From the NCBI RefSeq assembly GCF_000950575.1, contig NZ_CP011005.1, positions 2,666,001 to 2,730,000 of the forward strand: a stretch of 64,000 nt of DNA, written 5' to 3'. The notes below the pieces were generated by a model. It saw only the letters and a program-made list of their open reading frames with translations. It made no database searches and had not been told where the DNA came from. Position numbers and translations under genes: made by a program. Source of the DNA: Psychromicrobium lacuslunae (GTDB taxonomy: Bacteria > Actinomycetota > Actinomycetes > Actinomycetales > Micrococcaceae). Below are positions 1 to 64,000 of this stretch, one piece after another (position 1 is the stretch's first letter; each line of letters opens with the position of its first letter).

Positions 1-1993
1 GCCGATAGGCGCTATTGCCACCACGCGCCCCGGTAGGGCCGCCGTGGCCCAACGATAGCTCGCCCGCATAAGGCAGTTGGCCAATGTGGGCGATCCCCTG
101 GCCGAGTGATGAGACAAGGTGAGGTTTGCTCCGGGAGGGTATCACGACCACGGCGGCGGGCCGCCCCGCCCCGGACCAACCGGATTGTGACCAGTCCTTG
201 AGTAGTTGAACACAGGCGTTCAACATCTCCTGGCTGAGCGGCTGATCAGGCGCACCCTCCGCGAAGATCTCGCGCAATGGACCGCCCCAGCCCAAGTCAG
301 TCAGTCGGGCCAGGGCTCGACCTTCGACTGCCCGGTCTTCGGGCGCGATCTTTCCCTTTACCGGTTTGCCGTCGATCTCGACGCCTAGCCGATCCATTCC
401 GGATGGCCACTGGGCTCGCGGGTCGATCGGCACCCCCAGGGTGTGCAAAGAATCCTCCGCTCGTTGCACCGCGTTGCCGATGATCTCGCCGCTAAACCAG
501 CGCCCCGCGCAGTTGTCGCAGCGCCCGCACGGCGCGGCCTCCGGGTCGTCAAGCGCCTTCGCTAGGAACTCCATCCGGCAACCCGAGCTAACCTCGTATT
601 CCAGCATCGCTGCCTGTTCCTGACGTCGGGCTTGCGCGATGCGCTGGTAACGCTCCTGGTCGTAGTTCCACGGCGTCCCTGTACCTCGCCAACCACCGCT
701 GACCCGTTCCACCGCGCCGTCCACCGAAAGCACCTTAAGCAGCAATTCCAACGGGGTCCGGCGAATATCCACTCGGGCCTCCAGCGCCGCCGTCGAAAGC
801 GCCCCGCCAGCTTCTGCCAAAGCCCCGAGCACCGCGTCCGCCCGTTCCTCCGAGGGCATTGACGCGGTAGCGAAATACTTCCAGATTTCTGGGTCCTCAC
901 TGCCCGGCAACAGCAACACATCGGCGTTGTCGGTGCCACGCCCGGCACGGCCGACCTGCTGGTAATAAGCCACCGGCGAGGAGGGTGCGCCGAGGTGAAC
1001 TACAAAGCCCAGATCGGGTTTGTCGAAACCCATCCCGAGCGCGCTGGTCGCCACCAACGCCTTCACCTGATTGTCCTTGAGTAATTGCTCGACATTTTCC
1101 CGATCGGCGTTATCGGTACGCCCGGTATAGGCCAGCACGCGATGCCCCGCCTCAGCGAGTAACCGGGCGGTATCTTCGGCGGCCGAGACGGTAAGCGTGT
1201 AGATAATGCCGCTGCCGGGCAGCTGTTCCAGATGGCTGAGCAGCCAACCCAAACGACTCGCTGAGTCCGGTAGCCGCAGCACTCCGAGTCGCAAAGATTT
1301 ACGGGCCAAGGAGCCGCGAATGGTGAAGACCGCATCGTCTCGTTGCTGAACGGCGTCAACCCCGCCGAGCGGTCTGCCGTTGAGTTGTTCCGCGATATCT
1401 TCAACCACCCGCGAATTCGCGGTGGCCGTGGTGGCCAACACCGGAACTGTCTCGGGTAGCCGTGAAATCAGCTCGGAGATCCGCCGGTAGTCTGGCCGGA
1501 AATCATGCCCCCAGTCCGATATGCAGTGCGCTTCATCGATCACCAACAGTCCGGTCCTCCGGATCAGTTCGGGTAGCTCGCGGTCCCGGAAACTCGGATT
1601 GTTCAGTCGCTCGGGTGAGATCAGCAGCACGTCCACTTGATCGGCGGCGAGCGCCTCTCGCACTTCGTCCCAAGCGGTGGCATTGGCCGAATTAATCGCC
1701 ACCGCACGGACCCCGGCGCGCTCGGCAGCGGCGATCTGATCACGCATTAGCGCCAACAGTGGCGAAACAATGAGCGTTGGCCCGGCACCGCGCGCCCGCA
1801 GCAGGAGTGAGGCGACGAAGTAAACCGCTGACTTTCCCCAACCGGTGCGTTGCACCACGAGCGCCCGCTTGCCGCCATCGACCAGTGCCTCGATAGCTTC
1901 GAACTGCCCGGGGTGGAACTCTGCCTCCGGGTTACCCACCAGGCTCCCGAGAAGTTGCTGCGCTTGGGTTTTCAAAAGTTCTGCAACAGGCAT
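1..1993 (-). CDS. recQ: RecQ-family ATP-dependent DNA helicase (3' end beyond window)
   Basis: This is a 3'-to-5' DNA unwinding enzyme of replication and repair. The frame is open from the ATG at 1991-1993 to the left edge, giving 664 codons. It shows a Walker A variant (RTGWGKS), the DEAH box with RecQ context (IDEAHCISDWGHDFRPDYR), helicase motif VI (QQVGRAGR) and a RecQ zinc-binding segment ending CGRCDNC. After the zinc domain comes a C-terminal extension with a phosphoribosyltransferase-like stretch (VVVIPSRSKP), as I recall for actinobacterial RecQ proteins. It is divergent from the phosphomannomutase gene, with 65 bp between them. The family call is secure; the symbol is by family only. 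Confidence 0.93.
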   Translation of the reverse strand, partial: MPVAELLKTQAQQLLGSLVGNPEAEFHPGQFEAIEALVDGGKRALVVQRTGWGKSAVYFVASLLLRARGAGPTLIVSPLLALMRDQIAAAERAGVRAVAINSANATAWDEVREALAADQVDVLLISPERLNNPSFRDRELPELIRRTGLLVIDEAHCISDWGHDFRPDYRRISELISRLPETVPVLATTATANSRVVEDIAEQLNGRPLGGVDAVQQRDDAVFTIRGSLARKSLRLGVLRLPDSASRLGWLLSHLEQLPGSGIIYTLTVSAAEDTARLLAEAGHRVLAYTGRTDNADRENVEQLLKDNQVKALVATSALGMGFDKPDLGFVVHLGAPSSPVAYYQQVGRAGRGTDNADVLLLPGSEDPEIWKYFATASMPSEERADAVLGALAEAGGALSTAALEARVDIRRTPLELLLKVLSVDGAVERVSGGWRGTGTPWNYDQERYQRIAQARRQEQAAMLEYEVSSGCRMEFLAKALDDPEAAPCGRCDNCAGRWFSGEIIGNAVQRAEDSLHTLGVPIDPRAQWPSGMDRLGVEIDGKPVKGKIAPEDRAVEGRALARLTDLGWGGPLREIFAEGAPDQPLSQEMLNACVQLLKDWSQSGWSGAGRPAAVVVIPSRSKPHLVSSLGQGIAHIGQLPYAGELSLGHGGPTGARGGNSAYR

Positions 1994-2058
1994 GCTTCCA
2001 GTATGGTCGCTGAGCCCGACAGAATGCTGTTTCCGGCTCAGCCGAATAGACTCATTCC

Positions 2059-3477
2059 GTGACTAATAATCTGAATTCCGAATCCCTGGACCTTTCGGCA
2101 TCGTTCAAGGCCTACGATGTGCGCGGCATAGTCGGCGAAAGCATCACGGTGCCGATGGTTGAAGCGATTGGGGCAGCCTTCGTCGACACTCTGCAGCTGA
2201 CCGGCCAGACTGTCTTAGTGGGCGGCGATATGCGGCCTTCCTCGCCGGAGTTCTGTAAAGCTTTTGCCAGCGGTGCGACCAAGCGTGGCGCCTCGGTCAA
2301 GCTGCTGGACCTGATTTCTACCGATGAACTCTACTTCGCTTCCGGGCATTTCAACGCGGCCGGTGCGATGTTCACCGCCAGTCACAACCCCGCTGAATAC
2401 AACGGCATTAAGATGACCCGGGCCGGCGCTATCCCACTGTCTTCGGAATCCGGCCTGCAGGAAATCCAGGAACTGACGGCGCGCTACCTCGCCGAGGGCA
2501 TTCCAGTGGTCGATCAGCCCGGTCAGATCGGCGTGCAGGACGTGCTTAAGGATTACGCCGGATACCTGCGCTCCCTAGTGGATCTCTCCGGTTCGCGGCC
2601 GCTCAAGGTAGTGGTCGATGCCGGCAATGGGATGGCTGGACTTACCACGCCCGCAGTGCTCGGCGATCAGTTACTTCCCGCGCTGCCGCTTGAAATTGTG
2701 CCAATGTACTTCGAGCTGGACGGCACCTTCCCAAACCATGAAGCTAATCCGCTGGAACCAGCCAATTTACGCGACTTGCAGGCCGCCGTTGTCCAGCACG
2801 GTGCCGATATCGGACTCGCCTTCGACGGCGACGCCGACCGCTGTTTCGTGATCGACGAAAAAGGCGATCCGGTCTCACCTTCCGCTGTCACCGGGCTGGT
2901 GGCACGCCGCGAAATCGCCCGAGCCAAAGCCGCGGGCGAAGAGACACCAGCGATTATTCACAATCTGATCACTTCCCGCGCCGTGCCAGAGCTGGTCACT
3001 GCCGACGGCGGTCGACCGGTACGCACCCGGGTCGGACACTCCTTCATTAAGGCTGTGATGGCCGCCGAGGGTGCCGTTTTCGGCGGTGAGCATTCTGCGC
3101 ACTATTACTTCCGCGACTTCTACAACGCTGACACCGGAATGCTTGCCGCCATGCATGTGCTCGCAGCACTGGGCGAACAGCCTGGCCCGCTCTCCGAGCT
3201 AGGTGCAGAATACGAACCCTACGTTGCCTCGGGCGAAATCAACTCCAAGCTGGAGGACAAAGCCGGCGCGGTTGCGCGGGTCCGGGCCGAATACGAACGC
3301 GATGGCGTCACCGTGGATGAGCTTGATGGAGTGACCTTCTCCGCCGATTCCGGCGACTGGTGGTTCAACCTGCGCGCCTCCAACACCGAGCCGTACTTGC
3401 GTTACAACGGCGAGGCCAAGGACCAGGCAACGATGGAGTCGGTGCGCGACGCCGTACTTGCCATCGTCCGAGCCTAA
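2059..3477 (+). CDS. manB: phosphomannomutase/phosphoglucomutase
   Basis: This cytosolic alpha-D-phosphohexomutase interconverts hexose 6- and 1-phosphates and supplies GDP-mannose or glucose-1-phosphate for cell-envelope sugars. The 472-residue protein has the family order: active-site serine loop TASHNP at residues 106-111, metal loop DGDADRC at 256-262, sugar-binding GGEHSAH near 342, and a phosphate-binding RASNTEPYLRYN near the C-terminus. The start is the GTG at 2059. There is no Shine-Dalgarno sequence, and a TAGACT -10-like hexamer lies only 8 bp upstream, so a leaderless message is possible. Whether mannose or glucose is preferred cannot be told from sequence. Confidence 0.93.
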   Translation: MTNNLNSESLDLSASFKAYDVRGIVGESITVPMVEAIGAAFVDTLQLTGQTVLVGGDMRPSSPEFCKAFASGATKRGASVKLLDLISTDELYFASGHFNAAGAMFTASHNPAEYNGIKMTRAGAIPLSSESGLQEIQELTARYLAEGIPVVDQPGQIGVQDVLKDYAGYLRSLVDLSGSRPLKVVVDAGNGMAGLTTPAVLGDQLLPALPLEIVPMYFELDGTFPNHEANPLEPANLRDLQAAVVQHGADIGLAFDGDADRCFVIDEKGDPVSPSAVTGLVARREIARAKAAGEETPAIIHNLITSRAVPELVTADGGRPVRTRVGHSFIKAVMAAEGAVFGGEHSAHYYFRDFYNADTGMLAAMHVLAALGEQPGPLSELGAEYEPYVASGEINSKLEDKAGAVARVRAEYERDGVTVDELDGVTFSADSGDWWFNLRASNTEPYLRYNGEAKDQATMESVRDAVLAIVRA

Positions 3478-3528
3478 GCTGTTCGCCTGTCCGCTGCCCA
3501 CCCGACTCTCACCCTGCCCAGCCACCCG

Positions 3529-3606
3529 TTCGCGATAGTCCATTGACCTCGCGATAGGCTAATGATGCGTCAGTAGGCTATCCGGAAGTCATTGGACTAT
3601 TCGGAA
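3529..3606. repeat. imperfect palindromic repeat, copy A
   Basis: The outer arms at 3529-3547 and 3588-3606 are near-complementary (16 of 19). The right half (GTCAGTAG, one variable stretch, then TATCCGGAAGTCATTGG) matches copy B at 4615-4673. It lies upstream of the orphan gene at 3703. The central part carries an extra CTCGCGATAGGCTAATGA segment that copy B lacks. Confidence 0.7.
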
Positions 3607-3702
3607 GGCAGGATCTACTCGTCCGGGGCCCCATTGCGAAGAATGAGCAGTGGGAGGACGTGGTGACTATCGCGACAATTACCAGCCCTAGGAGAGAAAA
3701 TC

Positions 3703-4605
3703 ATGACCATCATCGATGAAGACAATGCCCGACAAATGACCGGCGGGCTGCTGCAGGTTGCCGAAATTGAGCTGATCAACGCGCTCAAGCAAAACCGAAA
3801 CGCAGCACCCATCGTCCGACTCAATGACTTTGAGAACAGGATCATCGATCCCGGCCTCGATCAAGCTCAACTCCTTTCCCTTGTGCCACAGGGTTTCGAC
3901 GCGATTTTGGCCTACGTTATTGAGCACCTCAGACCACGCCGGGCCGAGTTCTCTTGTTTCTTGGTAGTAGTTGAGCCAATGGACGATGCCGCCCAGTCCA
4001 GCGCCGTGGTGCGGGCCGAACATCTGCTGGGCAATAGCCTGCAATGCCGGGCTACTTTCAATCGCAAGAAAATGCTTTCCGCGCCGAAGATCGTCGGTGA
4101 AATCGAAGGTATGGAGACAGCGCCCCTGCTCTGGGACGATAATGACCGTCGCGCCTATTTTGAGCAAGGCCGACAGTTCATCGGCCTGCCACCCCACGCG
4201 GGCGAGGATTTCAATGCGCTGCACGATTCTTTGCTGAGCATTGCTAAAACGCATATCGAGAAGAACGGCGAGTTCTTCCCCTTCGGGCAAACCATTGATC
4301 TCTCCGGGCAGCAAAACCTCAGCATGGTCGCCGAAGAAACCGAAGAGAGCAGCCAGCTCGTTGAGCTCATCGCCGCCGGCCAACGGCAAGAGCGGGATCA
4401 GCTCCGAGCCGCTGGCATCGCCTCCGAAGTGTACGTCCGTCAGAGTGCCGACTCCGATCCGGTGCCGGCTATTGCCGTCGACGTCGAGCTTTCGTCCGGG
4501 CCCAGCTTCCGCACTTTTACTCGCTGGCAGCGCGATGCAGCGAACGGTACGGTTCGGTTCTTGGAGACCGCCGCCCAGCCACCGCAGCCGCGAGTCTGGG
4601 CCTAG
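3703..4605 (+). CDS. hypothetical protein between two palindromic repeats
   Basis: I do not recognise this 300-residue soluble protein. It has no signal peptide or membrane segment and is acidic. The start is the ATG at 3703 with a good AGGAGA site 8 nt upstream, which favours this strand over a long antisense frame on the other strand. Residues 1-165 form one unknown part. Residues 170-290 (from FNALHDSLLSIAKTHIEKNG through FFPFGQTIDLSG) recall a widespread small bacterial domain of unknown role; that resemblance is from memory and weak. The gene stands alone, with related palindromes 97 bp upstream and 10 bp downstream. Confidence 0.75.
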   Translation: MTIIDEDNARQMTGGLLQVAEIELINALKQNRNAAPIVRLNDFENRIIDPGLDQAQLLSLVPQGFDAILAYVIEHLRPRRAEFSCFLVVVEPMDDAAQSSAVVRAEHLLGNSLQCRATFNRKKMLSAPKIVGEIEGMETAPLLWDDNDRRAYFEQGRQFIGLPPHAGEDFNALHDSLLSIAKTHIEKNGEFFPFGQTIDLSGQQNLSMVAEETEESSQLVELIAAGQRQERDQLRAAGIASEVYVRQSADSDPVPAIAVDVELSSGPSFRTFTRWQRDAANGTVRFLETAAQPPQPRVWA

Positions 4606-4614
4606 GCGCCGCTG

Positions 4615-4673
4615 TTCGCGATAGCCCAATGACAGGTCAGTAGATTATCCGGAAGTCATTGGGCTATCGCGAA
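4615..4673. repeat. perfect 19-bp palindromic repeat, copy B
   Basis: TTCGCGATAGCCCAATGAC at 4615-4633 is perfectly complementary to 4655-4673, with a 21-nt loop. It lies 10 bp after the stop of the orphan gene and converges on pckG, so it could act as a bidirectional terminator hairpin. It has no T-tract, and copy A lies upstream of the same gene, which fits a dispersed repeat better. Confidence 0.8.
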
Positions 4674-4688
4674 CCGGTAGAACCAGAG

Positions 4689-6512
4689 CTAGCCGAGGCG
4701 GCTCTTCAAGCCTTCTAGTTCGCCGAGCAACTCCTCGGGCAGCGAGCCACCGAAGCGGCGGTACCACTCGTCAATACTGTCGGCCTCCTCAGCCCACTCC
4801 AGGGCATCGACCTTGAGCGCGGACTCGAGCTCGAGGTCCGAAATCTCCAGCCCCTCCAGATCGAGCGATTCCGCGGTCGGCACGAAACCGATCGGAGTCT
4901 CTACCGCATCGGCCTTGCCTTCGATCCGCTCAATCGCCCATTTGACCACCCGGGAGTTATCACCAAAGCCGGGCCAGGCGAAACCGCCGTCGGGAGTCCT
5001 CCGGAACCAGTTCACTAGGAAGATCTTGGGGAGCTTCGCGGCGTCGACGCCCGAGGAGAGCTTGACCCAGTGCTTGAGATAATCTCCGGCGTCGTAGCCC
5101 ATGAAGGGCAACATCGCCATCGGGTCACGGCGTAAGCGGCCGAGCGCTCCGGCGGCCGCAGCTGTGGTCTCCGAGGAGAGCGTGGAGCCCATGAAAATAC
5201 CGTGGCTCCAGTCGCGGGACTGGGTGACCAAGGGGATCGTGGTCTTACGACGGCCGCCGAAGAAGATCGCCGAAAGCGGCACGCCATCGGGTTCGTGGTA
5301 CTCAGGGGCCAGCATATCGATCTGGTCAATCGGTGTGCAGAATCGGGCATTCGGATGTGCCGCCGGGTGGTCCATATCTGGCGTCCAGGAATTGCCCTGC
5401 CAGTCGGTCAGGTGCTCAGGAGTATCGTGAGTCATTCCCTCCCACCAGACACCGCCGTCGTCGGTCAGCGCGCAGTTAGTGAAGATCGAGTTGCCCTTGC
5501 TGATCGCCCGCATCGCGTTCGGGTTAGTGTCCCAACCGGTGCCGGGCGCGACGCCGAATAACCCAGCTTCTGGGTTGACGGCACGCAACTGGCCTTCCTG
5601 ATCGAAACGCATCCAAGTGATGTCATCGCCCAGCGTCTCCACCTTCCAGCCCTTGATGGTGGGATCGAGCAAGGCCAGGTTGGTCTTGCCGCAGGCCGAG
5701 GGGAAGGCTGCCGCCAAGTAATAGGTCTTCTGCTCGGGCGAGGTGAGCTTGAGGATCAACATGTGCTCAGCAAGCCAGCCCTCATCACGGGCCATCACCG
5801 AGGCGATTCGCAGCGCGTAGCACTTCTTGCCGAGCAAAGCATTGCCGCCATAGCCGGAACCGTAGGAGTAGATTGAACGCTCTTCCGGGAAGTGCACAAT
5901 CCACTTTTCATCGCTGCAGGGCCATGGCACGTCTTGCTGGCCCGGTTCAAGCGGGGCACCGACGGAGTGTAGCGCCGGCACAAAGAAAGCATCCAACTCT
6001 TCAATCTTGCGCAGCACCTCAGTACCGATCTGCGCCATGATTCGCATTGAGGCGACCACATAGGCGCTATCGGTGATCTCGACGCCGAACTTCGGATCCT
6101 TGGCGTCCAGGTGACCCATCACAAAGGGGATCACATACATGGTCCGGCCACGCATGGCACCGGCGAAGAGCCCGTCCAGCTTGGTTTTCATTTCGGCCGG
6201 GTCCATCCAGTTATTGGTGAAGCCGGCGTCACTTTCCTTGGCCGAGCAGATGAAGGTCTGCTCTTCAACCCGAGCGACGTCCTTGGGGTCGGAGAAGCCC
6301 GCGAAGGAGTTCGGGAAAAGCTCAGGATTGAGTCGTTTCAGGGTGCCAGCCGCGACCAGTTCATCGGTCAGCTCTGCATACTCGCGTTCCGAACCGTCCA
6401 CCCAATAGACCCGATCGGGTTGAGTGAGTTCGGCAACCTCGGCCACCCAATCTCGCAATCGCTGATTGGTGGTTGGTGCATCGCTAAGAACCTGCTGCGC
6501 GGTTTGGCCCAT
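4689..6512 (-). CDS. pckG: phosphoenolpyruvate carboxykinase (GTP)
   Basis: This cytosolic enzyme converts oxaloacetate plus GTP to phosphoenolpyruvate, CO2 and GDP at the entry to gluconeogenesis. With the start at the ATG at 6510-6512, preceded by GAAGGGAAG, it has 607 residues, normal for the GTP-dependent class; an upstream in-frame ATG would add a 40-residue unrelated tail. The P-loop kinase motif FPSACGKTN is at residues 270-278. The class motif [18 protein letters not shown] and the conserved [16 protein letters not shown] segment follow. It is a single-gene unit. A CRP/GlxR-type palindrome lies 137 bp upstream, consistent with carbon-source control. Confidence 0.97.
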
Positions 6513-6648
6513 GATCTTCCCTTCATTGGGTCGGTGTATGCATCTCAGAGTAGGGTTTGCCGCAATAGGTGAATAGGGCGAACTTTGAGCAAACTTTGAG
6601 GAAAACACCGAAATTTCGGGGATTTTACTCAAAATATCTCTCAGTTTT

Positions 6649-6664
6649 TGTGATATAGATCACG
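6649..6664. promoter_or_regulatory. CRP/GlxR-type binding site upstream of pckG
   Basis: TGTGATATAGATCACG matches the GlxR consensus TGTGA-N2-TA-N2-TCACA except at the last base. It is located between pckG and tRNA-Arg. Assignment to a CRP-family regulator follows from the known consensus; no regulator gene is in this window. Confidence 0.6.
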
Positions 6665-6680
6665 TAGACCGGTCTATAAT
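6665..6680 (+). promoter_or_regulatory. palindrome and -10 hexamer, candidate promoter for tRNA-Arg
   Basis: TAGACCGGTCTA at 6665-6676 is a perfect palindrome overlapping a consensus TATAAT at 6675-6680. The nearest -35-like TTGTGA (6648-6653) has an over-long 21-bp spacer and coincides with the GlxR-like site. The tRNA begins 93 bp downstream. Confidence 0.35.
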
Positions 6681-6773
6681 TTATCGATCTTTTGCCTGCA
6701 AAGCGTCACCGATTTGAAGGCGAGGCCGGTTCCGCGCTACAGTTGTCTTCGGCCTTTTAGCCGGTTTTAAAAT

Positions 6774-6846
6774 GCGGGCGTAGCTCAACGGATAGAGCAT
6801 CTGACTACGGATCAGAAGGTTGGGGGTTCGAATCCCTTCGCCCGCA
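6774..6846 (+). tRNA. tRNA-Arg (anticodon ACG)
   Basis: The cloverleaf folds fully. The acceptor stem is GCGGGCG/CGCCCGC, the D-arm has GCTC/GAGC, and the anticodon stem TCTGA/TCAGA encloses the loop CTACGGA, giving anticodon ACG. The T-arm loop is TTCGAAT and the discriminator is A. CCA is not encoded. A strong terminator follows within 7 bp. Confidence 0.97.
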
Positions 6847-6852
6847 CGACTG

Positions 6853-6887
6853 GTTCCCCCTCACCGAACGGTGAGGGGGAACTTTTT
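6853..6887 (+). terminator. rho-independent terminator after tRNA-Arg
   Basis: A perfect 13-bp stem (GTTCCCCCTCACC with its complement at 6870-6882), a 4-nt loop GAAC and then TTTTT. Confidence 0.93.
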
Positions 6888-6966
6888 GCTTAGCAGCCCC
6901 CGGAGCATTCAAACTCCTCAGGGCGCATTCCTCTGGTGACGGTCTTAGATACTTCACCGCTTTGCG

Positions 6967-7326
6967 TTAAGACTCCGACTCGGTTGCTTTGTCCCCGGCA
7001 CCCGAACTGCCGCCCGGCTCAGCGGCCGGAGGCTGGTCAGCGCTGCTCTCGGCGGTCGGTTTCAGCCATGCATCGTGAGCCTTATCGTAGAGTGCGTCGA
7101 CCTTACTTGCTAACCTGATGACGCCAATCAGGAGCGCGAGAAAACCGATCACCAGCAAGATGACACCAAGCAGCTGGATTAGCTGCCATATTGCAGTGCT
7201 CTGTCCTTCCGCCCGGCTCGCTACTGCCACTCCATCGGCACCGAACCAACAAATAACACCGCCAACAACGAGGAGTAAAAGGCCCCAGCCGATTAGCGCG
7301 GAGGACCGGCCAATTTTGTAGTTCAT
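6967..7326 (-). CDS. small two-TM membrane protein
   Basis: This 119-residue inner-membrane protein has unknown function. It has two hydrophobic helices, at about residues 9-30 (ALIGWGLLLLVVGGVICWFG) and 45-70 (LIQLLGVILLVIGFLALLIGV). A charged helix KVDALYDKAHDAWLK and an acidic Pro/Ser-rich tail follow. The start is taken as the ATG at 7324-7326 (MNYKIG), 19 bp after the stop of the DUF1992-type gene, so the two may be co-transcribed. A longer in-frame start would overlap that gene with a basic, unlikely leader. Residues 60-90 recall short conserved proteins of Arthrobacter relatives, but I cannot name a family. Confidence 0.75.
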   Translation of the reverse strand: MNYKIGRSSALIGWGLLLLVVGGVICWFGADGVAVASRAEGQSTAIWQLIQLLGVILLVIGFLALLIGVIRLASKVDALYDKAHDAWLKPTAESSADQPPAAEPGGSSGAGDKATESES

Positions 7327-7345
7327 AGCCCGAGCATAGGCCACA

Positions 7346-7900
7346 CTAACCCCGCGTCGCCCGGCGCTGCCGCCACCGAGCAATCTCGGTCTCAACGTCG
7401 CGAGTCTTGGTCACCACCGGTGGCCCACCCAAGAGCTGACGGCGTGCCTCAACAACCCGCCGATTGAAGTCCTCGATTAGTTCGCGAATCTGCTTCTCGG
7501 AAACCTGCCGATCCAACAAAGCGTCGAGTTCGGCATCTTCTTTGCGCAACATCAATGCTGGCGGCCCCAGCCCACTGAGCTGCTCGCGTTGAATCAACCC
7601 CTTGAGCCACCAATCGGGGTCGAAGTTAGGGCCGGAATTGGGCAGCGGCTTCCCGGCCAGCGCCAGATTATCGAAATCACCACGCGCAATGGCTTGCTCA
7701 ACCGCGATATTGGCACGCACCGATTCGTTGCGGATGGACTGCTGAGGTGCAATCTCGGGCTTCACCGTCGACTCAACGCTTTGGTCAGCCTGGGCGTTCA
7801 AGTCAGCCGAGTCAGCCTCTGCTGGATGCCGCGCAGCTTCTCGCGCGACACGTCGCCTGGCAATATTTTTCAGAAGTTCAGCACGCTCTTTTCGACCCAT
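7346..7900 (-). CDS. DUF1992 / DnaJ-C28 homologous domain protein
   Basis: This 184-residue cytosolic protein contains the DUF1992 (DnaJ homologue subfamily C member 28 conserved) domain at about residues 60-130. It is recognised by AIARGDFDNLALAGKPL followed by the DPDWW and L-x6-Q segments. It has no J-domain, so it is not itself a chaperone of that type; the family's role is unknown. The N-terminus is basic and the C-terminus ends in a charged helix. The start ATG at 7898-7900 has a very strong AAAGGAGG site. It lies between a small membrane protein and an MFS exporter on the same strand. Confidence 0.88.
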   Translation of the reverse strand: MGRKERAELLKNIARRRVAREAARHPAEADSADLNAQADQSVESTVKPEIAPQQSIRNESVRANIAVEQAIARGDFDNLALAGKPLPNSGPNFDPDWWLKGLIQREQLSGLGPPALMLRKEDAELDALLDRQVSEKQIRELIEDFNRRVVEARRQLLGGPPVVTKTRDVETEIARWRQRRATRG

Positions 7901-7919
7901 GGTTCCTCCTTTCTCTAGG

Positions 7920-9098
7920 CTAACCAGTTTGGCGACGCCGTGTCGACACCAAGGAGGTGAGCAGCGCTAAGCAGACAAAACCTGCGCTCAGCAGCGCTGG
8001 CCCAGCCGCCCCGAGCCAGGAAGAAAAAGCCAGCCCGCCTAACACTGGCCCCAGTGCGGCCCCGATATTGAACGACATGGTGGCAAAGGCCCCCGCCATG
8101 GTCGGGGCGCCGGACGCCTCAGCCATGAAGCGCGCTATTAGTGCGCTGCCCAAGCCGAAGGACAATGCCCCCAGTAAGAGTGTCAATGGTAAAAACATAG
8201 CTAAAAACGCTGTCGGATGAGCTGCCAGAGAGCCGAGAATCGACCAGCCGATGGCCAATAACGCGCCCGCCAACCGACCGCTGGCAGCGGGTCTCCGGAG
8301 CGCCAGGCGACCCGCTAGAAGCACGCCAAGCAGAGCGCCGATGCCGAAAAGTGCCAGCACCAGCGGCACCATAGTGGCTGGCAATTTGGCGGCCTCGGTG
8401 ACCAACGGTGCCAGATAGCTGAAACCACAAAAAGTGGCCGCGTTCACGGAGAGCGCGAGGAACATCAGTAGCAGCAGGCGAAAATTCCGCAGCGCGACGA
8501 ACTCACTGATCAGGCGGCGTCTTTCCCCGGCTGGCAGCGAATTGCCGATCGACCGACTGAGCACCGCGAGCAGCCCAGGAACCGAGATCAGGGCCACCGC
8601 CCAAAGCGCACTGCGCCAGCCGAAACTCATCGCTAAAAACGCTCCGGCTGGCACACCGGCAATCAGCGCAATCGTGGTACCGGCCAGCACGATGGAAAGC
8701 GCTCGGTTACGCTGTTCGGTCGGCACAATTCGAGTCACCAGAGAAAGCGCAACAGCCAGAAAACCGGCATTGGCCAGGGCCGCGACAACTCGGCTGGCCA
8801 GGAGCACAGTGAAACTCGTGGTGATTGCCCCGAGCAGATGGACGGCAATGAAGACCAATAAGAATATCGCCAGACTGCGGCGCGGTGGCCAGCCTCGACT
8901 GAACGCCGCGGTCAGCGGTGCTCCGAACACCATACCGACGGCGAAGGCTGAAGTGAGCAGTCCAGCCTGGGGAACTGAAACGTCAAGCTCAGCCGAGAGA
9001 TCCGGCAGCAGACCGGCAAGCATGAACTCCGAAGTTCCTTGCGCGAAGACGGCAATCGAGAACAAATAAACAGTAAAAGGCATAGCAATAAAAGGCAT
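7920..9098 (-). CDS. Cmx/CmrA-like MFS drug exporter
   Basis: This is a major-facilitator proton antiporter of the inner membrane with 12 predicted helices and 392 residues. The N-terminus, with FAQGTSEFMLAGLLPDLS and then LLTSAFAVGMVFGAPL, matches the Cmx/CmrA chloramphenicol exporter group more than general sugar-efflux members. Drug specificity is inferred from that likeness only. The chosen start is the ATG at 9096-9098 behind CGGAG; an internal ATG 15 bp later is possible, and an upstream start giving a polar 29-residue leader is unlikely. The 5' leader holds a 15-codon open frame and two hairpins (9198-9319). Confidence 0.88.
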   Translation of the reverse strand: MPFIAMPFTVYLFSIAVFAQGTSEFMLAGLLPDLSAELDVSVPQAGLLTSAFAVGMVFGAPLTAAFSRGWPPRRSLAIFLLVFIAVHLLGAITTSFTVLLASRVVAALANAGFLAVALSLVTRIVPTEQRNRALSIVLAGTTIALIAGVPAGAFLAMSFGWRSALWAVALISVPGLLAVLSRSIGNSLPAGERRRLISEFVALRNFRLLLLMFLALSVNAATFCGFSYLAPLVTEAAKLPATMVPLVLALFGIGALLGVLLAGRLALRRPAASGRLAGALLAIGWSILGSLAAHPTAFLAMFLPLTLLLGALSFGLGSALIARFMAEASGAPTMAGAFATMSFNIGAALGPVLGGLAFSSWLGAAGPALLSAGFVCLALLTSLVSTRRRQTG

Positions 9099-9197
9099 GA
9101 GGACTCCGAGGTGGGGTTGGGTGGTGGTCACAACCGATCCACGGAGCTGCTGAGTTGAGCAACTATCGAAGAGGCCCGCAGGCAACGTCTGACGCGT

Positions 9198-9245
9198 CTA
9201 GGGGTCTTGAAGAGCGGAAAAACCGGCGAAGAGCCGCGAAGACAT
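9198..9245 (-). CDS. candidate leader peptide (uORF) of the drug exporter
   Basis: A 15-codon frame (MSSRLFAGFSALQDP) ends 99 bp before the exporter start on the same strand. It has no obvious Shine-Dalgarno sequence. Position and size resemble the leader peptides that control chloramphenicol-resistance genes such as cmlA by ribosome stalling. That role is inference; a short frame like this can arise by chance. Confidence 0.35.
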   Translation of the reverse strand: MSSRLFAGFSALQDP

Positions 9246-9270
9246 TAGCGAGCTGAATACTGACGAAGCA

Positions 9271-9319
9271 CGCCCCCGACACTAGGGGCGACTCAGAAGC
9301 TACCGAAGAGTCGGTAGCT
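9271..9319 (-). promoter_or_regulatory. two hairpins in the exporter 5' leader
   Basis: AGCTACCGA at 9298-9306 pairs perfectly with 9311-9319 across a 4-nt loop. CGCCCC at 9271-9276 pairs with 9285-9290. Both lie just upstream of the 15-codon frame. Alternatively, the 9-bp palindrome could be a protein-binding site. Confidence 0.45.
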
Positions 9320-9406
9320 CGGGTCTAGATGCTTCAGGTGAGCTCATAGTTTTAGCCTAGCAGCAGCTGTTAGCAATGCATCGCTGCTTCGGCGTAGGCT
9401 CGTAAA

Positions 9407-10840
9407 ATGACTGAAGTCCGTTCTGAAGAGACCTTCGACGCGATCGTGATCGGAGCCGGCCCGGTAGGCGAGAATGTTGCTGATCGGCTGGTGAAGGGCG
9501 GCCTGAGCACCCTGCTCGTCGAGGCCGAGCTAATCGGGGGAGAATGTTCTTATTGGGCTTGTATGCCCTCCAAAGCGCTGATTCGACCGGGAGTAGCACT
9601 CAATAATGCCCGACAATTAGCAGGATCCAGGGAAGCCATTAATGGCCAACTCGACGCCCAGGCAGTCCTTGAGCGGCGCAACTCCTTCGCCTCGAATTGG
9701 AAAGACGACGGCCAGCTGGAGTGGGTTGAAAATGCGGGCATCTCCCTGCGACGCGGCAAAGCGTGGCTGATCGCACCGCGCACCGTTGAGATCGCTGACC
9801 CCGAAGCTGGTACTCACCTAGCCCACGCTCGGCAGGTGGTGGTGCTGGCCACTGGCTCAGTGCCGACCACTCCGGACATCCCCGGCCTTGCCGAGATCAG
9901 CTTTTGGGGCACCCGTGAAGCCACCAGTTCGCCGCGCGTTCCGGAGAGCCTACTGGTGATCGGCGGCGGCGTCGCTGGCACCGAGTTGGCGCAAGCCTAT
10001 GCCCGACTAGGCGCTTCGGTCAGCCAGCTGATGCGTGGAAAATTGCTGGCAAAAATGCCCGAGCCGGCCCGCAAGTTGGTCGCTGAAGGTCTGGCCAAAG
10101 ACAGCGTGAAACTACGTGAAGGAGTTAGTTTCAGGAAGGTCAGCCGGGATAGCGCCGGAGTGCATCTGGAACTCGACGATGGCGAGATATTGCAGGCTGA
10201 AGAAATCTTAGTGGCCACCGGACGGACCCCCGCAGTGACCGAACTGGGTCTGGCTGCCTTAGAACTGAGCGGCTTCGACGGGAGGCGACTGCGCACCGAT
10301 CAGAGCGGCAAAGTTGACGGCACAGATTGGCTCTACGCGGTCGGCGACGTGGCTGGCAAGGTGCTGCTCACTCATCAAGGGAAGTATGAGGCCCGAATCA
10401 CCGGAGACGCCATCGTGGCCAGGATCAACGGAGATTTCGACGGCACCGCCAAAGATTGGGGCAAGTACACCCAGACTGCCGATCAATACGCGGTGCCAAG
10501 CGTGGTCTTCACCGACCCCGAGATTGCCACCGTAGGCAGGACGGTCGAGAGAGCTGAGCAAGACGGTGTCAAGGTCACCGAAGTCTCCCTGCCGATCGCG
10601 GTAGCGGGCTCGAGTCTCTACCTCGATGACTACCAGGGTTGGGCCCAGCTGGTGATCGATGCGGATCGAAATGTCATCATCGGTGCCACCTTTGCCGGCC
10701 CTGACGTCGCTGAGCTTCTGCACTCAGCCACCATCGCCATCGTCGGCGAAGTTCCCTTGGACAGACTGTGGCACGCGGTCCCCTCATATCCCACGGTGAG
10801 CGAGATCTGGCTGCGATTACTTGAAAAGCTCGGTCTCTAG
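9407..10840 (+). CDS. FAD/NAD(P)-dependent disulfide oxidoreductase, class I
   Basis: This 477-residue flavoprotein belongs to the lipoamide dehydrogenase / mercuric reductase / glutathione reductase superfamily. It has an N-terminal FAD dinucleotide fold (AIVIGAGPVGENVADRL, residues 12-28) and the redox-active disulfide in GGECSYWACMPSKA (C-x4-C). A second NAD(P) fold follows (LLVIGGGVAGTELAQAYARLG), then the FAD motif YAVGDVAG and a dimerisation domain. The family's usual C-terminal HPT(H/S)-type dyad is changed to AVPSYPTVSEIW, so it is unlikely to be a canonical lipoamide dehydrogenase. The substrate is unknown. It sits alone, 87 bp before the copper operon. Confidence 0.9.
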   Translation: MTEVRSEETFDAIVIGAGPVGENVADRLVKGGLSTLLVEAELIGGECSYWACMPSKALIRPGVALNNARQLAGSREAINGQLDAQAVLERRNSFASNWKDDGQLEWVENAGISLRRGKAWLIAPRTVEIADPEAGTHLAHARQVVVLATGSVPTTPDIPGLAEISFWGTREATSSPRVPESLLVIGGGVAGTELAQAYARLGASVSQLMRGKLLAKMPEPARKLVAEGLAKDSVKLREGVSFRKVSRDSAGVHLELDDGEILQAEEILVATGRTPAVTELGLAALELSGFDGRRLRTDQSGKVDGTDWLYAVGDVAGKVLLTHQGKYEARITGDAIVARINGDFDGTAKDWGKYTQTADQYAVPSVVFTDPEIATVGRTVERAEQDGVKVTEVSLPIAVAGSSLYLDDYQGWAQLVIDADRNVIIGATFAGPDVAELLHSATIAIVGEVPLDRLWHAVPSYPTVSEIWLRLLEKLGL

Positions 10841-10927
10841 GCATTAGCTAGGGCAAAACTATTCGACAGGCCGTAGAAAACATTCCATACTGGTAGGGCA
10901 AATGTCTCCGGTGGCGAAAGCAGAATC

Positions 10928-11542
10928 ATGGTCAGTCGCAGTGCCCGCATGGTGCGCGCCTGGATTGCTGCCGCTTTTGCCACCATGATTGCAGCCGCAT
11001 CGCATACTTTGGGTGGCGGCTCAATACCTCATCCGCTGATTCTGGGGTTTTCGCTGGCAATCTCGGGGCTTGTCTGCCTCGCGCTAGCTGGCAAAATCCT
11101 CTCTTTACCCCGGCTTTCCCTCGGAGTGTTGTTCAGTCAGGCTGTTTTTCACACCCTCTTCAGCATTACTCCGACGATGAGCAGTAGCGGAACCATCCCC
11201 GGATCACATCATGGCGCCATGCAGCAGATACCTATGCCCACCGGGACGGCAGAGATGGGGATGGACCACACCTCGCTACCGATGCTCGGTGCGCACCTGA
11301 TCGCAGCGATCGCCACCATCGCCCTGCTGCGACGCGGCGAAGTCGCCGCCATCGCACTGTGGCGGGCGATCAGCATCGAACTACGCGACTTCTTCAGCCT
11401 GCGAGTAGTACACAGTCCCGCAGCGCCGGAAACCATCAGCGCCGTAGTCACTTGCCATTTCCGCGTCCTCACCGACTTGGGCGCCCCGCAGCTCACCATG
11501 CGGCACCGTGGCCCGCCGGAGTTCCCCGCTCCCACCCACTAA
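10928..11542 (+). CDS. four-TM membrane protein with His/Met-rich loop, first gene of copper operon
   Basis: This 204-residue predicted membrane protein has helices at about 9-25, 36-56, 62-80 and 119-136. The loop between helices 3 and 4 (residues 81-118) is rich in His and Met (H94, H95, M98, M103, M110, M112, H114). It is paralogous to the protein at 44245-44862: both share an HTxxGG motif after a helix-1 histidine (H26/H27), a SQxxxH motif in helix 3 (H75/H76) and an AH at the start of helix 4 (H123/H129). It precedes CopC, PCuAC and Dyp genes. A role in copper handling is inferred from context and metal-ligand residues. I know no family name for it. Confidence 0.8.
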   Translation: MVSRSARMVRAWIAAAFATMIAAASHTLGGGSIPHPLILGFSLAISGLVCLALAGKILSLPRLSLGVLFSQAVFHTLFSITPTMSSSGTIPGSHHGAMQQIPMPTGTAEMGMDHTSLPMLGAHLIAAIATIALLRRGEVAAIALWRAISIELRDFFSLRVVHSPAAPETISAVVTCHFRVLTDLGAPQLTMRHRGPPEFPAPTH

Positions 11543-11583
11543 TCACCCGGCTCGCAGGACGAGCCTCAACCGGGGAAATAATC

Positions 11584-12192
11584 ATGCCTTCAACCCTTTT
11601 CAGGGGTTGGTGGAAGATCTTTGCTGCCCTCATCGCGGCGGTCTTTGTGTTGCTGTCCGGCGCCTCCAGCGCTTCGGCACACGATCAGCTCATTTCCACC
11701 ACCCCGGCAAATAACTCACAACTCAGCACCGCTCCGGCCAAGATCACCTTGACCTTCAGCGCCAAGCTTCTCGACCTCGGTAACGAGGTAGTGATTGCTG
11801 ACGCCAGAGGCACCAACTGGTCGGCCGGAAAATCCACTCTCGCCGGTGACACTATGACTCAAGCCGTCAAAACAGCCCTGCCAAAGGGGCAGTACGAAGC
11901 CCGTTGGCGAGTGGTTTCCAGCGATGGACACCCGATCAGCGGCAGCTTTCGCTTCGCAGTCGGCGAAGCGGTGAGCGAGGGCTCTCTGCTGCCAGCGGTA
12001 ACCCAGAGCGCGGAGCCGGTGGAGACCCCATCAGCGACCTCGGTCGCAGTGCCCGCAGCGGAGGATACCCAGAACAATGCCTCCTGGCTGAACCAGCCCT
12101 GGCTGCTCTGGGCAGGCATCGGTGCCGCCGTAGGCGTGCTCGGCTACCTGATCTATATAGCCGTGGGCAATGCCCGAAAAGACACTAACTAA
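11584..12192 (+). CDS. copC: CopC-domain copper-binding protein, membrane-anchored
   Basis: This is an extracytoplasmic copper-binding protein of 202 residues. A signal peptide (residues 1-32, ending SASA) leaves His33 as the mature N-terminus, the usual first Cu(II) ligand of CopC. The second ligand motif SSDGHPISGSF gives D114 and H116. A linker and a single C-terminal helix (about 175-197) anchor the domain outside the membrane. The CopD permease portion found in YcnJ/CopCD fusions is absent. The start at the ATG at 11584 has GGGGAAA upstream; a longer frame beginning inside the previous gene is out of context. It lies 41 bp after the His/Met-loop protein gene and 28 bp before the PCuAC gene. 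Confidence 0.92.
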   Translation: MPSTLFRGWWKIFAALIAAVFVLLSGASSASAHDQLISTTPANNSQLSTAPAKITLTFSAKLLDLGNEVVIADARGTNWSAGKSTLAGDTMTQAVKTALPKGQYEARWRVVSSDGHPISGSFRFAVGEAVSEGSLLPAVTQSAEPVETPSATSVAVPAAEDTQNNASWLNQPWLLWAGIGAAVGVLGYLIYIAVGNARKDTN

Positions 12193-12220
12193 CACTATGC
12201 ACTGACGTGCAAGGAGAATC

Positions 12221-12754
12221 ATGAAGAAGATTTTTAGTCTGACCGCAGCTTCACTCGGCATCGCCGCCCTCGCCCTGACCGGTTGCTCCGGCACCGCAGC
12301 TTCGAGCAGCTCGAATGCTGGCAGTCCCAGTAGCAGCGCAAGCCAGCTGGCCGAGACACCAAGCAGTGGCCTGAGCATTGTGGATGCCTGGGTTAAGTCC
12401 AATGGCACCAAGATGACCGGGGCCTTCGGAATCCTGAAGAACAATACCGATCAAAACATCGTCGTGATGAAGGCCAGCACCCCGGCGGCGGGCATGGTGG
12501 AGCTACATGAAACCGTGATGGCCGCCGATGGCAGCATGAAAATGCAGCCCAAAAAAGGTGGCTTCGTGATTCCCGCGAAGGGCCAGCTGGAGCTCAAACC
12601 CGGCGGCAACCACATCATGCTGATGGAAGTCGGCAAGGCGATTAACCCGGGCGATGAGCTCAGCTTCGAGTTGAGCCTTGAGGGCGGCAAAACCATGAGT
12701 TTCAAAGCCCCGGCTAAGGCCTTCTCGGGAGCGAACGAAACCTACGCGGGCTAA
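12221..12754 (+). CDS. PCuAC-domain copper chaperone lipoprotein
   Basis: This is a 177-residue lipoprotein (lipobox LTGC, Cys22) with a Ser-rich linker and a PCuAC (DUF461) domain. The copper-site pattern is visible: H96, M106/M108, then H131-x-M133. PCuAC proteins carry Cu(I) outside the cytoplasm and help load oxidases. The Streptomyces homologue ECuC works near Sco and DtpA. The start ATG at 12221 has an AAGGAG site. The stop overlaps the start of the Dyp peroxidase gene (TAATG), so the two are translationally coupled. Confidence 0.93.
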   Translation: MKKIFSLTAASLGIAALALTGCSGTAASSSSNAGSPSSSASQLAETPSSGLSIVDAWVKSNGTKMTGAFGILKNNTDQNIVVMKASTPAAGMVELHETVMAADGSMKMQPKKGGFVIPAKGQLELKPGGNHIMLMEVGKAINPGDELSFELSLEGGKTMSFKAPAKAFSGANETYAG

Positions 12755-13986
12755 TGAGCGAGCGCAAAACACGGCTCCCGCGGCGGCACCTCTTGATCGG
12801 GGGTGCCGCCGCGGGCACCGGCGCGCTCGGCGCCGCATTGATCGGCAACGGACTTGCCAACTCCCCGAATCACCTCGCCTCGGCGCCAGGCACTGCCTCC
12901 GACACAACGTTCAATGGTGATGCCAGGCAGCCTTTCTACGCGAAGCGGCAGTCAGGTATTGAAACCCCGGCGCAGGCACATGCCAGTTTCGTCGCGCTCA
13001 ACTTGAACCCTGGGCTGCGCGCCGACGGGGTACGTCGACTGCTGAAACTCATCAGCGATGACGCGGCAAAACTGAGTCAAGGTACAGCTGCGCTTGCTGA
13101 TATGGAAGCCGAACTCGCGGAAAAACCGGCAAATCTGACCATCACATTCGGCTTTGGTCCTGGATTTTTCCAGGCCATCGGCAAGCCCGTGCCGGCTTCG
13201 GCGCAGCCGCTGCCAGCCTTCAACATCGATCGGCTGCGTGCCGAGTACAGCGGCGGCGACTTGCTTTTGCAGCTGTGCTGCGATGATCCCATCACGCTGG
13301 CTCACGCTCAGCGGATGCTGCTCAAAGACGCCAGATCCTTCAGCACGGTGCGCTGGGCACAGAGTGGCTTCCGGCGCGCGGTTGGCACCGAAGCTGCGGG
13401 GACGACGATGCGGAATCTCTTTGGTCAGCTCGACGGCACCGGGAATTCCCCGTCCGGCAGCGCAGAGCGCGAGAGGATCATCTGGGGCGACCAACACACA
13501 GCTGCCTGGCACCCCGATGGCACCTCACTGGTGCTACGTCGAATTTCAATGGATCTGGATAAGTGGGATGAACTGGATCGCGGCGGCCGAGAAGAGTCGG
13601 TAGGGCGAACCCTTGCTACTGGTGCGCCGCTAACCGGCAACCAAGAGTTTGACGAGCCCGACTTCGAAGCGAAGACTTCCCTGGGTTTCCCGGTGATCGC
13701 CGATTTCTCCCATCTACGTAGGTCGCGCCCGGACGATTCGCGGCAGCGGATCTTCCGACGGGCTTATAACTACGAACAATTGGCCACTGGTACCGGCACA
13801 ACGACCTCGGGTCTGCTTTTCGCCAGTTATCAGGCTAGTGTCGCAGAGCAGTTCACTCCGATTCAGAAACGTTTGGACGAACTGGATCTACTCAATCAAT
13901 GGACCACCCCAATTGGTTCAGCAGTGTTTGCTATCCCGCCAGGTTGTGCCGCTGGCGGCTTCATCGGAGATTTTCTGTTTTCCTGA
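12754..13986 (+). CDS. Tat-exported Dyp-type heme peroxidase
   Basis: This is a DyP-type peroxidase of the EfeB/DtpA branch, 410 residues. A twin-arginine type signal (PRRHLLIGG followed by an Ala-rich helix, residues 9-32) predicts export of the folded heme protein. The family GxxDG motif is present as GQLDGTGN (G224, D227, G228). The proximal heme histidine is H320 in the FSHLRRSRP segment. Because it follows CopC and PCuAC genes rather than EfeU/EfeO, a DtpA-like role with extracytoplasmic copper proteins is more likely than iron uptake; that is inference from context. It is the last gene of the operon. Confidence 0.93.
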   Translation: MSERKTRLPRRHLLIGGAAAGTGALGAALIGNGLANSPNHLASAPGTASDTTFNGDARQPFYAKRQSGIETPAQAHASFVALNLNPGLRADGVRRLLKLISDDAAKLSQGTAALADMEAELAEKPANLTITFGFGPGFFQAIGKPVPASAQPLPAFNIDRLRAEYSGGDLLLQLCCDDPITLAHAQRMLLKDARSFSTVRWAQSGFRRAVGTEAAGTTMRNLFGQLDGTGNSPSGSAERERIIWGDQHTAAWHPDGTSLVLRRISMDLDKWDELDRGGREESVGRTLATGAPLTGNQEFDEPDFEAKTSLGFPVIADFSHLRRSRPDDSRQRIFRRAYNYEQLATGTGTTTSGLLFASYQASVAEQFTPIQKRLDELDLLNQWTTPIGSAVFAIPPGCAAGGFIGDFLFS

Positions 13987-13992
13987 AGCTCA

Positions 13993-14028
13993 ACCTGGCT
14001 CAGCTCGTCGTCCCCGGCTGAGCCAGGT
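13993..14028. terminator. convergent hairpin at the end of the copper operon
   Basis: ACCTGGCTCAGC (13993-14004) pairs perfectly with 14017-14028 over a 12-nt loop. There is no clear T-tract. The right arm lies inside the 3' end of the GNAT gene, so it may serve both strands. Confidence 0.45.
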
Positions 14029-14449
14029 GCAGGATCGGGTAAGGGTTGCCGTCGGAGTCGGTTTCCGAACGACTTTGCTGCCGGAAACCGAGCCGTCGAT
14101 AGAACTCGATGGCAGCCGGATTCTGCTCATTGACATCGACCCGGAGCGGGCCGATCCGCCGCATCGCTTCGGATACCAGGGCGCGGCCTATCCCCTGACC
14201 ATGCACTCGTGGATCAACAAAGAGCATCTCGAGCTTATCGCGTTGATAGCCGGCAAAGCCGAGCGGCTGACCGCTTTCGGATTCGGCCAGCTGTACTAGC
14301 AGCGCTGGTAGGTACTCAGAAAGTATTTGCGGTTCCCAGCCATCGATCTGCTCCGCACTGACGAAATCATGAGTTGCTTCAACAGCAGCGCGCCAAATCG
14401 CTGTCAGCGCGGGAAAATCGGCCGGTTGCGCGAGGCGCAAGGTGAACAT
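14000..14449 (-). CDS. GNAT-family N-acetyltransferase
   Basis: This 149-residue single-domain acetyltransferase uses acetyl-CoA to modify an amine whose identity the sequence does not give. The N-terminal LRLAQPADFPALTAIWRAA, the acetyl-CoA pyrophosphate loop VDPRVHGQGIGRALV (Q/R-x-x-G-x-G/A at about 77-91) and the C-terminal NEQNPAAIEFYRRLGF are typical of small GNATs of the YjaB type. It is divergent from the YhgE operon and convergent with the Dyp gene. The start at the ATG at 14447-14449 has no strong ribosome site. Confidence 0.9.
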   Translation of the reverse strand: MFTLRLAQPADFPALTAIWRAAVEATHDFVSAEQIDGWEPQILSEYLPALLVQLAESESGQPLGFAGYQRDKLEMLFVDPRVHGQGIGRALVSEAMRRIGPLRVDVNEQNPAAIEFYRRLGFRQQSRSETDSDGNPYPILHLAQPGTTS

Positions 14450-14495
14450 ATCTCAAGTCTAGACCCGTCCCGAGGGTCAAAGCAGAACAACATTT

Positions 14496-14523
14496 AGTTC
14501 TATTTGAACTGACCAGTCAGTTC
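14496..14523. promoter_or_regulatory. palindromic operator of the YhgE/TetR operon
   Basis: GAACTGACCAGTCAGTTC (14506-14523) is a perfect 8+2+8 palindrome. An overlapping half-site (AGTTC at 14496-14500) forms a second inverted repeat with GAACT. It lies 39 bp upstream of an operon whose last gene is a TetR repressor, so autorepression is the likely use. Confidence 0.75.
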
Positions 14524-14562
14524 TGTTAGCTTAGAAGGAGAACATCGTCGAAAGGCACTACC

Positions 14563-15447
14563 GTGCTCGTTGCCCAGCAACTCAGGGTCAAAGGCAGACA
14601 CTACGACCTGGTACCACCACTGACCATTGAGGCAGCAGTCGGCTCACTCACCCTCGCAGTGGGTGATCTGCAGCCGCAACGAACCGCACTGGCCCTCACC
14701 CTGAGCGCCAGAATGAAACCGAGCGACGGCCTGGTCAGCTGGGGGCAAAGCTCCAAATTCAAGCACTTACGGCGACATAGCGCGCTGATCGACTCGCCGA
14801 CGGTGAATGAACCCGAGCCGCACCTCAGCGTCAAAGACCTGGTCACCGAAGATCTAGCGTTAATCCCCCGCCGCTATCGAGGCATTCGACGGGCATCGGA
14901 CTGGCTGACGGTGAATTCCTTTGAAGATATTGCCGATGCCTTGGTTGAAGAATTACCCGCGGCCCGCAGACTCGAGTTGCTCTGCACGCTGGCACTAGCT
15001 AACCCCGAGGTCGACCTCCTCGTTGTCGACTCCCCGGACCGGCGGGGACCGCACCCGCAGAATTGGCTTCCGCAATTACAGCACCGTGCCCAAGATGAGG
15101 GTCGCCCGCTCTGCATTGTGGCCACCGTTGCACAGGTCCCCGAAGACTGGCAGGGCCGGGTGATCAGGATAGAAAACCCAACCGCAAAGCCCGAAGAGCC
15201 CAGCAGTGAGGGAGCGAGGGAGCCTGCCTCGACGCTGGAAGCCCCCGAGCCGGTGACTGGTCAACTAACAGCAACCCAGTACGCCGCTGCCGAACCGCCA
15301 GCGATCGAAGAAAATTCACCAAATCAGCCGCTAACCGCCCCGCTCACCCCCCTCCACGCTACCGACAGCAGCACGGCGCAGCACCGAGCGACGCCTGCTG
15401 AGGCGTCCGAGAAACAACCCGAAGAAGAATCGCAGGAACTCCGATGA
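14563..15447 (+). CDS. degenerate ABC-ATPase-like protein partnered with YhgE
   Basis: This is a 294-residue protein whose first 205 residues follow the layout of an ABC ATPase with catalytic motifs lost. The Walker A position reads GDLQPQRTALALTLSARMKP instead of GxxGxGKS/T. The signature position reads ELPAARRLELLCTLALANP. The Walker B region reads VDLLVVDSPD, with serine where the catalytic glutamate should be. Residues 205-294 are a Pro/Glu/Thr-rich, probably disordered tail. It starts at the GTG at 14563 (GAAAGG upstream) and overlaps the YhgE gene by ATGA. It is probably a non-hydrolysing partner of that membrane protein; the partnership is inferred from gene order. Confidence 0.75.
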   Translation: MLVAQQLRVKGRHYDLVPPLTIEAAVGSLTLAVGDLQPQRTALALTLSARMKPSDGLVSWGQSSKFKHLRRHSALIDSPTVNEPEPHLSVKDLVTEDLALIPRRYRGIRRASDWLTVNSFEDIADALVEELPAARRLELLCTLALANPEVDLLVVDSPDRRGPHPQNWLPQLQHRAQDEGRPLCIVATVAQVPEDWQGRVIRIENPTAKPEEPSSEGAREPASTLEAPEPVTGQLTATQYAAAEPPAIEENSPNQPLTAPLTPLHATDSSTAQHRATPAEASEKQPEEESQELR

Positions 15448-17462
15448 CCGTCTTCCGCTTGGCACTTTCTGAACTCAAGCGCATGACCAGTGGGCTGCTG
15501 CCCAAACTTTCGCTGATTGCTATCACGCTGGTCCCGCTGCTCTATGGTGCTGTTTATCTCTACGCCAACTGGGATCCCTATGGGAATCTTGATCAACTCA
15601 AGGCAGCCATTGTGGTCAACGATGAGGGCACTAGCAAGGACGGCAAACCGCTCAAAGTGGGCGAGGAAGTAGCTAATAACCTAGTCGATGGCAAGAAATT
15701 CGACTGGGTGATAGTCGATTCCGATCAGCAAGCCGACGCCGGAGTGGCTGACGGCACATATTCTTTTGCGCTAAAAATTCCCAAGGATTTTTCAGCAAAT
15801 CTCGCCTCGCCAGCTAATTTCGACTCGGCCAAACAGGCCATCCTCGACGTCACCACCAATGACGCAAATGGCTACATCCTGTCTTCAATTGTCGACAAGG
15901 TCACCTCCCAGGTGCACGACAGTGTGGCCAAACAGGTCGGCGAAACCACCGCCAATCAGCTACTCACCGGCTATGGCACGGTGCACGCGCAAATCGTCAA
16001 GGCGGCCGACGGGGCGACCCAGCTTGCTAACGCAGCCAAGCAACTACACGACGGCACCACGAAGCTACAGACCGGTAGCCAAGAACTCTCCAGCGGGGCC
16101 AATGAATTAGCCAGCGGTCAAGCGCAGCTCGCGAATGGCGCCAATCAGCTCAGTACCGGCGCCGGCACCCTGTCTGCGGGCTTGAATCAGTTGCAGAGCA
16201 AGACGGCTAATCTGCCGGATTCGGCGCAACAGCTCGCCAGTGGAGCGGCCCAGGTGGCTGCCGGCAATGCCACCTTGAACACAAAAGTACAGTCCGCGGT
16301 CAGCACCCTGGCCAAGCTGGACACCCAAGCTTCCACCGCCGTCGGCAATGCGCTCGACAAGCTGGTCAGTGACGGGGTGATCACGGCTGAACAGAAGGGC
16401 TCAATTTCAAGTGCGCTGGAGAAGGACGTCAATGGCGTCAAGAGCAAGATCGATGCGGACGCCGCGGACATCCAAAAACTGGCCACCGGCTCACAGGCGG
16501 TGGCCAATGGTGCCTCGCAACTCGCCGCCTCGACGCCCGCACTGAGCAGCGCGATTAGCCAGGCCAGCAGCGGCGCGAATCAACTTGCTAGTGGGGCCGC
16601 TACGCTAGCCTCTTCAGAACAGCAGGCACTGGCCGGGACCAATAAACTAGCCAGCGGGGCGAAAACTCTGAATGACGGTGTCGGCACGCTGAACACCGGA
16701 GCTGGCAAGCTCGCCGACGGTGCCAAAACGCTGGCCGATCAATTACACAAGGGCGCCGGTCAAATCCCCAACCCCAATGATGAGGCCAAAGCCAACGCCT
16801 CCAAGGTGATCTCCGACCCCATCGCGGTGAACAATCTAGACCAAGCCAAGGCCCCCAATTATGGCGCAGGGCTGGCGCCGTTCTTCCTGGTACTGGCACT
16901 CTGGATCGGCGCTTTCATGCTGGTGCAAGCGATGCGCCCGCTCACCCAGCGCGCACTCGCTTCCAATGCCGCTTCCTGGAAGGTGGCACTTGGCGGTTGG
17001 CTGCCGTTCCTGACTGTCTCGGTCATCCAGGCCGTGGTGATGTACACCGTGGTGTTGTTCGGGGTGGGACTGAATCCGGTCCATCCCTACCTCACCCTCG
17101 GCCTCCTACTACTCGCCTCAATGGCGTTCACCGCGCTTATTCAGGGCATCGTGGCACTGCTCGGCACCCCCGGGAAACTCGTGGTGCTCATCCTGCTGGT
17201 ATTGCAACTGGTCGCCTCCGGCGGCACCTTCCCCTGGCAGACCACCCCGGAACCCCTGCATGCCATGCACACCATCTTGCCGATGGGGCACGTTGTTGAG
17301 GGGATGCGGCACCTGATCTACGGTGCTGACCTCGCCCCGCTGGGTCCGATCGCTATCGGCCTAGTGATCTATACCTTGATCGGCTTAGTGCTGTCGGTGC
17401 TTGCGGTGCGCAAGCGCAAAATCTGGACACTGAGCACCCTACAACCGGAGATTTCGATATGA
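15444..17462 (+). CDS. YhgE/Pip-family membrane protein
   Basis: This 672-residue membrane protein is of the YhgE/Pip (phage infection protein, ABC-2-like) family. An N-terminal helix (about 18-38) is followed by an extracellular part starting YANWDPYGNLDQLKAAIVVN, the YhgE N-terminal signature. Next is a long coiled region (about 200-455) built of repeated LxxGAxxLxxG units. Five or so helices follow from about residue 472 to 660. Family members are linked to phage adsorption, secretion and export of envelope material, but no precise role is settled. It overlaps both neighbours by 4 bp (ATGA), giving a tightly coupled three-gene operon. Confidence 0.9.
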   Translation: MTVFRLALSELKRMTSGLLPKLSLIAITLVPLLYGAVYLYANWDPYGNLDQLKAAIVVNDEGTSKDGKPLKVGEEVANNLVDGKKFDWVIVDSDQQADAGVADGTYSFALKIPKDFSANLASPANFDSAKQAILDVTTNDANGYILSSIVDKVTSQVHDSVAKQVGETTANQLLTGYGTVHAQIVKAADGATQLANAAKQLHDGTTKLQTGSQELSSGANELASGQAQLANGANQLSTGAGTLSAGLNQLQSKTANLPDSAQQLASGAAQVAAGNATLNTKVQSAVSTLAKLDTQASTAVGNALDKLVSDGVITAEQKGSISSALEKDVNGVKSKIDADAADIQKLATGSQAVANGASQLAASTPALSSAISQASSGANQLASGAATLASSEQQALAGTNKLASGAKTLNDGVGTLNTGAGKLADGAKTLADQLHKGAGQIPNPNDEAKANASKVISDPIAVNNLDQAKAPNYGAGLAPFFLVLALWIGAFMLVQAMRPLTQRALASNAASWKVALGGWLPFLTVSVIQAVVMYTVVLFGVGLNPVHPYLTLGLLLLASMAFTALIQGIVALLGTPGKLVVLILLVLQLVASGGTFPWQTTPEPLHAMHTILPMGHVVEGMRHLIYGADLAPLGPIAIGLVIYTLIGLVLSVLAVRKRKIWTLSTLQPEISI

Positions 17463-18070
17463 GCACCGAAATGAGCGATACCACGGTCAAGCGACCGGAG
17501 CGCACCAACGCCACCAAGCAGAAGCTTTTCGACGCGTCAATGCAGCTGATTGGCGAGCGTGGCCCCGCCGAAGTCACGGTAGATGAGATAGCGGCAGCCG
17601 CGGGCGTCTCCAAGGGTACCGTTTATTACAACTTCGGCAGCAAGACCGAATTGATCTCACAGTTGCTGGAGTATGGCGTTAGCCTGCTAGAGCAACGGCT
17701 CGCCCCCGACGAGAGCCTGCCCTCGCTTGAAGCCCTGGAGAGAATGCTCTCCAGCACTCTCGACTTTTTCGAGGAATATCCATCCTTCACCCAGCTTCTA
17801 GTCTCCGAGTTATGGCGAACTCCGAGCGCCTGGCGGGACACCCTGGTGATGCTGCGGGAACGGCTTTTCCTGCTCGCCGGGAACACTCTGAGCCGGGTGG
17901 CTCAAGAGCATCCGGTCCGTGAGGAGGTACAGCCGCAGGCAATGGTGGGCCTCACTTTAGGAGCGACCCTGATCGTCGGGCTGGACCGTCAAGTCTTCCA
18001 CCCGGAACGCAGCAAAGCTGAGGCACTGACCGCGTTGATGACCGTGATGACCGGCTATCTCCGCGACTGA
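17459..18070 (+). CDS. TetR-family repressor of the YhgE operon
   Basis: This is a 203-residue regulator with a TetR helix-turn-helix at about residues 20-65 (LFDASMQLIGERGPAEVTVD then GVSKGTVYYNFGSK), followed by an all-helical ligand domain. It is co-translated with the YhgE gene (ATGA overlap). It probably binds the palindrome at 14496-14523 and represses its own operon until an unknown amphipathic ligand is present. The DNA-binding family is certain; the target is inferred from position. Confidence 0.92.
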   Translation: MSTEMSDTTVKRPERTNATKQKLFDASMQLIGERGPAEVTVDEIAAAAGVSKGTVYYNFGSKTELISQLLEYGVSLLEQRLAPDESLPSLEALERMLSSTLDFFEEYPSFTQLLVSELWRTPSAWRDTLVMLRERLFLLAGNTLSRVAQEHPVREEVQPQAMVGLTLGATLIVGLDRQVFHPERSKAEALTALMTVMTGYLRD

Positions 18071-18089
18071 GCCGGCTGGACCGCGCCCA

Positions 18090-19088
18090 CTATCCTACCC
18101 TTTCGCTCGCCGAGGTTCCCGCTGGCACTCCCGCTGCGGTGGCTGGACTCGCGGTCTGCACCCCAGCGTCCTTAGCTTTTGACCCGCGCAAAGCATCGCG
18201 GAAAGGCCGGCGAGGCATCTTCAGCACCGCGAAAGCAACACCAAGGAGCAATAAGGTGCCACCCAATAGCTCCGCCGCGCTTGGCACCTCATGGAGCACC
18301 AGCCAGGCCGAAAGCATGCCAACCACCGGGATCAATAGCGAGAATGGTCCGACCGCACTGGCCGGGTAGCGGCTCAAGAGGCTGTTCCAGATCCCATAGC
18401 CGACCAGGGTCGAAATCAGTGCGGTGTAGAGCGCGCCAATAATGGCAGGCCAATGCAGGTGGCTGAGCGTATCACCCAAGGCATTCGGCCCCTCGATGAA
18501 GAGGGAGAGCAGATACATTGGTACCGGCACCACGGTTCCTGACCACACTGCCATACTCAGACCGGAGGATTTTTGATCCGCGGCAGCAGGATTACGCTGG
18601 GCGATCCGAGTGATGACATTGCCGATTGACCAGGAGAAACCTGCCACCAGGGTGAGCAGGAAGGGCAAGATCGGCGCTACCTGGGCGCGAGCAACTCCTA
18701 CAATGGCCAGGCCCAGCACGCCCAACGCAATGCCAATGAGCTGCATCCTGCTGGGCCGCTCCTTGAGCACACCCATGGCAATCAAGGCGGTAAAGAGCAC
18801 CTGGGCTTGCAGCACCAGCGGCGCCAATCCAACCGGCATGCCAAGTGCCAGTCCAAGGTAGAGCATGGCGAACTGACCCAAGCTAGTGGTCAAGCCAATT
18901 GCCACCACAACTTTCCACCCTGCCTTGGGTGGTTTGATGAAAAATACCCAGGGGAAAATTACCAGCAGGAACCGCAACGCTAGGGACAAGAAGGGTGGCA
19001 CATCCTGCAAGGTCGCATTGATCGCTAAGAAGTTCGCCCCCCAGATCACGGCGGTCAGAATCGCTAGCAGGGCGTGTTTGAGTTGCAT
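18090..19088 (-). CDS. EamA/DMT-family transporter
   Basis: This is a 332-residue ten-helix permease with two EamA repeats (about 4-135 and 150-285). It is typical of drug/metabolite exporters; the YdcZ/RhaT-like N-terminus LTAVIWGANFLAIN is clear. The C-terminus carries a polar Ala-rich tail of about 40 residues. The substrate is unknown; many EamA proteins export amino acids. It is divergently transcribed from a LysR-type regulator 57 bp away, a common exporter-regulator arrangement that suggests the regulator controls it. Confidence 0.92.
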   Translation of the reverse strand: MQLKHALLAILTAVIWGANFLAINATLQDVPPFLSLALRFLLVIFPWVFFIKPPKAGWKVVVAIGLTTSLGQFAMLYLGLALGMPVGLAPLVLQAQVLFTALIAMGVLKERPSRMQLIGIALGVLGLAIVGVARAQVAPILPFLLTLVAGFSWSIGNVITRIAQRNPAAADQKSSGLSMAVWSGTVVPVPMYLLSLFIEGPNALGDTLSHLHWPAIIGALYTALISTLVGYGIWNSLLSRYPASAVGPFSLLIPVVGMLSAWLVLHEVPSAAELLGGTLLLLGVAFAVLKMPRRPFRDALRGSKAKDAGVQTASPATAAGVPAGTSASERVG

Positions 19089-19145
19089 AGCTCAAGTCTG
19101 ACAAAGAAGTTATTTAAGTAAAAGCAAATGTTTTAGCCGATAATC

Positions 19146-20063
19146 ATGTACATTTACTTCATGATTGATGTGATGGCGGTGCGCGCTCTGGTCGCGGTTT
19201 CCCAGCACGGTTCGGTTATCAGCGCCGCAGAGTCGCTGGGCTACAGCCCTTCGGCAATCTCTCAGCAGATTAAGAAGTTGGAGAAGCAGGCCGGCGGCGC
19301 GCTGCTGGAGAGACATGGTCGCGGAGTGCTCTTGACCGAGCGAGGCCTGAGCATGTCCGAGCAAGGCCGGAGGGTCCTGGAAGAACTTGAACAACTTGAA
19401 GTCACTCTGTTGGCCGACCCGAGCAAGCCCAGCGGTCCGGTACGGATCAGTGCGTTTTCCACCGCCTGCCGCGGCCTGGTGGGACCGCTGATCCAGAAAC
19501 TCGAAAAGGAAGGTTCAGCCATCCAGCTCCGAGTAGTCGGCGAAGATCCCGAAGAATCGGTGCAGCGGGTTGCCAGCGGAGAAGCTGATCTGGCATTGGT
19601 GCACAATTGGAACTCGGTTCCGCTCCCTATCCCGGAGCAGCTGATGGTCACGGAGCTCTGCCAGGACCGCGCCGATGTGCTGGTCCATCGTGATCATCCG
19701 CTGGCTCAGCGAGGCAGCGTTTCCGCAGCAGATCTATTAGATGAGTGGTGGATGGCGACACCGGTGGGGATGATCTGCCACGAGGCATTAATGCGGATGT
19801 TCTCGGAGATGGGGATCTTGCCGAAGGTCAGGCTCTTCGACCCGGATTTCAGCACGCACATCGGCCTGGTCGAGTTGGGCGTCGGAGTTGCCCTAGTGCC
19901 TAGGCTGGGTCGCGCCGAGTTGCCCGCCAACGTGGTGGCACTTGAACTGCGTGAGCCCGCTCAGCGACGCGACGTGAAAATCATTTATCGCCGCAGCCTA
20001 AGCGCCAGCCCGGCAATCAATCACCTAGTCTCAGCCCTCAAAGAAATCGCCACCACCCGCTAA
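19146..20063 (+). CDS. LysR-type transcriptional regulator
   Basis: This is a 305-residue (or 300-residue) LysR regulator. Its N-terminal winged helix-turn-helix reads VRALVAVSQHGSVISAAESL then GYSPSAISQQIKKLEKQAGG, followed by the inducer-binding domain from about residue 95. Two starts are possible, the ATG at 19146 or the ATG at 19161 (MIDVMAVRAL). The second aligns better with other LysR proteins, but neither has a clear Shine-Dalgarno sequence. The AT-rich 57-bp spacer shared with the EamA gene is the likely binding region. Confidence 0.92.
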   Translation: MYIYFMIDVMAVRALVAVSQHGSVISAAESLGYSPSAISQQIKKLEKQAGGALLERHGRGVLLTERGLSMSEQGRRVLEELEQLEVTLLADPSKPSGPVRISAFSTACRGLVGPLIQKLEKEGSAIQLRVVGEDPEESVQRVASGEADLALVHNWNSVPLPIPEQLMVTELCQDRADVLVHRDHPLAQRGSVSAADLLDEWWMATPVGMICHEALMRMFSEMGILPKVRLFDPDFSTHIGLVELGVGVALVPRLGRAELPANVVALELREPAQRRDVKIIYRRSLSASPAINHLVSALKEIATTR

Positions 20064-20093
20064 CTCCCCAACCACTGCGCGGTCACACCATCC

Positions 20094-20116
20094 ACATCTC
20101 GACACTCGACGGAGGG
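20094..20116. repeat. half-copy of a short palindromic repeat
   Basis: ACATCTCGACACTCGACGG followed by AGGG matches the right arm and flank of the palindrome at 60739-60797 at 20 of 23 positions. The matching left arm is absent. It sits between convergent genes. Confidence 0.5.
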
Positions 20117-20145
20117 GGGGTGGGGATAACCGCTGGCTGGATGGG

Positions 20146-20664
20146 CTAGCGGGGAACCACGAAATGACGCAGCTCAGCGTCCTGACCGTCCAGCTCGGCC
20201 CAGGAAGACGCAGTCTCAAAGACCGCTAGGGACGAGGTGGGATAGCGCTCAGCCAGCTGCATATAGGCTTTCGGATCCGAATCCCTCGATGCCAGTCGCA
20301 ACCCTAGATCCTGCACCGTCGGTAGATGCGAAATCACCAATAGTGAGGTGACAGTCTCGGGTAGATGATTGATCAGCGCCAGCATCCGCGACTCTCCAGC
20401 GTCATAAAGATCGTCCTCAAGCTTCGGCGTCGGGGCTAAGTCAGCCAACTCCGTGCACACCCAAGTACAGCTCTGCCGCGCTCTCAGGGCGGAGGAACAG
20501 AGAATGAAGTCTGGAACGTTATGTGCCAGCAACCATTGCCCCGCCAGGCGAGCCTCAGCGTGTCCGCGAGCCGCTAACGGCCGGTCATGATCGGCAACGC
20601 CACGAGGATAGTCAGATTTGGCATGCCTCATCAGAACCAGTCGCTTGAGGTGATGGACGCTCAT
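20146..20664 (-). CDS. SixA-like histidine phosphatase
   Basis: This 172-residue member of the histidine phosphatase (phosphoglycerate-mutase-like) superfamily has the catalytic motif LMRHAKS with nucleophile H14. A second-half motif lies at LLVISHLPTVQDLGLRL, where SH supplies the second histidine. Length and the HAKS motif put it in the SixA branch, known for dephosphorylating histidine phosphotransfer proteins in Escherichia coli. In actinobacteria the substrate is not established. The gene is monocistronic, with 72 bp before the winged-helix gene on the same strand. Confidence 0.9.
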   Translation of the reverse strand: MSVHHLKRLVLMRHAKSDYPRGVADHDRPLAARGHAEARLAGQWLLAHNVPDFILCSSALRARQSCTWVCTELADLAPTPKLEDDLYDAGESRMLALINHLPETVTSLLVISHLPTVQDLGLRLASRDSDPKAYMQLAERYPTSSLAVFETASSWAELDGQDAELRHFVVPR

Positions 20665-20736
20665 TGCGCCAGTCTAGTTTGTTTAGTCGCGCGTTATTCG
20701 CGAAGTCACAACGCTAGCTGGGTACTTGGCTAGTGC

Positions 20737-21558
20737 TTAGATCGAGTATTCCGGGGCCGCCCAAACGATGACCTCGGGATGCTCGTAGAACCGGTAGCCT
20801 TCGCCACGAACGGTACGCACGGTGTTCGCCAGCCGACCCAATTTAGAGCGAAGTCGACGGATATGAACATCGATAGTGCGCTCATTGGGAACCTCATCAG
20901 CATTCCGCCAGAGGCCGTCCAGAAGTTCCTCACGCCCCACCGTCCGAGTGCCATTTTCCACCAGGTAATTCAGCAACTCGAACTCCTTGAAAGTTAGATT
21001 CAAGGTATCTCCGTCGAGGTGAACCTCGCGTCGGGCAAGGTCGATCAGCACGCCAGCCGGGCGGGGTTCCTGAACATTGCTGACCCGCAACTCGGGTCGC
21101 TGCCGAGGAGCAACCGTCGGATCGCCGAAAGTCGAACGCACCACGTCAAGCGATGAACCCGGCGCATCAGCTGCGGCAATTGCTACCGCAGCGTAGCTCT
21201 GCGCTTGCGGCACCAAGGACTGGGCGTAGGCCCGGATATCCTGCGCCAGTTTGGCCAGCGAAGTACCGTTAGCGGCCGCGGTCTCTTCATCGATGCCGAC
21301 ATAAAGCACGAATCCATGAGCGACGTTATCCTGCCCGACGGGGCGAACCGTCGAACCGCTACCAGCCACCAGGGCGGTCGGAGCGGTTACCGGCGGGCTG
21401 ACACGCTGCGGAACTGCGCGCAGCGGGGCTTGACGTTGCGGTTCGGCCTGGCCGACGGGCCGGGGAGCCGAATTATGTGGGAAACCGGGGATGCCGGTCC
21501 GGGAGACCTTATTGGCATTGCGAACTGAAATATGGACGTATCCGGGTGCAATTGACAT
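20737..21558 (-). CDS. winged-helix (OmpR-type) DNA-binding protein without receiver domain
   Basis: This is a 273-residue regulator whose C-terminal 100 residues are an OmpR/PhoB winged helix (LNLTFKEFELLNYLVENGTR, then ERTIDVHIRRLRSKLG, then VRTVRGEGYRFYE). The N-terminal part lacks the phospho-acceptor pattern of receiver domains. Residues 1-80 are Pro/Arg/Gln-rich and disordered, and residues 80-140 (FVLYVGIDEETAAANGTSLA) form a small unknown domain. The start is the ATG at 21556-21558 with GAGG; upstream in-frame starts would add 86 residues through a poor region. It may respond to a signal other than phosphorylation. Confidence 0.88.
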   Translation of the reverse strand: MSIAPGYVHISVRNANKVSRTGIPGFPHNSAPRPVGQAEPQRQAPLRAVPQRVSPPVTAPTALVAGSGSTVRPVGQDNVAHGFVLYVGIDEETAAANGTSLAKLAQDIRAYAQSLVPQAQSYAAVAIAAADAPGSSLDVVRSTFGDPTVAPRQRPELRVSNVQEPRPAGVLIDLARREVHLDGDTLNLTFKEFELLNYLVENGTRTVGREELLDGLWRNADEVPNERTIDVHIRRLRSKLGRLANTVRTVRGEGYRFYEHPEVIVWAAPEYSI

Positions 21559-21870
21559 GTGATTAACCTCGTTGTGAATTGTCGTTGACGATAGTAACGA
21601 CTCGAATGCTTGACCTCGTCGATGATGCTGCGAGGTTTTGCCCATCATTGGGCTGACCAGATTGGTCGGTGCCTGGAGCTCTTGGGTTGTAGAGGCTAGG
21701 GCTGCATTCGACAACAGCACATATCCCGTCCGAGCAGTGCTTCGGATCGAGTTGCTGCGGCTGCAGATGCGCTTGAGTGGATCTTCACATATGAAGTGTG
21801 CAACGTAACAATCCAAACTTGCAAGTAATAATGTCCTGAAACGTCCACATTTTGAGACAAATTAGTCCAA

Positions 21871-21886
21871 TGTGAGCAACATCACT
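21871..21886. promoter_or_regulatory. CRP/GlxR-like site
   Basis: TGTGAGCAACATCACT has both TGTGA and TCAC half-sites at the proper six-base spacing, but its centre is not TA. It lies 313 bp upstream of the winged-helix gene and 445 bp upstream of the response-regulator gene. Confidence 0.4.
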
Positions 21887-22052
21887 TCCAGGGAGGGGAG
21901 TGAACTTAATTCTGAGATTCACCTGCTTTCGACTTTTTAGGATGAAATAATCGATTGATACTCCAATTTACCAGTCATAAATTCGGAAAAAATAGCCTTG
22001 TTGAGAGAAACCCAACTCCTGGTCGCCTTGACCACAACAACTCCACTTTGCA

Positions 22053-22193
22053 TCATGTCCAAAATCTGAGAACGACTTGCCTACCGGGCGATGCGGTGTT
22101 GCCATCAACTTCTGGAAGCTCCGGAACGGGCACCTCTCGGCTCAGCGGATCGTTGAGAGCTACATCAGGGCCGCGAACGAACTGTTCAGTCAT
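22053..22193 (-). CDS. possible small acidic protein
   Basis: A 46-codon frame from the ATG at 22193 reads MTEQFVRGPDVALNDPLSRE, followed by VPVPELPEVDG and a hydrophobic end. An in-frame TTG at 22289 would extend it to 78 residues. Its composition looks protein-like, but there is no ribosome-binding site and I know no relative. It may equally be a remnant. Confidence 0.25.
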   Translation of the reverse strand: MTEQFVRGPDVALNDPLSREVPVPELPEVDGNTASPGRQVVLRFWT

Positions 22194-22330
22194 CAACCGT
22201 TCAGCCTGCGGCTCAGGAACGCTTATGGGGGCCGCGAGGCGGTACTCACCGGCTGAAGATTCACAGTTTCCACAGTCAATCTTCAGCAATCTTCGAGGCT
22301 AAATATATTGGATTGTCAGAAAGTTAGATT

Positions 22331-23074
22331 ATGGCTACTACACGAAACTTCACCGAGAACCTGCCGAAACTGAGCCACCCTGACGGCTCGCCGATTCGCG
22401 CCTTGGTGGTCGACGACGAGCCAAGTCTGGCGGAACTGATGTCAATGGGGCTACAGATGGCGGGTTGGGACACCCAAATCGCTCATGACGGCAGCAGTGC
22501 GGTCAAGATCGCCCGCGAGTACCGCCCCGACGTCTTAGTGCTTGACATCATGCTGCCCGGCTTCGACGGTGTCGAGTTGCTCGGCAAGATTCGCGGCTTT
22601 GCGCCAGATATTCCAGCGCTCTTTCTGACCGCTAAGGATGCCGTGCAGGATCGAGTCGCCGGACTCACCGCAGGTGGAGATGACTATGTCACTAAGCCTT
22701 TCAGCATGGAAGAAGTGCTGCTGCGCTTGCATCGGATTGTGCAGCGCGCCGGGGTGACGGCGGTTGATGCGGCCGAAATCCGGGTCGGTGACCTGGTGCT
22801 TAACCACGATACCCGCCAGGTGATGCGCGGTTCGGACGAGATCATGCTGACCGCCACAGAATTTGAGTTGCTCCGCTATTTGATGGAAAACCCCAAGCGG
22901 GTGATCAGCAAGACCCAGATCTTGGACCGAGTGTGGAACTACGACTTCGGCGGTCAGGTCAATATCGTCGAACTTTACATCTCCTATCTACGCAAGAAGA
23001 TCGAGGCCAATCATCCAGCAATGATCCATACCGTTCGCGGGGCTGGGTACATCCTCAAACCGGCTGAACAGTGA
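22331..23074 (+). CDS. OmpR-family response regulator
   Basis: This is a 247-residue regulator with a receiver domain (about residues 22-135). It contains the acidic pair in VVDDEPS, the phospho-acceptor aspartate in VLVLDIMLPG, the conserved Thr in LFLTAKD and the Lys in VTKPFS. A winged-helix output domain follows (LTATEFELLRYLMENPKRVI, then NIVELYISYLRKKI). The sequence resembles the MprA/TcrA/PrrA group of actinobacteria. It overlaps the sensor kinase gene by GTGA, so the two proteins form a two-component pair. The signal is unknown. Confidence 0.95.
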   Translation: MATTRNFTENLPKLSHPDGSPIRALVVDDEPSLAELMSMGLQMAGWDTQIAHDGSSAVKIAREYRPDVLVLDIMLPGFDGVELLGKIRGFAPDIPALFLTAKDAVQDRVAGLTAGGDDYVTKPFSMEEVLLRLHRIVQRAGVTAVDAAEIRVGDLVLNHDTRQVMRGSDEIMLTATEFELLRYLMENPKRVISKTQILDRVWNYDFGGQVNIVELYISYLRKKIEANHPAMIHTVRGAGYILKPAEQ

Positions 23075-24567
23075 GTAAGGCGGCGCCTGTTGATTCGTCA
23101 ACCGCGTCGCAGGCGAAGAAATGGCGAGAACTCCGCTCTCAGCAATGGCTGAAGTTCTCGGACTGGAGCCTGCGTTCCAAAATGGTGATGGCCACCCTGG
23201 CACTACTCACCGCGATCTGCTTTATTGTCGGCTTGGTCTGTTACGCCTCGATGAGCTTAGTGCTCAATAACCGGCTGAATGCCGATCTTGTCGATGCCTC
23301 GAATCGAGTGACGGCCGCTTACCAGCATGGTGTGACAACGATTTCTGATATCCCCGGCACCAATAAAGGCACCCTCATCGCTTACGTCAAAGACGGTAGC
23401 ATCGCCGGAAATGTGCAGATCTCCGCGAGCACGAACTCGGCGAAGGCCTTACCTAGCTCCGATGCCGGAGACCTCACCTCGATCGAACCAATTGATAGCT
23501 TCGTCGACCGAGAGCTGACTCTTGGCGACTACCGTCTGGTAGCGGTCAGGATGAGCGATGGGGTGATTGTGCTGACCGGCCTGCTGAGCAAATCGGTGCA
23601 CGACACCCTAGCGGCATTGATCTCGACCATCATTTTGGTCTCCGCCTCCGGTTTGATCGCGATGGGTTTGGTCGGCACCGTGATTATTCGTCGCGCGATG
23701 GCGCCGCTCAACCAGCTCTCAGCGGTTGCCACTAAGGTTTCCAAGCTTCCGCTTGACGAAGGCGAAGTCACCCTGGCCGAACGAGTGCCAAGCTCAGCCG
23801 CCAACCCGAATACCGAGGTCGGTTCGGTGGGATTCGCACTAAACCGAATGCTGGACAACGTCGCGCAGGCGCTGCAGGCCAGGCAGCGCAGCGAGACCAA
23901 GGTCCGGCAGTTCGTCGCCGACGCCAGCCACGAACTGCGCACCCCGCTGACCGCAATCCGGGGCTACACAGAAATGCTGAGAATGACCGAGGATCTCAGC
24001 CCCTCGGGAGAGAAGTCGCTCTCCCGAGTGGAATCCCAATCGAAGCGAATGGGTGCCATGGTTGAGGATCTCCTCACCCTGGCACGGCTTGATGAAGGCA
24101 AACCACTTGAGTTAGCCGATACCGAAATGACCCAGTTGGTGCTGGAGACGGTCAATGACATGAAAGTCGCGATCAGCGATCACCGCTGGCAACTCGACCT
24201 CTCCAGCGACCCGTTCATCATCAAAGCGGACGCCGGCGCAATTAGGCAGGTTCTGCTTAATTTGCTTTCCAACGCGGCGAAACACACCGATATTGGCACC
24301 ACGGTAACCACCGGTTTGCGTAGCCTCGACCAAGCCACCGTGCGACTCAGCGTCCGAGACAACGGCCCGGGCATCCCAGCGGAATTCCAAGCCGATATCT
24401 TCGACCGTTTCTCTCGCGTCGATGTGGCCCGTTCCGGGCACGACGGCACCACCGGCCTGGGACTGTCTATCGTGCATGCCATCGTGCAGGCGCATGGCGG
24501 CAAAATAACGCTCAACTCTCAGCCCGGAAACACCGAGTTCATGGTTGACCTACCTCGCGGACAGTGA
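23071..24567 (+). CDS. sensor histidine kinase
   Basis: This is a 498-residue membrane kinase. Two transmembrane helices (about 35-57 and 175-198) flank an extracytoplasmic sensor of about 115 residues. A HAMP linker follows, then the phospho-acceptor H-box FVADASHELRTPLTAIRGYT (His about 290), an N-box with NLLSNAAKH, and G-boxes DNGPGIP and GLGLSIV. The start GTG at 23071 overlaps the stop of its cognate regulator. The domain order is standard for the MprB/TcrY group. What it senses cannot be told. Confidence 0.95.
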   Translation: MSKAAPVDSSTASQAKKWRELRSQQWLKFSDWSLRSKMVMATLALLTAICFIVGLVCYASMSLVLNNRLNADLVDASNRVTAAYQHGVTTISDIPGTNKGTLIAYVKDGSIAGNVQISASTNSAKALPSSDAGDLTSIEPIDSFVDRELTLGDYRLVAVRMSDGVIVLTGLLSKSVHDTLAALISTIILVSASGLIAMGLVGTVIIRRAMAPLNQLSAVATKVSKLPLDEGEVTLAERVPSSAANPNTEVGSVGFALNRMLDNVAQALQARQRSETKVRQFVADASHELRTPLTAIRGYTEMLRMTEDLSPSGEKSLSRVESQSKRMGAMVEDLLTLARLDEGKPLELADTEMTQLVLETVNDMKVAISDHRWQLDLSSDPFIIKADAGAIRQVLLNLLSNAAKHTDIGTTVTTGLRSLDQATVRLSVRDNGPGIPAEFQADIFDRFSRVDVARSGHDGTTGLGLSIVHAIVQAHGGKITLNSQPGNTEFMVDLPRGQ

Positions 24568-24590
24568 GCTTTAGCTGAGCCGGCCGGGGT

Positions 24591-25835
24591 TTAGGCGCGA
24601 GCACGGTGGGGCAAGACCGAGCTGAGTTGGCTGCGTAGCGTGGTGTGATTTCGCTTGTTCAGGACCAGCAGCGCCACGCTGCCGGCGGCTAGCGCCGCCA
24701 CCCCGCCAACGATAAGTGACCAGCGCGGCCCGAAAAGAGTGCCAATCCAGCCGACCAGCGGTGCCCCAATCGGGGTGCCCCCTTGCATTAAGGCCATATA
24801 CACCGCGAGTACCCTGCCGCGCATCGCCGGGTCTGTAGTGAGCTGAATGCTGGTATTGCAAGCGTTGAGGAAGGTCATTGCCGAGAGCCCGATCGGAATT
24901 AGTGCGAGGGCGAACAACCAGTAGTTCGGTGCGAAGGCCCCCAATACGGTGAACGCGCCGGTCGCCAGCGCACCACCAACCACGTAGGCCATCCGCACAC
25001 CCTGCCGTCGGGCTGCCAACAGCGCAGCGGAGAGTGTGCCGACCGCCATGACGGTACCGAGCAACCCGTACTCACCCGGCCCGAGCTTGAAGACCGACGT
25101 GGCCATCAGCGCATTGGTGATCTGGAAGTTCATCGTCAGGGTGGCGACCAGGCTGACCAGAATCATAATCATCATCAGATCTGGGCGCTGCCGGATATAG
25201 CGCAATCCCTCTCGAATCTGCCCCTTGCCCCTGGGGGCTCGAGCCGCTGGGTGAAGTTCCGCGACTCGCATCTTGGCAAGCGAGAGAATGACAGCGGCGA
25301 AACTCGCGGCATTGATCAAGAAAGCTGGGCCGGTGCCGATCCAGGCGATCAGCAACCCGGCAAGTCCGGGTCCGGCCAGTCTAGCCAGGTTAAAGGAGGT
25401 GGCATTCAACGCAACCGCGTTGGGCACGTCACCTGCCTCCACCACCTCAGAAACGAAGGCTTGCCGGGATGGAGCGTCAATCGCGCTACCGATACCGAGG
25501 AGCAGCGCCAGCAGATAAACATGCCAAAGCTGAACCGTATTTGTCACCACCAAAAGGCCCAGCAGCAAGGCACAAAAACCCATCGCCGATTGCGTGATCA
25601 AGAGGATCTTACGTTTCGAATATCTATCCCCGAGCAGCCCGGCCCATGGGCCGAGGATCAAGATCGGCAAGAATTGCAGACCGGTGGTGATGCCCACCGC
25701 GGTGCCGGACTGATTGGTTAGCACCGTCAGGACCAACCAGTCCTGAGCCACTCGCTGCATCCAGGTACCAATATTGGAAACCAGGGCCCCAGAGACCCAG
25801 AGCCGATAGTTGAAGACCTTCAGCGCACTAAACAC
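24591..25835 (-). CDS. MFS transporter (EntS-like, DHA3 type)
   Basis: This is a 414-residue permease with 12 predicted helices. It begins NYRLWVSGALVSNIGTWMQR, the characteristic start of the DHA3/EntS-like exporter group, followed by the MFS loop motif GDRYSKRK. The start is a GTG at 25833-25835, directly abutting the stop of the MarR gene (TAAGTG), so the two are co-transcribed and coupled. The MarR partner suggests export of a toxic aromatic or drug compound; that is inference. Confidence 0.92.
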   Translation of the reverse strand: MFSALKVFNYRLWVSGALVSNIGTWMQRVAQDWLVLTVLTNQSGTAVGITTGLQFLPILILGPWAGLLGDRYSKRKILLITQSAMGFCALLLGLLVVTNTVQLWHVYLLALLLGIGSAIDAPSRQAFVSEVVEAGDVPNAVALNATSFNLARLAGPGLAGLLIAWIGTGPAFLINAASFAAVILSLAKMRVAELHPAARAPRGKGQIREGLRYIRQRPDLMMIMILVSLVATLTMNFQITNALMATSVFKLGPGEYGLLGTVMAVGTLSAALLAARRQGVRMAYVVGGALATGAFTVLGAFAPNYWLFALALIPIGLSAMTFLNACNTSIQLTTDPAMRGRVLAVYMALMQGGTPIGAPLVGWIGTLFGPRWSLIVGGVAALAAGSVALLVLNKRNHTTLRSQLSSVLPHRARA

Positions 25836-26261
25836 TTATTTCGCACTCATTCTTTGCAGTATTTGTGCTGCTTCACGCAGCACCTTGCGTTCCGCGGGAC
25901 TCAACCCCGCGAGCCGCCGCTCCAACCATTCGGTGCGACGTTGCCGGGTATCCCTCAGCACTTCGCGGCCAGCCTCGGTGAGCTCCACCAAAACCTGTCG
26001 CCCATCACTAGGGTCTGAGCGTCTGCTGACTAAGCCGGATTCCTCTAGTGCATTGACCGTTCTAGTCATTGTCGGCGCCTGCACATGCTCTTTATCTGCC
26101 AACTGCCTGAGCGTCTGCTGACCATTACTCAGGATCGACAACACGCTGAATTGGCCGGGCCCGACGCTCTCGCTAGTGGCTTCGGTACGCAGTCTCCGAG
26201 CGGTACGCATCACTGCCATCCGCAACTCAACCGCTAACGGCGCTCGTCTCCCTGACTCCAT
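25836..26261 (-). CDS. MarR-family repressor
   Basis: This is a 141-residue regulator with the MarR winged helix. The recognition region reads LRQLADKEHVQAPTMTRTVN and the wing reads SGLVSRRSDPSDGRQVLVEL. It is followed without a gap by the MFS exporter gene, which it probably represses. The annotated ATG at 26259-26261 has no Shine-Dalgarno sequence and is overlapped by a perfect inverted repeat, consistent with a short or leaderless mRNA under autorepression. A later start would cut into the first helix. Confidence 0.93.
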   Translation of the reverse strand: MESGRRAPLAVELRMAVMRTARRLRTEATSESVGPGQFSVLSILSNGQQTLRQLADKEHVQAPTMTRTVNALEESGLVSRRSDPSDGRQVLVELTEAGREVLRDTRQRRTEWLERRLAGLSPAERKVLREAAQILQRMSAK

Positions 26262-26296
26262 TTACTTAGCATAAGTCATTACCTTTGCTAAGTAAA
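26261..26296. promoter_or_regulatory. MarR operator, 11-bp inverted repeat
   Basis: TTTACTTAGCA (26261-26271) is perfectly complementary to TGCTAAGTAAA (26286-26296), with a 14-bp spacer. One arm touches the MarR start codon. Confidence 0.75.
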
Positions 26297-26351
26297 TAGC
26301 GAGCACTGGGCTTCCGTTATCTAAATGTGACTTATCTAGGTAATGCCGGTA

Positions 26352-26393
26352 TCGTAGAGAGGTGCGCGATAGTAACCGTGCACCTCTCTACGA
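26352..26393 (+). other. 14-bp hairpin ahead of the c-di-AMP riboswitch
   Basis: TCGTAGAGAGGTGC (26352-26365) pairs perfectly with 26380-26393 across a 14-nt loop. It ends a base or two before the riboswitch core and has no T-tract. It may be part of the 5' leader fold or a protein site. Confidence 0.6.
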
Positions 26394-26394
26394 G

Positions 26395-26545
26395 ACGCCG
26401 AGCTCTGCCACTCAAAGAGGGACGTCAGAACTTATGGCAGAGACGGGGAAACCACTTTTGGCCGTGTTCGCACGGTCTTGGGGTGAAGTCCTGCAGCGCA
26501 GGGCCGGCCTTCTCAGCCGAATCCGACAGCTCACCTCGCAGGCAA
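26395..26545 (+). ncRNA. cyclic di-AMP riboswitch (ydaO/yuaA type)
   Basis: The conserved blocks appear in order: GCCGAGCTCTGCC, GGGGAAACCACTTTTGG, TTGGGGTGAAGTCC and CCGAATCCGACAGCTCACCT followed by CGCAGGCA. These match the known ydaO/yuaA aptamer, which binds cyclic di-AMP and usually switches off cell-wall hydrolase or osmolyte genes. It ends about 15 bp before the GTG start of a transglycosylase-like gene, so control could be transcriptional or translational. I see no separate terminator hairpin. Confidence 0.92.
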
Positions 26546-26560
26546 AAGAGAGGCAGTTCA

Positions 26561-27286
26561 GTGGCTCAGAGCATGGATCAGCCACGTCGTGATCGGGCGC
26601 GGCATGCCGCGCCCAGCACTCCGACGTCGCGCTCAGTTCCGGGGAAATCTACCGGTCGGCGTCGCGCCACCCCGCAAAAGTCCTCTCTTAGCCTGCTCCG
26701 TGAAGCCAGCTCCAAGCTGCCTGTGCAGCAGGTAGCCGCTATCGCCATCGCTGGCGTCTTAGTCGCCTCGGTGAGTGCCTCGCAGCAGAATCCGGACACC
26801 CCCGCCTCAACACCGGTGGCACAGAAATCAGCAATGGAGACAGTCTCTGCAGCTGCCAACGCTGAACTAGTTTTCAGTCGAGTCACCGCGAGCTCCAAGC
26901 CCGCTGCCAAAACACCCAGTACCGGCAAGCCGGGCGCAGACAGCGCCTCCAGCGACATCAACCAAATCAAGGCAGTAAATGACCCCGAGGCCGCGCAGGC
27001 TTTCGCAGCGACAAAATTGGCCGACTTCGGTTGGGGTCCGGATCAGATGAGCTGTCTAAGCTCCTTGTGGACCAAGGAATCCAGCTGGCAGACCACGGCT
27101 GAGAATCCTTCCAGCCTGGCCTATGGCATCGCACAGTCCCTACCCGCCGAGAAGATGGCCAGCGTCGGCTCCGATTACCGCACTAACTACAAAACCCAGA
27201 TCACCTGGGGCTTGGGTTATATCAAGGAGCGTTATGGCTCACCATGCGGCGCCTGGGGACATTCCCAGGCCACCGGATGGTACTGA
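26561..27286 (+). CDS. secreted transglycosylase-like cell-wall hydrolase
   Basis: This 241-residue protein has a basic N-terminal cytoplasmic stretch, one hydrophobic helix (about 60-78, QVAAIAIAGVLVASVSA), a Ser/Ala/Lys linker and a C-terminal SLT-like domain. That domain contains FGWGPDQMSCLSSLWTKESS (likely catalytic Glu), then PSSLAYGIAQSLP and a final WGHSQATGWY. The GTG at 26561 is chosen because GAGAGG precedes it and the reading frame further upstream runs through the riboswitch. Control by c-di-AMP matches other actinobacterial Rpf and NlpC/P60 hydrolases. The exact bond cleaved is unproven. Confidence 0.88.
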   Translation: MAQSMDQPRRDRARHAAPSTPTSRSVPGKSTGRRRATPQKSSLSLLREASSKLPVQQVAAIAIAGVLVASVSASQQNPDTPASTPVAQKSAMETVSAAANAELVFSRVTASSKPAAKTPSTGKPGADSASSDINQIKAVNDPEAAQAFAATKLADFGWGPDQMSCLSSLWTKESSWQTTAENPSSLAYGIAQSLPAEKMASVGSDYRTNYKTQITWGLGYIKERYGSPCGAWGHSQATGWY

Positions 27287-27302
27287 GCCGTTCGTCTCAG
27301 GT

Positions 27303-28007
27303 TCAGTAAAGAACCTTCTGGCTCTTGAATTTGTAGTAATCGCTGGACGGCTTGAGCCAGATCAGCACCAGAGCGGTGATCGAGACCAGTAGCGTAATAA
27401 TGCCGATGATCAGGCTACTGACGAAAATGGTTTTACTGATGGAGCTTGCGATCAGTGAGTAGATCCCACTCAGAATTGAAATAGCCGCGAATACAGTGGC
27501 CACCACTCGGGCCCACGACTTTCCCGCACCGTTCGCCAAGGCCATCCAAATCCACAAGCCGGTGCCGATGATCAGGCCGAAGATCATGCTGGCATAAGTT
27601 GTCGCCTGGGTAATCGACTTGACCGACTCGATGGTGCTGCCGCTGAGACCCGAATTTTGGGTCTGAGCCTGAGCAATTGCCATATCTACCAACTGATTAA
27701 CCTGGAATAGCGTGAAGATGCCCCCAATCACGCTCAAGGCGGCTCCCACGTACATCAAAATGACGGCATTCTTCAGCGTCTGCGGCTTCTCCACTGGCGC
27801 GATTGGCGAGATCGCCGAACCGTTTCCGGGGTAGCCGGGGAACTGTTGCTGCGGGTATTGCGGTGCCTGGCCGGGCTGTTGTTGACCATACTGAGGCGGC
27901 TGCTGCCCAAACTGCCCGGGCTGTTGCTGTCCATACTGTGGTTGCTGGCCGTATTGCGGTTGCTGAGGCTGGTTCGGTGCATTGTTTGGCGGCTGAAACT
28001 GGTCCAT
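27303..28007 (-). CDS. Pro/Gln-rich N-terminus membrane protein
   Basis: This is a 234-residue membrane protein. Residues 1-75 are a low-complexity tail of repeated QPQYGQQ-type units. Four hydrophobic helices follow, at about 88-110, 145-165, 175-195 and 205-225. Such Pro/Gln/Tyr-tailed proteins are common in actinobacteria and of unknown function. The ATG at 28005-28007 is preferred because upstream codons look non-coding and a small palindrome (28010-28026) sits just before it. It converges with the transglycosylase gene. Confidence 0.8.
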   Translation of the reverse strand: MDQFQPPNNAPNQPQQPQYGQQPQYGQQQPGQFGQQPPQYGQQQPGQAPQYPQQQFPGYPGNGSAISPIAPVEKPQTLKNAVILMYVGAALSVIGGIFTLFQVNQLVDMAIAQAQTQNSGLSGSTIESVKSITQATTYASMIFGLIIGTGLWIWMALANGAGKSWARVVATVFAAISILSGIYSLIASSISKTIFVSSLIIGIITLLVSITALVLIWLKPSSDYYKFKSQKVLY

Positions 28008-28009
28008 AG

Positions 28010-28026
28010 CACTAGAGCCTAGTGCA
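28010..28026. repeat. 7-bp inverted repeat at start of the Pro/Gln-rich protein gene
   Basis: GCACTAG (28010-28016) and CTAGTGC (28020-28026) pair across three bases, immediately upstream of the ATG on the minus strand. It could be an operator or a translation-inhibiting hairpin. Confidence 0.35.
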
Positions 28027-28071
28027 ATCTCCGGCCAATGCCCGCGCCGAGACCGAACCGTTAGCGAGTTG

Positions 28072-29298
28072 CTAATGGGTTTCAGTCTTCGCCCAAGACA
28101 GGGTGGCAATAGCGCCGCCGTCGGTGGCGTTCTCAAAGCTCAACCGGTAACCCAAGACTTCGGCCTGCCTGATTGCTATTAACAGGCCGAGCCCCCAACC
28201 ACCTTCGCTTTTAAACCGCGAAGGACCGTTGTCGATAATGCTCTGCGGATAGCCCAAACCGTGGTCGCGAATTGCCAATTCGTCCCGGCTCACGGTCAGC
28301 TGAATCGGCGGCTGGCCATGTTCGGCCGCATTCCGGAGCAAATTGAGCAGCACCCTGGAGAGCCGCCGCTCGTCAGTATCCAGGATCATCTCCTCGGCAT
28401 CAGCAGCGAACAGTACGGTGATGGATTGAGCCAAATCTGCTGCGGCGAGCTCAGCACTGACGTCGTCCAGCAGGATTCGAATCGAGGCTGGTTCGCGGAT
28501 AATTTCATGCTGCGCGCCATCCAGACGCGAGATTTCCAGCAATTCTTCCACCAGCCTGCGCAGCCGCGCGGTGCGCTCCTTAACCATCTGCGCTGGCCGC
28601 GAATCCTCTAATAATGCTGCCGCAGCCACTAAACCGGTCAGCGGAGTTCGCAGTTCATGGGCTAGATCGGCGCTAAAACGTTGCTCATCCTCAGCCTTTT
28701 GTCGCAGTTCCGCCGCCATCCGATCGACGGCACCAGCAAAGCGAGCTACCTCGTCCTTGCCCTGGCTAATCTCCCCCAATACCTCAGTGGCATGGCCATC
28801 GGAGATGCGCTCGGCCGCGGCAGCCCCGCTGACCAGTCGGCGAGACAATCGGCTGCTAGTGAAGACCGCGATTGCGCTGGCAGCCAATACCGAGGCGACA
28901 CCGCCAATCCACAATGCGCGATCGACATTCTGCACAATGGTCACGGACGCTGAAACATCTGAGCGCACCGCAATCACCGCTTGATAGCTGCCCAGAACGA
29001 TTGGTTTAGCAGCCCAGATCTCCGAGGCTCCTTCAGGCCAGTAGATCGCAGTGTACCCGGCCTTAGCCTGGCTGGCGAGATCTGCTGGCAGGTCGGGACT
29101 GTCTATTGTCGCGCCCAAGGACCGGATCCCGCTGCTGACCATTATCGCCTGGGCATCGTTGAGTTGGTTCAGGATGCTGCTGCGCATCCGGTCGTTTTCA
29201 CTGCTGCTCACCAAGGCTCGGATCAGCAGACCTGACAGTAAAAGGGCGAAGAGCACCGTGCCGGCGATGGTCAGCAACAGCTTCCATCGAAGTTTCAC
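28072..29298 (-). CDS. sensor histidine kinase of the 29-kb two-component system
   Basis: This is a 408-residue kinase with an N-terminal helix (about 9-30), a sensor region of about 90 residues, a second helix (about 130-150) and a HAMP-like linker. The H-box is FSADLAHELRTPLTGLVAAA, the N-box contains LLNLLRNAAEHG and the G-box is GWGLGLLIAIRQ. The start is the GTG at 29296-29298, overlapping the stop of the response regulator by 4 bp. A longer frame would run back into that gene. The G1 box (IRDHGLGYP) is less canonical than usual. Confidence 0.92.
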   Translation of the reverse strand: MKLRWKLLLTIAGTVLFALLLSGLLIRALVSSSENDRMRSSILNQLNDAQAIMVSSGIRSLGATIDSPDLPADLASQAKAGYTAIYWPEGASEIWAAKPIVLGSYQAVIAVRSDVSASVTIVQNVDRALWIGGVASVLAASAIAVFTSSRLSRRLVSGAAAAERISDGHATEVLGEISQGKDEVARFAGAVDRMAAELRQKAEDEQRFSADLAHELRTPLTGLVAAAALLEDSRPAQMVKERTARLRRLVEELLEISRLDGAQHEIIREPASIRILLDDVSAELAAADLAQSITVLFAADAEEMILDTDERRLSRVLLNLLRNAAEHGQPPIQLTVSRDELAIRDHGLGYPQSIIDNGPSRFKSEGGWGLGLLIAIRQAEVLGYRLSFENATDGGAIATLSWAKTETH

Positions 29299-29996
29299 GG
29301 CTCTTCGACCAACCGGTAACCGAAGCCACGCACCGTCTCGATCAAGCCCTCGCCTAGTTTTGCCCGCAACCGCTGGATGTGCACATCCACCAAGCGTTGG
29401 TCGCCGGCCCAATCGTAGCCCCAGACCTCCCGAGTGATTTTGGATCGGCTGAGCACAATGCCCTCTTCTGTGGCGAGCGCAATCAGGATCTTGAACTCGG
29501 TGCTGGTCAGGGTCAGTGGCTCACCAGCCCGGCTGACCCGCATCCGGTCCAGGTCGATTAGCAGACTGCCTCGTTGCACGGCATTGGGCGGCCGCACCTC
29601 GGCCGAACTAGCTTGCTGCCCCTGGCGTCGTTGCACGCTTTGGATCCGGGCATGCAATACCTCAAGGTCAAAGGGCTTAGCCACGTAATCGTCGGCACCC
29701 GCTTCCAAGCCTTGCACCACGTCAATGGCATCGTCTCGCGCCGAGAGCATAATGATCGGGATCAGGAACTTCTCGCGAACTTTGCGGCAGATCGAAACCC
29801 CGTTGAGCCCGGGCAACATGACGTCGAGCAGCAGCACCTCCGGTGGCTGCGCCAAGACGGCGTCGAGCGCTTGCAGGCCGTCCGCATAACTAGTTACCGA
29901 ATAGCCGAAGCGCTGCAGGCCCATAATGGTTGCCTCGCGGATGACCGGATCGTCCTCGACAAGAACGACTTGGCCTGCGGAACGGTCTTCAGTCAC
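29295..29996 (-). CDS. OmpR-family response regulator of the 29-kb system
   Basis: This is a 233-residue regulator. The receiver domain has VVLVEDDPVIREA, phospho-acceptor Asp in EVLLLDVMLPG, IIMLSARDD and YVAKPFD. The winged helix has LTLTSTEFKILIALATEEGI and ends VRGFGYRLVEEP. It overlaps the sensor kinase gene by GTGA and the upstream lipoprotein gene by 8 bp. The three-gene overlap suggests the lipoprotein is functionally tied to the signal pathway. Confidence 0.95.
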   Translation of the reverse strand: MTEDRSAGQVVLVEDDPVIREATIMGLQRFGYSVTSYADGLQALDAVLAQPPEVLLLDVMLPGLNGVSICRKVREKFLIPIIMLSARDDAIDVVQGLEAGADDYVAKPFDLEVLHARIQSVQRRQGQQASSAEVRPPNAVQRGSLLIDLDRMRVSRAGEPLTLTSTEFKILIALATEEGIVLSRSKITREVWGYDWAGDQRLVDVHIQRLRAKLGEGLIETVRGFGYRLVEEP

Positions 29997-30630
29997 TGTG
30001 CTGACTCCCTTGCGTACTGGCGTTCAGTTTGCTGAACTTTTCCCCGGCGATGAATTGAGATCCGTGATACCGGTAAATCGTCACCGACTGACCTGAGGCG
30101 CAACACATCGCGTCGTTAGGCAAATAGATCGCTTCCTGTGCCACCAAGGTGTCGTTCGCACCGACTGTCAACGATATCCCGGTGCCAGCTAAGGCCAGCA
30201 CAACCGTCGCCTTCCCGTCGGGTTGATAGCGCAGCACGAAGGCCGCGTAACCCACCGAGTCAGCGCCGGAAATGATTTTGACCAGCTGATAGGTATCGCC
30301 GTCAATAATCGTGCTGCCGGTGAGCATTAGGCAATAAGGACAACGCCGCATTGACTTGAGCACCTCATCGGCAACGTCCTTAGGTAACGTCTTGACCGCC
30401 GATTCCTGGCTGAGCGCGCCGCGCACTGCCTCCGTTGATTTGGCATCAACCGAGGGCGGTGCCGAAGAGTTAGCGGAGAACGGAACCGGGGTGGCAGAGA
30501 CAGTGGCGACAGCTCCAGAGCTGACCACCGTCAGACCGCTTCCCTCCGCCGAACATGCAGTGATTCCGAGCAACATCAAAGCGCTGCACAGGGCAACATA
30601 AAGCAGACTTCGACTTCTCATCGGTCTCAC
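29989..30630 (-). CDS. lipoprotein encoded with a two-component system
   Basis: This 213-residue exported lipoprotein has unknown function. The signal peptide has a lipobox GITAC (Cys26). A Ser/Ala-rich linker follows, and from about residue 65 a globular part containing a CPYC pair (RRCPYCLMLTG) and two nearby cysteines in DAMCCASG. These cysteines suggest a metal site or disulfides, but the protein is not a typical thioredoxin. It overlaps the response regulator gene by 8 bp and may feed the sensor kinase. No family was recognised. Confidence 0.8.
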   Translation of the reverse strand: MRPMRSRSLLYVALCSALMLLGITACSAEGSGLTVVSSGAVATVSATPVPFSANSSAPPSVDAKSTEAVRGALSQESAVKTLPKDVADEVLKSMRRCPYCLMLTGSTIIDGDTYQLVKIISGADSVGYAAFVLRYQPDGKATVVLALAGTGISLTVGANDTLVAQEAIYLPNDAMCCASGQSVTIYRYHGSQFIAGEKFSKLNASTQGSQHSD

Positions 30631-30773
30631 CCCTCAATAGTTCGCCCGATTATTGGGCCAACCTTCAGTTAGCCAGCCCAACATCACATTATCTTCACAG
30701 AGCGATGACTTTCGGGTAAGAATCTATTCACTATCCCGCAAGTTTTTTGACGGACAAGTGAAATACAGCCCAC

Positions 30774-30786
30774 ATCACATTGTGAT
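30774..30786. promoter_or_regulatory. 13-bp palindrome before the acyltransferase gene
   Basis: ATCACATTGTGAT is a perfect palindrome centred on T, 22 bp upstream of the annotated start. It could be an operator; no regulator was assigned. Confidence 0.4.
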
Positions 30787-30808
30787 CGGGTAGCGGCACT
30801 TTGGAGGA

Positions 30809-32635
30809 GTGACTCTTCCGCCGACCTCTGTGCCCCGCGCCCGCCACGATGCCGTCCCGGCTCGACGAATCTTCGCCCTTGACGGCCTACGCGGTCTGGC
30901 GGTGACGGCTGTCGTAGCGTTTCATCTGTTTCCTCAACAGATTCCCGGCGGCTATCTCGGCGTCGATCTGTTCTTTGTACTCAGCGGCTATTTCATCACC
31001 GGCAGTCTGCTTAATCGACGTGCCTCCGGCAAACCGGTGCTCAAGGTTTTCTGGCTCAAGAGGGCTCGCCGGATCTTGCCTCCGCTGCTGCTCATGCTCC
31101 CTGTCGCACTGTTGCTGGCTGCTCTGGTAGGCGGGGCGGCGGGCAGCAGACTGCTGCCGCAGAGCCTCTCAGCTCTGAGCTTCAGTAGCAACTGGTGGTA
31201 TGCAATCTCCGGTCAAGGCTACTTTGACACCGCCGAGCCACCTCTGCTGCAACATCTCTGGTCACTCGGTGTCGAAGAGCAGTTTTACCTGCTCTGGCCA
31301 ATACTTTTCATTGCTCTGGCCGCTCTACCGAGGCGACGTTGGAGAGTTTTACTCACCGCCTCGATGGGCCTTCTCTCCGCCGGATTGCTCACGTTTTTCG
31401 CGCTCAACGGCCATAGCGACCGGGGCTATTTCGGCAGTGACAGTCATAGCTTCGGTTTGTTCTTTGGTGCCGCGGCAGCATTTCTCGGTCAATGGCTCAA
31501 CCCCCGACTGGCTCCGTGGCTACGCAGCAGTGCGGTGCTCATCCTGTTGCTGCCGCTGGGTTACCTGCTGATCAGCCTCTCCGAGCGTTCCTGGTGGGCC
31601 TTTCGCGGCGGAATTCCGCTGGTGACGCTGATCTCCGCCTTGTTGATTGTGTTATTGAGCACCGACCGCGGCCTCGGTGCCCGGCTACTGTCGATTTCAC
31701 CGTTGCATTGGTTGGCACAGCGGAGCTACGGCATCTACCTCTGGCACTGGCCACTCACCGTGCTCTGTCATCAATTAATTGGCAGCTCAGTGCCGTGGGC
31801 GACCGCCAGCGTGGTAATTCCCCTCACCCTGCTGGCCAGCAGTCTGAGCTGGAAGTACCTGGAACAACCGCTCATTGCCTCCGGTTATCGAACGGCGTGG
31901 CGACGCTGCCAAGAAGTCTGGCGGCAGCGGCCAGAGAGACGCTGGCAGCTAATCAGCGGCCTGACCGCGATCGGAATGATCGGCAGCCTCGCCAGCGTGG
32001 CGACGCTGCTCTCCCCCCAACAAACCGAGTTGCAGGCCAGCATCAGCCAGGGACAGCAGGCCATTGCTCAACAGTCCCAGCTTCCCGCCGCCCCGCCGAG
32101 TAGCCAGCCAGCTACTCCCCCCAGCGGCAAGCCCCCTGCCCCTGCCAGCTCTAAGCCGCGACCGGTCAGCGGAACGGAGATTCTGGCCATTGGTGACTCG
32201 GTAATGTTAGCGAGCGCGCCGCAATTACTCAGCGGCTTTCCCGGTATTGATATTAATGCCCAGGTAGGCCGACAAATGTGGGATTTACCCGCGCTATTGC
32301 AGCAGCTCAAACAGTCAAAAGCCCTCCGCCCGGTGCTGCTGGTTGGCTTGGGCAGCAATGGAGACTTCTCCCCCACAGTACTTGAGGACGCCCAAAGGAT
32401 ACTTGGCCCGGAGCGCCGCTTAGTGCTGATCACCCCGAGCGGACCACGTGACTGGATACCGCAGGCTCGGGACAAGATCAAAGATTTTGGACTCGCACAC
32501 CCCGCGGTCAAGATTGCGCGCTGGGACGAGGTCAGAGCGCAAGTAACTGACTTCGCGAGCGACGGAATCCATCCGGGCCAGCAAGGTGCCACGATCTACG
32601 TGAGCTGCATCCAGGCTGCATTGCGGCAGAACTAG
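30809..32635 (+). CDS. OafA/YrhL-type membrane acyltransferase with SGNH domain
   Basis: This 608-residue protein has an acyltransferase-3 domain (residues 15-385, about ten helices). It carries the active-site histidine in VTAVVAFHLFPQQIPGGYLG and the FFVLSGYFIT motif. A Pro/Ser/Gln linker follows, then a C-terminal periplasmic-side SGNH hydrolase-like domain (from about 455; ILAIGDSVMLAS with Ser, and final DGIHPGQQGA with Asp/His). Such fusions O-acetylate cell-envelope glycans. The start is uncertain: GGAGGA abuts the GTG at 30809 with no spacing, while the in-frame GTG at 30830 is too far from it. Confidence 0.92.
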   Translation: MTLPPTSVPRARHDAVPARRIFALDGLRGLAVTAVVAFHLFPQQIPGGYLGVDLFFVLSGYFITGSLLNRRASGKPVLKVFWLKRARRILPPLLLMLPVALLLAALVGGAAGSRLLPQSLSALSFSSNWWYAISGQGYFDTAEPPLLQHLWSLGVEEQFYLLWPILFIALAALPRRRWRVLLTASMGLLSAGLLTFFALNGHSDRGYFGSDSHSFGLFFGAAAAFLGQWLNPRLAPWLRSSAVLILLLPLGYLLISLSERSWWAFRGGIPLVTLISALLIVLLSTDRGLGARLLSISPLHWLAQRSYGIYLWHWPLTVLCHQLIGSSVPWATASVVIPLTLLASSLSWKYLEQPLIASGYRTAWRRCQEVWRQRPERRWQLISGLTAIGMIGSLASVATLLSPQQTELQASISQGQQAIAQQSQLPAAPPSSQPATPPSGKPPAPASSKPRPVSGTEILAIGDSVMLASAPQLLSGFPGIDINAQVGRQMWDLPALLQQLKQSKALRPVLLVGLGSNGDFSPTVLEDAQRILGPERRLVLITPSGPRDWIPQARDKIKDFGLAHPAVKIARWDEVRAQVTDFASDGIHPGQQGATIYVSCIQAALRQN

Positions 32636-32688
32636 CATCGTCTGCAGCGGTGGCCGCTACTGACAAAATACGGCCTGAAGCACTGCCC

Positions 32689-33174
32689 CTAGCTCAACGC
32701 GAGTTTGTACCACTGAAACAGTTTGCCGGTCACTTCATGCGGTTCGGGTTCACCAACGGCTAGCCACCCGAGCCGTTCATAGAGTCGTTGAGCGGCGAAG
32801 TTGTTCACCAATACCCTGAGATCCAGCCAATGATCTCCCCGACTCTGTCTGAGCTTGGCAAACTCGGCCAACAAACTGCCAGCTACTCCTTGCCCTTGAC
32901 TCCGAGGGTCGGTGGCAATCAACACCAGATGGCTGCCGCCCTGCCCGGGATCGGGGAAGCCCAAGACAAAGCCAGCCAGCCCTCGGTCATCCGTGGCGAG
33001 CAGCAAAATCCGATCGACACGCTCGAACTGTTCCCGAGAGCGAAGTAGCTGTGCTTCCAGCCCGAGCTGATCCGCTTCGGCACCATCCCGCAGTAACACC
33101 GCGGATCGCCACAGCATCAGGCAGCTTTCGACGTCGGCGTCTCCGCCGAACCGCAGCTTAACCGACGACACCGT
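32689..33174 (-). CDS. GNAT-family N-acetyltransferase
   Basis: This acetyltransferase of about 161 residues has the acetyl-CoA loop [14 protein letters not shown] and the terminal [19 protein letters not shown] motif. The substrate is unknown. Start choice: the GTG at 33172-33174 ([10 protein letters not shown]) gives the shortest overlap with upp (17 bp). An ATG at 33192 adds six residues; a still longer frame would start deep inside upp. It is translationally coupled to upp on the same strand. Confidence 0.85.
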
Positions 33175-33793
33175 AGAGCCGGTCACCAGCATCGCCCAAG
33201 CCGGGGACAATATAGGACTTTTCATTCAGGCCCTGATCCACCGAAGCCAGCACAATGGTGACATTGGCACCCTCATGCTGCTCCCTGAGCGCTTCAATTC
33301 CCTCCGGTGCGCCCAGCAAACAAATACAGGTAATGTCCATCGCGCCCCGATCAAAGAGGAACTTAATGGCTTCCTTCAAGGTGCCGCCGGTGGCCAGCAT
33401 TGGATCCAACACATAGACCTGACGCCCGGTGAGATCATCGGGCAGCCGCTCGGCATAGGTGATCGCCTCTAAGGTCTCCTCATTGCGAGCCATGCCGAGA
33501 AAGCCGACCTCGGCGGTGGGCAGTAATCTGGTCATCCCTTCAAGCATGCCCAAACCGGCGCGCAGGATCGGCACCACCAACGGGGTGGGTTTCACCAAGC
33601 CGGTGCCCACGGCACGGGTCACCGGAGTTTCAATGCTGACCTCCTCGACCCGCACTTCACGGGTGGCTTCATACGCCAGCAGAGTCACCAATTCCTCGGT
33701 GAGCAGCCGGAACACCGGGGAGGGAGTGTTCTTATCTCGCAACACGGTGAGTTTATGGGCAACAAGGGGGTGATCGACGACCAGTACACGCAT
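33158..33793 (-). CDS. upp: uracil phosphoribosyltransferase
   Basis: This 211-residue salvage enzyme makes UMP from uracil and PRPP. The PRPP-binding loop reads [13 protein letters not shown] and the uracil-binding C-terminus reads [15 protein letters not shown]; the N-terminal [19 protein letters not shown] is diagnostic. Length and motifs are normal. It is divergent from tadA, with only 19 bp between starts, and its 3' end overlaps a GNAT gene. Confidence 0.97.
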
Positions 33794-33812
33794 AGCTAAA
33801 AGTTACCATTGT

Positions 33813-34283
33813 GTGATGACTGCTGGTGCCGCTTTCGATTCCTGGATGGGCTTGGCCCTCACCGAGGCGCAGGCCGCGCTGAAGACAGCCGATGTCCCGA
33901 TTGGGGCGGTGGTGCTCGACGGCAACGGCCACGTGATCGGCACCGGCCGCAATCAGCGCGAGGCAGATCAGGACCCAACCGCGCATGCCGAGGTACTGGC
34001 GATCCGTGCCGCAGCTTGGGCGCTGGGCAGCTGGCGGTTAGAGAACTGTACCCTGGTGGTCACCCTAGAGCCTTGCGCAATGTGCGCGGGGGCCATTGTG
34101 CTGGCTCGGCTACCAAGAGTGGTGTTCGGCGCCTGGGATGACAAGGCAGGCGCGGCCGGCTCGGTTTTCGATGTTTTGCGGGAACGTCGTTTGAACCACT
34201 GGGTAGAAGTCTTCGCCGGGGTAAGGGAAACTGAGTGTGCTGAGCTATTGACCGATTTCTTTAGCGGCCACCGAGCTGGCTGA
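33813..34283 (+). CDS. tadA: tRNA-specific adenosine deaminase
   Basis: This enzyme deaminates A34 to inosine in tRNA-Arg(ACG), the very tRNA encoded at 6774-6846. The 156-residue protein has the zinc deaminase motifs HAE (H58, E60) and PCAMC (C88, C91). The start is either the GTG at 33813 or the ATG three bases later. Its 3' end overlaps the convergent GlxA-like regulator gene by 23 bp. Confidence 0.95.
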   Translation: MMTAGAAFDSWMGLALTEAQAALKTADVPIGAVVLDGNGHVIGTGRNQREADQDPTAHAEVLAIRAAAWALGSWRLENCTLVVTLEPCAMCAGAIVLARLPRVVFGAWDDKAGAAGSVFDVLRERRLNHWVEVFAGVRETECAELLTDFFSGHRAG

Positions 34284-35193
34284 CCGCTCGACGCGCCCGT
34301 AGTCGACGCAGCATCCGGGCATCGTCAAAACCGACAGCGCCCGCTGCCGCCTCCACGGTGCTGCCGTGCTGGATCAAGGACTCCGCCTCCTCAAGCCGCA
34401 ACATCTGCTGGTAACGCAGCGGTGAAAGGCCTATCACCTGACCGAATACTCGACTAAGGCTACGCTGGCTGATCCCCACGGTCTGGGCAATCTCAGCGAG
34501 TAATAGCCGTTCCCGAAATCGTTCGTCGAGCAGATCCTGCACCTGATGCACCACGTCAACCAGATGCGCCCGGTGCCGCAATATGCCGCTTAGTTGCGGA
34601 GCATTTCCATTACGACGGGTGTACATCACCATTCCACGCGCCACCCTGGCGGCGAGCGCCGGACCCTCCTGCTGAGCGACAAGGTGCAGTGAAAGGTCGA
34701 TTCCGCTGGCTATCCCCGCTGAGCTCAGCACGCCGTCATCCTCGGTGTACAGTACGTCCGAGATCACTTTGGCTCGCGGAAAGCTCTTCGCCAGCTCTGT
34801 CTGGAGCTGATGGTGCGTCGTGCAACGACGCCCATCCAGCAGACCGGCCAACCCCAATGACAGTGCACCCGAGCAGACGCTGGCTACTCGCCCACCAGAT
34901 TGGTGGTGCTCGATCAGCCGCTGCGTTGAAGCGACGCCGAGATGAGCGGCCGTGCGCAGACTGAGCGCACGGCCCCCGGGGACCAGAATCACATCATCAG
35001 TGTTAAGCTCCGGCCACTGAGCTTCCGGCAGTAGAGCCAGCCCTTGCGCCGAATTCACTGGACGCTCCGCGTCGGCGACGAAATGCAGCGAGAACTTCGC
35101 ACCGAGCCGGGCGGCATCACCGAAGACTTGAGCGGGACCGGCGAAGTCCAGCAAATGCACGGTATCCATCAACGGAATGACGATTGCAGTCAT
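34261..35193 (-). CDS. GlxA-like AraC-family regulator with DJ-1/PfpI domain
   Basis: This is a 310-residue regulator with an N-terminal DJ-1/PfpI amidotransferase-like domain (residues 1-165; nucleophile-elbow cysteine C107 in VASVCSGALSLG) and a C-terminal AraC double helix-turn-helix (about 205-300; ISQRSLSRVFGQVIGLSPLR). The start ATG at 35191-35193 is chosen because a longer frame would give an Arg-rich leader. It lies 38 bp downstream of the isochorismatase-like gene on the same strand. That pairing suggests control of an amide- or nitrile-like metabolite pathway. This is not the CRP-family GlxR. Confidence 0.9.
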   Translation of the reverse strand: MTAIVIPLMDTVHLLDFAGPAQVFGDAARLGAKFSLHFVADAERPVNSAQGLALLPEAQWPELNTDDVILVPGGRALSLRTAAHLGVASTQRLIEHHQSGGRVASVCSGALSLGLAGLLDGRRCTTHHQLQTELAKSFPRAKVISDVLYTEDDGVLSSAGIASGIDLSLHLVAQQEGPALAARVARGMVMYTRRNGNAPQLSGILRHRAHLVDVVHQVQDLLDERFRERLLLAEIAQTVGISQRSLSRVFGQVIGLSPLRYQQMLRLEEAESLIQHGSTVEAAAGAVGFDDARMLRRLRARRAVSQLGGR

Positions 35194-35231
35194 GACTTGA
35201 AGTCTAGGGTCTGCGTGGCCTGGCTGCGCGG

Positions 35232-35813
35232 CTAGCCAGCCAACACCTCTTGTACGGTTCGGATGGTGGCGAATCTGCCGGATAGCGCGTAGCAAGTGCG
35301 TTGAATAATGCTCTCCACGTCAAGAGTGAGCGGATCGGCCAACACCTCTTGGAGCTGGCGATCTTTTGGCGCATTCCAGTGCTCAATCGGCTGCGTAGCG
35401 GTGGCGTCAACCACGAACTCCACCGAATAACCTAAATCGCTGGCCACCCGGGCGGTAGTTTCGCAACACTGTTCGGTTCGGATGCCGCAGATCTGCAAGT
35501 CGGTAATGCCCTGTGTTACCAGGTACTGTTGCAGCCCAGTGGTGCTAAAGGCGTTATGGGAGGTTTTGCTGAACAGCGGTTCCGCTGCCCTCGGCACTAA
35601 GCCGTCGATGAGTCGGGTGAAGCCAAGTTCAGGATCGAAAACCCCTGCCGAGCCCGGTTCGTGGTGGACAATCCAGACCACTTGATCCCCGCCCTGCCGG
35701 GCATGGTCGACCAGCTTGGTGACCTGACCAACGATGTCGGACTGAGAGATCGCGGCCCAGTTCTCCCGCTGTCGGAATGACTCTTGAACATCTATCACCA
35801 GAAGTGCTTTCAT
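35232..35813 (-). CDS. isochorismatase-family cysteine hydrolase
   Basis: This 193-residue alpha/beta hydrolase is of the nicotinamidase/isochorismatase superfamily. The catalytic triad is visible: D8 in LLVIDVQ, K83 in LFSKTSHNAF and the cysteine C116 in GIRTEQCCETTAR. The substrate is unknown. It is the first gene of a probable two-gene unit with the GlxA-like regulator. Confidence 0.93.
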   Translation of the reverse strand: MKALLVIDVQESFRQRENWAAISQSDIVGQVTKLVDHARQGGDQVVWIVHHEPGSAGVFDPELGFTRLIDGLVPRAAEPLFSKTSHNAFSTTGLQQYLVTQGITDLQICGIRTEQCCETTARVASDLGYSVEFVVDATATQPIEHWNAPKDRQLQEVLADPLTLDVESIIQRTCYALSGRFATIRTVQEVLAG

Positions 35814-35963
35814 ACTTCAAGGCTAGGCGCGAAAAAACCGGTACAGGAGGGTTGAGAAGGACGGGAACCGGACGGATCTGGCCACAAGCGATCAGTTTTG
35901 GTGAGGAAGCACGTGGAAAAGAGTTTGTCCTGTCAGCGGGCTCAGTGGAATACTGAATAAGTC

Positions 35964-35984
35964 TCATTTAGGACGGCCTAATGG
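35964..35984. promoter_or_regulatory. possible operator of the ScbR-like regulator
   Basis: TTAGG-ACGG-CCTAA (35968-35981), with CAT/ATG just outside, forms an imperfect palindrome 121 bp upstream of the TetR gene, like autoregulatory elements of this family. The rest of the 291-bp spacer (35814-36104) shows no gene. Confidence 0.35.
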
Positions 35985-36104
35985 TGCTCCATTGGAGCCA
36001 TTGCACCTGATCGGGATGCGCTGGGGGCGCTGCTTGTTCGACCGGCGTGGTTCGATCGAACGGTTCAACGGGGTACGAGCACTTGCGAGGAGTCTTAAGT
36101 TCTT

Positions 36105-36713
36105 ATGGCTATGCAAAAACGCGCGATCGAAACTCGAGAAAAGATCATCGCAGCGGCCGCCCAGGTTTTCGCAGAGTCTAGCTTTGCTGAGGCGTCCATG
36201 GCGGACATTCTCAAGCTAGCCGGGGTGACCCAAGGATCACTGTATTTCCACTTCGATTCAAAAATTGATCTGGCCTACGAAATCGTCAAACGCCAACATG
36301 ACCTGGCGTTCGCCCTGGGTACTGCAAGAGTGAACTCGACCGACCCGGGCGTACAGAGCATGATCGGCATCTCACATGATCTCGGCGAGGCGCTCATCAC
36401 CGAGCCAGTGATGCGGGCCGGGCTGCGCCTGGTCACCGAATCGATAAATGTTTTCAACGAACCGGCGGTGAAGCCGTACGTGGACTGGATCGAAGTGGGC
36501 CGGATCTTGTTGAAACGAGCGGTAGCAGAAAGCGGCAGCAATAAGGAGCTGGATATTGATTCGGCTGCCAGCGTGGTGATCGGATCGTTCACCGGGACCC
36601 ACGTGGTGGCCTCGGCACTGGACGCGCTACCAGAACTGCATGAGCGGATCGATGCTATGTGGGGATTTCTACTCCCCGGCCTGGGACTGCAGATGCCCGC
36701 AGTAGGGGCCTAA
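36105..36713 (+). CDS. ScbR-like TetR-family regulator
   Basis: This 202-residue regulator has an N-terminal TetR helix-turn-helix (TREKIIAAAAQVFAESSFAE, then GVTQGSLYFHFDSK). Its ligand domain resembles gamma-butyrolactone receptor-like (ScbR/ArpA) proteins: GISHDLGEAL, PVMRAGLRLVTE and the GTH motif near residue 165. No butyrolactone synthase is nearby, so it may be an orphan receptor. A GAGGAG site lies 13 bp before the ATG at 36105. It is convergent with the HTH_42 protein gene. Confidence 0.88.
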   Translation: MAMQKRAIETREKIIAAAAQVFAESSFAEASMADILKLAGVTQGSLYFHFDSKIDLAYEIVKRQHDLAFALGTARVNSTDPGVQSMIGISHDLGEALITEPVMRAGLRLVTESINVFNEPAVKPYVDWIEVGRILLKRAVAESGSNKELDIDSAASVVIGSFTGTHVVASALDALPELHERIDAMWGFLLPGLGLQMPAVGA

Positions 36714-36720
36714 GCCTGGC

Positions 36721-37887
36721 TTAGCCTGACTGGGCCGCCCGCAATGCATCAATGCGTTTCTGCCGGGAAGCCGGCGAATCCAGGCTGAAGGACCTGAAAT
36801 CAGTCAAATCCTGCCGGATGTAGTCCTGCACTTGTGCAATCCGCTGCTTGATCGCAGTCGTGGCCTGACCGAAAATCCAAGGCACTATTTCAGCCCGCCC
36901 CGGATCATACTGCCACAAACCGACGATCTGGCCACGGTCAACAATGGGGTGATCCGGTAAATCCGCCACCAGTGCAAGTGACTTTTCGCCGAGCAGAGAT
37001 TTGCCCCGGTCCTGCTCCGCCAATAGATCGGGAGCATTGCGCCTGAGCAGCGCTAAACCGTCGCTACCGGCAAGCAATTGGATCTGCTGCTGATCCGGCA
37101 CCTTGAAGCTTTCGTAGCTTTCTCGGTCGCCCGGCAGCATCCAGAGGCCTCCTGACTCCTCAGCCTTCAACTCGAGCAAGGCGGTCTTTATCTGCGCCAC
37201 CGTGAAGGCGGTGAACCACTGACTCTGCTTAATGGTCGCGCCACCGGTCCAGTGCAAATATTTGGCGATGATTTTGCTGCGGGCCTGTTGATCAGAGAGA
37301 CCACTCTGCGCCAATCCCCAATATTGATAGGCGTACCGCTGCTGATCCAGTCTGCCATTGAGTGGAACCCGCCGAATTCTTCCTTCCGACTGCAGGATCC
37401 CGAGCGCGGCCGGCAAGGTGGTGGAAGCCCCCTTCTTCTTGCCTTCCTCACCCAGGCTGCGGACCGCAGCACCAAGAACTTGCTTGAGTTGCTGAGGATC
37501 AAGCTTTTCACCGGGCTGAAGCTGCTCAACGACCGCCGTGAGCAGCTCATCGATTTCGGTGCGGCTCACACCAAGCTTCGTCAAGACCCGCACCGGAACT
37601 TCGGCCGCCTCGCGCCCCAGCTGCAGGGCCCAACTGAAATCCTCGGCGGACACCACATAGGTACAGCCGCGCACCACCGGTAACTCATGCACGGCAAGCC
37701 GGGCAACCTCGGCATCGACCTGTTCTCGACGCAGTCCGGCCCGAGCAAACAAACTGAGATAAGGGTTCGCACCACCCACCGACCGCAGCCAGCCGGTGTT
37801 CGCGATCACCGTTGCGGCAGCTGCCCCCAGCTGCGAACCATCCAGGCCCTGTCGATGCCAAGCCCAGGCACGTTGCTTAGTCGTCAT
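36721..37887 (-). CDS. winged-helix DNA-binding domain protein (HTH_42/YcaQ-like)
   Basis: This is a 388-residue protein of the HTH_42 superfamily, which includes DNA-repair glycosylases of the AlkX/AZL/YcaQ type and uncharacterised relatives. Diagnostic parts are the N-terminal AWAWHRQGLDG, the central LPAALGILQSEGRIRRVPLN and the beta-rich GLWQYDPGRAEIVPWIF segment. The QxD/QxQ-like catalytic pattern of YcaQ is not evident to me, so a glycosylase function is open. A role in DNA-lesion handling is inferred from the family only. Confidence 0.8.
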   Translation of the reverse strand: MTTKQRAWAWHRQGLDGSQLGAAAATVIANTGWLRSVGGANPYLSLFARAGLRREQVDAEVARLAVHELPVVRGCTYVVSAEDFSWALQLGREAAEVPVRVLTKLGVSRTEIDELLTAVVEQLQPGEKLDPQQLKQVLGAAVRSLGEEGKKKGASTTLPAALGILQSEGRIRRVPLNGRLDQQRYAYQYWGLAQSGLSDQQARSKIIAKYLHWTGGATIKQSQWFTAFTVAQIKTALLELKAEESGGLWMLPGDRESYESFKVPDQQQIQLLAGSDGLALLRRNAPDLLAEQDRGKSLLGEKSLALVADLPDHPIVDRGQIVGLWQYDPGRAEIVPWIFGQATTAIKQRIAQVQDYIRQDLTDFRSFSLDSPASRQKRIDALRAAQSG

Positions 37888-37973
37888 GCCGACATTCTGC
37901 CATCTCGACTGCTAAACAGTGCGGCGGGCTGGTTTTGGGCCAGAGCGCACTGGTGAAGTAGAGTATTCAGGTT

Positions 37974-38063
37974 GGTGACGTGTCCGAGCGGCCGAAGGTG
38001 CAACACTCGAAATGTTGTTTAGGTGAGAGCCTAACGTGGGTTCAAATCCCACCGTCACCGCCA
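37974..38063 (+). tRNA. tRNA-Ser (anticodon CGA)
   Basis: A class II tRNA with acceptor stem GGTGACG/CGTCACC, a long variable arm (TTAGGTGAGAGCCTAA), anticodon stem CAACA/TGTTG and loop CTCGAAA giving CGA. The T-loop is TTCAAAT, the discriminator is G and CCA is encoded (38061-38063). Confidence 0.97.
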
Positions 38064-38069
38064 ACAGCG

Positions 38070-38118
38070 AAGGCCTCTGATTCCTTTTATTTACATGGGA
38101 CAGAGGCCTTTTGCTTTG
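38070..38118 (+). terminator. terminator after tRNA-Ser
   Basis: AAGGCCTCTG (38070-38079) pairs with 38101-38110 over a 21-nt loop, followed by a T-rich TTGCTTT. Confidence 0.8.
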
Positions 38119-38381
38119 CGCCAAACACAATCTTCCAACCACGTTTTCTTGACAGACTGCCACACATTCAACGGGCCTGGATCCGGGAGTATTGAGTTCA
38201 ACGAGCCAGGTGACACCGAATATTCATTCCGATGAGGCGACCGTGGCCGAACCATGCGGCGCGCTCCGGATACATTCTCCTGGTGCACTCCGCGGCCTAC
38301 TCCCCGGGCTAGAAAAACGGACGGAGCGTCATTATTCGACCCTCATTAGTTCCGGAAATCTAGGGAATTTTTGACAAAAAC
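38119..38381. other. non-coding spacer before hsp20
   Basis: No gene is supported here. It holds a near direct repeat (TTCAACGGGCCTGG and TTCAACGAGCCAGG, about 33 bp apart) and, at its end, a TTGACA at 38371-38376 for which no partner -10 is placed properly. Confidence 0.5.
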
Positions 38382-38410
38382 TTGGCACTCTCGAACGAGA
38401 GTGCTAACTT
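38382..38410 (+). promoter_or_regulatory. CIRCE-like element overlapping the hsp20 promoter
   Basis: TTGGCACTC, eight bases and GAGTGCTAA (38382-38407) match the HrcA/CIRCE arms (consensus TTAGCACTC-N9-GAGTGCTAA) with one substitution and a spacer one base short. The inner part forms GCACTCTCG-AA-CGAGAGTGC. A -35 TTGGCA in the left arm and a -10 TAACTT (38405-38410) at 17-bp spacing place it over the promoter. Confidence 0.65.
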
Positions 38411-38474
38411 AAATTTTGCACAGTTGATACTGCCCGTCGAGGTGGTGGGCAGGTGTGTATAGGAGGTGATTACT

Positions 38475-38909
38475 GTGCTCCGTTTTGACCCGTTCGGCAA
38501 TGTTGAAGCGATGACCAGGTCTCTTCTCAGTGACGAGGGTAGCCGTCGCTCCCCACGTTTCATGCCGATGGATTTATACAAGGTCGACGACCATTATGTT
38601 GTGGATGCTGACCTCCCCGGCATCGACCCGGGATCAATCGAGATCTCAGTGGACAACGGCACTCTGAGCATTTCGGCACAGCGCACGGCTCGCTCCGAAG
38701 ACGGCGTTCATTGGCTGGCCAGCGAACGATTCTCGGGCCAATACCGGCGCGAATTAGCCCTTGGTGAGGGCGTTGATCGCGATAACATCACCGCGCTGTA
38801 CGACAACGGCGTATTATCGCTAATCATCCCGCTTGCCGAGAAGGCCAAGCCGCGGCGCATTGAGATCAGTCACGCTACCAAGCCGTCAGCACAGGCCATC
38901 GAGTCCTAA
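38475..38909 (+). CDS. Hsp20/alpha-crystallin small heat-shock protein
   Basis: This is a 144-residue ATP-independent holdase chaperone. The alpha-crystallin domain spans about residues 30-125 (MPMDLYKVDDHYVVDADLPG, later NGVLSLIIPL with the GxL motif). The start is the GTG at 38475 (VLRFDPF), correctly spaced from a perfect AGGAGGTGAT site at 38461-38470; a GTG at 38466 lies inside that site. The promoter carries a CIRCE-like element, so HrcA-type heat induction is likely. Confidence 0.95.
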   Translation: MLRFDPFGNVEAMTRSLLSDEGSRRSPRFMPMDLYKVDDHYVVDADLPGIDPGSIEISVDNGTLSISAQRTARSEDGVHWLASERFSGQYRRELALGEGVDRDNITALYDNGVLSLIIPLAEKAKPRRIEISHATKPSAQAIES

Positions 38910-38918
38910 CTCGGCAGT

Positions 38919-38952
38919 GGTTGAGGTGGCGGCCTGTGCCGCCACCTCAACC
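38919..38952 (+). terminator. strong hairpin after hsp20
   Basis: A perfect 15-bp stem, GGTTGAGGTGGCGGC (38919-38933) with 38938-38952, and a 4-nt loop CTGT. The T-tract is weak and delayed. Confidence 0.75.
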
Positions 38953-39056
38953 TGAGAACTTTTAGTGATCACAAAAAGCTGATCAAACTCTTATTCGTCG
39001 AGTACCAGGCAGGCGTTTGGAACCCGAGTTGCAAGCCCCACCGGAAGACTTTCAAA

Positions 39057-39410
39057 ATGAGTACACTCACTACGGCGGCCGCTGAGCCGCGCTATGAACA
39101 TCCCTGCATCTGTCCACACTGCAGGGATACAGCTGTCATGGTCATTGAGAGCTACAAACTAGACCAGAAGAATGACCTCGAAATCGTCATCGATGCCGAT
39201 TGCATGAATTGCGGCAGCGCCTACCACCACCGTCTCCCCTTCGACCTCCGCTGTCAGCTGGTCAACGATGGGTCACCCATCCGCGATCTCTACGGTGCCA
39301 TGTTCGTCCACTGCGGTAAACCTATGACCCTCGGAGCTGGCGGGGCCGGACGGGACTATGCGGAACTCACCTGCAATTGCGGCTACCGTAACGACGTCTA
39401 TTTCCAATAA
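39057..39410 (+). CDS. cysteine-rich zinc-ribbon-like orphan protein
   Basis: This 117-residue cytosolic protein has unknown function. Nine cysteines are arranged as C17-x-C19-x2-C22, C49-x2-C52, C66, C86 and C106-x-C108. The first and second clusters could form a zinc ribbon, and the last three might hold a second metal. There is a central acidic strand (DLEIVIDADCMNCGS). A GGAAG lies 12 bp before the ATG. It stands alone between two strong terminators. It could be an RNA- or DNA-binding accessory protein, but nothing confirms that. Confidence 0.8.
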   Translation: MSTLTTAAAEPRYEHPCICPHCRDTAVMVIESYKLDQKNDLEIVIDADCMNCGSAYHHRLPFDLRCQLVNDGSPIRDLYGAMFVHCGKPMTLGAGGAGRDYAELTCNCGYRNDVYFQ

Positions 39411-39494
39411 CCTCGCGTTTCCAGCCATCTCACCGGTATCAACACATCACTGGCCGCCTAAGCCAGGAACCTGTCACCCCGAAGACTATGCGCC

Positions 39495-39536
39495 AACGGA
39501 GGGCGCCGAGCTTAGGTTGGCGCCCTCCGTTTTTGT
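39495..39536 (+). terminator. rho-independent terminator
   Basis: AACGGAGGGCGCC (39495-39507) pairs perfectly with 39519-39531 over 11 nt and runs into TTTTTGTGT. The stretch from 39537 to the next gene (39706) shows no other feature except a hairpin at about 39580-39597 and a tRNA-like segment. Confidence 0.92.
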
Positions 39537-39685
39537 GTGACCACCTTCGAGGAGGGGGGACCTGATCGTCGGTCACACACGAGTGGCTTGGCCACTCACC
39601 AAATAGTAACTTGCTAGTCTAGCTATTCAAAACACCTTGGCCTTGAGTTCTCCGAGAGAGCGACGCTACGAGTTTCGCATCCGAA

Positions 39686-39717
39686 TTAGCTCAGCAGGTC
39701 CGGGTTCAAACCGCTGG
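39686..39717 (+). other. tRNA-like fragment
   Basis: TTAGCTCAGCAGGT (D-arm-like) is followed directly by CCGGGTTCAAACCGCTGG (T-arm-like), as if the anticodon region were deleted. It overlaps the end of the enoyl-CoA hydratase gene. It may be coincidence. Confidence 0.25.
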
Positions 39718-40551
39718 CTGCCACCGAAACTCGGGGACTTCGCCGGCCAGAAACGCCCTCCGGCCAATCTTAAAATCTTCTCCGTCAACCGAGTCGAGCC
39801 AGGCTGCTTGCCAGGCGGCCTGCAATCGCGCCGCGTCCGCGGCTGGCACCCCAGTCGAAGCAGCGGGGTCGATCAGCGCTTTCATGGTGTGGATGGTGAA
39901 TTGCGAACGACGGGCCACGGTCTGCAAAAGCTCAGTGGCGCGCTGCTGAAACGAATCCTCCGGGATCAACTCGGTGAATAATCCCCAACGCTCAGCGAGC
40001 GCGGCGGGAATCTCGTTTCCGCTGAACAATAGATACTTCGCCCGGTCAAGCCCCACTCGTTGCAGCAGGCGCTCGACTCCCCGCTGCGGGTAGATTATGC
40101 CCAGCTTCGCCGGGGTGATGGCAAGCCTGGTATTTGTGCAGGCGAGCAGCACGTCGCAGGCCGAAGCGAGTTGCCATGCCCCGCCCATGCAAATGCCCGC
40201 GACCAGGGCAAAGGTTGGTTTGGACACAGAACTGAGCGCCATATCCACCGCACTCAGGTGGTCCTGCGGACCCTCGGGGGCCTCCTGGTCGAAAAGCACC
40301 TCGGGCAGTTCCGAAATATCGACGCCCGCCGAGAAATCCGTTCCGGCACCGGTCAGCGCGATCACCTTGACCGCTTGATCATTGCTCAGCAGCTCTATCG
40401 CTTCGATCAGCGCGAGACACATCTGAGAACTCAACGCGTTTCTCTTCGCCGGATTGTCAATCACAATCCAGCCAACGCTCTGATCGACCCTCGACTGAAT
40501 CCTGCCTTGGCCAGTCCGGCTAGCCGTTATCTGTTCAGTCCCGGTCACCAC
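39706..40551 (-). CDS. enoyl-CoA hydratase/isomerase family protein
   Basis: This is a 281-residue crotonase-fold enzyme acting on an enoyl- or similar acyl-CoA. The oxyanion-hole and CoA-binding segments are GAGTDFSAGVDISELP and ICMGGAWQLASACDVLLACT; the C-terminus is of normal length. The usual catalytic Glu pair is not fully kept, so hydratase versus isomerase or decarboxylase is open. The GTG start overlaps the upstream CoA-transferase gene by 7 bp, so both act in one pathway under the divergent IclR regulator. Confidence 0.9.
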   Translation of the reverse strand: MVTGTEQITASRTGQGRIQSRVDQSVGWIVIDNPAKRNALSSQMCLALIEAIELLSNDQAVKVIALTGAGTDFSAGVDISELPEVLFDQEAPEGPQDHLSAVDMALSSVSKPTFALVAGICMGGAWQLASACDVLLACTNTRLAITPAKLGIIYPQRGVERLLQRVGLDRAKYLLFSGNEIPAALAERWGLFTELIPEDSFQQRATELLQTVARRSQFTIHTMKALIDPAASTGVPAADAARLQAAWQAAWLDSVDGEDFKIGRRAFLAGEVPEFRWQPAV

Positions 40552-41798
40552 TTAGCACCGCCTTGATGCGTCAATGCCTGTTCAATCCGCTCGGCCCGCT
40601 CAAGTTGTTCAGTGGCTCCGGCGACTCCAGCTCTTAATAAATCCGCAACCTGTTCCTGCTGATACCCGGCGGCGGCCAGAATCTGCCGAGTCTGTTCACC
40701 GAGGGCCGGTGGCGCGGCAGTGATCGAGACCGGCACCGAATCAATACTCAGCGGCCCGCGAAGTAACCGCAATTCCGAGCCATCAGCTCTGCTGACCTGC
40801 TGAACCATGCCCAATGCTGCCGCTTGTTCGCTCTCTACGGCCTGCAAGTAGTTATTGATCGGCCCACACGGAATGCCGGCGGCGCTGAGCCGATCAATCC
40901 AATAGCTGGCTGGCTGTTCAGCAAGCAAGGTAGTAATAATGTCGTTGAGTTCCGCCCGATTGGCGGTACGGTCCCTCCCGGTGCTGAAGCGCTCATCCTG
41001 AGCCAGTCCCGGCTGGCCGAGTTCCACGCAGAACCTCGACCATTGCTGCTCGGTGCCGACAGCGATCACCAGCGCCTCGGTGCCACTACGGAAGACTCCA
41101 TAAGGACTGATTGTCGGATGATCATTTCCGGGCGGCTCAGGCACCTCCGCTAAGCTCAGCGCACGCTGGCCTTGGAAGACAGCCAAGCCAAGCGCAGTTT
41201 CGAACAACGAGGTGGAAACCCGCTCCACTTCAACCCCGCGTTCTCTGCCCAGCAAGGCCGCCGCCAGCCCGACTGCGGCGATCATTCCACTTGAAATGTC
41301 GACGATCGGAACGCCAACCCGATAGGTGTTCTCGGCACTGCTGCCGGTCACCGAGGTGAGCCCGGAGATGGCCTGCACCACCTGGTCTAGGCCAGCCCGC
41401 TGGCGCAACGGACCATGATCGCCATAACCATTGATTGAGGTAGTTATTAGCCGAGGGTTAATGGTTTTTAACACTTCAGCACTGAAACCCATCTTCGCCA
41501 AGGTCCCCGGTTTAAAGTTCTCTACTAAGGCTTCTGCCTCGCTGAGCAGTCTGCTCAGCACTTCCCGGCCAGCCTCGCTGTAGAGGTCCAGCGCGATCGA
41601 CTTCTTATTGCGATTCGCGGAGTCGAAGTAGAGGCTGTGGTCTCCTTGAAACGGCGGCCAAGAACGTGAGCTATCGCCGCCGGTGATTGATTCCACCTTA
41701 ATAATTTCGGCACCAAGATCGGCGAGCAGCGCGGTGCAGTAGGGTCCGGCCAAGGCCCGGCTCAGGTCGATAATGCGGATCCCGTTCAGTGGCAACAC
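40545..41798 (-). CDS. CaiB/BaiF family III CoA-transferase
   Basis: This 417-residue enzyme moves CoA between a carboxylic acid and an acyl-CoA. Family III markers are the N-terminal IRIIDLSRALAGPYCTALLA, then DLGAEIIKVE and FDSANRNKKSIALDL, with the catalytic Asp expected near residue 165 (VPIVDISSGM). It is the first gene of a two-gene operon with an enoyl-CoA hydratase, divergent from an IclR regulator. Together they suggest activation and beta-oxidation-like degradation of an organic acid of unknown identity. Confidence 0.93.
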   Translation of the reverse strand: MLPLNGIRIIDLSRALAGPYCTALLADLGAEIIKVESITGGDSSRSWPPFQGDHSLYFDSANRNKKSIALDLYSEAGREVLSRLLSEAEALVENFKPGTLAKMGFSAEVLKTINPRLITTSINGYGDHGPLRQRAGLDQVVQAISGLTSVTGSSAENTYRVGVPIVDISSGMIAAVGLAAALLGRERGVEVERVSTSLFETALGLAVFQGQRALSLAEVPEPPGNDHPTISPYGVFRSGTEALVIAVGTEQQWSRFCVELGQPGLAQDERFSTGRDRTANRAELNDIITTLLAEQPASYWIDRLSAAGIPCGPINNYLQAVESEQAAALGMVQQVSRADGSELRLLRGPLSIDSVPVSITAAPPALGEQTRQILAAAGYQQEQVADLLRAGVAGATEQLERAERIEQALTHQGGAKW

Positions 41799-41840
41799 GT
41801 TCTCGCTCCGTTCTTTCCACCGTCAATACTGTTGAAGATC

Positions 41841-41870
41841 AGTGGTTCATAGAATGAACCACTGGTTCAT
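41841..41870. promoter_or_regulatory. IclR operator, palindrome plus third half-site
   Basis: AGTGGTTCAT (41841-41850), AGA and ATGAACCACT (41854-41863) form a perfect 10-bp inverted repeat. A third TGGTTCAT follows at 41863-41870 in direct orientation. It lies between the divergent operon and the IclR gene. Confidence 0.8.
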
Positions 41871-41934
41871 TTCATCGTTTCGGAGGTAAGGTATAGCACT
41901 AAATAAAACCGGTCAAGCCCCAGAGAGGATGCCT

Positions 41935-42696
41935 GTGAGCACCGCTAGTGTCGTCACCGCGATTCGAGTCTTGGAGTCGCTTTCAGAGTTACAACCGGTC
42001 GGCCTCTCGGCTCTAGCGCGACAGCTGAACGCCTCTAAAGCGACAGTGCTCAGGATGCTGAGCACTCTCAGCGAACTGGGCTGGGTCACCCAGAGCAGTG
42101 GAGTGGAAGCGAGTTGGTCAATGACTTTTCACGCCTACGCCGTAGTAGCTCGCAACGGCACCGTCTCCAGCCTTCGCGAAATTGCGCTGGGACCGATGAA
42201 CGGCCTGCAACTCGACACCACTGAAACCATCCATCTGGCGGTTCCCGACGGTCAGGAACTGGTAGTTATCGAGCGGTTAGACACTTCCCATGTGCTCCGG
42301 GCGTTCCTCGCCCTAGGTACCAGGGTGCCGATGCATGCCTCCGGCACCGGCCTGGCCTTCCTAGCCGCTTCGGAGGATTCCTTCATCACCGATTACCTCA
42401 GTCGCCCGCTGGAAAACATTTCCGGCAGATCAATCACCACAGAGGCTGCGCTCTGGGTTGAGATTAACCAGATTCGCGAGCGCGGTTACTCAATCAACGA
42501 GGAAGGTCTCAGCACCGGCATCACCTCGGTGGGCGCGGCAGTTATCGGCGGGAACAGCAAGCTACCGATAGCCTGCGTGTCCATCTCGGGTCCGTCCAAT
42601 CGGATTACCTCTGACAAATTCGAAGAATACGGACGGGCGGTAGCGAGCGCGGCCCAGGAAATCGGTCGACAAGCATCAACCTCAAGGCTTGGCTAG
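41935..42696 (+). CDS. IclR-family transcriptional regulator
   Basis: This is a 253-residue regulator with an N-terminal winged helix (GLSALARQLNASKATVLRML) and a C-terminal IclR effector domain ending with TGITSVGAAVIGGNSKLPIA. The GTG at 41935 is preferred because AGAGAGG ends 6 bp before it; the ATG at 41929 is too close to that site. The likely target is its own promoter and the divergent CoA-transferase operon through the palindrome at 41841-41870. Confidence 0.93.
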   Translation: MSTASVVTAIRVLESLSELQPVGLSALARQLNASKATVLRMLSTLSELGWVTQSSGVEASWSMTFHAYAVVARNGTVSSLREIALGPMNGLQLDTTETIHLAVPDGQELVVIERLDTSHVLRAFLALGTRVPMHASGTGLAFLAASEDSFITDYLSRPLENISGRSITTEAALWVEINQIRERGYSINEEGLSTGITSVGAAVIGGNSKLPIACVSISGPSNRITSDKFEEYGRAVASAAQEIGRQASTSRLG

Positions 42697-42714
42697 CCGC
42701 CATGAGTTCGCAGG

Positions 42715-42763
42715 AAAGTCTCGGATTCGCCGGTAATTTCTAGCGAATCCGAGACTTTTTCAC
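42715..42763. terminator. bidirectional terminator
   Basis: AAAGTCTCGGATTCGC (42715-42730) pairs perfectly (16 bp) with 42743-42758 over 12 nt and is followed by TTTTT-rich sequence. Convergent genes lie on both sides. Confidence 0.92.
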
Positions 42764-42777
42764 GAACGAGCGAGAGC

Positions 42778-44013
42778 CTAGTGCGCTCGACGGCGGATCA
42801 GCAGCAGGGCGAGTCCCGCCATCATCGCAGCGCCAGCGATCCCAAGCAGCGGCAGCAGACCCGCAGAGCCGGTGTTTGCTAACTCGCCTTGATCAGCGGG
42901 GCTGGTACTTGACGACTGAACAACCGCGGGAGAGCTGCTGTTGGACGTCGTAGTGGTCGACGGCGCACTGGTGGTCGGTGGCGCCGTGGTTGGCGGTACA
43001 GTCGGCGGTACGGTTGGCGCACTGGTGGTCGGGGTGGGCTTAATAGCTTCGCCGCTGCCATCGCCACCGGACTGATAGCGACGAATCTCCGAGGTCACCG
43101 GCAACGTGGTGCCATTCACTGTGACCTCGGCGCTATTGCTATAGACCAGCAAGCTCGGATCGGTCACCGCCACGATATAGCTCACCGAAACCACTTTGTC
43201 CTCGGGCACTGGGCTCAGTGTCACGGTGAAACCTTCAGCGGTGCACTTTTCAATACTCACGCCCTCGGCTGGCATTGGAGCCCAGCCAGCCACTTCGCCC
43301 TGGGTATTGAAGCCAGTTGACGTCCGGCCGCTGAGAGTTGAACAATCCAGGGTCTGTCCGGCACCTTGATGATCCGTAAAGGTCGCGGTATCAAAGGGCC
43401 CGATCGGCGACTCAATCACCCAACGAATCCGGCCGGTCGGGGTGGCCGAAACATTGCCCGCCTGATCCACCCAGTTGCCGTACTTCACCGGTTTTGCCCG
43501 GTCAATGGGGGTGCCTGGGGCCGGTGTGATGGTGACCTTTCCGGCGGTCCCGAAATCCAGCTCGATCGGTTCCCCGGGAGTTACGGTTTGATCAAGCTGA
43601 GTGGTGAAAGTTGCGGTTCCTCGCACGTTCCTATGCGTCGTCACATAGTCGGTAAGCGTGAAAACCACTACACCGTCGACTACTTTGGCGGTAGCGACCA
43701 CCTGGCCGTCAGCGTCTTTAAGGTCGAAATTACTAGTCAATGCGACCAGTTCATCGGGCAGCGTCAAGCTGAAAGTATCGCCAGGTTTTGAGCCGTTCGG
43801 CACCGACCAGCTCGCGTTCACGGTGATCGGGTCGTATTGTCCCGGGTTACTCGGCGTCACGGTGACCTTGGTCACGGCACCCGGGATCTCAGCAGCCTGA
43901 GCTGGCTGCGCCAGCACATTCAGGCCGAAAATCGCAAGAAGAGCCGCGAGCAGCAAGGCGACAAAATAAAAGGGCCTCTTTCGAGCGCCCGGGATGACCT
44001 GAATTTTATGCAT
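42778..44013 (-). CDS. LANTG cell-wall-anchored adhesin-like protein
   Basis: This is a 411-residue surface protein. It has a signal peptide (ending AQAAE) and a beta-sandwich region resembling Gram-positive adhesin Ig-like domains (about 40-330). A Pro/Thr/Ser-rich wall-spanning linker follows, then the sorting signal LANTG, a hydrophobic helix and RRRAH. LAxTG fits the class E sortases of actinobacteria rather than LPxTG sortase A. The ATG at 44011-44013 with GGGGGA upstream is chosen over an upstream frame. No sortase gene lies in this window. Confidence 0.9.
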   Translation of the reverse strand: MHKIQVIPGARKRPFYFVALLLAALLAIFGLNVLAQPAQAAEIPGAVTKVTVTPSNPGQYDPITVNASWSVPNGSKPGDTFSLTLPDELVALTSNFDLKDADGQVVATAKVVDGVVVFTLTDYVTTHRNVRGTATFTTQLDQTVTPGEPIELDFGTAGKVTITPAPGTPIDRAKPVKYGNWVDQAGNVSATPTGRIRWVIESPIGPFDTATFTDHQGAGQTLDCSTLSGRTSTGFNTQGEVAGWAPMPAEGVSIEKCTAEGFTVTLSPVPEDKVVSVSYIVAVTDPSLLVYSNSAEVTVNGTTLPVTSEIRRYQSGGDGSGEAIKPTPTTSAPTVPPTVPPTTAPPTTSAPSTTTTSNSSSPAVVQSSSTSPADQGELANTGSAGLLPLLGIAGAAMMAGLALLLIRRRAH

Positions 44014-44244
44014 GCTTATCCCCCAAAGACAGCAGTAAGTTCGATACCAAAATGGCCCAGTCAATATAGAGCCTAAATATCGTCCTCGCAAGATTACCCT
44101 AAATAACGTATTAATCACAATTCAGATCGTTGATAACGACCTACCAGTAGCTAAGAACTGCTGGCTGAGGTGTACGGCACAGATACCGAGTAAAATCTGC
44201 TTGAGTCGGTCGCTGGGATCGTGCTTGCGAGGAAGGGGTTGAGA

Positions 44245-44862
44245 ATGGCTACAACTGCGCCTTTTCGCCTACTGCGCAGCTCAATCATTGCTGGCTCCTC
44301 GCTCTGCCTGGCCTCGGCGGCGCACACGGCAGCGGGCGGCACCCTACCGGAGCCGCTGATCTTCACCGCTATGATCGCGCTGACCCTACTGGCCAGCACC
44401 CTGGTGTCTCGCTGGAAACTTGGTCCGGTATCGATTCTGGGCATCCTGGCTTTGAGCCAGCTCAGCCTGCATCAGTGCTTCGAATGGTTTGCCTTCAGCC
44501 CAATGACCGGGGCCAGTTCAACGCCACACCAGCACCAGCACGGCTCGGCGCTCGTGGAACTGCCGGCCATGCTGCCAGCCCACTCGGCTCATTCTGCCGA
44601 TTCAGCTGGCTTGGGCATGCTGCTCGCACACGTCATCGCGACGATCATCGTCGGGCTAATGGTAGCCCGCGGCGAGTCAGTGTTATGGGCACTGGGCGAC
44701 TGGCTACGTCCGCTGCTGAGATTGCTTGTGCCAGCAGTCCTGCCGGTACCCAGGCAGCCAGCCGCCGCTTCGGCTCCGACTGAACGCGCCAAACCGCAGC
44801 GTTTCCTGAGGGCGGCCCGCTGGCGCGGCCCACCCTCGACCGGGTTGTCCCTCATCTTCTGA
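44245..44862 (+). CDS. four-TM His-loop membrane protein, paralogue of the 10.9-kb protein
   Basis: This is a 205-residue membrane protein with the same plan and spacing as the protein at 10928-11542. The helix-1 motif is SAAHTAAGG (H27), helix 3 has SQLSLHQ (H76), and helix 4 begins LLAHVIATI (H129). The loop is His-rich (H95, H97, H99, H113, H116) but has fewer Met than its paralogue. The start at the ATG at 44245 follows GGAAGGGG; a GTG at 44221 is too early. It is followed 59 bp later by a YcnI-like gene, again placing the family next to copper proteins. Confidence 0.8.
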   Translation: MATTAPFRLLRSSIIAGSSLCLASAAHTAAGGTLPEPLIFTAMIALTLLASTLVSRWKLGPVSILGILALSQLSLHQCFEWFAFSPMTGASSTPHQHQHGSALVELPAMLPAHSAHSADSAGLGMLLAHVIATIIVGLMVARGESVLWALGDWLRPLLRLLVPAVLPVPRQPAAASAPTERAKPQRFLRAARWRGPPSTGLSLIF

Positions 44863-44921
44863 CACCCCAGCGGACGGATCAACAGCATTCGCCGCGAAAT
44901 CCAGACGAAAGTTACCGAAAA

Positions 44922-45644
44922 TTGAAAAAGAATTCCTTCGCGCCCAAAAAACTGGTCGCTAAAACCACCCTGATCGCCGTCGGGACCCTGGGGCTGATGG
45001 GCCTAGGCATCTCAGCAGCCGCTGCGCACGTCACGGTGAGCGCCTCCAGCACGGCCGCCAATTCCTACACTCTGCTGACTTTTAGCGTTCCGCACGGCTG
45101 CGACGGCTCAGCAACCACAAAGGTCGCCATCTCACTGCCTGAGGGCATTGACGATGCGACGCCAACCGTCAACCCGAATTGGACCGCCAGCAAGGTCACC
45201 GAGAAACTCGCCCAGCCAAAAACCCTGGAAAATGGCAGCAAGGTCTCCGAACGCACCACCCAAGTGGTTTACACCGCTAAAACACCGCTAGATCCGGAAC
45301 TTCGTGATGCCTTGGTGCTCTCGGTGAAACTACCTGAAAAGGCCGGCAGCCAATTGAATTTCCCGGTACTGCAAAGCTGCGTCAAGGGCCAGACCAACTG
45401 GTCGAATCTGGTTAAACCAGGCCAGGATCACGACGCAGTAGAAGACCCGGCGCCGTTTGTCACGCTAACTGCCGCAGACACTGAGGATCATGCCGCGCAA
45501 CCTAGCGCAGCAGCACAGCCTGCCAATAGCGACAACAACGCTGGCTCGCAGGCCCCCGGCTGGATCGGCCTGGCCGCCGGGCTGTTGGGCCTGCTGATGG
45601 GCGCCTTTGCTCTATTCAGGACGCGCAAGTCGAACACCCAGTAG
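44922..45644 (+). CDS. YcnI-like DUF1775 copper-binding protein
   Basis: This 240-residue exported, membrane-anchored protein begins with a signal peptide cleaved before His36 (AHVTVSAS), the N-terminal ligand typical of DUF1775/YcnI, whose Bacillus member binds Cu(II). The domain includes LTFSVPHGCDGSATTKVAIS and ends in an Ala/Asn linker, one helix (about 212-230) and basic residues. The start is a TTG at 44922 with a poor ribosome site. It likely shares an operon with the His-loop membrane protein. Confidence 0.9.
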   Translation: MKKNSFAPKKLVAKTTLIAVGTLGLMGLGISAAAAHVTVSASSTAANSYTLLTFSVPHGCDGSATTKVAISLPEGIDDATPTVNPNWTASKVTEKLAQPKTLENGSKVSERTTQVVYTAKTPLDPELRDALVLSVKLPEKAGSQLNFPVLQSCVKGQTNWSNLVKPGQDHDAVEDPAPFVTLTAADTEDHAAQPSAAAQPANSDNNAGSQAPGWIGLAAGLLGLLMGAFALFRTRKSNTQ

Positions 45645-45813
45645 GTTAAAGCTCCATCTGCTCAAGCCGCGGGCAAGTGAGCCGCGGAGCACGGCTAAGC
45701 CAAGCCGCTGAAGCTGGGCGGGCGGGATCCGAATCGGTAGACAGAAGGTCTCAATTCAGATTCCACCCGCCTGGCTGATTGACTCAGCTGCCGCTTAAGA
45801 GAAGGGTGAAAGT

Positions 45814-46491
45814 ATGTCACATTTCACTTCCCCCGTTCCCCGTTTCCTGACCACTCTCGGCACCGTGTTCGTCGCTGCCGTGGTGCTGGCCGCTTGCACC
45901 CCGGCCGGCAATAATCAGCCCAGTGCAAGCCCCAGTGACAGCAGCACCGCTAGCGACAGTCCGAGTTCTCCGTCAACTGCGCCCTCATCGACTCCGAGCG
46001 GCTCCGCAACAGCATCGACCACCGGCAAACCCAGTAACACATCGTCAAATGCCTCACCAGCACTCTGCACCGCCGCCATGTTAAGCGGTTCGATTGCGGA
46101 GGGTGGCGGCGGTGCTGCTGGCAGTGTGTATATGAACCTGGTGGTGAAGAACAAGACCGCTCAGCCCTGCAGCATTAACGGCTACCCCGGTGTGTCCCTG
46201 GTGGGCAAGGGGAACGGAACCCAATTGGGAGCTGCCGCCGATCGAGACCCCAACCAGCCCTCCACCGGCGCTGTTCTACTAGCCGCCGGAGCAAGCGCAG
46301 CCGCTCAGTTGCTGTACACCCGGGCCGAGAACTATGGCGCTAGCTGCACCCTGGTGAAAGCCGATGGCTTCCGGGTCTATCCGCCCAGCGCCACCGACGC
46401 GCTGTACATCCCAAATTCACTGAATCCGATCAACGCCTGTAACGAGAAGTCGGTGGTGCTGCTACACATTGGCGCTTTCCATCAGGCCTAA
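45814..46491 (+). CDS. DUF4232-type lipoprotein
   Basis: This is a 225-residue lipoprotein (lipobox VLAAC, Cys28) with a long Ser/Thr/Pro linker. It has a C-terminal DUF4232-like domain recognised by LCTAAMLSGSIAEGGGGAAG, then PCSINGYPGVSLVG and the terminal cysteine in INACN. Such proteins are common in Streptomyces and Arthrobacter; their role is unknown. Four cysteines probably form two disulfides. It stands alone 169 bp after the YcnI-like gene; that spacer holds only a weak hairpin. Confidence 0.85.
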   Translation: MSHFTSPVPRFLTTLGTVFVAAVVLAACTPAGNNQPSASPSDSSTASDSPSSPSTAPSSTPSGSATASTTGKPSNTSSNASPALCTAAMLSGSIAEGGGGAAGSVYMNLVVKNKTAQPCSINGYPGVSLVGKGNGTQLGAAADRDPNQPSTGAVLLAAGASAAAQLLYTRAENYGASCTLVKADGFRVYPPSATDALYIPNSLNPINACNEKSVVLLHIGAFHQA

Positions 46492-46521
46492 CCGGGCCAT
46501 TTACCTAACTGGGCCATTTAG
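46488..46521. repeat. two 17-bp tandem units at the end of the DUF4232 gene
   Basis: CTAACCGGGCCATTTAC (46488-46504) and CTAACTGGGCCATTTAG (46505-46521) differ at two bases. The first contains the stop codon, so it may be a small duplication. Confidence 0.6.
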
Positions 46522-46626
46522 TGCTGAGTAGCTGAGCGGTTGAGTTGTTAAGAATGTTCAACTTGCTCACCGCAAGGCCTGCTGAGCGGACTCACCAACA
46601 GCTTCCGGACCATAGTTGTCGGTGCG

Positions 46627-49600
46627 ATGCGCGATGATGGTCGAATGAGTGGTGTCTCCAAGTCGGCGTCGAGTGCCGCGAGTTCGGTCGCTGCAGAGCA
46701 GGTGATGGCTCAATTCAGCCCGCCGACTCGCGATTGGTTCCTCGCCGCCTTCTCGCAGCCCACCCCTGCTCAGCAGGGGGCCTGGCAGGCAATTTCGGCG
46801 GGCGCCAATGCCCTGGTGGTCGCCCCCACCGGCTCCGGCAAAACACTGGCGGCCTTTCTCTGGGCCCTTGACACCCTGGTCAAAGAGGGTACTGGGGCCG
46901 CCCAGCCCTCCAATCGGAGCAACTCTGCGAAGGGCAGCCAGAATACGGCTCCCAAGGGCAGCAAGGTGCTCTACATTTCGCCGCTGAAGGCGCTCGGCGT
47001 CGACGTTGAACGCAATTTGCGGGCACCCCTGATCGGCCTCACCCAGACGGCGGCCCGGCTCGGCATCGAGGTACCATCGATCAGCGTCGGAGTCCGCAGC
47101 GGCGACACCACTGCCACGGATCGACGGCGGCTGCTGAGTCATCCGCCGAATATTTTGATCACCACACCCGAATCGCTTTTCCTGATGCTCACTTCACAGG
47201 CTCGCGAGACCCTTCGCACCGTGCACACCGTGATCATTGATGAAGTGCACGCGGTCGCCGGGACGAAACGCGGCGCCCACCTGGCGGTTTCACTCGAACG
47301 GCTGGATGCGCTGTTAGCTAAGCCGATGCAGCGCATCGGGCTTTCCGCCACCGTTGAACCTCTGGAAACAGTAGCCAGGTTCCTGACCGGCGGAGCTCCC
47401 TGCCAGATTGTTGCACCGGCTGCCAGCAAGACCTGGGATTTGAAAGTCACCGTACCGGTGGAGGACATGACCGATCTGGCCTCCGCAGCGGCGGCTCACG
47501 ATTTGGGTCCAGCCTCCGGTCTGCAACCCAATGCCTCGATTTGGCCCCACGTAGAAGAACAAATCGTCGATCTCGTTGTGCAGAATCAGTCGACCATTGT
47601 GTTTGCCAACTCCCGGCGCTTGGCTGAGCGGTTGACCGGACGGCTCAATGAGATCTACCTGGAGCGCCAAGCCGAGCCCGGAGCTAGCGAAACGACGGCG
47701 GAGAAACCCGGCAGACCAGGCACACCGGCCGAGATGATGGCCCAGGCTGGCAGTTCCTCCGGCGCCGAACCGGTACTCGCCAAAGCCCATCACGGATCGG
47801 TCTCCAAAGAACAGCGCGCACTCATTGAGGACGATTTGAAATCCGGCCGGCTGCGTTGTGTGGTGGCCACCTCCAGCCTGGAGCTCGGTATCGATATGGG
47901 CCTGGTCGACCTAGTGATCCAAGTCGAGTCTCCGCCCTCGGTGGCCAGCGGACTACAGCGGGTTGGCCGCGCCGGGCACCAAGTCGGCGAAGTCTCCCAG
48001 GGGGTGCTCTTCCCGAAGCATCGCGCGGATCTGCTGCACTCCACCGTCACCGTGGAACGCATGCTGGCCGGCCGAATCGAACCGCTCTTCATCCCGGCCA
48101 ACCCGCTTGATATCTTGGCTCAGCAAACCGTTGCCGCGGCAGCGCTGGGCAGCATCGACGTCGAAGAGTGGTTTGACACGGTACGCCGTAGCGCCCCTTT
48201 TAATGCCTTACCGCGCTCGGCTTACGATGCCACACTCGATCTACTCGCTGGTCGCTACCCTTCCGATGAATTCGCCGAATTGCGGCCCAGGATCGTGTGG
48301 GATCGTAATGCTGGCACCATCACCGGGCGACCCGGCGCGCAACGGCTTGCCGTCACCTCTGGGGGTACCATTCCGGATCGTGGGCTGTTCGGGGTCTATC
48401 TCGTCGGCGCCGAGGCGGAGGGCAGCAAAAATAGTCGCCGGGTCGGCGAACTCGACGAGGAGATGGTTTACGAATCACGAGTCGGCGATGTTTTCGCCCT
48501 GGGTGCCACCAGTTGGCGAATCGAGGACATTACTCATGATCGGGTACTGGTCTCGCCCGCCTTTGGACAACCCGGCAAGCTGCCCTTCTGGAAGGGCGAT
48601 TCATTGGGCCGACCAGTGGACCTCGGCCATGCCATTGGCGGCTTCGTCAGGGAGCTCTCAGCCGCCCCGAAGGAAGCGGCGCTGGCCCGATGCCAGGCGA
48701 CCGGGCTGGATGACTACGCGGCCAATAATCTCCTGGGCTACCTCGAAGAACAACGCCAGGCGACCGGGTTGGTGCCCGATGATCGCACCCTGCTGGTGGA
48801 GCGTTTTCATGACGAACTGGGAGACTGGCGGGTAGTGCTGCACAGCCCTTTCGGGATGCCGGTGCATGCGCCCTGGGCGTTGGCGGTGGGAGCCCGCCTG
48901 CAGGAACGGTATGACCTGGACGGATCGGCAATGGCTTCTGACGACGGCATCGTGCTGCGAGTGCCGATGATGGACGATGAGCCGCCGGGAGCGGAATTGT
49001 TCCAATTCGACGCCGAAGAGCTGGAGTCAATAGTGACCGCCCAGGTCGGCGGTTCAGCATTATTTGCCGCCCGGTTCCGGGAGTGCGCGGCTCGAGCCTT
49101 ATTATTGCCCCGGCAGAACCCGGCCAAGCGTTCACCGCTGTGGCAGCAGCGCCAACGTTCCGCCCAGTTGCTCGATGTCGCTCGCAAATATCCCAGCTTC
49201 CCGATCATTCTCGAAACGGTCCGGGAATGTCTGCAGGACGTTTACGATCTCCCGGCGCTTAAAGCCCTGACTCAGGCCCTTGAACGCCGGGAACTGCGGC
49301 TATTGGAGACCACCACTCAGCAGCCCTCACCCTTCGCTCGTTCGCTGCTCTTCGGTTATGTCGCCAGCTTCCTCTACGAGGGCGACTCACCCTTGGCCGA
49401 GCGACGGGCAGCTGCTCTCTCGCTTGATCCGGCGTTATTGAACGAGTTGCTCGGCCGGGCAGAACTTCGTGAATTGCTCGACCCAGAGGTGATTGCGCTC
49501 ACCGAGGCTGAGCTGCAGAGAACAGCAGCCGGGCGGCAAGCCAAAGGAATTGAAGGAGTCGCCGATCTGCTGCGGCAGCTCGGGCCGCTGAGTGCGCAGC

Positions 49601-51507
49601 AGGTGGCCGGTCGGATCGAATCTGAGCTCGATTCTCCGGCGGATCAGCCAACTGAATCCGTCGAGAACCACGCAGCCGAGCAACTCGCCCGGCAAGCCCT
49701 CGAGGCCCTCGAAGCCCTGGTCAAGGCCAATCGGGCTTTTCAAGCAACCATTGCTGGCAGACCGATCTATGCAGCAGTCGAGGATGCGGCCCGGCTGCGG
49801 GACGCGCTCGGCACGCCGCTGCCAATCGGCATCCCGCTAGCCTTCATTGAACCGGTGGCCGATCCGCTCGGTGACCTGGTTTCTCGCTATGCCCGCACGC
49901 ACGGACCGTTCCTCGCCAGAGAAGTCGCGAACCACTTTGGCCTCGGCATAGCCGTGGTGCTTTCGACGCTCGACCGGTTGGCGGCTGATGGCCGGGTGGT
50001 GCAGGGCGAATTCCTGCCCGGCGGTACCGCCGCTGGCTCCGCTACGAGTGCTGAAGCTGCCGCCGAAGCGACAGCTACCGAAACAATTACCCGCGATTTC
50101 ACTGACGGACTCGAATGGTGCGACGCCCAAGTGTTGCGCAGAATTCGGCAACGCTCACTCGCCGCCTTGCGCTCCGAGGTGGAGCCCGTTGATCGCGCCG
50201 CTTACGCTCGGTTCTTGCCGAGTTGGCAGCACGTCTCGGGCACCGGCTCGACTAGCCTGCGCGGCGTCGACGGGGTACTCACCGTGATCGACCAGCTGGC
50301 CGGAGTTGCGGTGCCAGCCTCCGCTCTGGAGAGCTTGGTGCTGGCGCAAAGGGTACGCGATTATTCACCCGCCATTTTGGATGAGTTGATGGCCTCCGGC
50401 GAAGTGCTCTGGGCCGGGGCCGGAGCGTTGCCAGGCAATGATGGCTGGATATCGCTGCACCTGGCCGACTCCGCTGCTCTCACGCTGCGCCCTGAACCTG
50501 ATCATGAACCGAGCGCGACGGCCAGCGCGCTACTCAAACTACTGCTGCCCGGCGGTGCCTATTTCCTTCACCAGCTCCGAGAGGGCTTAGCTGAAGCCCT
50601 CGGTCCAAACGAGATGCCAGAGGAGGGACAACTCACCGCACTGCTCTGGGAACTGGTGTGGGCGGGCAAAATCAGCAATGACACCTTCGCTCCGGTGCGT
50701 GCCATGCTCGCCGGAGGACATACGGCGCACCGGCAGAAGCCATCCGCTCCCAGGCTCAGACCGCAACGACTCAGTTCGCTGCGCAGCTCCGGACGCTATT
50801 CCGGGCTAGGCCGCCCCAATGGCTCGCAACCGGTCGTTTCGAGTATGCTCAGCGGGCGCTGGAGTGCGCTGAATGTGCCCGAGCTGGACCCCACCTTGCG
50901 CGCACACGAAATGGCCGAACTACTGCTGGACCGCTATGGTGTGGTGACTCGTGGTGCCGTTGCGGTGGAAGGCGAGCCGGGCGGTTTCGCGCTGATGTAC
51001 AAGGTTTTGGCACGGCTGGAGGAGCAGGGTCGCTGCCGTCGCGGCTACTTTATTGAAAAATTGGGTGCCGCCCAGTTCGCGGTACCGGCCACCGTAGATC
51101 GGCTGCGAGCCTTCGTCACCGACTTCCCAAGCGACGCCCGGCCCTATCAGGCGGTGACCCTCGCCGCCACCGATCCGGCTAATCCCTATGGCGCGGCACT
51201 TGCTTGGCCGGCTCTCGAAGTGGGCCACCGTCCGGGCCGCAAAGCCGGCGCCCTGGTGGTGCTGGTGGACGGCGAGCTGGTGCTTTATATCGAACGTGGC
51301 GGAAAAACCGTGCTCTGCTTCAGCACTGATGAAGTCGAAATAGCGGCGGCGGCCCAGGCCCTGGTAAGCGTCGTGCAGCGCGCAGCGGTGGATAGATTGG
51401 CGATTGAAAAGGTCAATGGCGTTGAGGTGCTGGGTACCGTGCTGGCCACGGCTCTGCTAGCTGCTGGCGCTTATTCAACGCCACGCGGGGTGCGAATCCG
51501 TGCCTGA
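46627..51507 (+). CDS. lhr: Lhr-family large ATP-dependent helicase
   Basis: This is a 1626-residue superfamily 2 3'-to-5' helicase. Walker A is APTGSGKT at residues 66-73 and the DEVH box lies in IDEVHAVAGTKRG. Motif IV is in STIVFANSRRLAERLTGRLN, followed by SSLELGIDMG and RVGRAGHQVG. The very long C-terminal half, with its winged-helix and beta-barrel regions, is the Lhr-specific extension. In mycobacteria Lhr unwinds RNA:DNA hybrids and is linked to DNA repair. The start may be 46627 or the ATG at 46645. It overlaps nei2 by 8 bp. Confidence 0.96.
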   Translation: MRDDGRMSGVSKSASSAASSVAAEQVMAQFSPPTRDWFLAAFSQPTPAQQGAWQAISAGANALVVAPTGSGKTLAAFLWALDTLVKEGTGAAQPSNRSNSAKGSQNTAPKGSKVLYISPLKALGVDVERNLRAPLIGLTQTAARLGIEVPSISVGVRSGDTTATDRRRLLSHPPNILITTPESLFLMLTSQARETLRTVHTVIIDEVHAVAGTKRGAHLAVSLERLDALLAKPMQRIGLSATVEPLETVARFLTGGAPCQIVAPAASKTWDLKVTVPVEDMTDLASAAAAHDLGPASGLQPNASIWPHVEEQIVDLVVQNQSTIVFANSRRLAERLTGRLNEIYLERQAEPGASETTAEKPGRPGTPAEMMAQAGSSSGAEPVLAKAHHGSVSKEQRALIEDDLKSGRLRCVVATSSLELGIDMGLVDLVIQVESPPSVASGLQRVGRAGHQVGEVSQGVLFPKHRADLLHSTVTVERMLAGRIEPLFIPANPLDILAQQTVAAAALGSIDVEEWFDTVRRSAPFNALPRSAYDATLDLLAGRYPSDEFAELRPRIVWDRNAGTITGRPGAQRLAVTSGGTIPDRGLFGVYLVGAEAEGSKNSRRVGELDEEMVYESRVGDVFALGATSWRIEDITHDRVLVSPAFGQPGKLPFWKGDSLGRPVDLGHAIGGFVRELSAAPKEAALARCQATGLDDYAANNLLGYLEEQRQATGLVPDDRTLLVERFHDELGDWRVVLHSPFGMPVHAPWALAVGARLQERYDLDGSAMASDDGIVLRVPMMDDEPPGAELFQFDAEELESIVTAQVGGSALFAARFRECAARALLLPRQNPAKRSPLWQQRQRSAQLLDVARKYPSFPIILETVRECLQDVYDLPALKALTQALERRELRLLETTTQQPSPFARSLLFGYVASFLYEGDSPLAERRAAALSLDPALLNELLGRAELRELLDPEVIALTEAELQRTAAGRQAKGIEGVADLLRQLGPLSAQQVAGRIESELDSPADQPTESVENHAAEQLARQALEALEALVKANRAFQATIAGRPIYAAVEDAARLRDALGTPLPIGIPLAFIEPVADPLGDLVSRYARTHGPFLAREVANHFGLGIAVVLSTLDRLAADGRVVQGEFLPGGTAAGSATSAEAAAEATATETITRDFTDGLEWCDAQVLRRIRQRSLAALRSEVEPVDRAAYARFLPSWQHVSGTGSTSLRGVDGVLTVIDQLAGVAVPASALESLVLAQRVRDYSPAILDELMASGEVLWAGAGALPGNDGWISLHLADSAALTLRPEPDHEPSATASALLKLLLPGGAYFLHQLREGLAEALGPNEMPEEGQLTALLWELVWAGKISNDTFAPVRAMLAGGHTAHRQKPSAPRLRPQRLSSLRSSGRYSGLGRPNGSQPVVSSMLSGRWSALNVPELDPTLRAHEMAELLLDRYGVVTRGAVAVEGEPGGFALMYKVLARLEEQGRCRRGYFIEKLGAAQFAVPATVDRLRAFVTDFPSDARPYQAVTLAATDPANPYGAALAWPALEVGHRPGRKAGALVVLVDGELVLYIERGGKTVLCFSTDEVEIAAAAQALVSVVQRAAVDRLAIEKVNGVEVLGTVLATALLAAGAYSTPRGVRIRA

Positions 51508-52330
51508 AGGAGATACCGTCTGGCGGCAGGCCAAGCGCCTCGAGAACGCGCTGTTAGGCAAGGTCCTCACAGCCTCCGACCTACGGGTACCAGCCTTCGC
51601 CACCGCCGACCTTTCTGGTTACACCGTGACCTCTTCAATAGCTCGCGGCAAACATCTGCTGCTGCGCTGCGAGCCGAGGCCGGGCGAGCCAGGGCAGGGC
51701 GAGCCAGTGCTCATCCATTCACACCTCAAAATGGAAGGCAGCTGGCAGCTGTATCGGGCTGGCGAGCGATGGCGGCGACCTGCCCACACCGCGCGGATTG
51801 TGTTGCACACCGCAGATACCGTGGCGGTCGGCTTCTCGCTCGGTATCCTCCAGCTGCTCAGCCCCGAAGCAGCCGAACAGGAATTGAGTTTCCTCGGCCC
51901 AGATCTGCTTGGCCCAGACTGGGATGCTGCGGAGGCATTAAGTCGTTTACTCAGCGAGCCCCAACGGGCTATTGGCCTCGCCCTGCTGGATCAGCGCAAT
52001 CTCGCCGGAATTGGCAATATTTATCGCAATGAGCTGTGTTTCCTGAGCCGTATTCACCCCACCCGGCCGGTCCGCGAAGTGGCTGATCTGGCCCGGATGG
52101 TGGACCAGGCCAAACGGCTATTAGAGGCGAATAAGCAGCGCGCGCAGCGAAACACCACGGGTGGCCAAAGCCGGTTACAGTCCTGGGTTTACGCTCGCGC
52201 ACACGAACCGTGTCTGCGTTGTGGCGCGCTGATCGTGAAAGCGGATTTCGATTCTCGGCCGATCTACAGCTGCCCTCGTTGCCAACCGCTGCCCGCCCAA
52301 CCCAGTGCAACCGGTAAAATCAGGGAGTGA
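51500..52330 (+). CDS. nei2: Fpg/Nei-family DNA glycosylase (Nei2)
   Basis: This 276-residue bifunctional DNA glycosylase/AP lyase removes oxidised bases. The N-terminus MPEGD places the catalytic Pro2 and Glu3. The H2TH region reads LDQRNLAGIGNIYRNELCF, and a C-terminal zinc finger (CLRCG then CPRCQ) is present, matching Nei2 of actinobacteria. The start is the GTG at 51500 within the end of lhr. It overlaps the pseudouridine synthase gene by 4 bp. The lhr-nei2 order is conserved in mycobacteria. Confidence 0.96.
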   Translation: MPEGDTVWRQAKRLENALLGKVLTASDLRVPAFATADLSGYTVTSSIARGKHLLLRCEPRPGEPGQGEPVLIHSHLKMEGSWQLYRAGERWRRPAHTARIVLHTADTVAVGFSLGILQLLSPEAAEQELSFLGPDLLGPDWDAAEALSRLLSEPQRAIGLALLDQRNLAGIGNIYRNELCFLSRIHPTRPVREVADLARMVDQAKRLLEANKQRAQRNTTGGQSRLQSWVYARAHEPCLRCGALIVKADFDSRPIYSCPRCQPLPAQPSATGKIRE

Positions 52331-53241
52331 TGGAATCCCCGCTCCCGGTGCGCAATGGCGTCAACGCCACTCGCCTGAGATTGCCGGATTCCGGACCCTG
52401 GCAAACCGCGATGGAATACCTGCTTGATCGCTTTGACCACGTCGACCCGCAGGGCATTATTGACCGGTTTGAACGAGGTGAGGTCCGCGCACTGGGCGGC
52501 GAAGTGATCACTCCGACCACTCCGTTGAACGCTCACACCTTCCTCTGGTACTACCGCGAACTTCCGGTGGAAAAGCGGCTACCGGTCGAGGTGAGCGTGC
52601 TTCATCAAGACGAGCACTTGGTAGTGGTCGATAAACCGCATTTCCTGCCCACCACGCCGGGCGGCATGTACGTGGCCGAATCGGCGTTGGTACGACTGCG
52701 GTTGTTACTGGGCCTGCCCGAGCTGGTGCCGATCCACCGGCTGGATCGGATGACCGCAGGGGTGCTGCTGTTCGCTGCGAATCCACTAACTCGAGGAAAG
52801 TATCAACTTCTCTTTGAGCGCCGCCAGGTTCGAAAAAGCTATCAAGCGGTGGCTGGGGTACGAACCGACCTAGCACTGCCATTGACCATCCGAAGCAGAA
52901 TCTACAAATCGCGCAGTTACCTGCTGAGCCAGGAACTACCGGGCGAGCCCAATGCGGAAACCCGGATTTCGTTATTAACTAGCTGGCCTACCGAGTTCGG
53001 TGAGCGCGGTCTCTACCAGCTTGAGCCACATTCCGGGAAGACGCATCAACTGCGCGTCCATCTGGCTTCACTCGGCCTGGGCATCGTCAACGATCCCTTC
53101 TATCCACGTTTGCTTGACCAAGCCCCCGACGACTACGACAAACCCTTACAACTTCTGGCGCATCGCCTGGAGTTCACCGATCCGTTGAGCCACCGTCCGG
53201 TCTGCTTTGAAAGCCAGCTGACGTTGAGCGAGGCCGCCTAG
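52327..53241 (+). CDS. RluA-family RNA pseudouridine synthase
   Basis: This 304-residue enzyme converts uridine to pseudouridine in rRNA or tRNA. The catalytic motif is IHRLDRMTAGVLLF (Asp), preceded by LVVVDKPHFLPTTPGGMYV and followed by HSGKTHQLRVHLASLG. There is no S4 domain. Length and motif set resemble the actinobacterial RluA-like group. The start is the GTG at 52327, overlapping nei2. It ends against the convergent gene at 53238. Confidence 0.93.
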   Translation: MMESPLPVRNGVNATRLRLPDSGPWQTAMEYLLDRFDHVDPQGIIDRFERGEVRALGGEVITPTTPLNAHTFLWYYRELPVEKRLPVEVSVLHQDEHLVVVDKPHFLPTTPGGMYVAESALVRLRLLLGLPELVPIHRLDRMTAGVLLFAANPLTRGKYQLLFERRQVRKSYQAVAGVRTDLALPLTIRSRIYKSRSYLLSQELPGEPNAETRISLLTSWPTEFGERGLYQLEPHSGKTHQLRVHLASLGLGIVNDPFYPRLLDQAPDDYDKPLQLLAHRLEFTDPLSHRPVCFESQLTLSEAA

Positions 53242-53546
53242 CCGACGAAGAGCCACTTGCCGCCGCGACGGCGCAGCGTGGTGAGTCTTCCCGTGGTCGC
53301 CACCTGCTCAACCGCCTCGCGCAGCTGGCCGCAGGCGGCCATCGCCTGTGCGTCCTCCTCACTGTCGGTACTGGTTTCCACCAGGAACCTCAGCGTGATC
53401 ACCGGAACGCGGCCCACCACGTCGAGCTGATTCGCCTCAACCAAGTGAATCGAAGAGAGCGTCTCGATAGCGGTTTTCATCACCACTTCGGGAGCGTGTC
53501 CCGGGCGTAGTCCGGTGATTTGCAAGACGGCGCGGTAGGAAGGCAC
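53238..53546 (-). CDS. conserved hypothetical protein, 102 residues
   Basis: This is a small soluble protein of mixed alpha/beta composition (MPSYRAVLQITGLRPGHAPE; ends RRRGGKWLFVG). It has a beta-strand/helix pattern like small ferredoxin-fold proteins, but no motif I can name. It is directly upstream, on the same strand, of nothing obviously linked; the SRPBCC-like gene starts further upstream and could be co-transcribed. It shares its stop region with the pseudouridine synthase gene. Confidence 0.75.
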   Translation of the reverse strand: MPSYRAVLQITGLRPGHAPEVVMKTAIETLSSIHLVEANQLDVVGRVPVITLRFLVETSTDSEEDAQAMAACGQLREAVEQVATTGRLTTLRRRGGKWLFVG

Positions 53547-53555
53547 CGAATAAGC

Positions 53556-54119
53556 CTATGTGCTGCCGCCGACAGTTCTGGCGTATTCATCGTTAGTTTG
53601 TTGCCAACGCGGGTAATGCTCTTGGTACCAGGATTCCCAGTCCACCGACCCACCGTTGAGCACGGTATCGAGATGGTCCAGATGCAGATGCCACCCAGCC
53701 AAAACACTCAGTCGGGTCGCCTCATCCGGAGCGTCGACGATGGCGGTGAAGCGCACCTCGGTGCCTTGGACTTCATCGGAAGAAGACTGGGCCTCGCGCT
53801 GTCCGGGACGTAGCTCCCAGCGCAACACGCCGTGCGCGCTATTGTCCATCTCAAATACCTGTTCGGGTATCACTTCAAGTAGAGTGCCCGGCCACCAATC
53901 CATTGGCGCTTCACCGGGCGGCGTGTTCTGCCAACGCAAGTCCCAGGCCGCACCAGCCTCCAGCACGCCGCGCGCCTCTGCCCACCACAGCTTCGTCCGC
54001 TCCGGATCGGTCAGTGCTAACCAGAGCACGGCAACCGGCTGAGTGTAAAAACGTCGAAAACTCAGCTTAAAGCGGCCATCCTCCAATTCCTCAAGAGTGC
54101 CTAAGTCTTTCCCGCTCAT
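53556..54119 (-). CDS. SRPBCC/AHSA1-domain protein
   Basis: This is a 187-residue soluble protein with an AHSA1/START-like fold. It shows IYTQP-like entry (FYTQPVAVLWLALTDPERTK), W-containing core residues in WDLRWQNTPPGEAPMDWWPG and a C-terminal helix starting TRLSVLAGWHLHLDHLDTVL. Such proteins bind small hydrophobic ligands or co-chaperone partners. The start ATG at 54117-54119 has an AGAGGTG site; a longer frame upstream crosses the perfect palindrome at 54187 and is not used. Confidence 0.88.
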   Translation of the reverse strand: MSGKDLGTLEELEDGRFKLSFRRFYTQPVAVLWLALTDPERTKLWWAEARGVLEAGAAWDLRWQNTPPGEAPMDWWPGTLLEVIPEQVFEMDNSAHGVLRWELRPGQREAQSSSDEVQGTEVRFTAIVDAPDEATRLSVLAGWHLHLDHLDTVLNGGSVDWESWYQEHYPRWQQTNDEYARTVGGST

Positions 54120-54186
54120 GATTTCACCTCTCTTTCCAGTATTCGCCGAGTGTTTCAAACTGTCCAGGGCACGACCATCCCCCCAT

Positions 54187-54243
54187 CGAGTTCGGAGATC
54201 TGCACGTTTCCAGGCCCAGATAACGTGCAGATCTCCGAACTCG
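54187..54243. repeat. perfect 22-bp palindromic repeat
   Basis: Arms at 54187-54208 (beginning CGAGTTCGGAGATCTGCA) and 54222-54243 are perfectly complementary, with a 13-nt loop. It lies between divergent genes, so it is not a terminator. It shares about 16 of 22 bases with the palindrome at 60739-60797. Confidence 0.85.
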
Positions 54244-54374
54244 GCGGCCAATAGTGGTGGATGACGCGGGATGACGCGCGGTGACCAGCCATGACGGGCC
54301 GTTTCCGAGAACGAGGCGCCGGTCCTAGGCTGGGGTCGAAGGAATTTGTCTCCCCGCATCGAGGTTCACCAAAT

Positions 54375-55145
54375 ATGGCAAACAGTAGTTGGCAACAATT
54401 CCGCGACCACCGCAACCAGAGCCTACCCAGCCCGCACGGCTGGCTGAGCCTGACCTCTCTGCAGTGGCTACCCAATGAGCCCGGGAAACTGGACGGTGTA
54501 CCGGGGTTATGGAGTGTCAGCGGTGAGCTGGCCAAGGTCAGCGCTACTGCCCAAGATGGCTTGCAGGTGTTGAGCAGCGAAGCACCCCTCGACGGAGAAT
54601 TGCGCGCTGAGCTGGCCGAAAACGAATCGGTGAACTGGCTTCGTTTCGGCACTGTGCTGATCGAACTCGCCAAGCGCGGTGGTAGCTACGCAATCCGAAC
54701 CAGAGATTCGGCAGCGCCCACGCTGAACGGCTTCAAAGGAGTGCCCACCTTCGACTACGCCGACGAGTTCATCGCCGACGGCCAGTTCGTTCGCTACCCG
54801 ACGCCGCAGTTACGCGAGATTGCCACCGCGAATCCGCGGGTGCCTGGTCAGGCCGAAATTGTTGGTGAGATCAGCTTCGAATTGGCCGGACAATCGCACA
54901 CCTTGCTCGCCCAGCAGAACGGTGACGATCTACTGGTCAACTTCCACGACACGAGCAACGGTGAGCAAACCGCGGGATGGCGTTTCCTGACCGTCAAAGC
55001 CCCTGATGATGCCGGCGCGGTCCAGCTCGACTTCAACTACGCGCTGAACTGGCCAAGCGGCTTTAGCGCTTTTGGCACCTGCCCGCGACCGCTCGCCGAG
55101 AACACCCTCGACGTCCCGGTACTCGCCGGAGAGAAACACCTCTGA
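54375..55145 (+). CDS. DUF1684 domain protein
   Basis: This is a 256-residue soluble protein of the DUF1684 family, of unknown role. It is recognised by WQQFRDHRNQSLPSPHGWLSLTSLQWL near the start, described here as the W-x3-R...L-P-HGWL pattern. The C-terminal signature reads LDFNYALNWPSGFSAFGTCP, then RPLAENTLDVPV. The ATG at 54375 (MANSSW) is taken as start. It is divergent from the SRPBCC gene and ends 55 bp before the convergent acyl-CoA dehydrogenase gene. Confidence 0.88.
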   Translation: MANSSWQQFRDHRNQSLPSPHGWLSLTSLQWLPNEPGKLDGVPGLWSVSGELAKVSATAQDGLQVLSSEAPLDGELRAELAENESVNWLRFGTVLIELAKRGGSYAIRTRDSAAPTLNGFKGVPTFDYADEFIADGQFVRYPTPQLREIATANPRVPGQAEIVGEISFELAGQSHTLLAQQNGDDLLVNFHDTSNGEQTAGWRFLTVKAPDDAGAVQLDFNYALNWPSGFSAFGTCPRPLAENTLDVPVLAGEKHL

Positions 55146-55199
55146 TACAGGGCGGGCTAAACCAGGATCAATAGCGTCGCTAGGAACCACCAAGCGGCT

Positions 55200-56375
55200 T
55201 TAGACGATGGCAGAAATTCCGGTGATGGCACGCCCGGCGATCAAAGTGTTCACCTCGTAAGAACCTTCATAGGTGAAGATAGCTTCAGCATCGGCAAAGC
55301 ACTTGGCCATCCGGTAATCCGTCACGATGCCATTGCCGCCCAGAATGGAGCGGCCCATCGCCACCGTCTCCCGCATCCGATCAGTGGTGAAAGCCTTAGC
55401 CAGCGCAACCTGCTCCATCGCCACCTCGGGCAGCGAGGTGAGCTGGGCCATCATGGTCAGCGAGGCAGTGGCATTGCCGAGCATTTTCACTAGCTGAGCT
55501 TGAATCAGCTGAAATGAGGCCAGCGGGCGACCAAATTGCAGGCGTTCCAGCGCGTACTGCCGAGCAATATCAAAGGCACCCAATTGCTGGCCAACCGCCT
55601 GCCAAGCCACCATAATGCGCGAGCCCTGCAGCAGCACATTGGTGTCTTTGAAGGAGTCAATGCCCTGGAAGCGATCCGCCTCGGAGATCCTTACATCGTT
55701 GAGCAAGATATGCGCATTCTGCACGGTGCGAAGCGCAATTTTATTTTCGATCTTCTCCCGGCTGACCCCTGGCAACCGGGCATCTAAAATGAATCCACGC
55801 ATCTGCCGAGTCTCTTCATCCCGGGCCCAGAGCAGCATGTAATCGCAAAAAGTGCCATTGCCGATCCAACGCTTCGCTCCGTTAATCAGCCAAGAATCAC
55901 CATCGCGACGGGCTGTAGTGGCCATCCCGCCAGCGACGTCGGAACCGTGCTCCGGTTCGGTGAGTGCGAAAGCTCCCGTGCTGCGCAAGGCGAGCGCATC
56001 GGCGAGGTACCGCTCACGCTGCTCGTCATTACCGAACTGATAAAGCGACTCCACGAAAAGGTCGTGATGCACCAGGAAGAAGGTCGCCAATGAGGTGTCC
56101 ACCCGGGTCATCTCGGCTATTACCAAACCCGAGAACAGTGGACTGTAGCCCTGTTGAATTGCGGTGGAGAGCCCTAGCTTGGCCAGTTCTGGCAGGATGT
56201 GCTCAGGGAATTCGGCGGCGTTCCACCAATCGACGCAATAGGGAGCCACCTGTTCGGCGAGAAATTCCCGCAGGCGGCCGAGCTTCTGCTGCTCGAAGCC
56301 GGTCAACCCGGCCTCTAAGGAGAAGAAATCGGCGGTCGGTAGCCCGGCATCGGCGGCGAGCTGATCGACTGTCAT
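55200..56375 (-). CDS. acyl-CoA dehydrogenase (glutaryl-CoA dehydrogenase-like)
   Basis: This is a 391-residue FAD enzyme oxidising an acyl-CoA. The FAD/CoA loop is [20 protein letters not shown], the catalytic Glu lies in [10 protein letters not shown], and the terminal [10 protein letters not shown] is like glutaryl-CoA dehydrogenase. The residues that mark decarboxylating members cannot be judged by eye, so the substrate is open. Its start overlaps the stop of the SDR gene (56372-56375), giving a two-gene fatty or organic acyl-CoA oxidation operon. Confidence 0.93.
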
Positions 56376-57175
56376 TTGGGCTGCATCCTGATTGCGCCGT
56401 CGAGCCGGATGGTCTCGCCATTGAGCATCGCATTCGCCACAATATGCTCCACCAAGGCAGCGTACTCCTCGGGCTTACCGAGCCTCGAGGGATGCGGTAC
56501 CTGAGCAGCTAGGGAGTCCTGGGCGGCTTGCGGCAGCCCAGCCATCATCGGGGTTTCAAAAATACCCGGTGCAATCGTCATCACCCGGATCTGGGACCTG
56601 GCCAGTTCGCGCGCTACCGGCAACGTCATCGCAGCCACCGCACCTTTAGAGGCCGAATAAGCAGCCTGACCGATCTGACCGTCGAAGGCGGCCACCGAGG
56701 CGGTGTTCACCACCACGCCGCGTTCCTCGGTCTCGAACTCGCCCACGGTCGGCGAATTCTCAGCCATCTTCGCGGCGGCCAGCCGGAGCACATTGAAAGT
56801 ACCAATCAGGTTGACCTGAATGACCCTGACAAAGGCCTCGATCGGCAGCACCCCTTCCTTGCCCAGTACCTTGCCCGGGGTAGCAATTCCGGCACAGTTC
56901 ACCACGACTCGGAGCGGACCCAATTGGCCGGCAATTTCGATCGCCTCTTTGACTTCTTGGTCGTGCAACACGTTCGCGGGCACGAATACCGCGCTCTTCT
57001 CGCGTTGCGCACTCAGTTCCCGGGCTAGTTCCGCCCCGTTCGAGGTAGGCAAATCAATGAGCACCACGGTCAGCCCGGCTGCGTGCAGGCGACGAGCCGT
57101 CGCGGCACCGAGCCCGGAGGCACCACCGGTAATCAGAGCCGTTGCGTTTTCGTTCGCCAAACTAGTCAGGTCCAC
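56372..57175 (-). CDS. HSD10-like short-chain dehydrogenase
   Basis: This 267-residue NAD-dependent dehydrogenase of the 3-hydroxyacyl-CoA dehydrogenase type 2 branch has the cofactor motif [19 protein letters not shown], the NAG-like motif [12 protein letters not shown], and the active-site YSASKG with a preceding serine. The end, [20 protein letters not shown] followed by [14 protein letters not shown], is typical of that branch. The GTG at 57173-57175 has a strong GAGGAGG site. It acts with the overlapping acyl-CoA dehydrogenase. Confidence 0.93.
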
Positions 57176-57301
57176 AAGTCCTCCTCAGAAACTTTTCCGT
57201 TAAAGAATCCTAACTGAGATTACTAACCGCTCGAAGGAACACAGCAGCCCAGCTCTTTGATTGCAGCAGGATTCGTTCAGTGTCCGAGATAAGGTGGTGG
57301 C

Positions 57302-58378
57302 ATGACCAGCGCCGAGGAGTGGGCAGCACGCGCCGCAGCGGCGGGTGCTGCGGTGAACACTCGCTTCGGCCATCGCCTTTTCGGCCTACCTGGCACTTGG
57401 CTAGGCCGAATTTCCAGCGCTGGGGTGCAACGCACCGAATGGCACTATTGGTGGCAGGCGCACTACCTGGATTGTCTGGTCGACGCTGGCTGGCGGGAAT
57501 ATCTAGCTCACGAGAATGAAGCCCTGCGGCTCAGCATGCGTCGGATCAAAGCCCTGCCAAGAACCATCCGACTGCGAAATTTCCTGCGTTTCAGCAATAG
57601 CTTCTTTGACGATATGGCCTGGCTGGCGCTAGCTGCGGGCCGGGCCGATGCGCTGCGGCGCAAGGCCGAGGGGAAAGCCCTGCCACAGGCCCGTGCGGTG
57701 CGACGAAGCCTGGAACCGCAGCTACGCAAAGCCTTCAGTGATGAACTGGGCGGCGGTATGTTCTGGTCAAAGCAGCGAGATTACAAGAATGCCCCGGTGA
57801 ATGGCCCCGGCGCCCTCTATTTCGCCCGGACCGGCGATGCCAGCCGGGCCCAGCGGATCCTGGATTGGATGCGTGAGTATCTCTGGGATCCGGAACGCCA
57901 GCTCTACATTGACGGCGTTCACCTGCGTCTCGATGGCCCGGAACGTGAGGAAACTATTTGGAGTTATAACCAGGGACCAGTGCTCGGTGCGCTTTGTGCG
58001 CTGCCCACCCCGGAAAATCTCGTACTGGCCGCCGAGGTCATCGATGGCGTGGAACGCGGTTTACTGGACAATGGCGCACTACGTTTGCACGGCGACGGTG
58101 ATCCGGGCCTGTTCACCGGAATCCTGGCTCGCTACCTCTCAATTGCCGCACGCACCAGCTCGTTACCGGAGTCCAGCAGGTCCACCGCCCGCCAGATGGT
58201 TTTCGACACCGCCGAGGCGCTCTGGGAGTCGCGCTCGAGCGAGCAACCACTGCTTTTTACCGACCGGCTGGGGATCAGCGCTGATCAGGCGTTTCCTGGG
58301 GCGGGGGCTGTCGATCTATCGACTCAGCTGCAGGCTTGGATGATTTTCGAAGTGGCACATCAGCTCGCCTTGGCCTGA
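57302..58378 (+). CDS. GH76-like alpha-mannanase family protein, no signal peptide
   Basis: This is a 358-residue (alpha/alpha)6-barrel protein resembling glycoside hydrolase family 76 (alpha-1,6-mannanase). It shows the catalytic DD pair (D103, D104) in NSFFDDMAWLALAAGRA and the family motif IWSYNQGPVLGALCAL. No signal peptide or Tat motif is present, so it would act in the cytoplasm unless exported another way. An AAGG lies about 8 bp before the ATG. Its 3' end overlaps the convergent PAP2 gene by 104 bp. Confidence 0.88.
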   Translation: MTSAEEWAARAAAAGAAVNTRFGHRLFGLPGTWLGRISSAGVQRTEWHYWWQAHYLDCLVDAGWREYLAHENEALRLSMRRIKALPRTIRLRNFLRFSNSFFDDMAWLALAAGRADALRRKAEGKALPQARAVRRSLEPQLRKAFSDELGGGMFWSKQRDYKNAPVNGPGALYFARTGDASRAQRILDWMREYLWDPERQLYIDGVHLRLDGPEREETIWSYNQGPVLGALCALPTPENLVLAAEVIDGVERGLLDNGALRLHGDGDPGLFTGILARYLSIAARTSSLPESSRSTARQMVFDTAEALWESRSSEQPLLFTDRLGISADQAFPGAGAVDLSTQLQAWMIFEVAHQLALA

Positions 58379-59036
58379 ACACGTCGACGGCTATCAGCAC
58401 CCCAAGGAAGAAGACAGCGATCGGAATCGAAGCGCTGATATCGGTCAGCCAGTGATATCCCAGGTACATTCTGCTTAGCGCCATCAAGCTGATCAGCAGC
58501 GCCGCTGAGACTATCCACAACAGTAATTTCAGCCTGGAGAACTTACGGCTGAGCAGCAGATAGCCGAGGGCCAAAATAAAGATCGAGATACCCAGGGTGT
58601 GCCCGGAGGGGAAGGAGAAGGAGTGATTGGCGCCGGTGGCCATATCGACCAGCGGTGGTCGACGTCGACCAACCAGATGCTTGATGATATTCGAAGTCGC
58701 GGCGCCCAGGGCCATCGCCGCGACCCACAGCATGGGTCGCCACCAATCCCGGCTGATCAACAGCCAGAGGCCCGCACTGATCAGCACAATGCTGGCTAGC
58801 CAGGGCGGCGAACCCAAGGTGCTGATCACGGCAAAGAAGATCGTCCAGCCTCGGCTACGTTGACGCAGCAGGTCTTGGAACGCCAGCCGATCCAAGCTGG
58901 CTAAGCCACCCCCGGTGTGCACCATGCTGTAGACCGCGATGAATCCTGCGATGCCCAGCAACACCAGCGTTCCGCTGAGAATCAAGAGCCCTCGGGAACG
59001 ATCGATGGGCCAAGCGCTGAATTGCAGGGATCTCAC
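58275..59036 (-). CDS. PAP2-family membrane phosphatase
   Basis: This is a 253-residue membrane phosphatase with six predicted helices. All three PAP2 motifs are intact: K-x6-RP (KHLVGRRRPP), PSGH (FPSGHTLG) and SR-x5-H-x3-D (SRMYLGYHWLTD). Substrates are likely lipid phosphates such as undecaprenyl pyrophosphate. The last 34 residues, a polar tail after the final helix, lie in the overlap with the GH76-like gene. An ATG at 59034-59036 starts the frame. Confidence 0.92.
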   Translation of the reverse strand: MRSLQFSAWPIDRSRGLLILSGTLVLLGIAGFIAVYSMVHTGGGLASLDRLAFQDLLRQRSRGWTIFFAVISTLGSPPWLASIVLISAGLWLLISRDWWRPMLWVAAMALGAATSNIIKHLVGRRRPPLVDMATGANHSFSFPSGHTLGISIFILALGYLLLSRKFSRLKLLLWIVSAALLISLMALSRMYLGYHWLTDISASIPIAVFFLGVLIAVDVFRPRRADVPLRKSSKPAAESIDRQPPPQETPDQR

Positions 59037-59133
59037 CTATTTATCTTGCCTGAAAAAACTGGGTGAGCGCTGTGCCAGCTCTAACTCATAGCCAATTGGC
59101 TATCACCGGAACTCTTTCAACAACGGTTTAGCT

Positions 59134-59730
59134 TCAGTTCTTCGGCTTTGCCCGTTGCGGGTAGGGAGTTTCGTGACGGGCCAGCATCTCGACAAAGCTG
59201 GCGATCTTGCGTTGTTTAGCCGCCTCCGTCTTGAGCTGGCTATAGCGGAAATAGAGCGCAAAGCGGTTTTGTGCGGTCAGTAACTCGAACATATTCTGCG
59301 CCTCGGCGTTGGCAGCGATAGCGGCGAGCATTTCGGCGGGGAGCACGGCCTCGCTCGAACGTGCGTAAGCCCGCTCCCAACGACCGTCGGCTTTGGCCGC
59401 CTCGACGGCAGCAAGACCCGCAGGCTGTAGCCTGCCCTCGTTCTCCAGCCGAGCAATGATCTCGGTATTGCGTTCCGACCAGATGCTCTTCGGCCCACGC
59501 GGAGTCCAACGTTGGAAGGTGCTCTGCTCGTCCCGCCTTCTCACCTGCCCATCAATCCAACCAAAACACAGCGCCTCCTCGAGGGCTAGTTGGTAGGTTA
59601 TCTCGGTGACCTGGCCGCCTTTTTTGTGATGCGCCAGCCAGACGCCAGGACTGTCGCGGTGGTTCTGCAGCAGCCATTCTCGCCACTGCGCCACATCACG
59701 CAAGACTAACTCGGGCAATTCAATAGCCAT
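59134..59730 (-). CDS. YdeI/OmpD-associated family protein
   Basis: This 198-residue soluble protein is of the YdeI (bacteriocin-protection/OmpD-associated) family. It shows WLLQNHRDSPGVWLAHHKKG, then LALEEALCFGWIDGQ and FQRWTPRGPKSIWSERN. The C-terminal helices (FELLTAQNRFALYFRYSQLK, then AKQRKIASFVEMLA) fit the family. The molecular activity is unknown. It is monocistronic, with its start ATG at 59728-59730. Confidence 0.9.
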   Translation of the reverse strand: MAIELPELVLRDVAQWREWLLQNHRDSPGVWLAHHKKGGQVTEITYQLALEEALCFGWIDGQVRRRDEQSTFQRWTPRGPKSIWSERNTEIIARLENEGRLQPAGLAAVEAAKADGRWERAYARSSEAVLPAEMLAAIAANAEAQNMFELLTAQNRFALYFRYSQLKTEAAKQRKIASFVEMLARHETPYPQRAKPKN

Positions 59731-59789
59731 TCGCCCATGGTAGTCCTGATCATCTCAAGAGCATTGATCTTAGTTCCTTAGCTTGCTAG

Positions 59790-59801
59790 CATTCTAGAAT
59801 G
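59790..59801. promoter_or_regulatory. 12-bp palindrome over the RHH gene start
   Basis: CATTCTAGAATG is a perfect palindrome whose last three bases are the ATG of the 55-residue ribbon-helix-helix gene. It is a possible autoregulatory site. Confidence 0.4.
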
Positions 59802-59966
59802 AGTGACGGCAAGGTGCAGTTCAACGTCTATTTACCCGCCGCACTAGTCCGCGATATTAAACATCGCGGCGTCGATGAAAGCACTAGCCTCTCCGCCCTG
59901 GTCGAGAAGGCTCTGCGACACTACCTGCAAACGGAGATAAGCCAAGCCACCGAAGGAGAGCAATAA
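59799..59966 (+). CDS. ribbon-helix-helix small DNA-binding protein
   Basis: This 55-residue protein has a CopG/RHH-1-like fold: a strand [20 protein letters not shown] followed by a helix with [17 protein letters not shown] proteins bind DNA as dimers. The start ATG at 59799 overlaps a 12-bp palindrome and has no Shine-Dalgarno sequence, suggesting a leaderless mRNA. Its stop overlaps the VOC gene start (TAATG). Small RHH genes are often antitoxins, but the partner here is not a known toxin. Confidence 0.7.
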
Positions 59967-60709
59967 TGCTGCGCGTCCGTCCCATCCACTTCACCTCTCG
60001 GGTGCAGGAATTCTCTGCCCTCTTTGATGCCCTTGGCTTAGTCAGAGTGGTTAACGATGTCGACTGGCTTGAGTTCGACGCCGGTTCTGGCAGTGTCGCC
60101 CTACACCGTACTGCGGCCGATTCCACCGACGACGGGGTCACCTATCTGGGATTCCAGGTCAAGGACCTCGACGTCTTTGCCGAACGCACCCGCGTTGCCG
60201 GAAGCCAGGCTGAGATCCTTCAGGAAGCACACGGCAGAACCGCCAAAATCACCGCTCGCGACGGCTTGGAATTCATGGTTGACCCCACAGATCACCTAGA
60301 AACTGTTGCAACCGCAAATCCGCAGCTGTCAGTCAACGCGCTGTGGTACACCCCAGAAGTGGCAGCTGCGGCGCAGGACTTAGGAAACATCGGAGCCATC
60401 CCGGTGAGCACCGCGAAGAATGGCCAATTCGCCGACTTCAAGGCGAAAAATGGCGGCAAGGTCCTGGTACATATCGCTGAGAAACCAGCACACGGCGGGC
60501 TGGGCTTCGGCTATCACGGCAAACTAGAGGTCCTTCTCGAACGGTTACAGGCACACCAGGTGCAAGCTCACATCATTGATGAAAGCTATGGCCGAACCCT
60601 GCACCTGAGCAATCCGGACTACGCGGAGCTGCCCAATAACCCCACCGGAGCAACCATCTGGATCAATGAAGAGGATCAAGAGGACCACTACGGCTACCTC
60701 AAGCACTAA
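59966..60709 (+). CDS. two-domain VOC-superfamily protein
   Basis: This 247-residue soluble protein is built of two glyoxalase/bleomycin-resistance (VOC) beta-alpha-beta units (about 1-115 and 118-245). The first has HFTSRVQEFSALFDALGLVR and the second ends with DYAELPNNPTGATIWINEED. Metal ligands of active glyoxalase or dioxygenase members are not clearly complete (H8 and E-type partners are candidates). The start ATG overlaps the RHH gene stop, so the two are coupled. The role may be binding of, or resistance to, a small molecule; unproven. Confidence 0.85.
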   Translation: MLRVRPIHFTSRVQEFSALFDALGLVRVVNDVDWLEFDAGSGSVALHRTAADSTDDGVTYLGFQVKDLDVFAERTRVAGSQAEILQEAHGRTAKITARDGLEFMVDPTDHLETVATANPQLSVNALWYTPEVAAAAQDLGNIGAIPVSTAKNGQFADFKAKNGGKVLVHIAEKPAHGGLGFGYHGKLEVLLERLQAHQVQAHIIDESYGRTLHLSNPDYAELPNNPTGATIWINEEDQEDHYGYLKH

Positions 60710-60738
60710 GATCTCAGCTGCTCCCCTCGCAGCAATGC

Positions 60739-60797
60739 TCGAGTGTGCAGTTCTACATCTTTTGGACGCCTCAAAAGATGTAAATCTGCACACTCGA
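60739..60797. repeat. 26-bp near-perfect palindromic repeat
   Basis: Arms at 60739-60764 and 60772-60797 pair at 24 of 26 positions over a 7-nt loop. It lies between tandem genes. The right arm and its CGACGGAGGG flank recur at 20094-20116, and the arm core resembles the palindrome at 54187-54243. Confidence 0.85.
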
Positions 60798-60866
60798 CGG
60801 AGGGTCGGCGAGGGCTCGAGCAACGAGGGTTCATACTTCCGTGCGAATTTCCGGTAAAACTGAATC

Positions 60867-61409
60867 ATGAGCGTACGCACCCCCGACCCGTATCCCGGCT
60901 GGCTTTCCGAAGAAGATCTCTACGAGGCCAGAAACCGGCTGCCGATGGTTTACGTCGAAGCCGTGCCGGTGCGACTGGACCCGCTTGGCTACGTCAACGA
61001 GATCGGGCTGCTATTGCAGGCCGATGAGGACGGCAGCATGGTGCGCACTCTAGTGTCCGGCCGAGTGCTCTATCGAGAAACCATCAGGGCCGCGTTACTG
61101 CGGCACATTGAGAAAGACTTGGGCGCCCTCGCCTTCCCGCAGCTGCCGATCAGCCCGGTTCCGTTCACGGTGGCCGAATATTTTCCGGCTCCTTCGCAGA
61201 CCAGCTTCACCGACGAGCGGCAACACGCGGTGGCATTGGTCTACATCGTCCCGGTCACCGGAGAATGCAGCCCTCGTCAGGACGCCCTGGAGCTAACCTG
61301 GATGACCCCGGAAGATGTCCTTAGCCCCGGTGTGCAAGCCGAATTCGACGGCGGCCGCGGCGAGCTAGTGCGTCAAGCCCTAGCGTTCGCCGGGATCGCC
61401 ACGAGCTGA
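60867..61409 (+). CDS. NUDIX-fold (DUF4916-like) protein
   Basis: This is a 180-residue protein with a NUDIX-like fold (MVYVEAVPVRLDPLGYVNEI, then a helix GRVLYRETIRAALLRHIEKD). The Nudix box is degenerate: the RE-x2-EE-xG-x-E core is not kept, so hydrolase activity is doubtful. The family (DUF4916) is common in actinobacteria and uncharacterised. The ATG at 60867 has only weak upstream SD-like bases. It converges with the large surface protein gene. Confidence 0.82.
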   Translation: MSVRTPDPYPGWLSEEDLYEARNRLPMVYVEAVPVRLDPLGYVNEIGLLLQADEDGSMVRTLVSGRVLYRETIRAALLRHIEKDLGALAFPQLPISPVPFTVAEYFPAPSQTSFTDERQHAVALVYIVPVTGECSPRQDALELTWMTPEDVLSPGVQAEFDGGRGELVRQALAFAGIATS

Positions 61410-64000
61410 TTACTTCTTCCGCAACACCCAGATTGTTCCTCCGGTGCCGAACCCGGCGCCCAGGAGCAAGACCCCGGCACCCAGCGCGATCCACCACCAC
61501 AAGGGCCATGCTGCTTGCGCCGTGGTGTTACCGTCAGCCTCGAGCGGAACCGAGGCCTGAGTTAGTCCCGAGGGTGCCTTGCTGGCCGGCTTGAGCGTGG
61601 TCTTCTTCTGCACGGCGCTGGCAACGCAATTTGCCTGACCGCTCTTCGGCGCCTTGACTGCCGTCGAACCCGAGGCGGAGTTTACTGGCTTGGCCGCGAT
61701 CGCGGCGGGGGCATCTCCCACCAAAACCGTCAGCACCTGGCTGTCGCTGACTCGCGGACCGCCCGAAAGCACCGCTTCTTGCGTCATCTTGAGCCGGTAA
61801 AGGCCCGGCTCGCTAAACGCCCAATTGCCATGGGCATGCGTGTTCAACGGAATCTGGTAACTACTCCCAGCGCTCAGCACCTGGATGGGTGATCCAAAGG
61901 CACTAAGTTCAAAAATGTGAACTTGCCCCGGCCCCTCGACGGCGTCCAAGCTCCAGGTCACCGGACCGGAGACTTGGCCTGAACCGAGTTCTTCTGTATT
62001 CCAGCCGAGCCAGACCAATCCCGGGCGCTGCGTCTGAGGAATCTGGTAAATCGAGCTGCCAGCCGGACCAAGAAAGTCAAAGGCTCCTCCGGGCGAGGTG
62101 ATCTTGGCGGCCGGTTTGAGCTTGATCACGGTGCTCGCAGGCTCCCGCCACTGCACGGTTCCGGTAGTGCCATCTTTGATTTGCGAGCGCAAACGACCGT
62201 CCACTACCCGGGTCGCAAAATCCACGTGGCCCTGGTCCAGAATTGTCGCCCCCGTAGGTAGCGTTGTCGAGGTCGTGCCAGCCAGGCACATCACAGGAGC
62301 CGAGGACTGGGCGGCACCGGCATTAGCAGCCGCGGCAATATCAGGCGCCTCACCCGCGCTCTTTACGGTGTCGGGCAAGCCCTGCACTTTCTCGCCCGCA
62401 AAACAGCGAGCCGGATCAACCATACTGGCGTCCAGCTGCTCCCCCACCGCCCAGGCCACGGTGAAGTCGCTGCTCGCACCATTGGCTGCGCCTCGATGGA
62501 AAGCAGTGCAATACACACCGGGAGCCGAAAATACCCAGGAACCGTGCTGATGAACTGCGGCGGGGATGGTAAATTGATTGACCCCGGCAGCCGAATTGAA
62601 CTTGATTTCCGGCTGGCCCAGATCGCCCAATTGGTACATCGCAAAATTTCCCGGCGCGGGCCCCGAGCCAAGCGTACCCAACTTGGTCAGGGTCCAGGTC
62701 ACCGGCCCTAGCTCCGGGACCTCTTCGGTTGACCAACCCGGCCATAGCAAACCGCTCTCCTGGGTTTGACCGAGGAGATAGACCTGAGACCCTGACTTGC
62801 CGAGAAAGCCGAAACTGGACCCGGCTTGAATGGTCCGCTTCGCCTGATTTTTCACCTGAAAAACGGTCTTCGCAGGATTCCGATAAACCACTGAGCCCTG
62901 TGATGAGTCTTTGATCTGCGTGGTCATGCCGTTTCCCGCGGCGCGGCTCGCGATGTCGACATGACCCTCCGAGATCACCGTGACACCCACCGGCTTCTGA
63001 GCTCCTGGCTCCGTCCCCCAACCTCCGGGCTTGACGGCGTCCCCGGGCTTACTTGGCCGACCGCCTTGCGCACAGGCCTTGAGCTGTGAGCGGTTCACGT
63101 AATCGCTCGCCGACGGATCGGTCGAACCAACAACAAAACTCAGCACGCTGCTGGAGCGTAGCGGCTGGGTTGAACCGGGGAGCTGGGCGGAAAGGTTCAC
63201 CGGAACGCAGTACACGCCGGGCTGATCGAAAGCCCAGCGGACACTATTATCACGAGATTGGGCCGCCAGCAGAGTCTGCGGCAAGCCGCGGCGAGCGTCG
63301 CTAGAGAGGATTGCGGTATTGCCCCGAAGCAGTTCGACATTGCCCGGGCCGGCGACCTTGCCAAAGGAAATTTCAAGAAGACCGCTCAACGAACTCGGTG
63401 TAATTCTGGCCGAATCGAACAAAAGCGCTGGCGAGGATTCGCCGTCCCCGGAGTCGAAGAGGTACTTACCGCCGGAGAGCAAGCTGGAAGACAGGATCAG
63501 ATTCCCAGGGAGCACGTCGCGCGAGGCTTGCGCGGTATTGCCCTGCACCCGAGCATTTAGTCCCAGCTGGCCTGCCTCCAGCGCTGGTTCCAGCGTGATC
63601 ATGCCGGCTTGCTGTACCGGGCTGATGCGCTGCGGAGCGGGCGCCGTTTTAGGGCGGGAAAGAACACTCAAACCTGACGTCCCTCCGCTTCGGTCACACG
63701 GTATTTGGGAGGCGGCGAGCGCCGGATCGCCAACCCAGACGGTGAGCTGTGCGATGTCGCTCGCCCAAGCTCCCGAGGAGCGCAAGGCCTTCGCTTCAAA
63801 GGCCAGGCAGTACTTTCCGGGCTGAGTGAACGTCCAATTGAAGTGATTATGGCTGGCAGCGCCGATCGGATAGCTTTGCGGCATGCCTTGCCGAGTATCG
63901 AAATAGACCGCATCCGGACGTAGCCGATCGGTCACCGCATCGTTGAAGAACATTGCAAAATGCCCTCCGACCGGCCCTAATACTTTGGTTAGGCTGGCAT
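61410..64000 (-). CDS. actinobacterial repeat surface protein (choice-of-anchor M / TIGR03769-type), N-terminus beyond window
   Basis: The frame is open to the right edge; 862 residues are present and the start is outside. The protein has several units of the type found in actinobacterial surface proteins encoded with metal ABC transporters. Each unit contains a TQIKD-x4-G-x-V-x3-P strand, FLG-x2-GS-x-VY-x-L, QTQ-x2-GL-x-WPGW-x-TEE, then an H-x-H-G-x-W-x-F-x3-G-x-Y segment. Two complete units and one or two partial units are visible. A Lys-rich linker and a C-terminal helix ending WVLRKK anchor it; there is no LPxTG. Partner genes are probably beyond the window. Confidence 0.85.
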   Translation of the reverse strand, partial: ASLTKVLGPVGGHFAMFFNDAVTDRLRPDAVYFDTRQGMPQSYPIGAASHNHFNWTFTQPGKYCLAFEAKALRSSGAWASDIAQLTVWVGDPALAASQIPCDRSGGTSGLSVLSRPKTAPAPQRISPVQQAGMITLEPALEAGQLGLNARVQGNTAQASRDVLPGNLILSSSLLSGGKYLFDSGDGESSPALLFDSARITPSSLSGLLEISFGKVAGPGNVELLRGNTAILSSDARRGLPQTLLAAQSRDNSVRWAFDQPGVYCVPVNLSAQLPGSTQPLRSSSVLSFVVGSTDPSASDYVNRSQLKACAQGGRPSKPGDAVKPGGWGTEPGAQKPVGVTVISEGHVDIASRAAGNGMTTQIKDSSQGSVVYRNPAKTVFQVKNQAKRTIQAGSSFGFLGKSGSQVYLLGQTQESGLLWPGWSTEEVPELGPVTWTLTKLGTLGSGPAPGNFAMYQLGDLGQPEIKFNSAAGVNQFTIPAAVHQHGSWVFSAPGVYCTAFHRGAANGASSDFTVAWAVGEQLDASMVDPARCFAGEKVQGLPDTVKSAGEAPDIAAAANAGAAQSSAPVMCLAGTTSTTLPTGATILDQGHVDFATRVVDGRLRSQIKDGTTGTVQWREPASTVIKLKPAAKITSPGGAFDFLGPAGSSIYQIPQTQRPGLVWLGWNTEELGSGQVSGPVTWSLDAVEGPGQVHIFELSAFGSPIQVLSAGSSYQIPLNTHAHGNWAFSEPGLYRLKMTQEAVLSGGPRVSDSQVLTVLVGDAPAAIAAKPVNSASGSTAVKAPKSGQANCVASAVQKKTTLKPASKAPSGLTQASVPLEADGNTTAQAAWPLWWWIALGAGVLLLGAGFGTGGTIWVLRKK

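Follow-up and report, generated by a model that had tools for sequence, protein, structure and literature searches.

Why two copper operons within one stretch of DNA should each open with a small membrane protein of no assigned function is the question raised by this locus. The window, by which we mean the whole 64,000-nucleotide stretch analysed here out of a host genome of 3.6 Mb, contains both open reading frames at the coordinates and with the lengths (204 and 205 residues) that a preliminary description had given them, and each is followed by the genes that this description had named:

10928..11542, + strand: leader ORF 1, 204 residues, a membrane protein with three conserved histidines and a C-terminal RGPP, 5' of copC
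11584..12192, + strand: CopC (PF04234), first presumed target of leader 1 (Pfam; start codon picked by script)
12221..12754, + strand: PCu(A)C copper chaperone (PF04314; Pfam)
12754..13986, + strand: Dyp-type peroxidase (PF04261/PF20628; Pfam/NCBIfam)
44245..44862, + strand: leader ORF 2, 205 residues, a paralogue of leader 1 with four predicted helices, 5' of ycnI
44922..45644, + strand: YcnI-like protein (PF07987; DUF1775) with a TTG start, presumed target of leader 2 (Pfam)
45814..46491, + strand: DUF4232 lipoprotein (Pfam)

We propose that both proteins are arrest-peptide leaders, each controlling the copper operon directly behind it, in which the nascent chain would sense copper and arrest would be the ON state; we put the probability of this reading at roughly 0.8. 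The two proteins are probably not copper transporters but sensors of copper built into the operons that they precede. In this way an apparent transporter to which no function had been assigned becomes a regulatory device that can be tested.

An undescribed family with three invariant histidines

The two proteins are homologous (BLASTP E 2e-11, 31% over 204 columns) and a genome search with either recovers the other, which bears out their suspected paralogy. The suggestion that they belong to an undescribed family also stands: neither has a meaningful match in Pfam or NCBIfam (NCBIfam yields a single sub-threshold hit, to a type I toxin model with E 0.061), and no model is matched by more than two of 81 family members at E up to 0.01, the best E being 0.0021. 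Searching the PDB by sequence gave no match at E up to 1, and a structure search returned five matches with a best E of 7, none of them a solved structure resembling the four-helix protein. Matches to the family occur in all seven genomes searched in the genus, in 135 of 197 in the taxonomic family and in 201 of 394 in the class, while a phylum-wide draw yields 22 matching genomes out of 296, one of which (G794) lies outside the class. Some genomes of Actinomycetes carry several leader copies with different targets. One of the window proteins (P0002) matches 15 plasmid records, 14 from Arthrobacter, Paenarthrobacter or Pseudarthrobacter and one from Nonomuraea. A mobile or phage origin was considered and rejected; the other window protein (P0001) has no phage match.

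Family counts refer to 162 members, a non-random set composed of the window proteins, the best matches of the genus, family and class genome searches and 20 chosen weaker ones; L015, which has an in-frame stop, and the repeat-place loci L001-L003, L009-L013 and L043-L072 were excluded. The three histidines that align in the two window proteins (H26/H27, H75/H76 and H123/H129) are each invariant in all 162 members, so their presumed conservation persists in a deep alignment, and the Gln of the SQxxxH motif is retained in 161. The invariant columns of a 22-member alignment include the three histidines, GG, P, Q and F as well as R194, G195, P196 and P197 at the C-terminus; with 81 members, eight columns stay invariant, H27, H76, H129, R194, P196 and P197 being six of them, and G195 comes close.

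An AlphaFold2 model of the 44245-44862 protein, computed with 81 sequences, places helices at residues 8-29, 37-54, 61-82 and 121-161 with a mean pLDDT of 80, the loop and the tail being less confident. The four-helix layout ascribed to both proteins is therefore supported for this one, to which the model is confined. If the Arg-bearing N-terminus and the TM2-TM3 loop are cytoplasmic, as a positive-inside reading would have it, the three histidines of the model would lie near the outer face. Together with a Met four residues before the third histidine (157 of 162 members), they reproduce the pattern of three histidines and one methionine of the SLIV_18480-type leader, and copper would be the ligand of such a site.

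A C-terminal RGPP motif

Both window proteins carry near their C-terminus an RGPP motif that the preliminary description had overlooked and that is nearly as conserved as the histidines. It ends seven residues before the C-terminus in the 10928-11542 protein and eight residues before it in the 44245-44862 protein:

11507..11518, + strand: RGPP codons of leader 1 (sequence)
44824..44835, + strand: RGPP codons of leader 2 (sequence)

A tail motif near the C-terminus is found in 159 of the 162 members (RGPP in 155, RAPP in 4), the remaining three being one with RTPP (L185) and two without a tail. Between the motif and the C-terminus lie 2-54 residues (median 6), the rest of the tail being mostly variable, and the distance from the third histidine to the motif is 60-91 residues (median 68) and never below 60 in the 159 members.

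Small secretory or membrane proteins that carry RAPP or RGPP close to their C-terminus have been reported to arrest translation (Fujiwara et al. 2025, PMC12992588). That study shows arrest of seven S. lividans proteins with RAPP/RGPP in vitro, where it depends on the Arg, and arrest also in B. subtilis. It further reports an over-representation of YcnI and PCu(A)C genes downstream of uORFs with these motifs, and most of the uORFs before YcnI have TM segments. A conserved C-terminal RGPP directly 5' of a target gene thus marks a translation-arrest leader, and the window proteins combine the features of such a peptide at the sequence level: a motif close to the C-terminus of a membrane protein that is encoded directly 5' of a same-strand target. 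By analogy we infer that both of them arrest translation. By analogy with CruR, and with the register taken from published work (PMC12992588), a ribosome arrested on leader 1 would have codon 11513-11515 in its P site and codon 11516-11518 in its A site. Both proteins are probably RGPP arrest leaders of one family, equipped with a histidine sensor in the membrane, and the kind itself is already known. Our literature search found no paper devoted to this family of histidine-bundle RGPP leaders. What is new relative to the literature found is that one homologous family extends across these targets, that it has a tail-less class, and that, across the family, an anti-Shine-Dalgarno sequence lies under the expected stall site.

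Copper genes follow the leaders

The first recognised gene on the same strand within 700 bases downstream belongs to a copper-linked class in 154 of the 162 members (YcnI 73, CopC 30, PepSY_TM 18, PCuAC 13, ECF sigma factor 11, Peripla_BP_2-type periplasmic binding protein 6, SCO 3; one or two examples of each type were confirmed in Pfam). The tight link to copper genes that had been suspected is therefore a property of the family, whose members do not lie mainly elsewhere. On the upstream side such a gene is present in three of 132 members and absent in 129. Eight members have no target class downstream: L190 and L191 lack the tail and its RGPP, L145 lies at a contig end, and the other five (L086, L106, L109, L153 and one of the two in L150) are tailed and have sequence on both sides, with no recognised copper gene next.

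Several neighbourhoods merit separate mention. The leader of L106 directly precedes a DsbA-like thioredoxin gene, which is followed by a VKOR-type protein (the latter judged by eye), and that of L109 precedes a DUF5134 protein that is Met-rich in appearance. Four genomes of the host's own genus (loci L004, L005, L006 and L007) have, behind a relative of the 10928-11542 leader, the gene for a periplasmic binding protein in place of copC (PF01497 confirmed in L007), indicating that the leader changed its target within one genus; it is conceivable that an ABC importer for copper or for a copper carrier is encoded there. Streptomyces loci L134 and L147 have two leaders in tandem, the first before ycnI and the second before an ECF sigma factor, an arrangement resembling the closely numbered SLIV_33595/SLIV_33605 of S. 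lividans.

The distal genes of the window operons also have counterparts. The Sco-ECuC-DtpA copper operon described in Streptomyces lividans likewise includes a Dyp peroxidase gene (PMC4736821). The TTG start of the YcnI-like gene is supported by a matching ATG in L014. In 22 of the 36 loci fetched first, YcnI is followed further on by a DUF4232 match, suggesting that the DUF4232 lipoprotein is part of the YcnI unit in these bacteria.

Relatives without a tail

Relatives that lack the tail provide a natural control. Ten such members were found (L190, L191, L273-L278, L281 and L289), eight of them among 20 further places with short or weak matches that were fetched deliberately, so that their number does not reflect the frequency of the class. 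All ten lack a same-strand target gene downstream, and the next gene is convergent in seven. A CopC gene is present on the opposite strand within the fetched stretch of L276 and L277, and an ECF-type gene at the far upstream end of L273 and L275. Every tailed member among the 20 added places has a target, save one at a locus edge (L279); within these places L280 is the same place as L024, and L282 and L283 give an identical tail. In this sample the arrest tail thus accompanies a gene to regulate, and the histidine bundle exists without it. The tail-less proteins retain all three histidines (read by eye), and four tail-less orthologues give dN/dS values of 0.25-0.43 in six pairs; since these values are below 1, the finished protein may have a further role. 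The tail-less class is possibly a stand-alone copper-binding membrane protein.

Family-wide pairing of the expected stall site with the downstream Shine-Dalgarno sequence

How would a stalled ribosome act on the next gene? The RNA of 121-127 members at below 70% identity was analysed, with downstream starts picked by script. The first rule for picking starts (Shine-Dalgarno alone) was wrong for several loci, and the fold z and C-over-G values rest partly on such wrong starts; the duplex test on 125 leaders uses an improved rule, and its peak is at the same position as with the first one. With start sites that are partly wrong, 121 leaders fold better than their dinucleotide shuffles (mean z -1.99; 57% below -1.64), and in many of the 22 best-folding ones the bases just 3' of the two Pro codons pair with the Shine-Dalgarno sequence (SD) of the next gene. 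Counted from the P site, the duplex of a leader with its own SD at P+0..P+20 has, over 125 leaders, a mean energy of -9.81 kcal/mol, compared with -8.12 kcal/mol when the SDs are permuted (z -8.28, reached in 0 of 5000 permutations). The signal drops to z -1.24 at P+12..P+32 and stays between -1.4 and +2.0 further downstream; z values of lesser size, from -2.6 to -3.1, are also obtained when the window begins 30, 20 or 10 bases 5' of the P site. Masking P..P+16 raises the accessibility of the SD by 0.07 on average, compared with at most 0.019 for six other blocks (p 2e-5 versus the next block). At P+3..P+23 the z value depends on the target, being -6.4 for YcnI, -3.3 for PepSY_TM, -2.4 for CopC, -1.5 for PCuAC, -0.5 for ECF and +1.4 for Peripla_BP_2; the leader groups before periplasmic-binding-protein and ECF genes lack an own-SD signal and that of PCuAC is weak. 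Family-wide, 27% of the leaders reach three expected anti-SD pairs.

The pairing can also be followed in the ycnI leaders of Streptomyces, of which 77 at 80 loci were used (L198 ends before its RGPP, and L227 and L258 have no usable start). Their mean duplex energy is -15.2 kcal/mol at P+5..P+25, as against -8.2 to -10.3 kcal/mol in five non-overlapping windows, two of which rest on 20 and 11 leaders only. The permutation z at P+5..P+25 is just -3.2, probably because these SDs are so alike. The paired bases encode part of a recurrent C-terminal PYA or SYA.

The window itself holds one candidate for this type of pairing:

11522..11528, + strand: UUCCCCG, within the expected footprint of the stalled ribosome and complementary to the copC SD, a candidate anti-SD
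11571..11577, + strand: CGGGGAA, the putative copC SD

The match in leader 1 is not specific to the locus, as 31% of the SDs taken from the leaders for comparison pair with it no worse, and CGGGGAA also lies within a local hairpin (11543-11576) that is no better than shuffles (z -0.93). The ycnI leader offers nothing convincing, its pairing being worse than most (0.98). Since both window leaders fold no better than shuffles (z near 0), with 0.31 and 0 predicted anti-SD pairs, respectively, no RNA claim is made for these two. Pairing between the stall site and the SD thus has support across the family but fails to convince for the two leaders of the window.

It is possible, although we think it unlikely, that the arrest leader is coupled to its target through Rho, with the stalled ribosome hiding a C-rich rut site rather than unmasking an SD. 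Indeed, in 115 of 123 leaders the stretch from the uORF stop to the SD has a C-over-G excess above 0.05, and the leader value of 0.152 (n=123) lies above the 0.019 of 42 control gaps, which rest on crude gene calls, and the 0.073 of 22 operon-internal gaps. Moreover, CruR, which precedes the same classes of target gene, is reported to work via Rho (PMC9426467). However, the own-SD pairing depends on position and holds up against permutation, neither of which is expected from Rho, and the pyrimidine-rich anti-SD may itself account for part of the C excess. The window leaders also leave just 41 and 59 nt between stop and start codon. A C-over-G bubble of the Rho type is present but too unspecific to be preferred, and the two Pro codons push up the value that it reaches at the stall site itself.

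A nascent chain that may sense copper

Given an arrest motif, a membrane-embedded histidine site and the family-wide SD pairing, the following sequence of events can be envisaged. A ribosome would synthesise a four-helix membrane protein whose three histidines and methionine lie near the outer face, and some 68 residues after the third histidine it would reach RGPP and stall. The last 30-35 residues of a nascent chain occupy the ribosome tunnel at the stall, so the four helices should already be out and able to bind copper. The stalled ribosome would cover the bases otherwise paired to the SD of the next gene, which could then be translated. Binding of copper would promote folding of the bundle, pull on the chain and release the stall, upon which the RNA would close again and the genes for copper acquisition and delivery would be turned down. 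Release by pulling, arrest as the ON state and window leaders that behave like the rest of the family are steps that we infer.

CopC can also serve copper resistance, and this would suit the opposite sign, in which bound copper would lengthen the stall and thereby induce the genes behind the leader. Such a scheme, to which we give slightly less credit than to coupling through Rho, has been proposed for CutF of Rhodobacter, where copper is described as favouring translation of the next gene by way of a stem-loop that shields its SD (PMC9973294). Against it stand the tasks of YcnI, PCuAC and SCO, namely acquiring copper and assembling oxidases: YcnJ/YcnI are reported to support growth of B. subtilis when copper is scarce (PMC13344008), and Sco, ECuC and DtpA to matter at low copper in S. 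lividans (PMC4736821). For this reason, and by analogy with CruR, we favour the sign in which the stall would signal low copper and release would signal bound copper.

That the leaders report membrane insertion (the status of Sec/YidC) and not copper, as SecM, MifM or ApdA do for their own targets, appears improbable. The same class of arrest motif and a membrane-inserted nascent chain would fit such a role, and RAPP-like peptides have been identified 5' of sec/yidC genes (PMC12992588; PMC7897499), but an insertion sensor needs neither three strictly conserved histidines nor the methionine and a histidine-bearing loop, and the targets here are copper genes, not sec/yidC. Least credible of all is the stand-alone copper permease or ligand relay replacing CopD of the preliminary description, because conserved histidines, copper neighbours and a membrane domain that can have its own job, as the tail-less relatives suggest, are outweighed by a CopD-domain protein encoded elsewhere in the same genome (E 8.9e-25), by the lack of profile similarity to that one CopD domain (hhalign probability 0.15%), by the absence of a CopD (PF05425) match from both window proteins and all 81 members, and by the RGPP 5' of the target, its loss in members without a downstream target and the anti-SD, all of which a CopD substitute leaves unexplained.

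Relation to known leaders

Our best reading is a nascent-chain copper sensor of the CruR/CutF kind, equipped by all appearances with an unrelated, four-helix histidine sensor. The nearest likeness, by description, is SLIV_18480 of S. lividans, one of the seven proteins shown to arrest, for which four TM helices, a predicted copper site of three histidines and one methionine, a C-terminal RAPP/RGPP and a metal-related downstream gene are reported (PMC12992588). Its Cys40/Cys127 pair was not seen, by eye, in 12 Streptomyces ycnI-type members. The main text of that paper mentions neither Shine-Dalgarno sequences nor mRNA or secondary structure nor ribosome binding sites, and we found there no treatment of the YcnI, CopC, PepSY, SCO and ECF leaders as one homologous family and no mention of tail-less members (PMC12992588).

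CruR of Bordetella pertussis is likewise a copper-responsive uORF ending in RAPP, and its homologues share the target classes PepSY_TM, SCO, PCuAC, YcnI and CopC. Unlike the family described here, however, it is reported to sense through a CXXC in a DUF2946 protein instead of a four-TM histidine bundle, and to act by Rho-dependent termination in mostly proteobacterial hosts (PMC9426467). At E 0.01 the 81 members together hit five Pfam families, and DUF2946 is not one of them. CutF of Rhodobacter capsulatus resembles our model as a nascent exported copper sensor with a stem-loop that shields the SD of the next gene, but it has a CxxxC sensor and a proline-rich tail for which the term RAPP is not used in the account cited, showed no strong stalling of its own in the authors' assay and is proposed to act with the opposite sign (PMC9973294). 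In SecM, too, stalling makes the SD of the following gene accessible, although SecM is a secreted protein with a RAGP core that senses protein export (PMC7897499). For ApcA, ApdA and ApdP no SD-sequestering hairpins are reported in the same source (PMC7897499), and an anti-SD under the stall site offers a coupling mechanism for leaders of the RAPP class.

It is tempting, if tentative, to go further and see in the three-histidine bundle a membrane domain that binds copper, has not yet been modelled and can stand alone, as in the tail-less class; in Actinomycetes it would have been made into a general nascent-chain copper sensor that runs a regulon (YcnI, CopC-PCuAC-Dyp, SCO, PepSY_TM, ECF and even an ABC importer) by means of an anti-SD written into the codons under the stalled ribosome. 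For the study of copper control in these bacteria, the analysis supplies a sequence family together with a putative sensor site and a candidate RNA switch.

Departures from the usual leader architecture

At 72 of 80 named Streptomyces loci RGPP or RAPP lies within the last 40 residues of the open frame; among the other eight, L198 is cut short and in seven the frame continues past RGPP. The leader stop has been lost in L200, L204 and L250, where the frame runs through the whole of YcnI with RGPP kept in mid-fusion, as would be expected if few ribosomes pass RGPP. L185 is a similar leader-YcnI fusion, with RTPP in mid-fusion. Finally, the ycnI leader of L279 (genome G106) is split over two overlapping frames, possibly by a frameshift.
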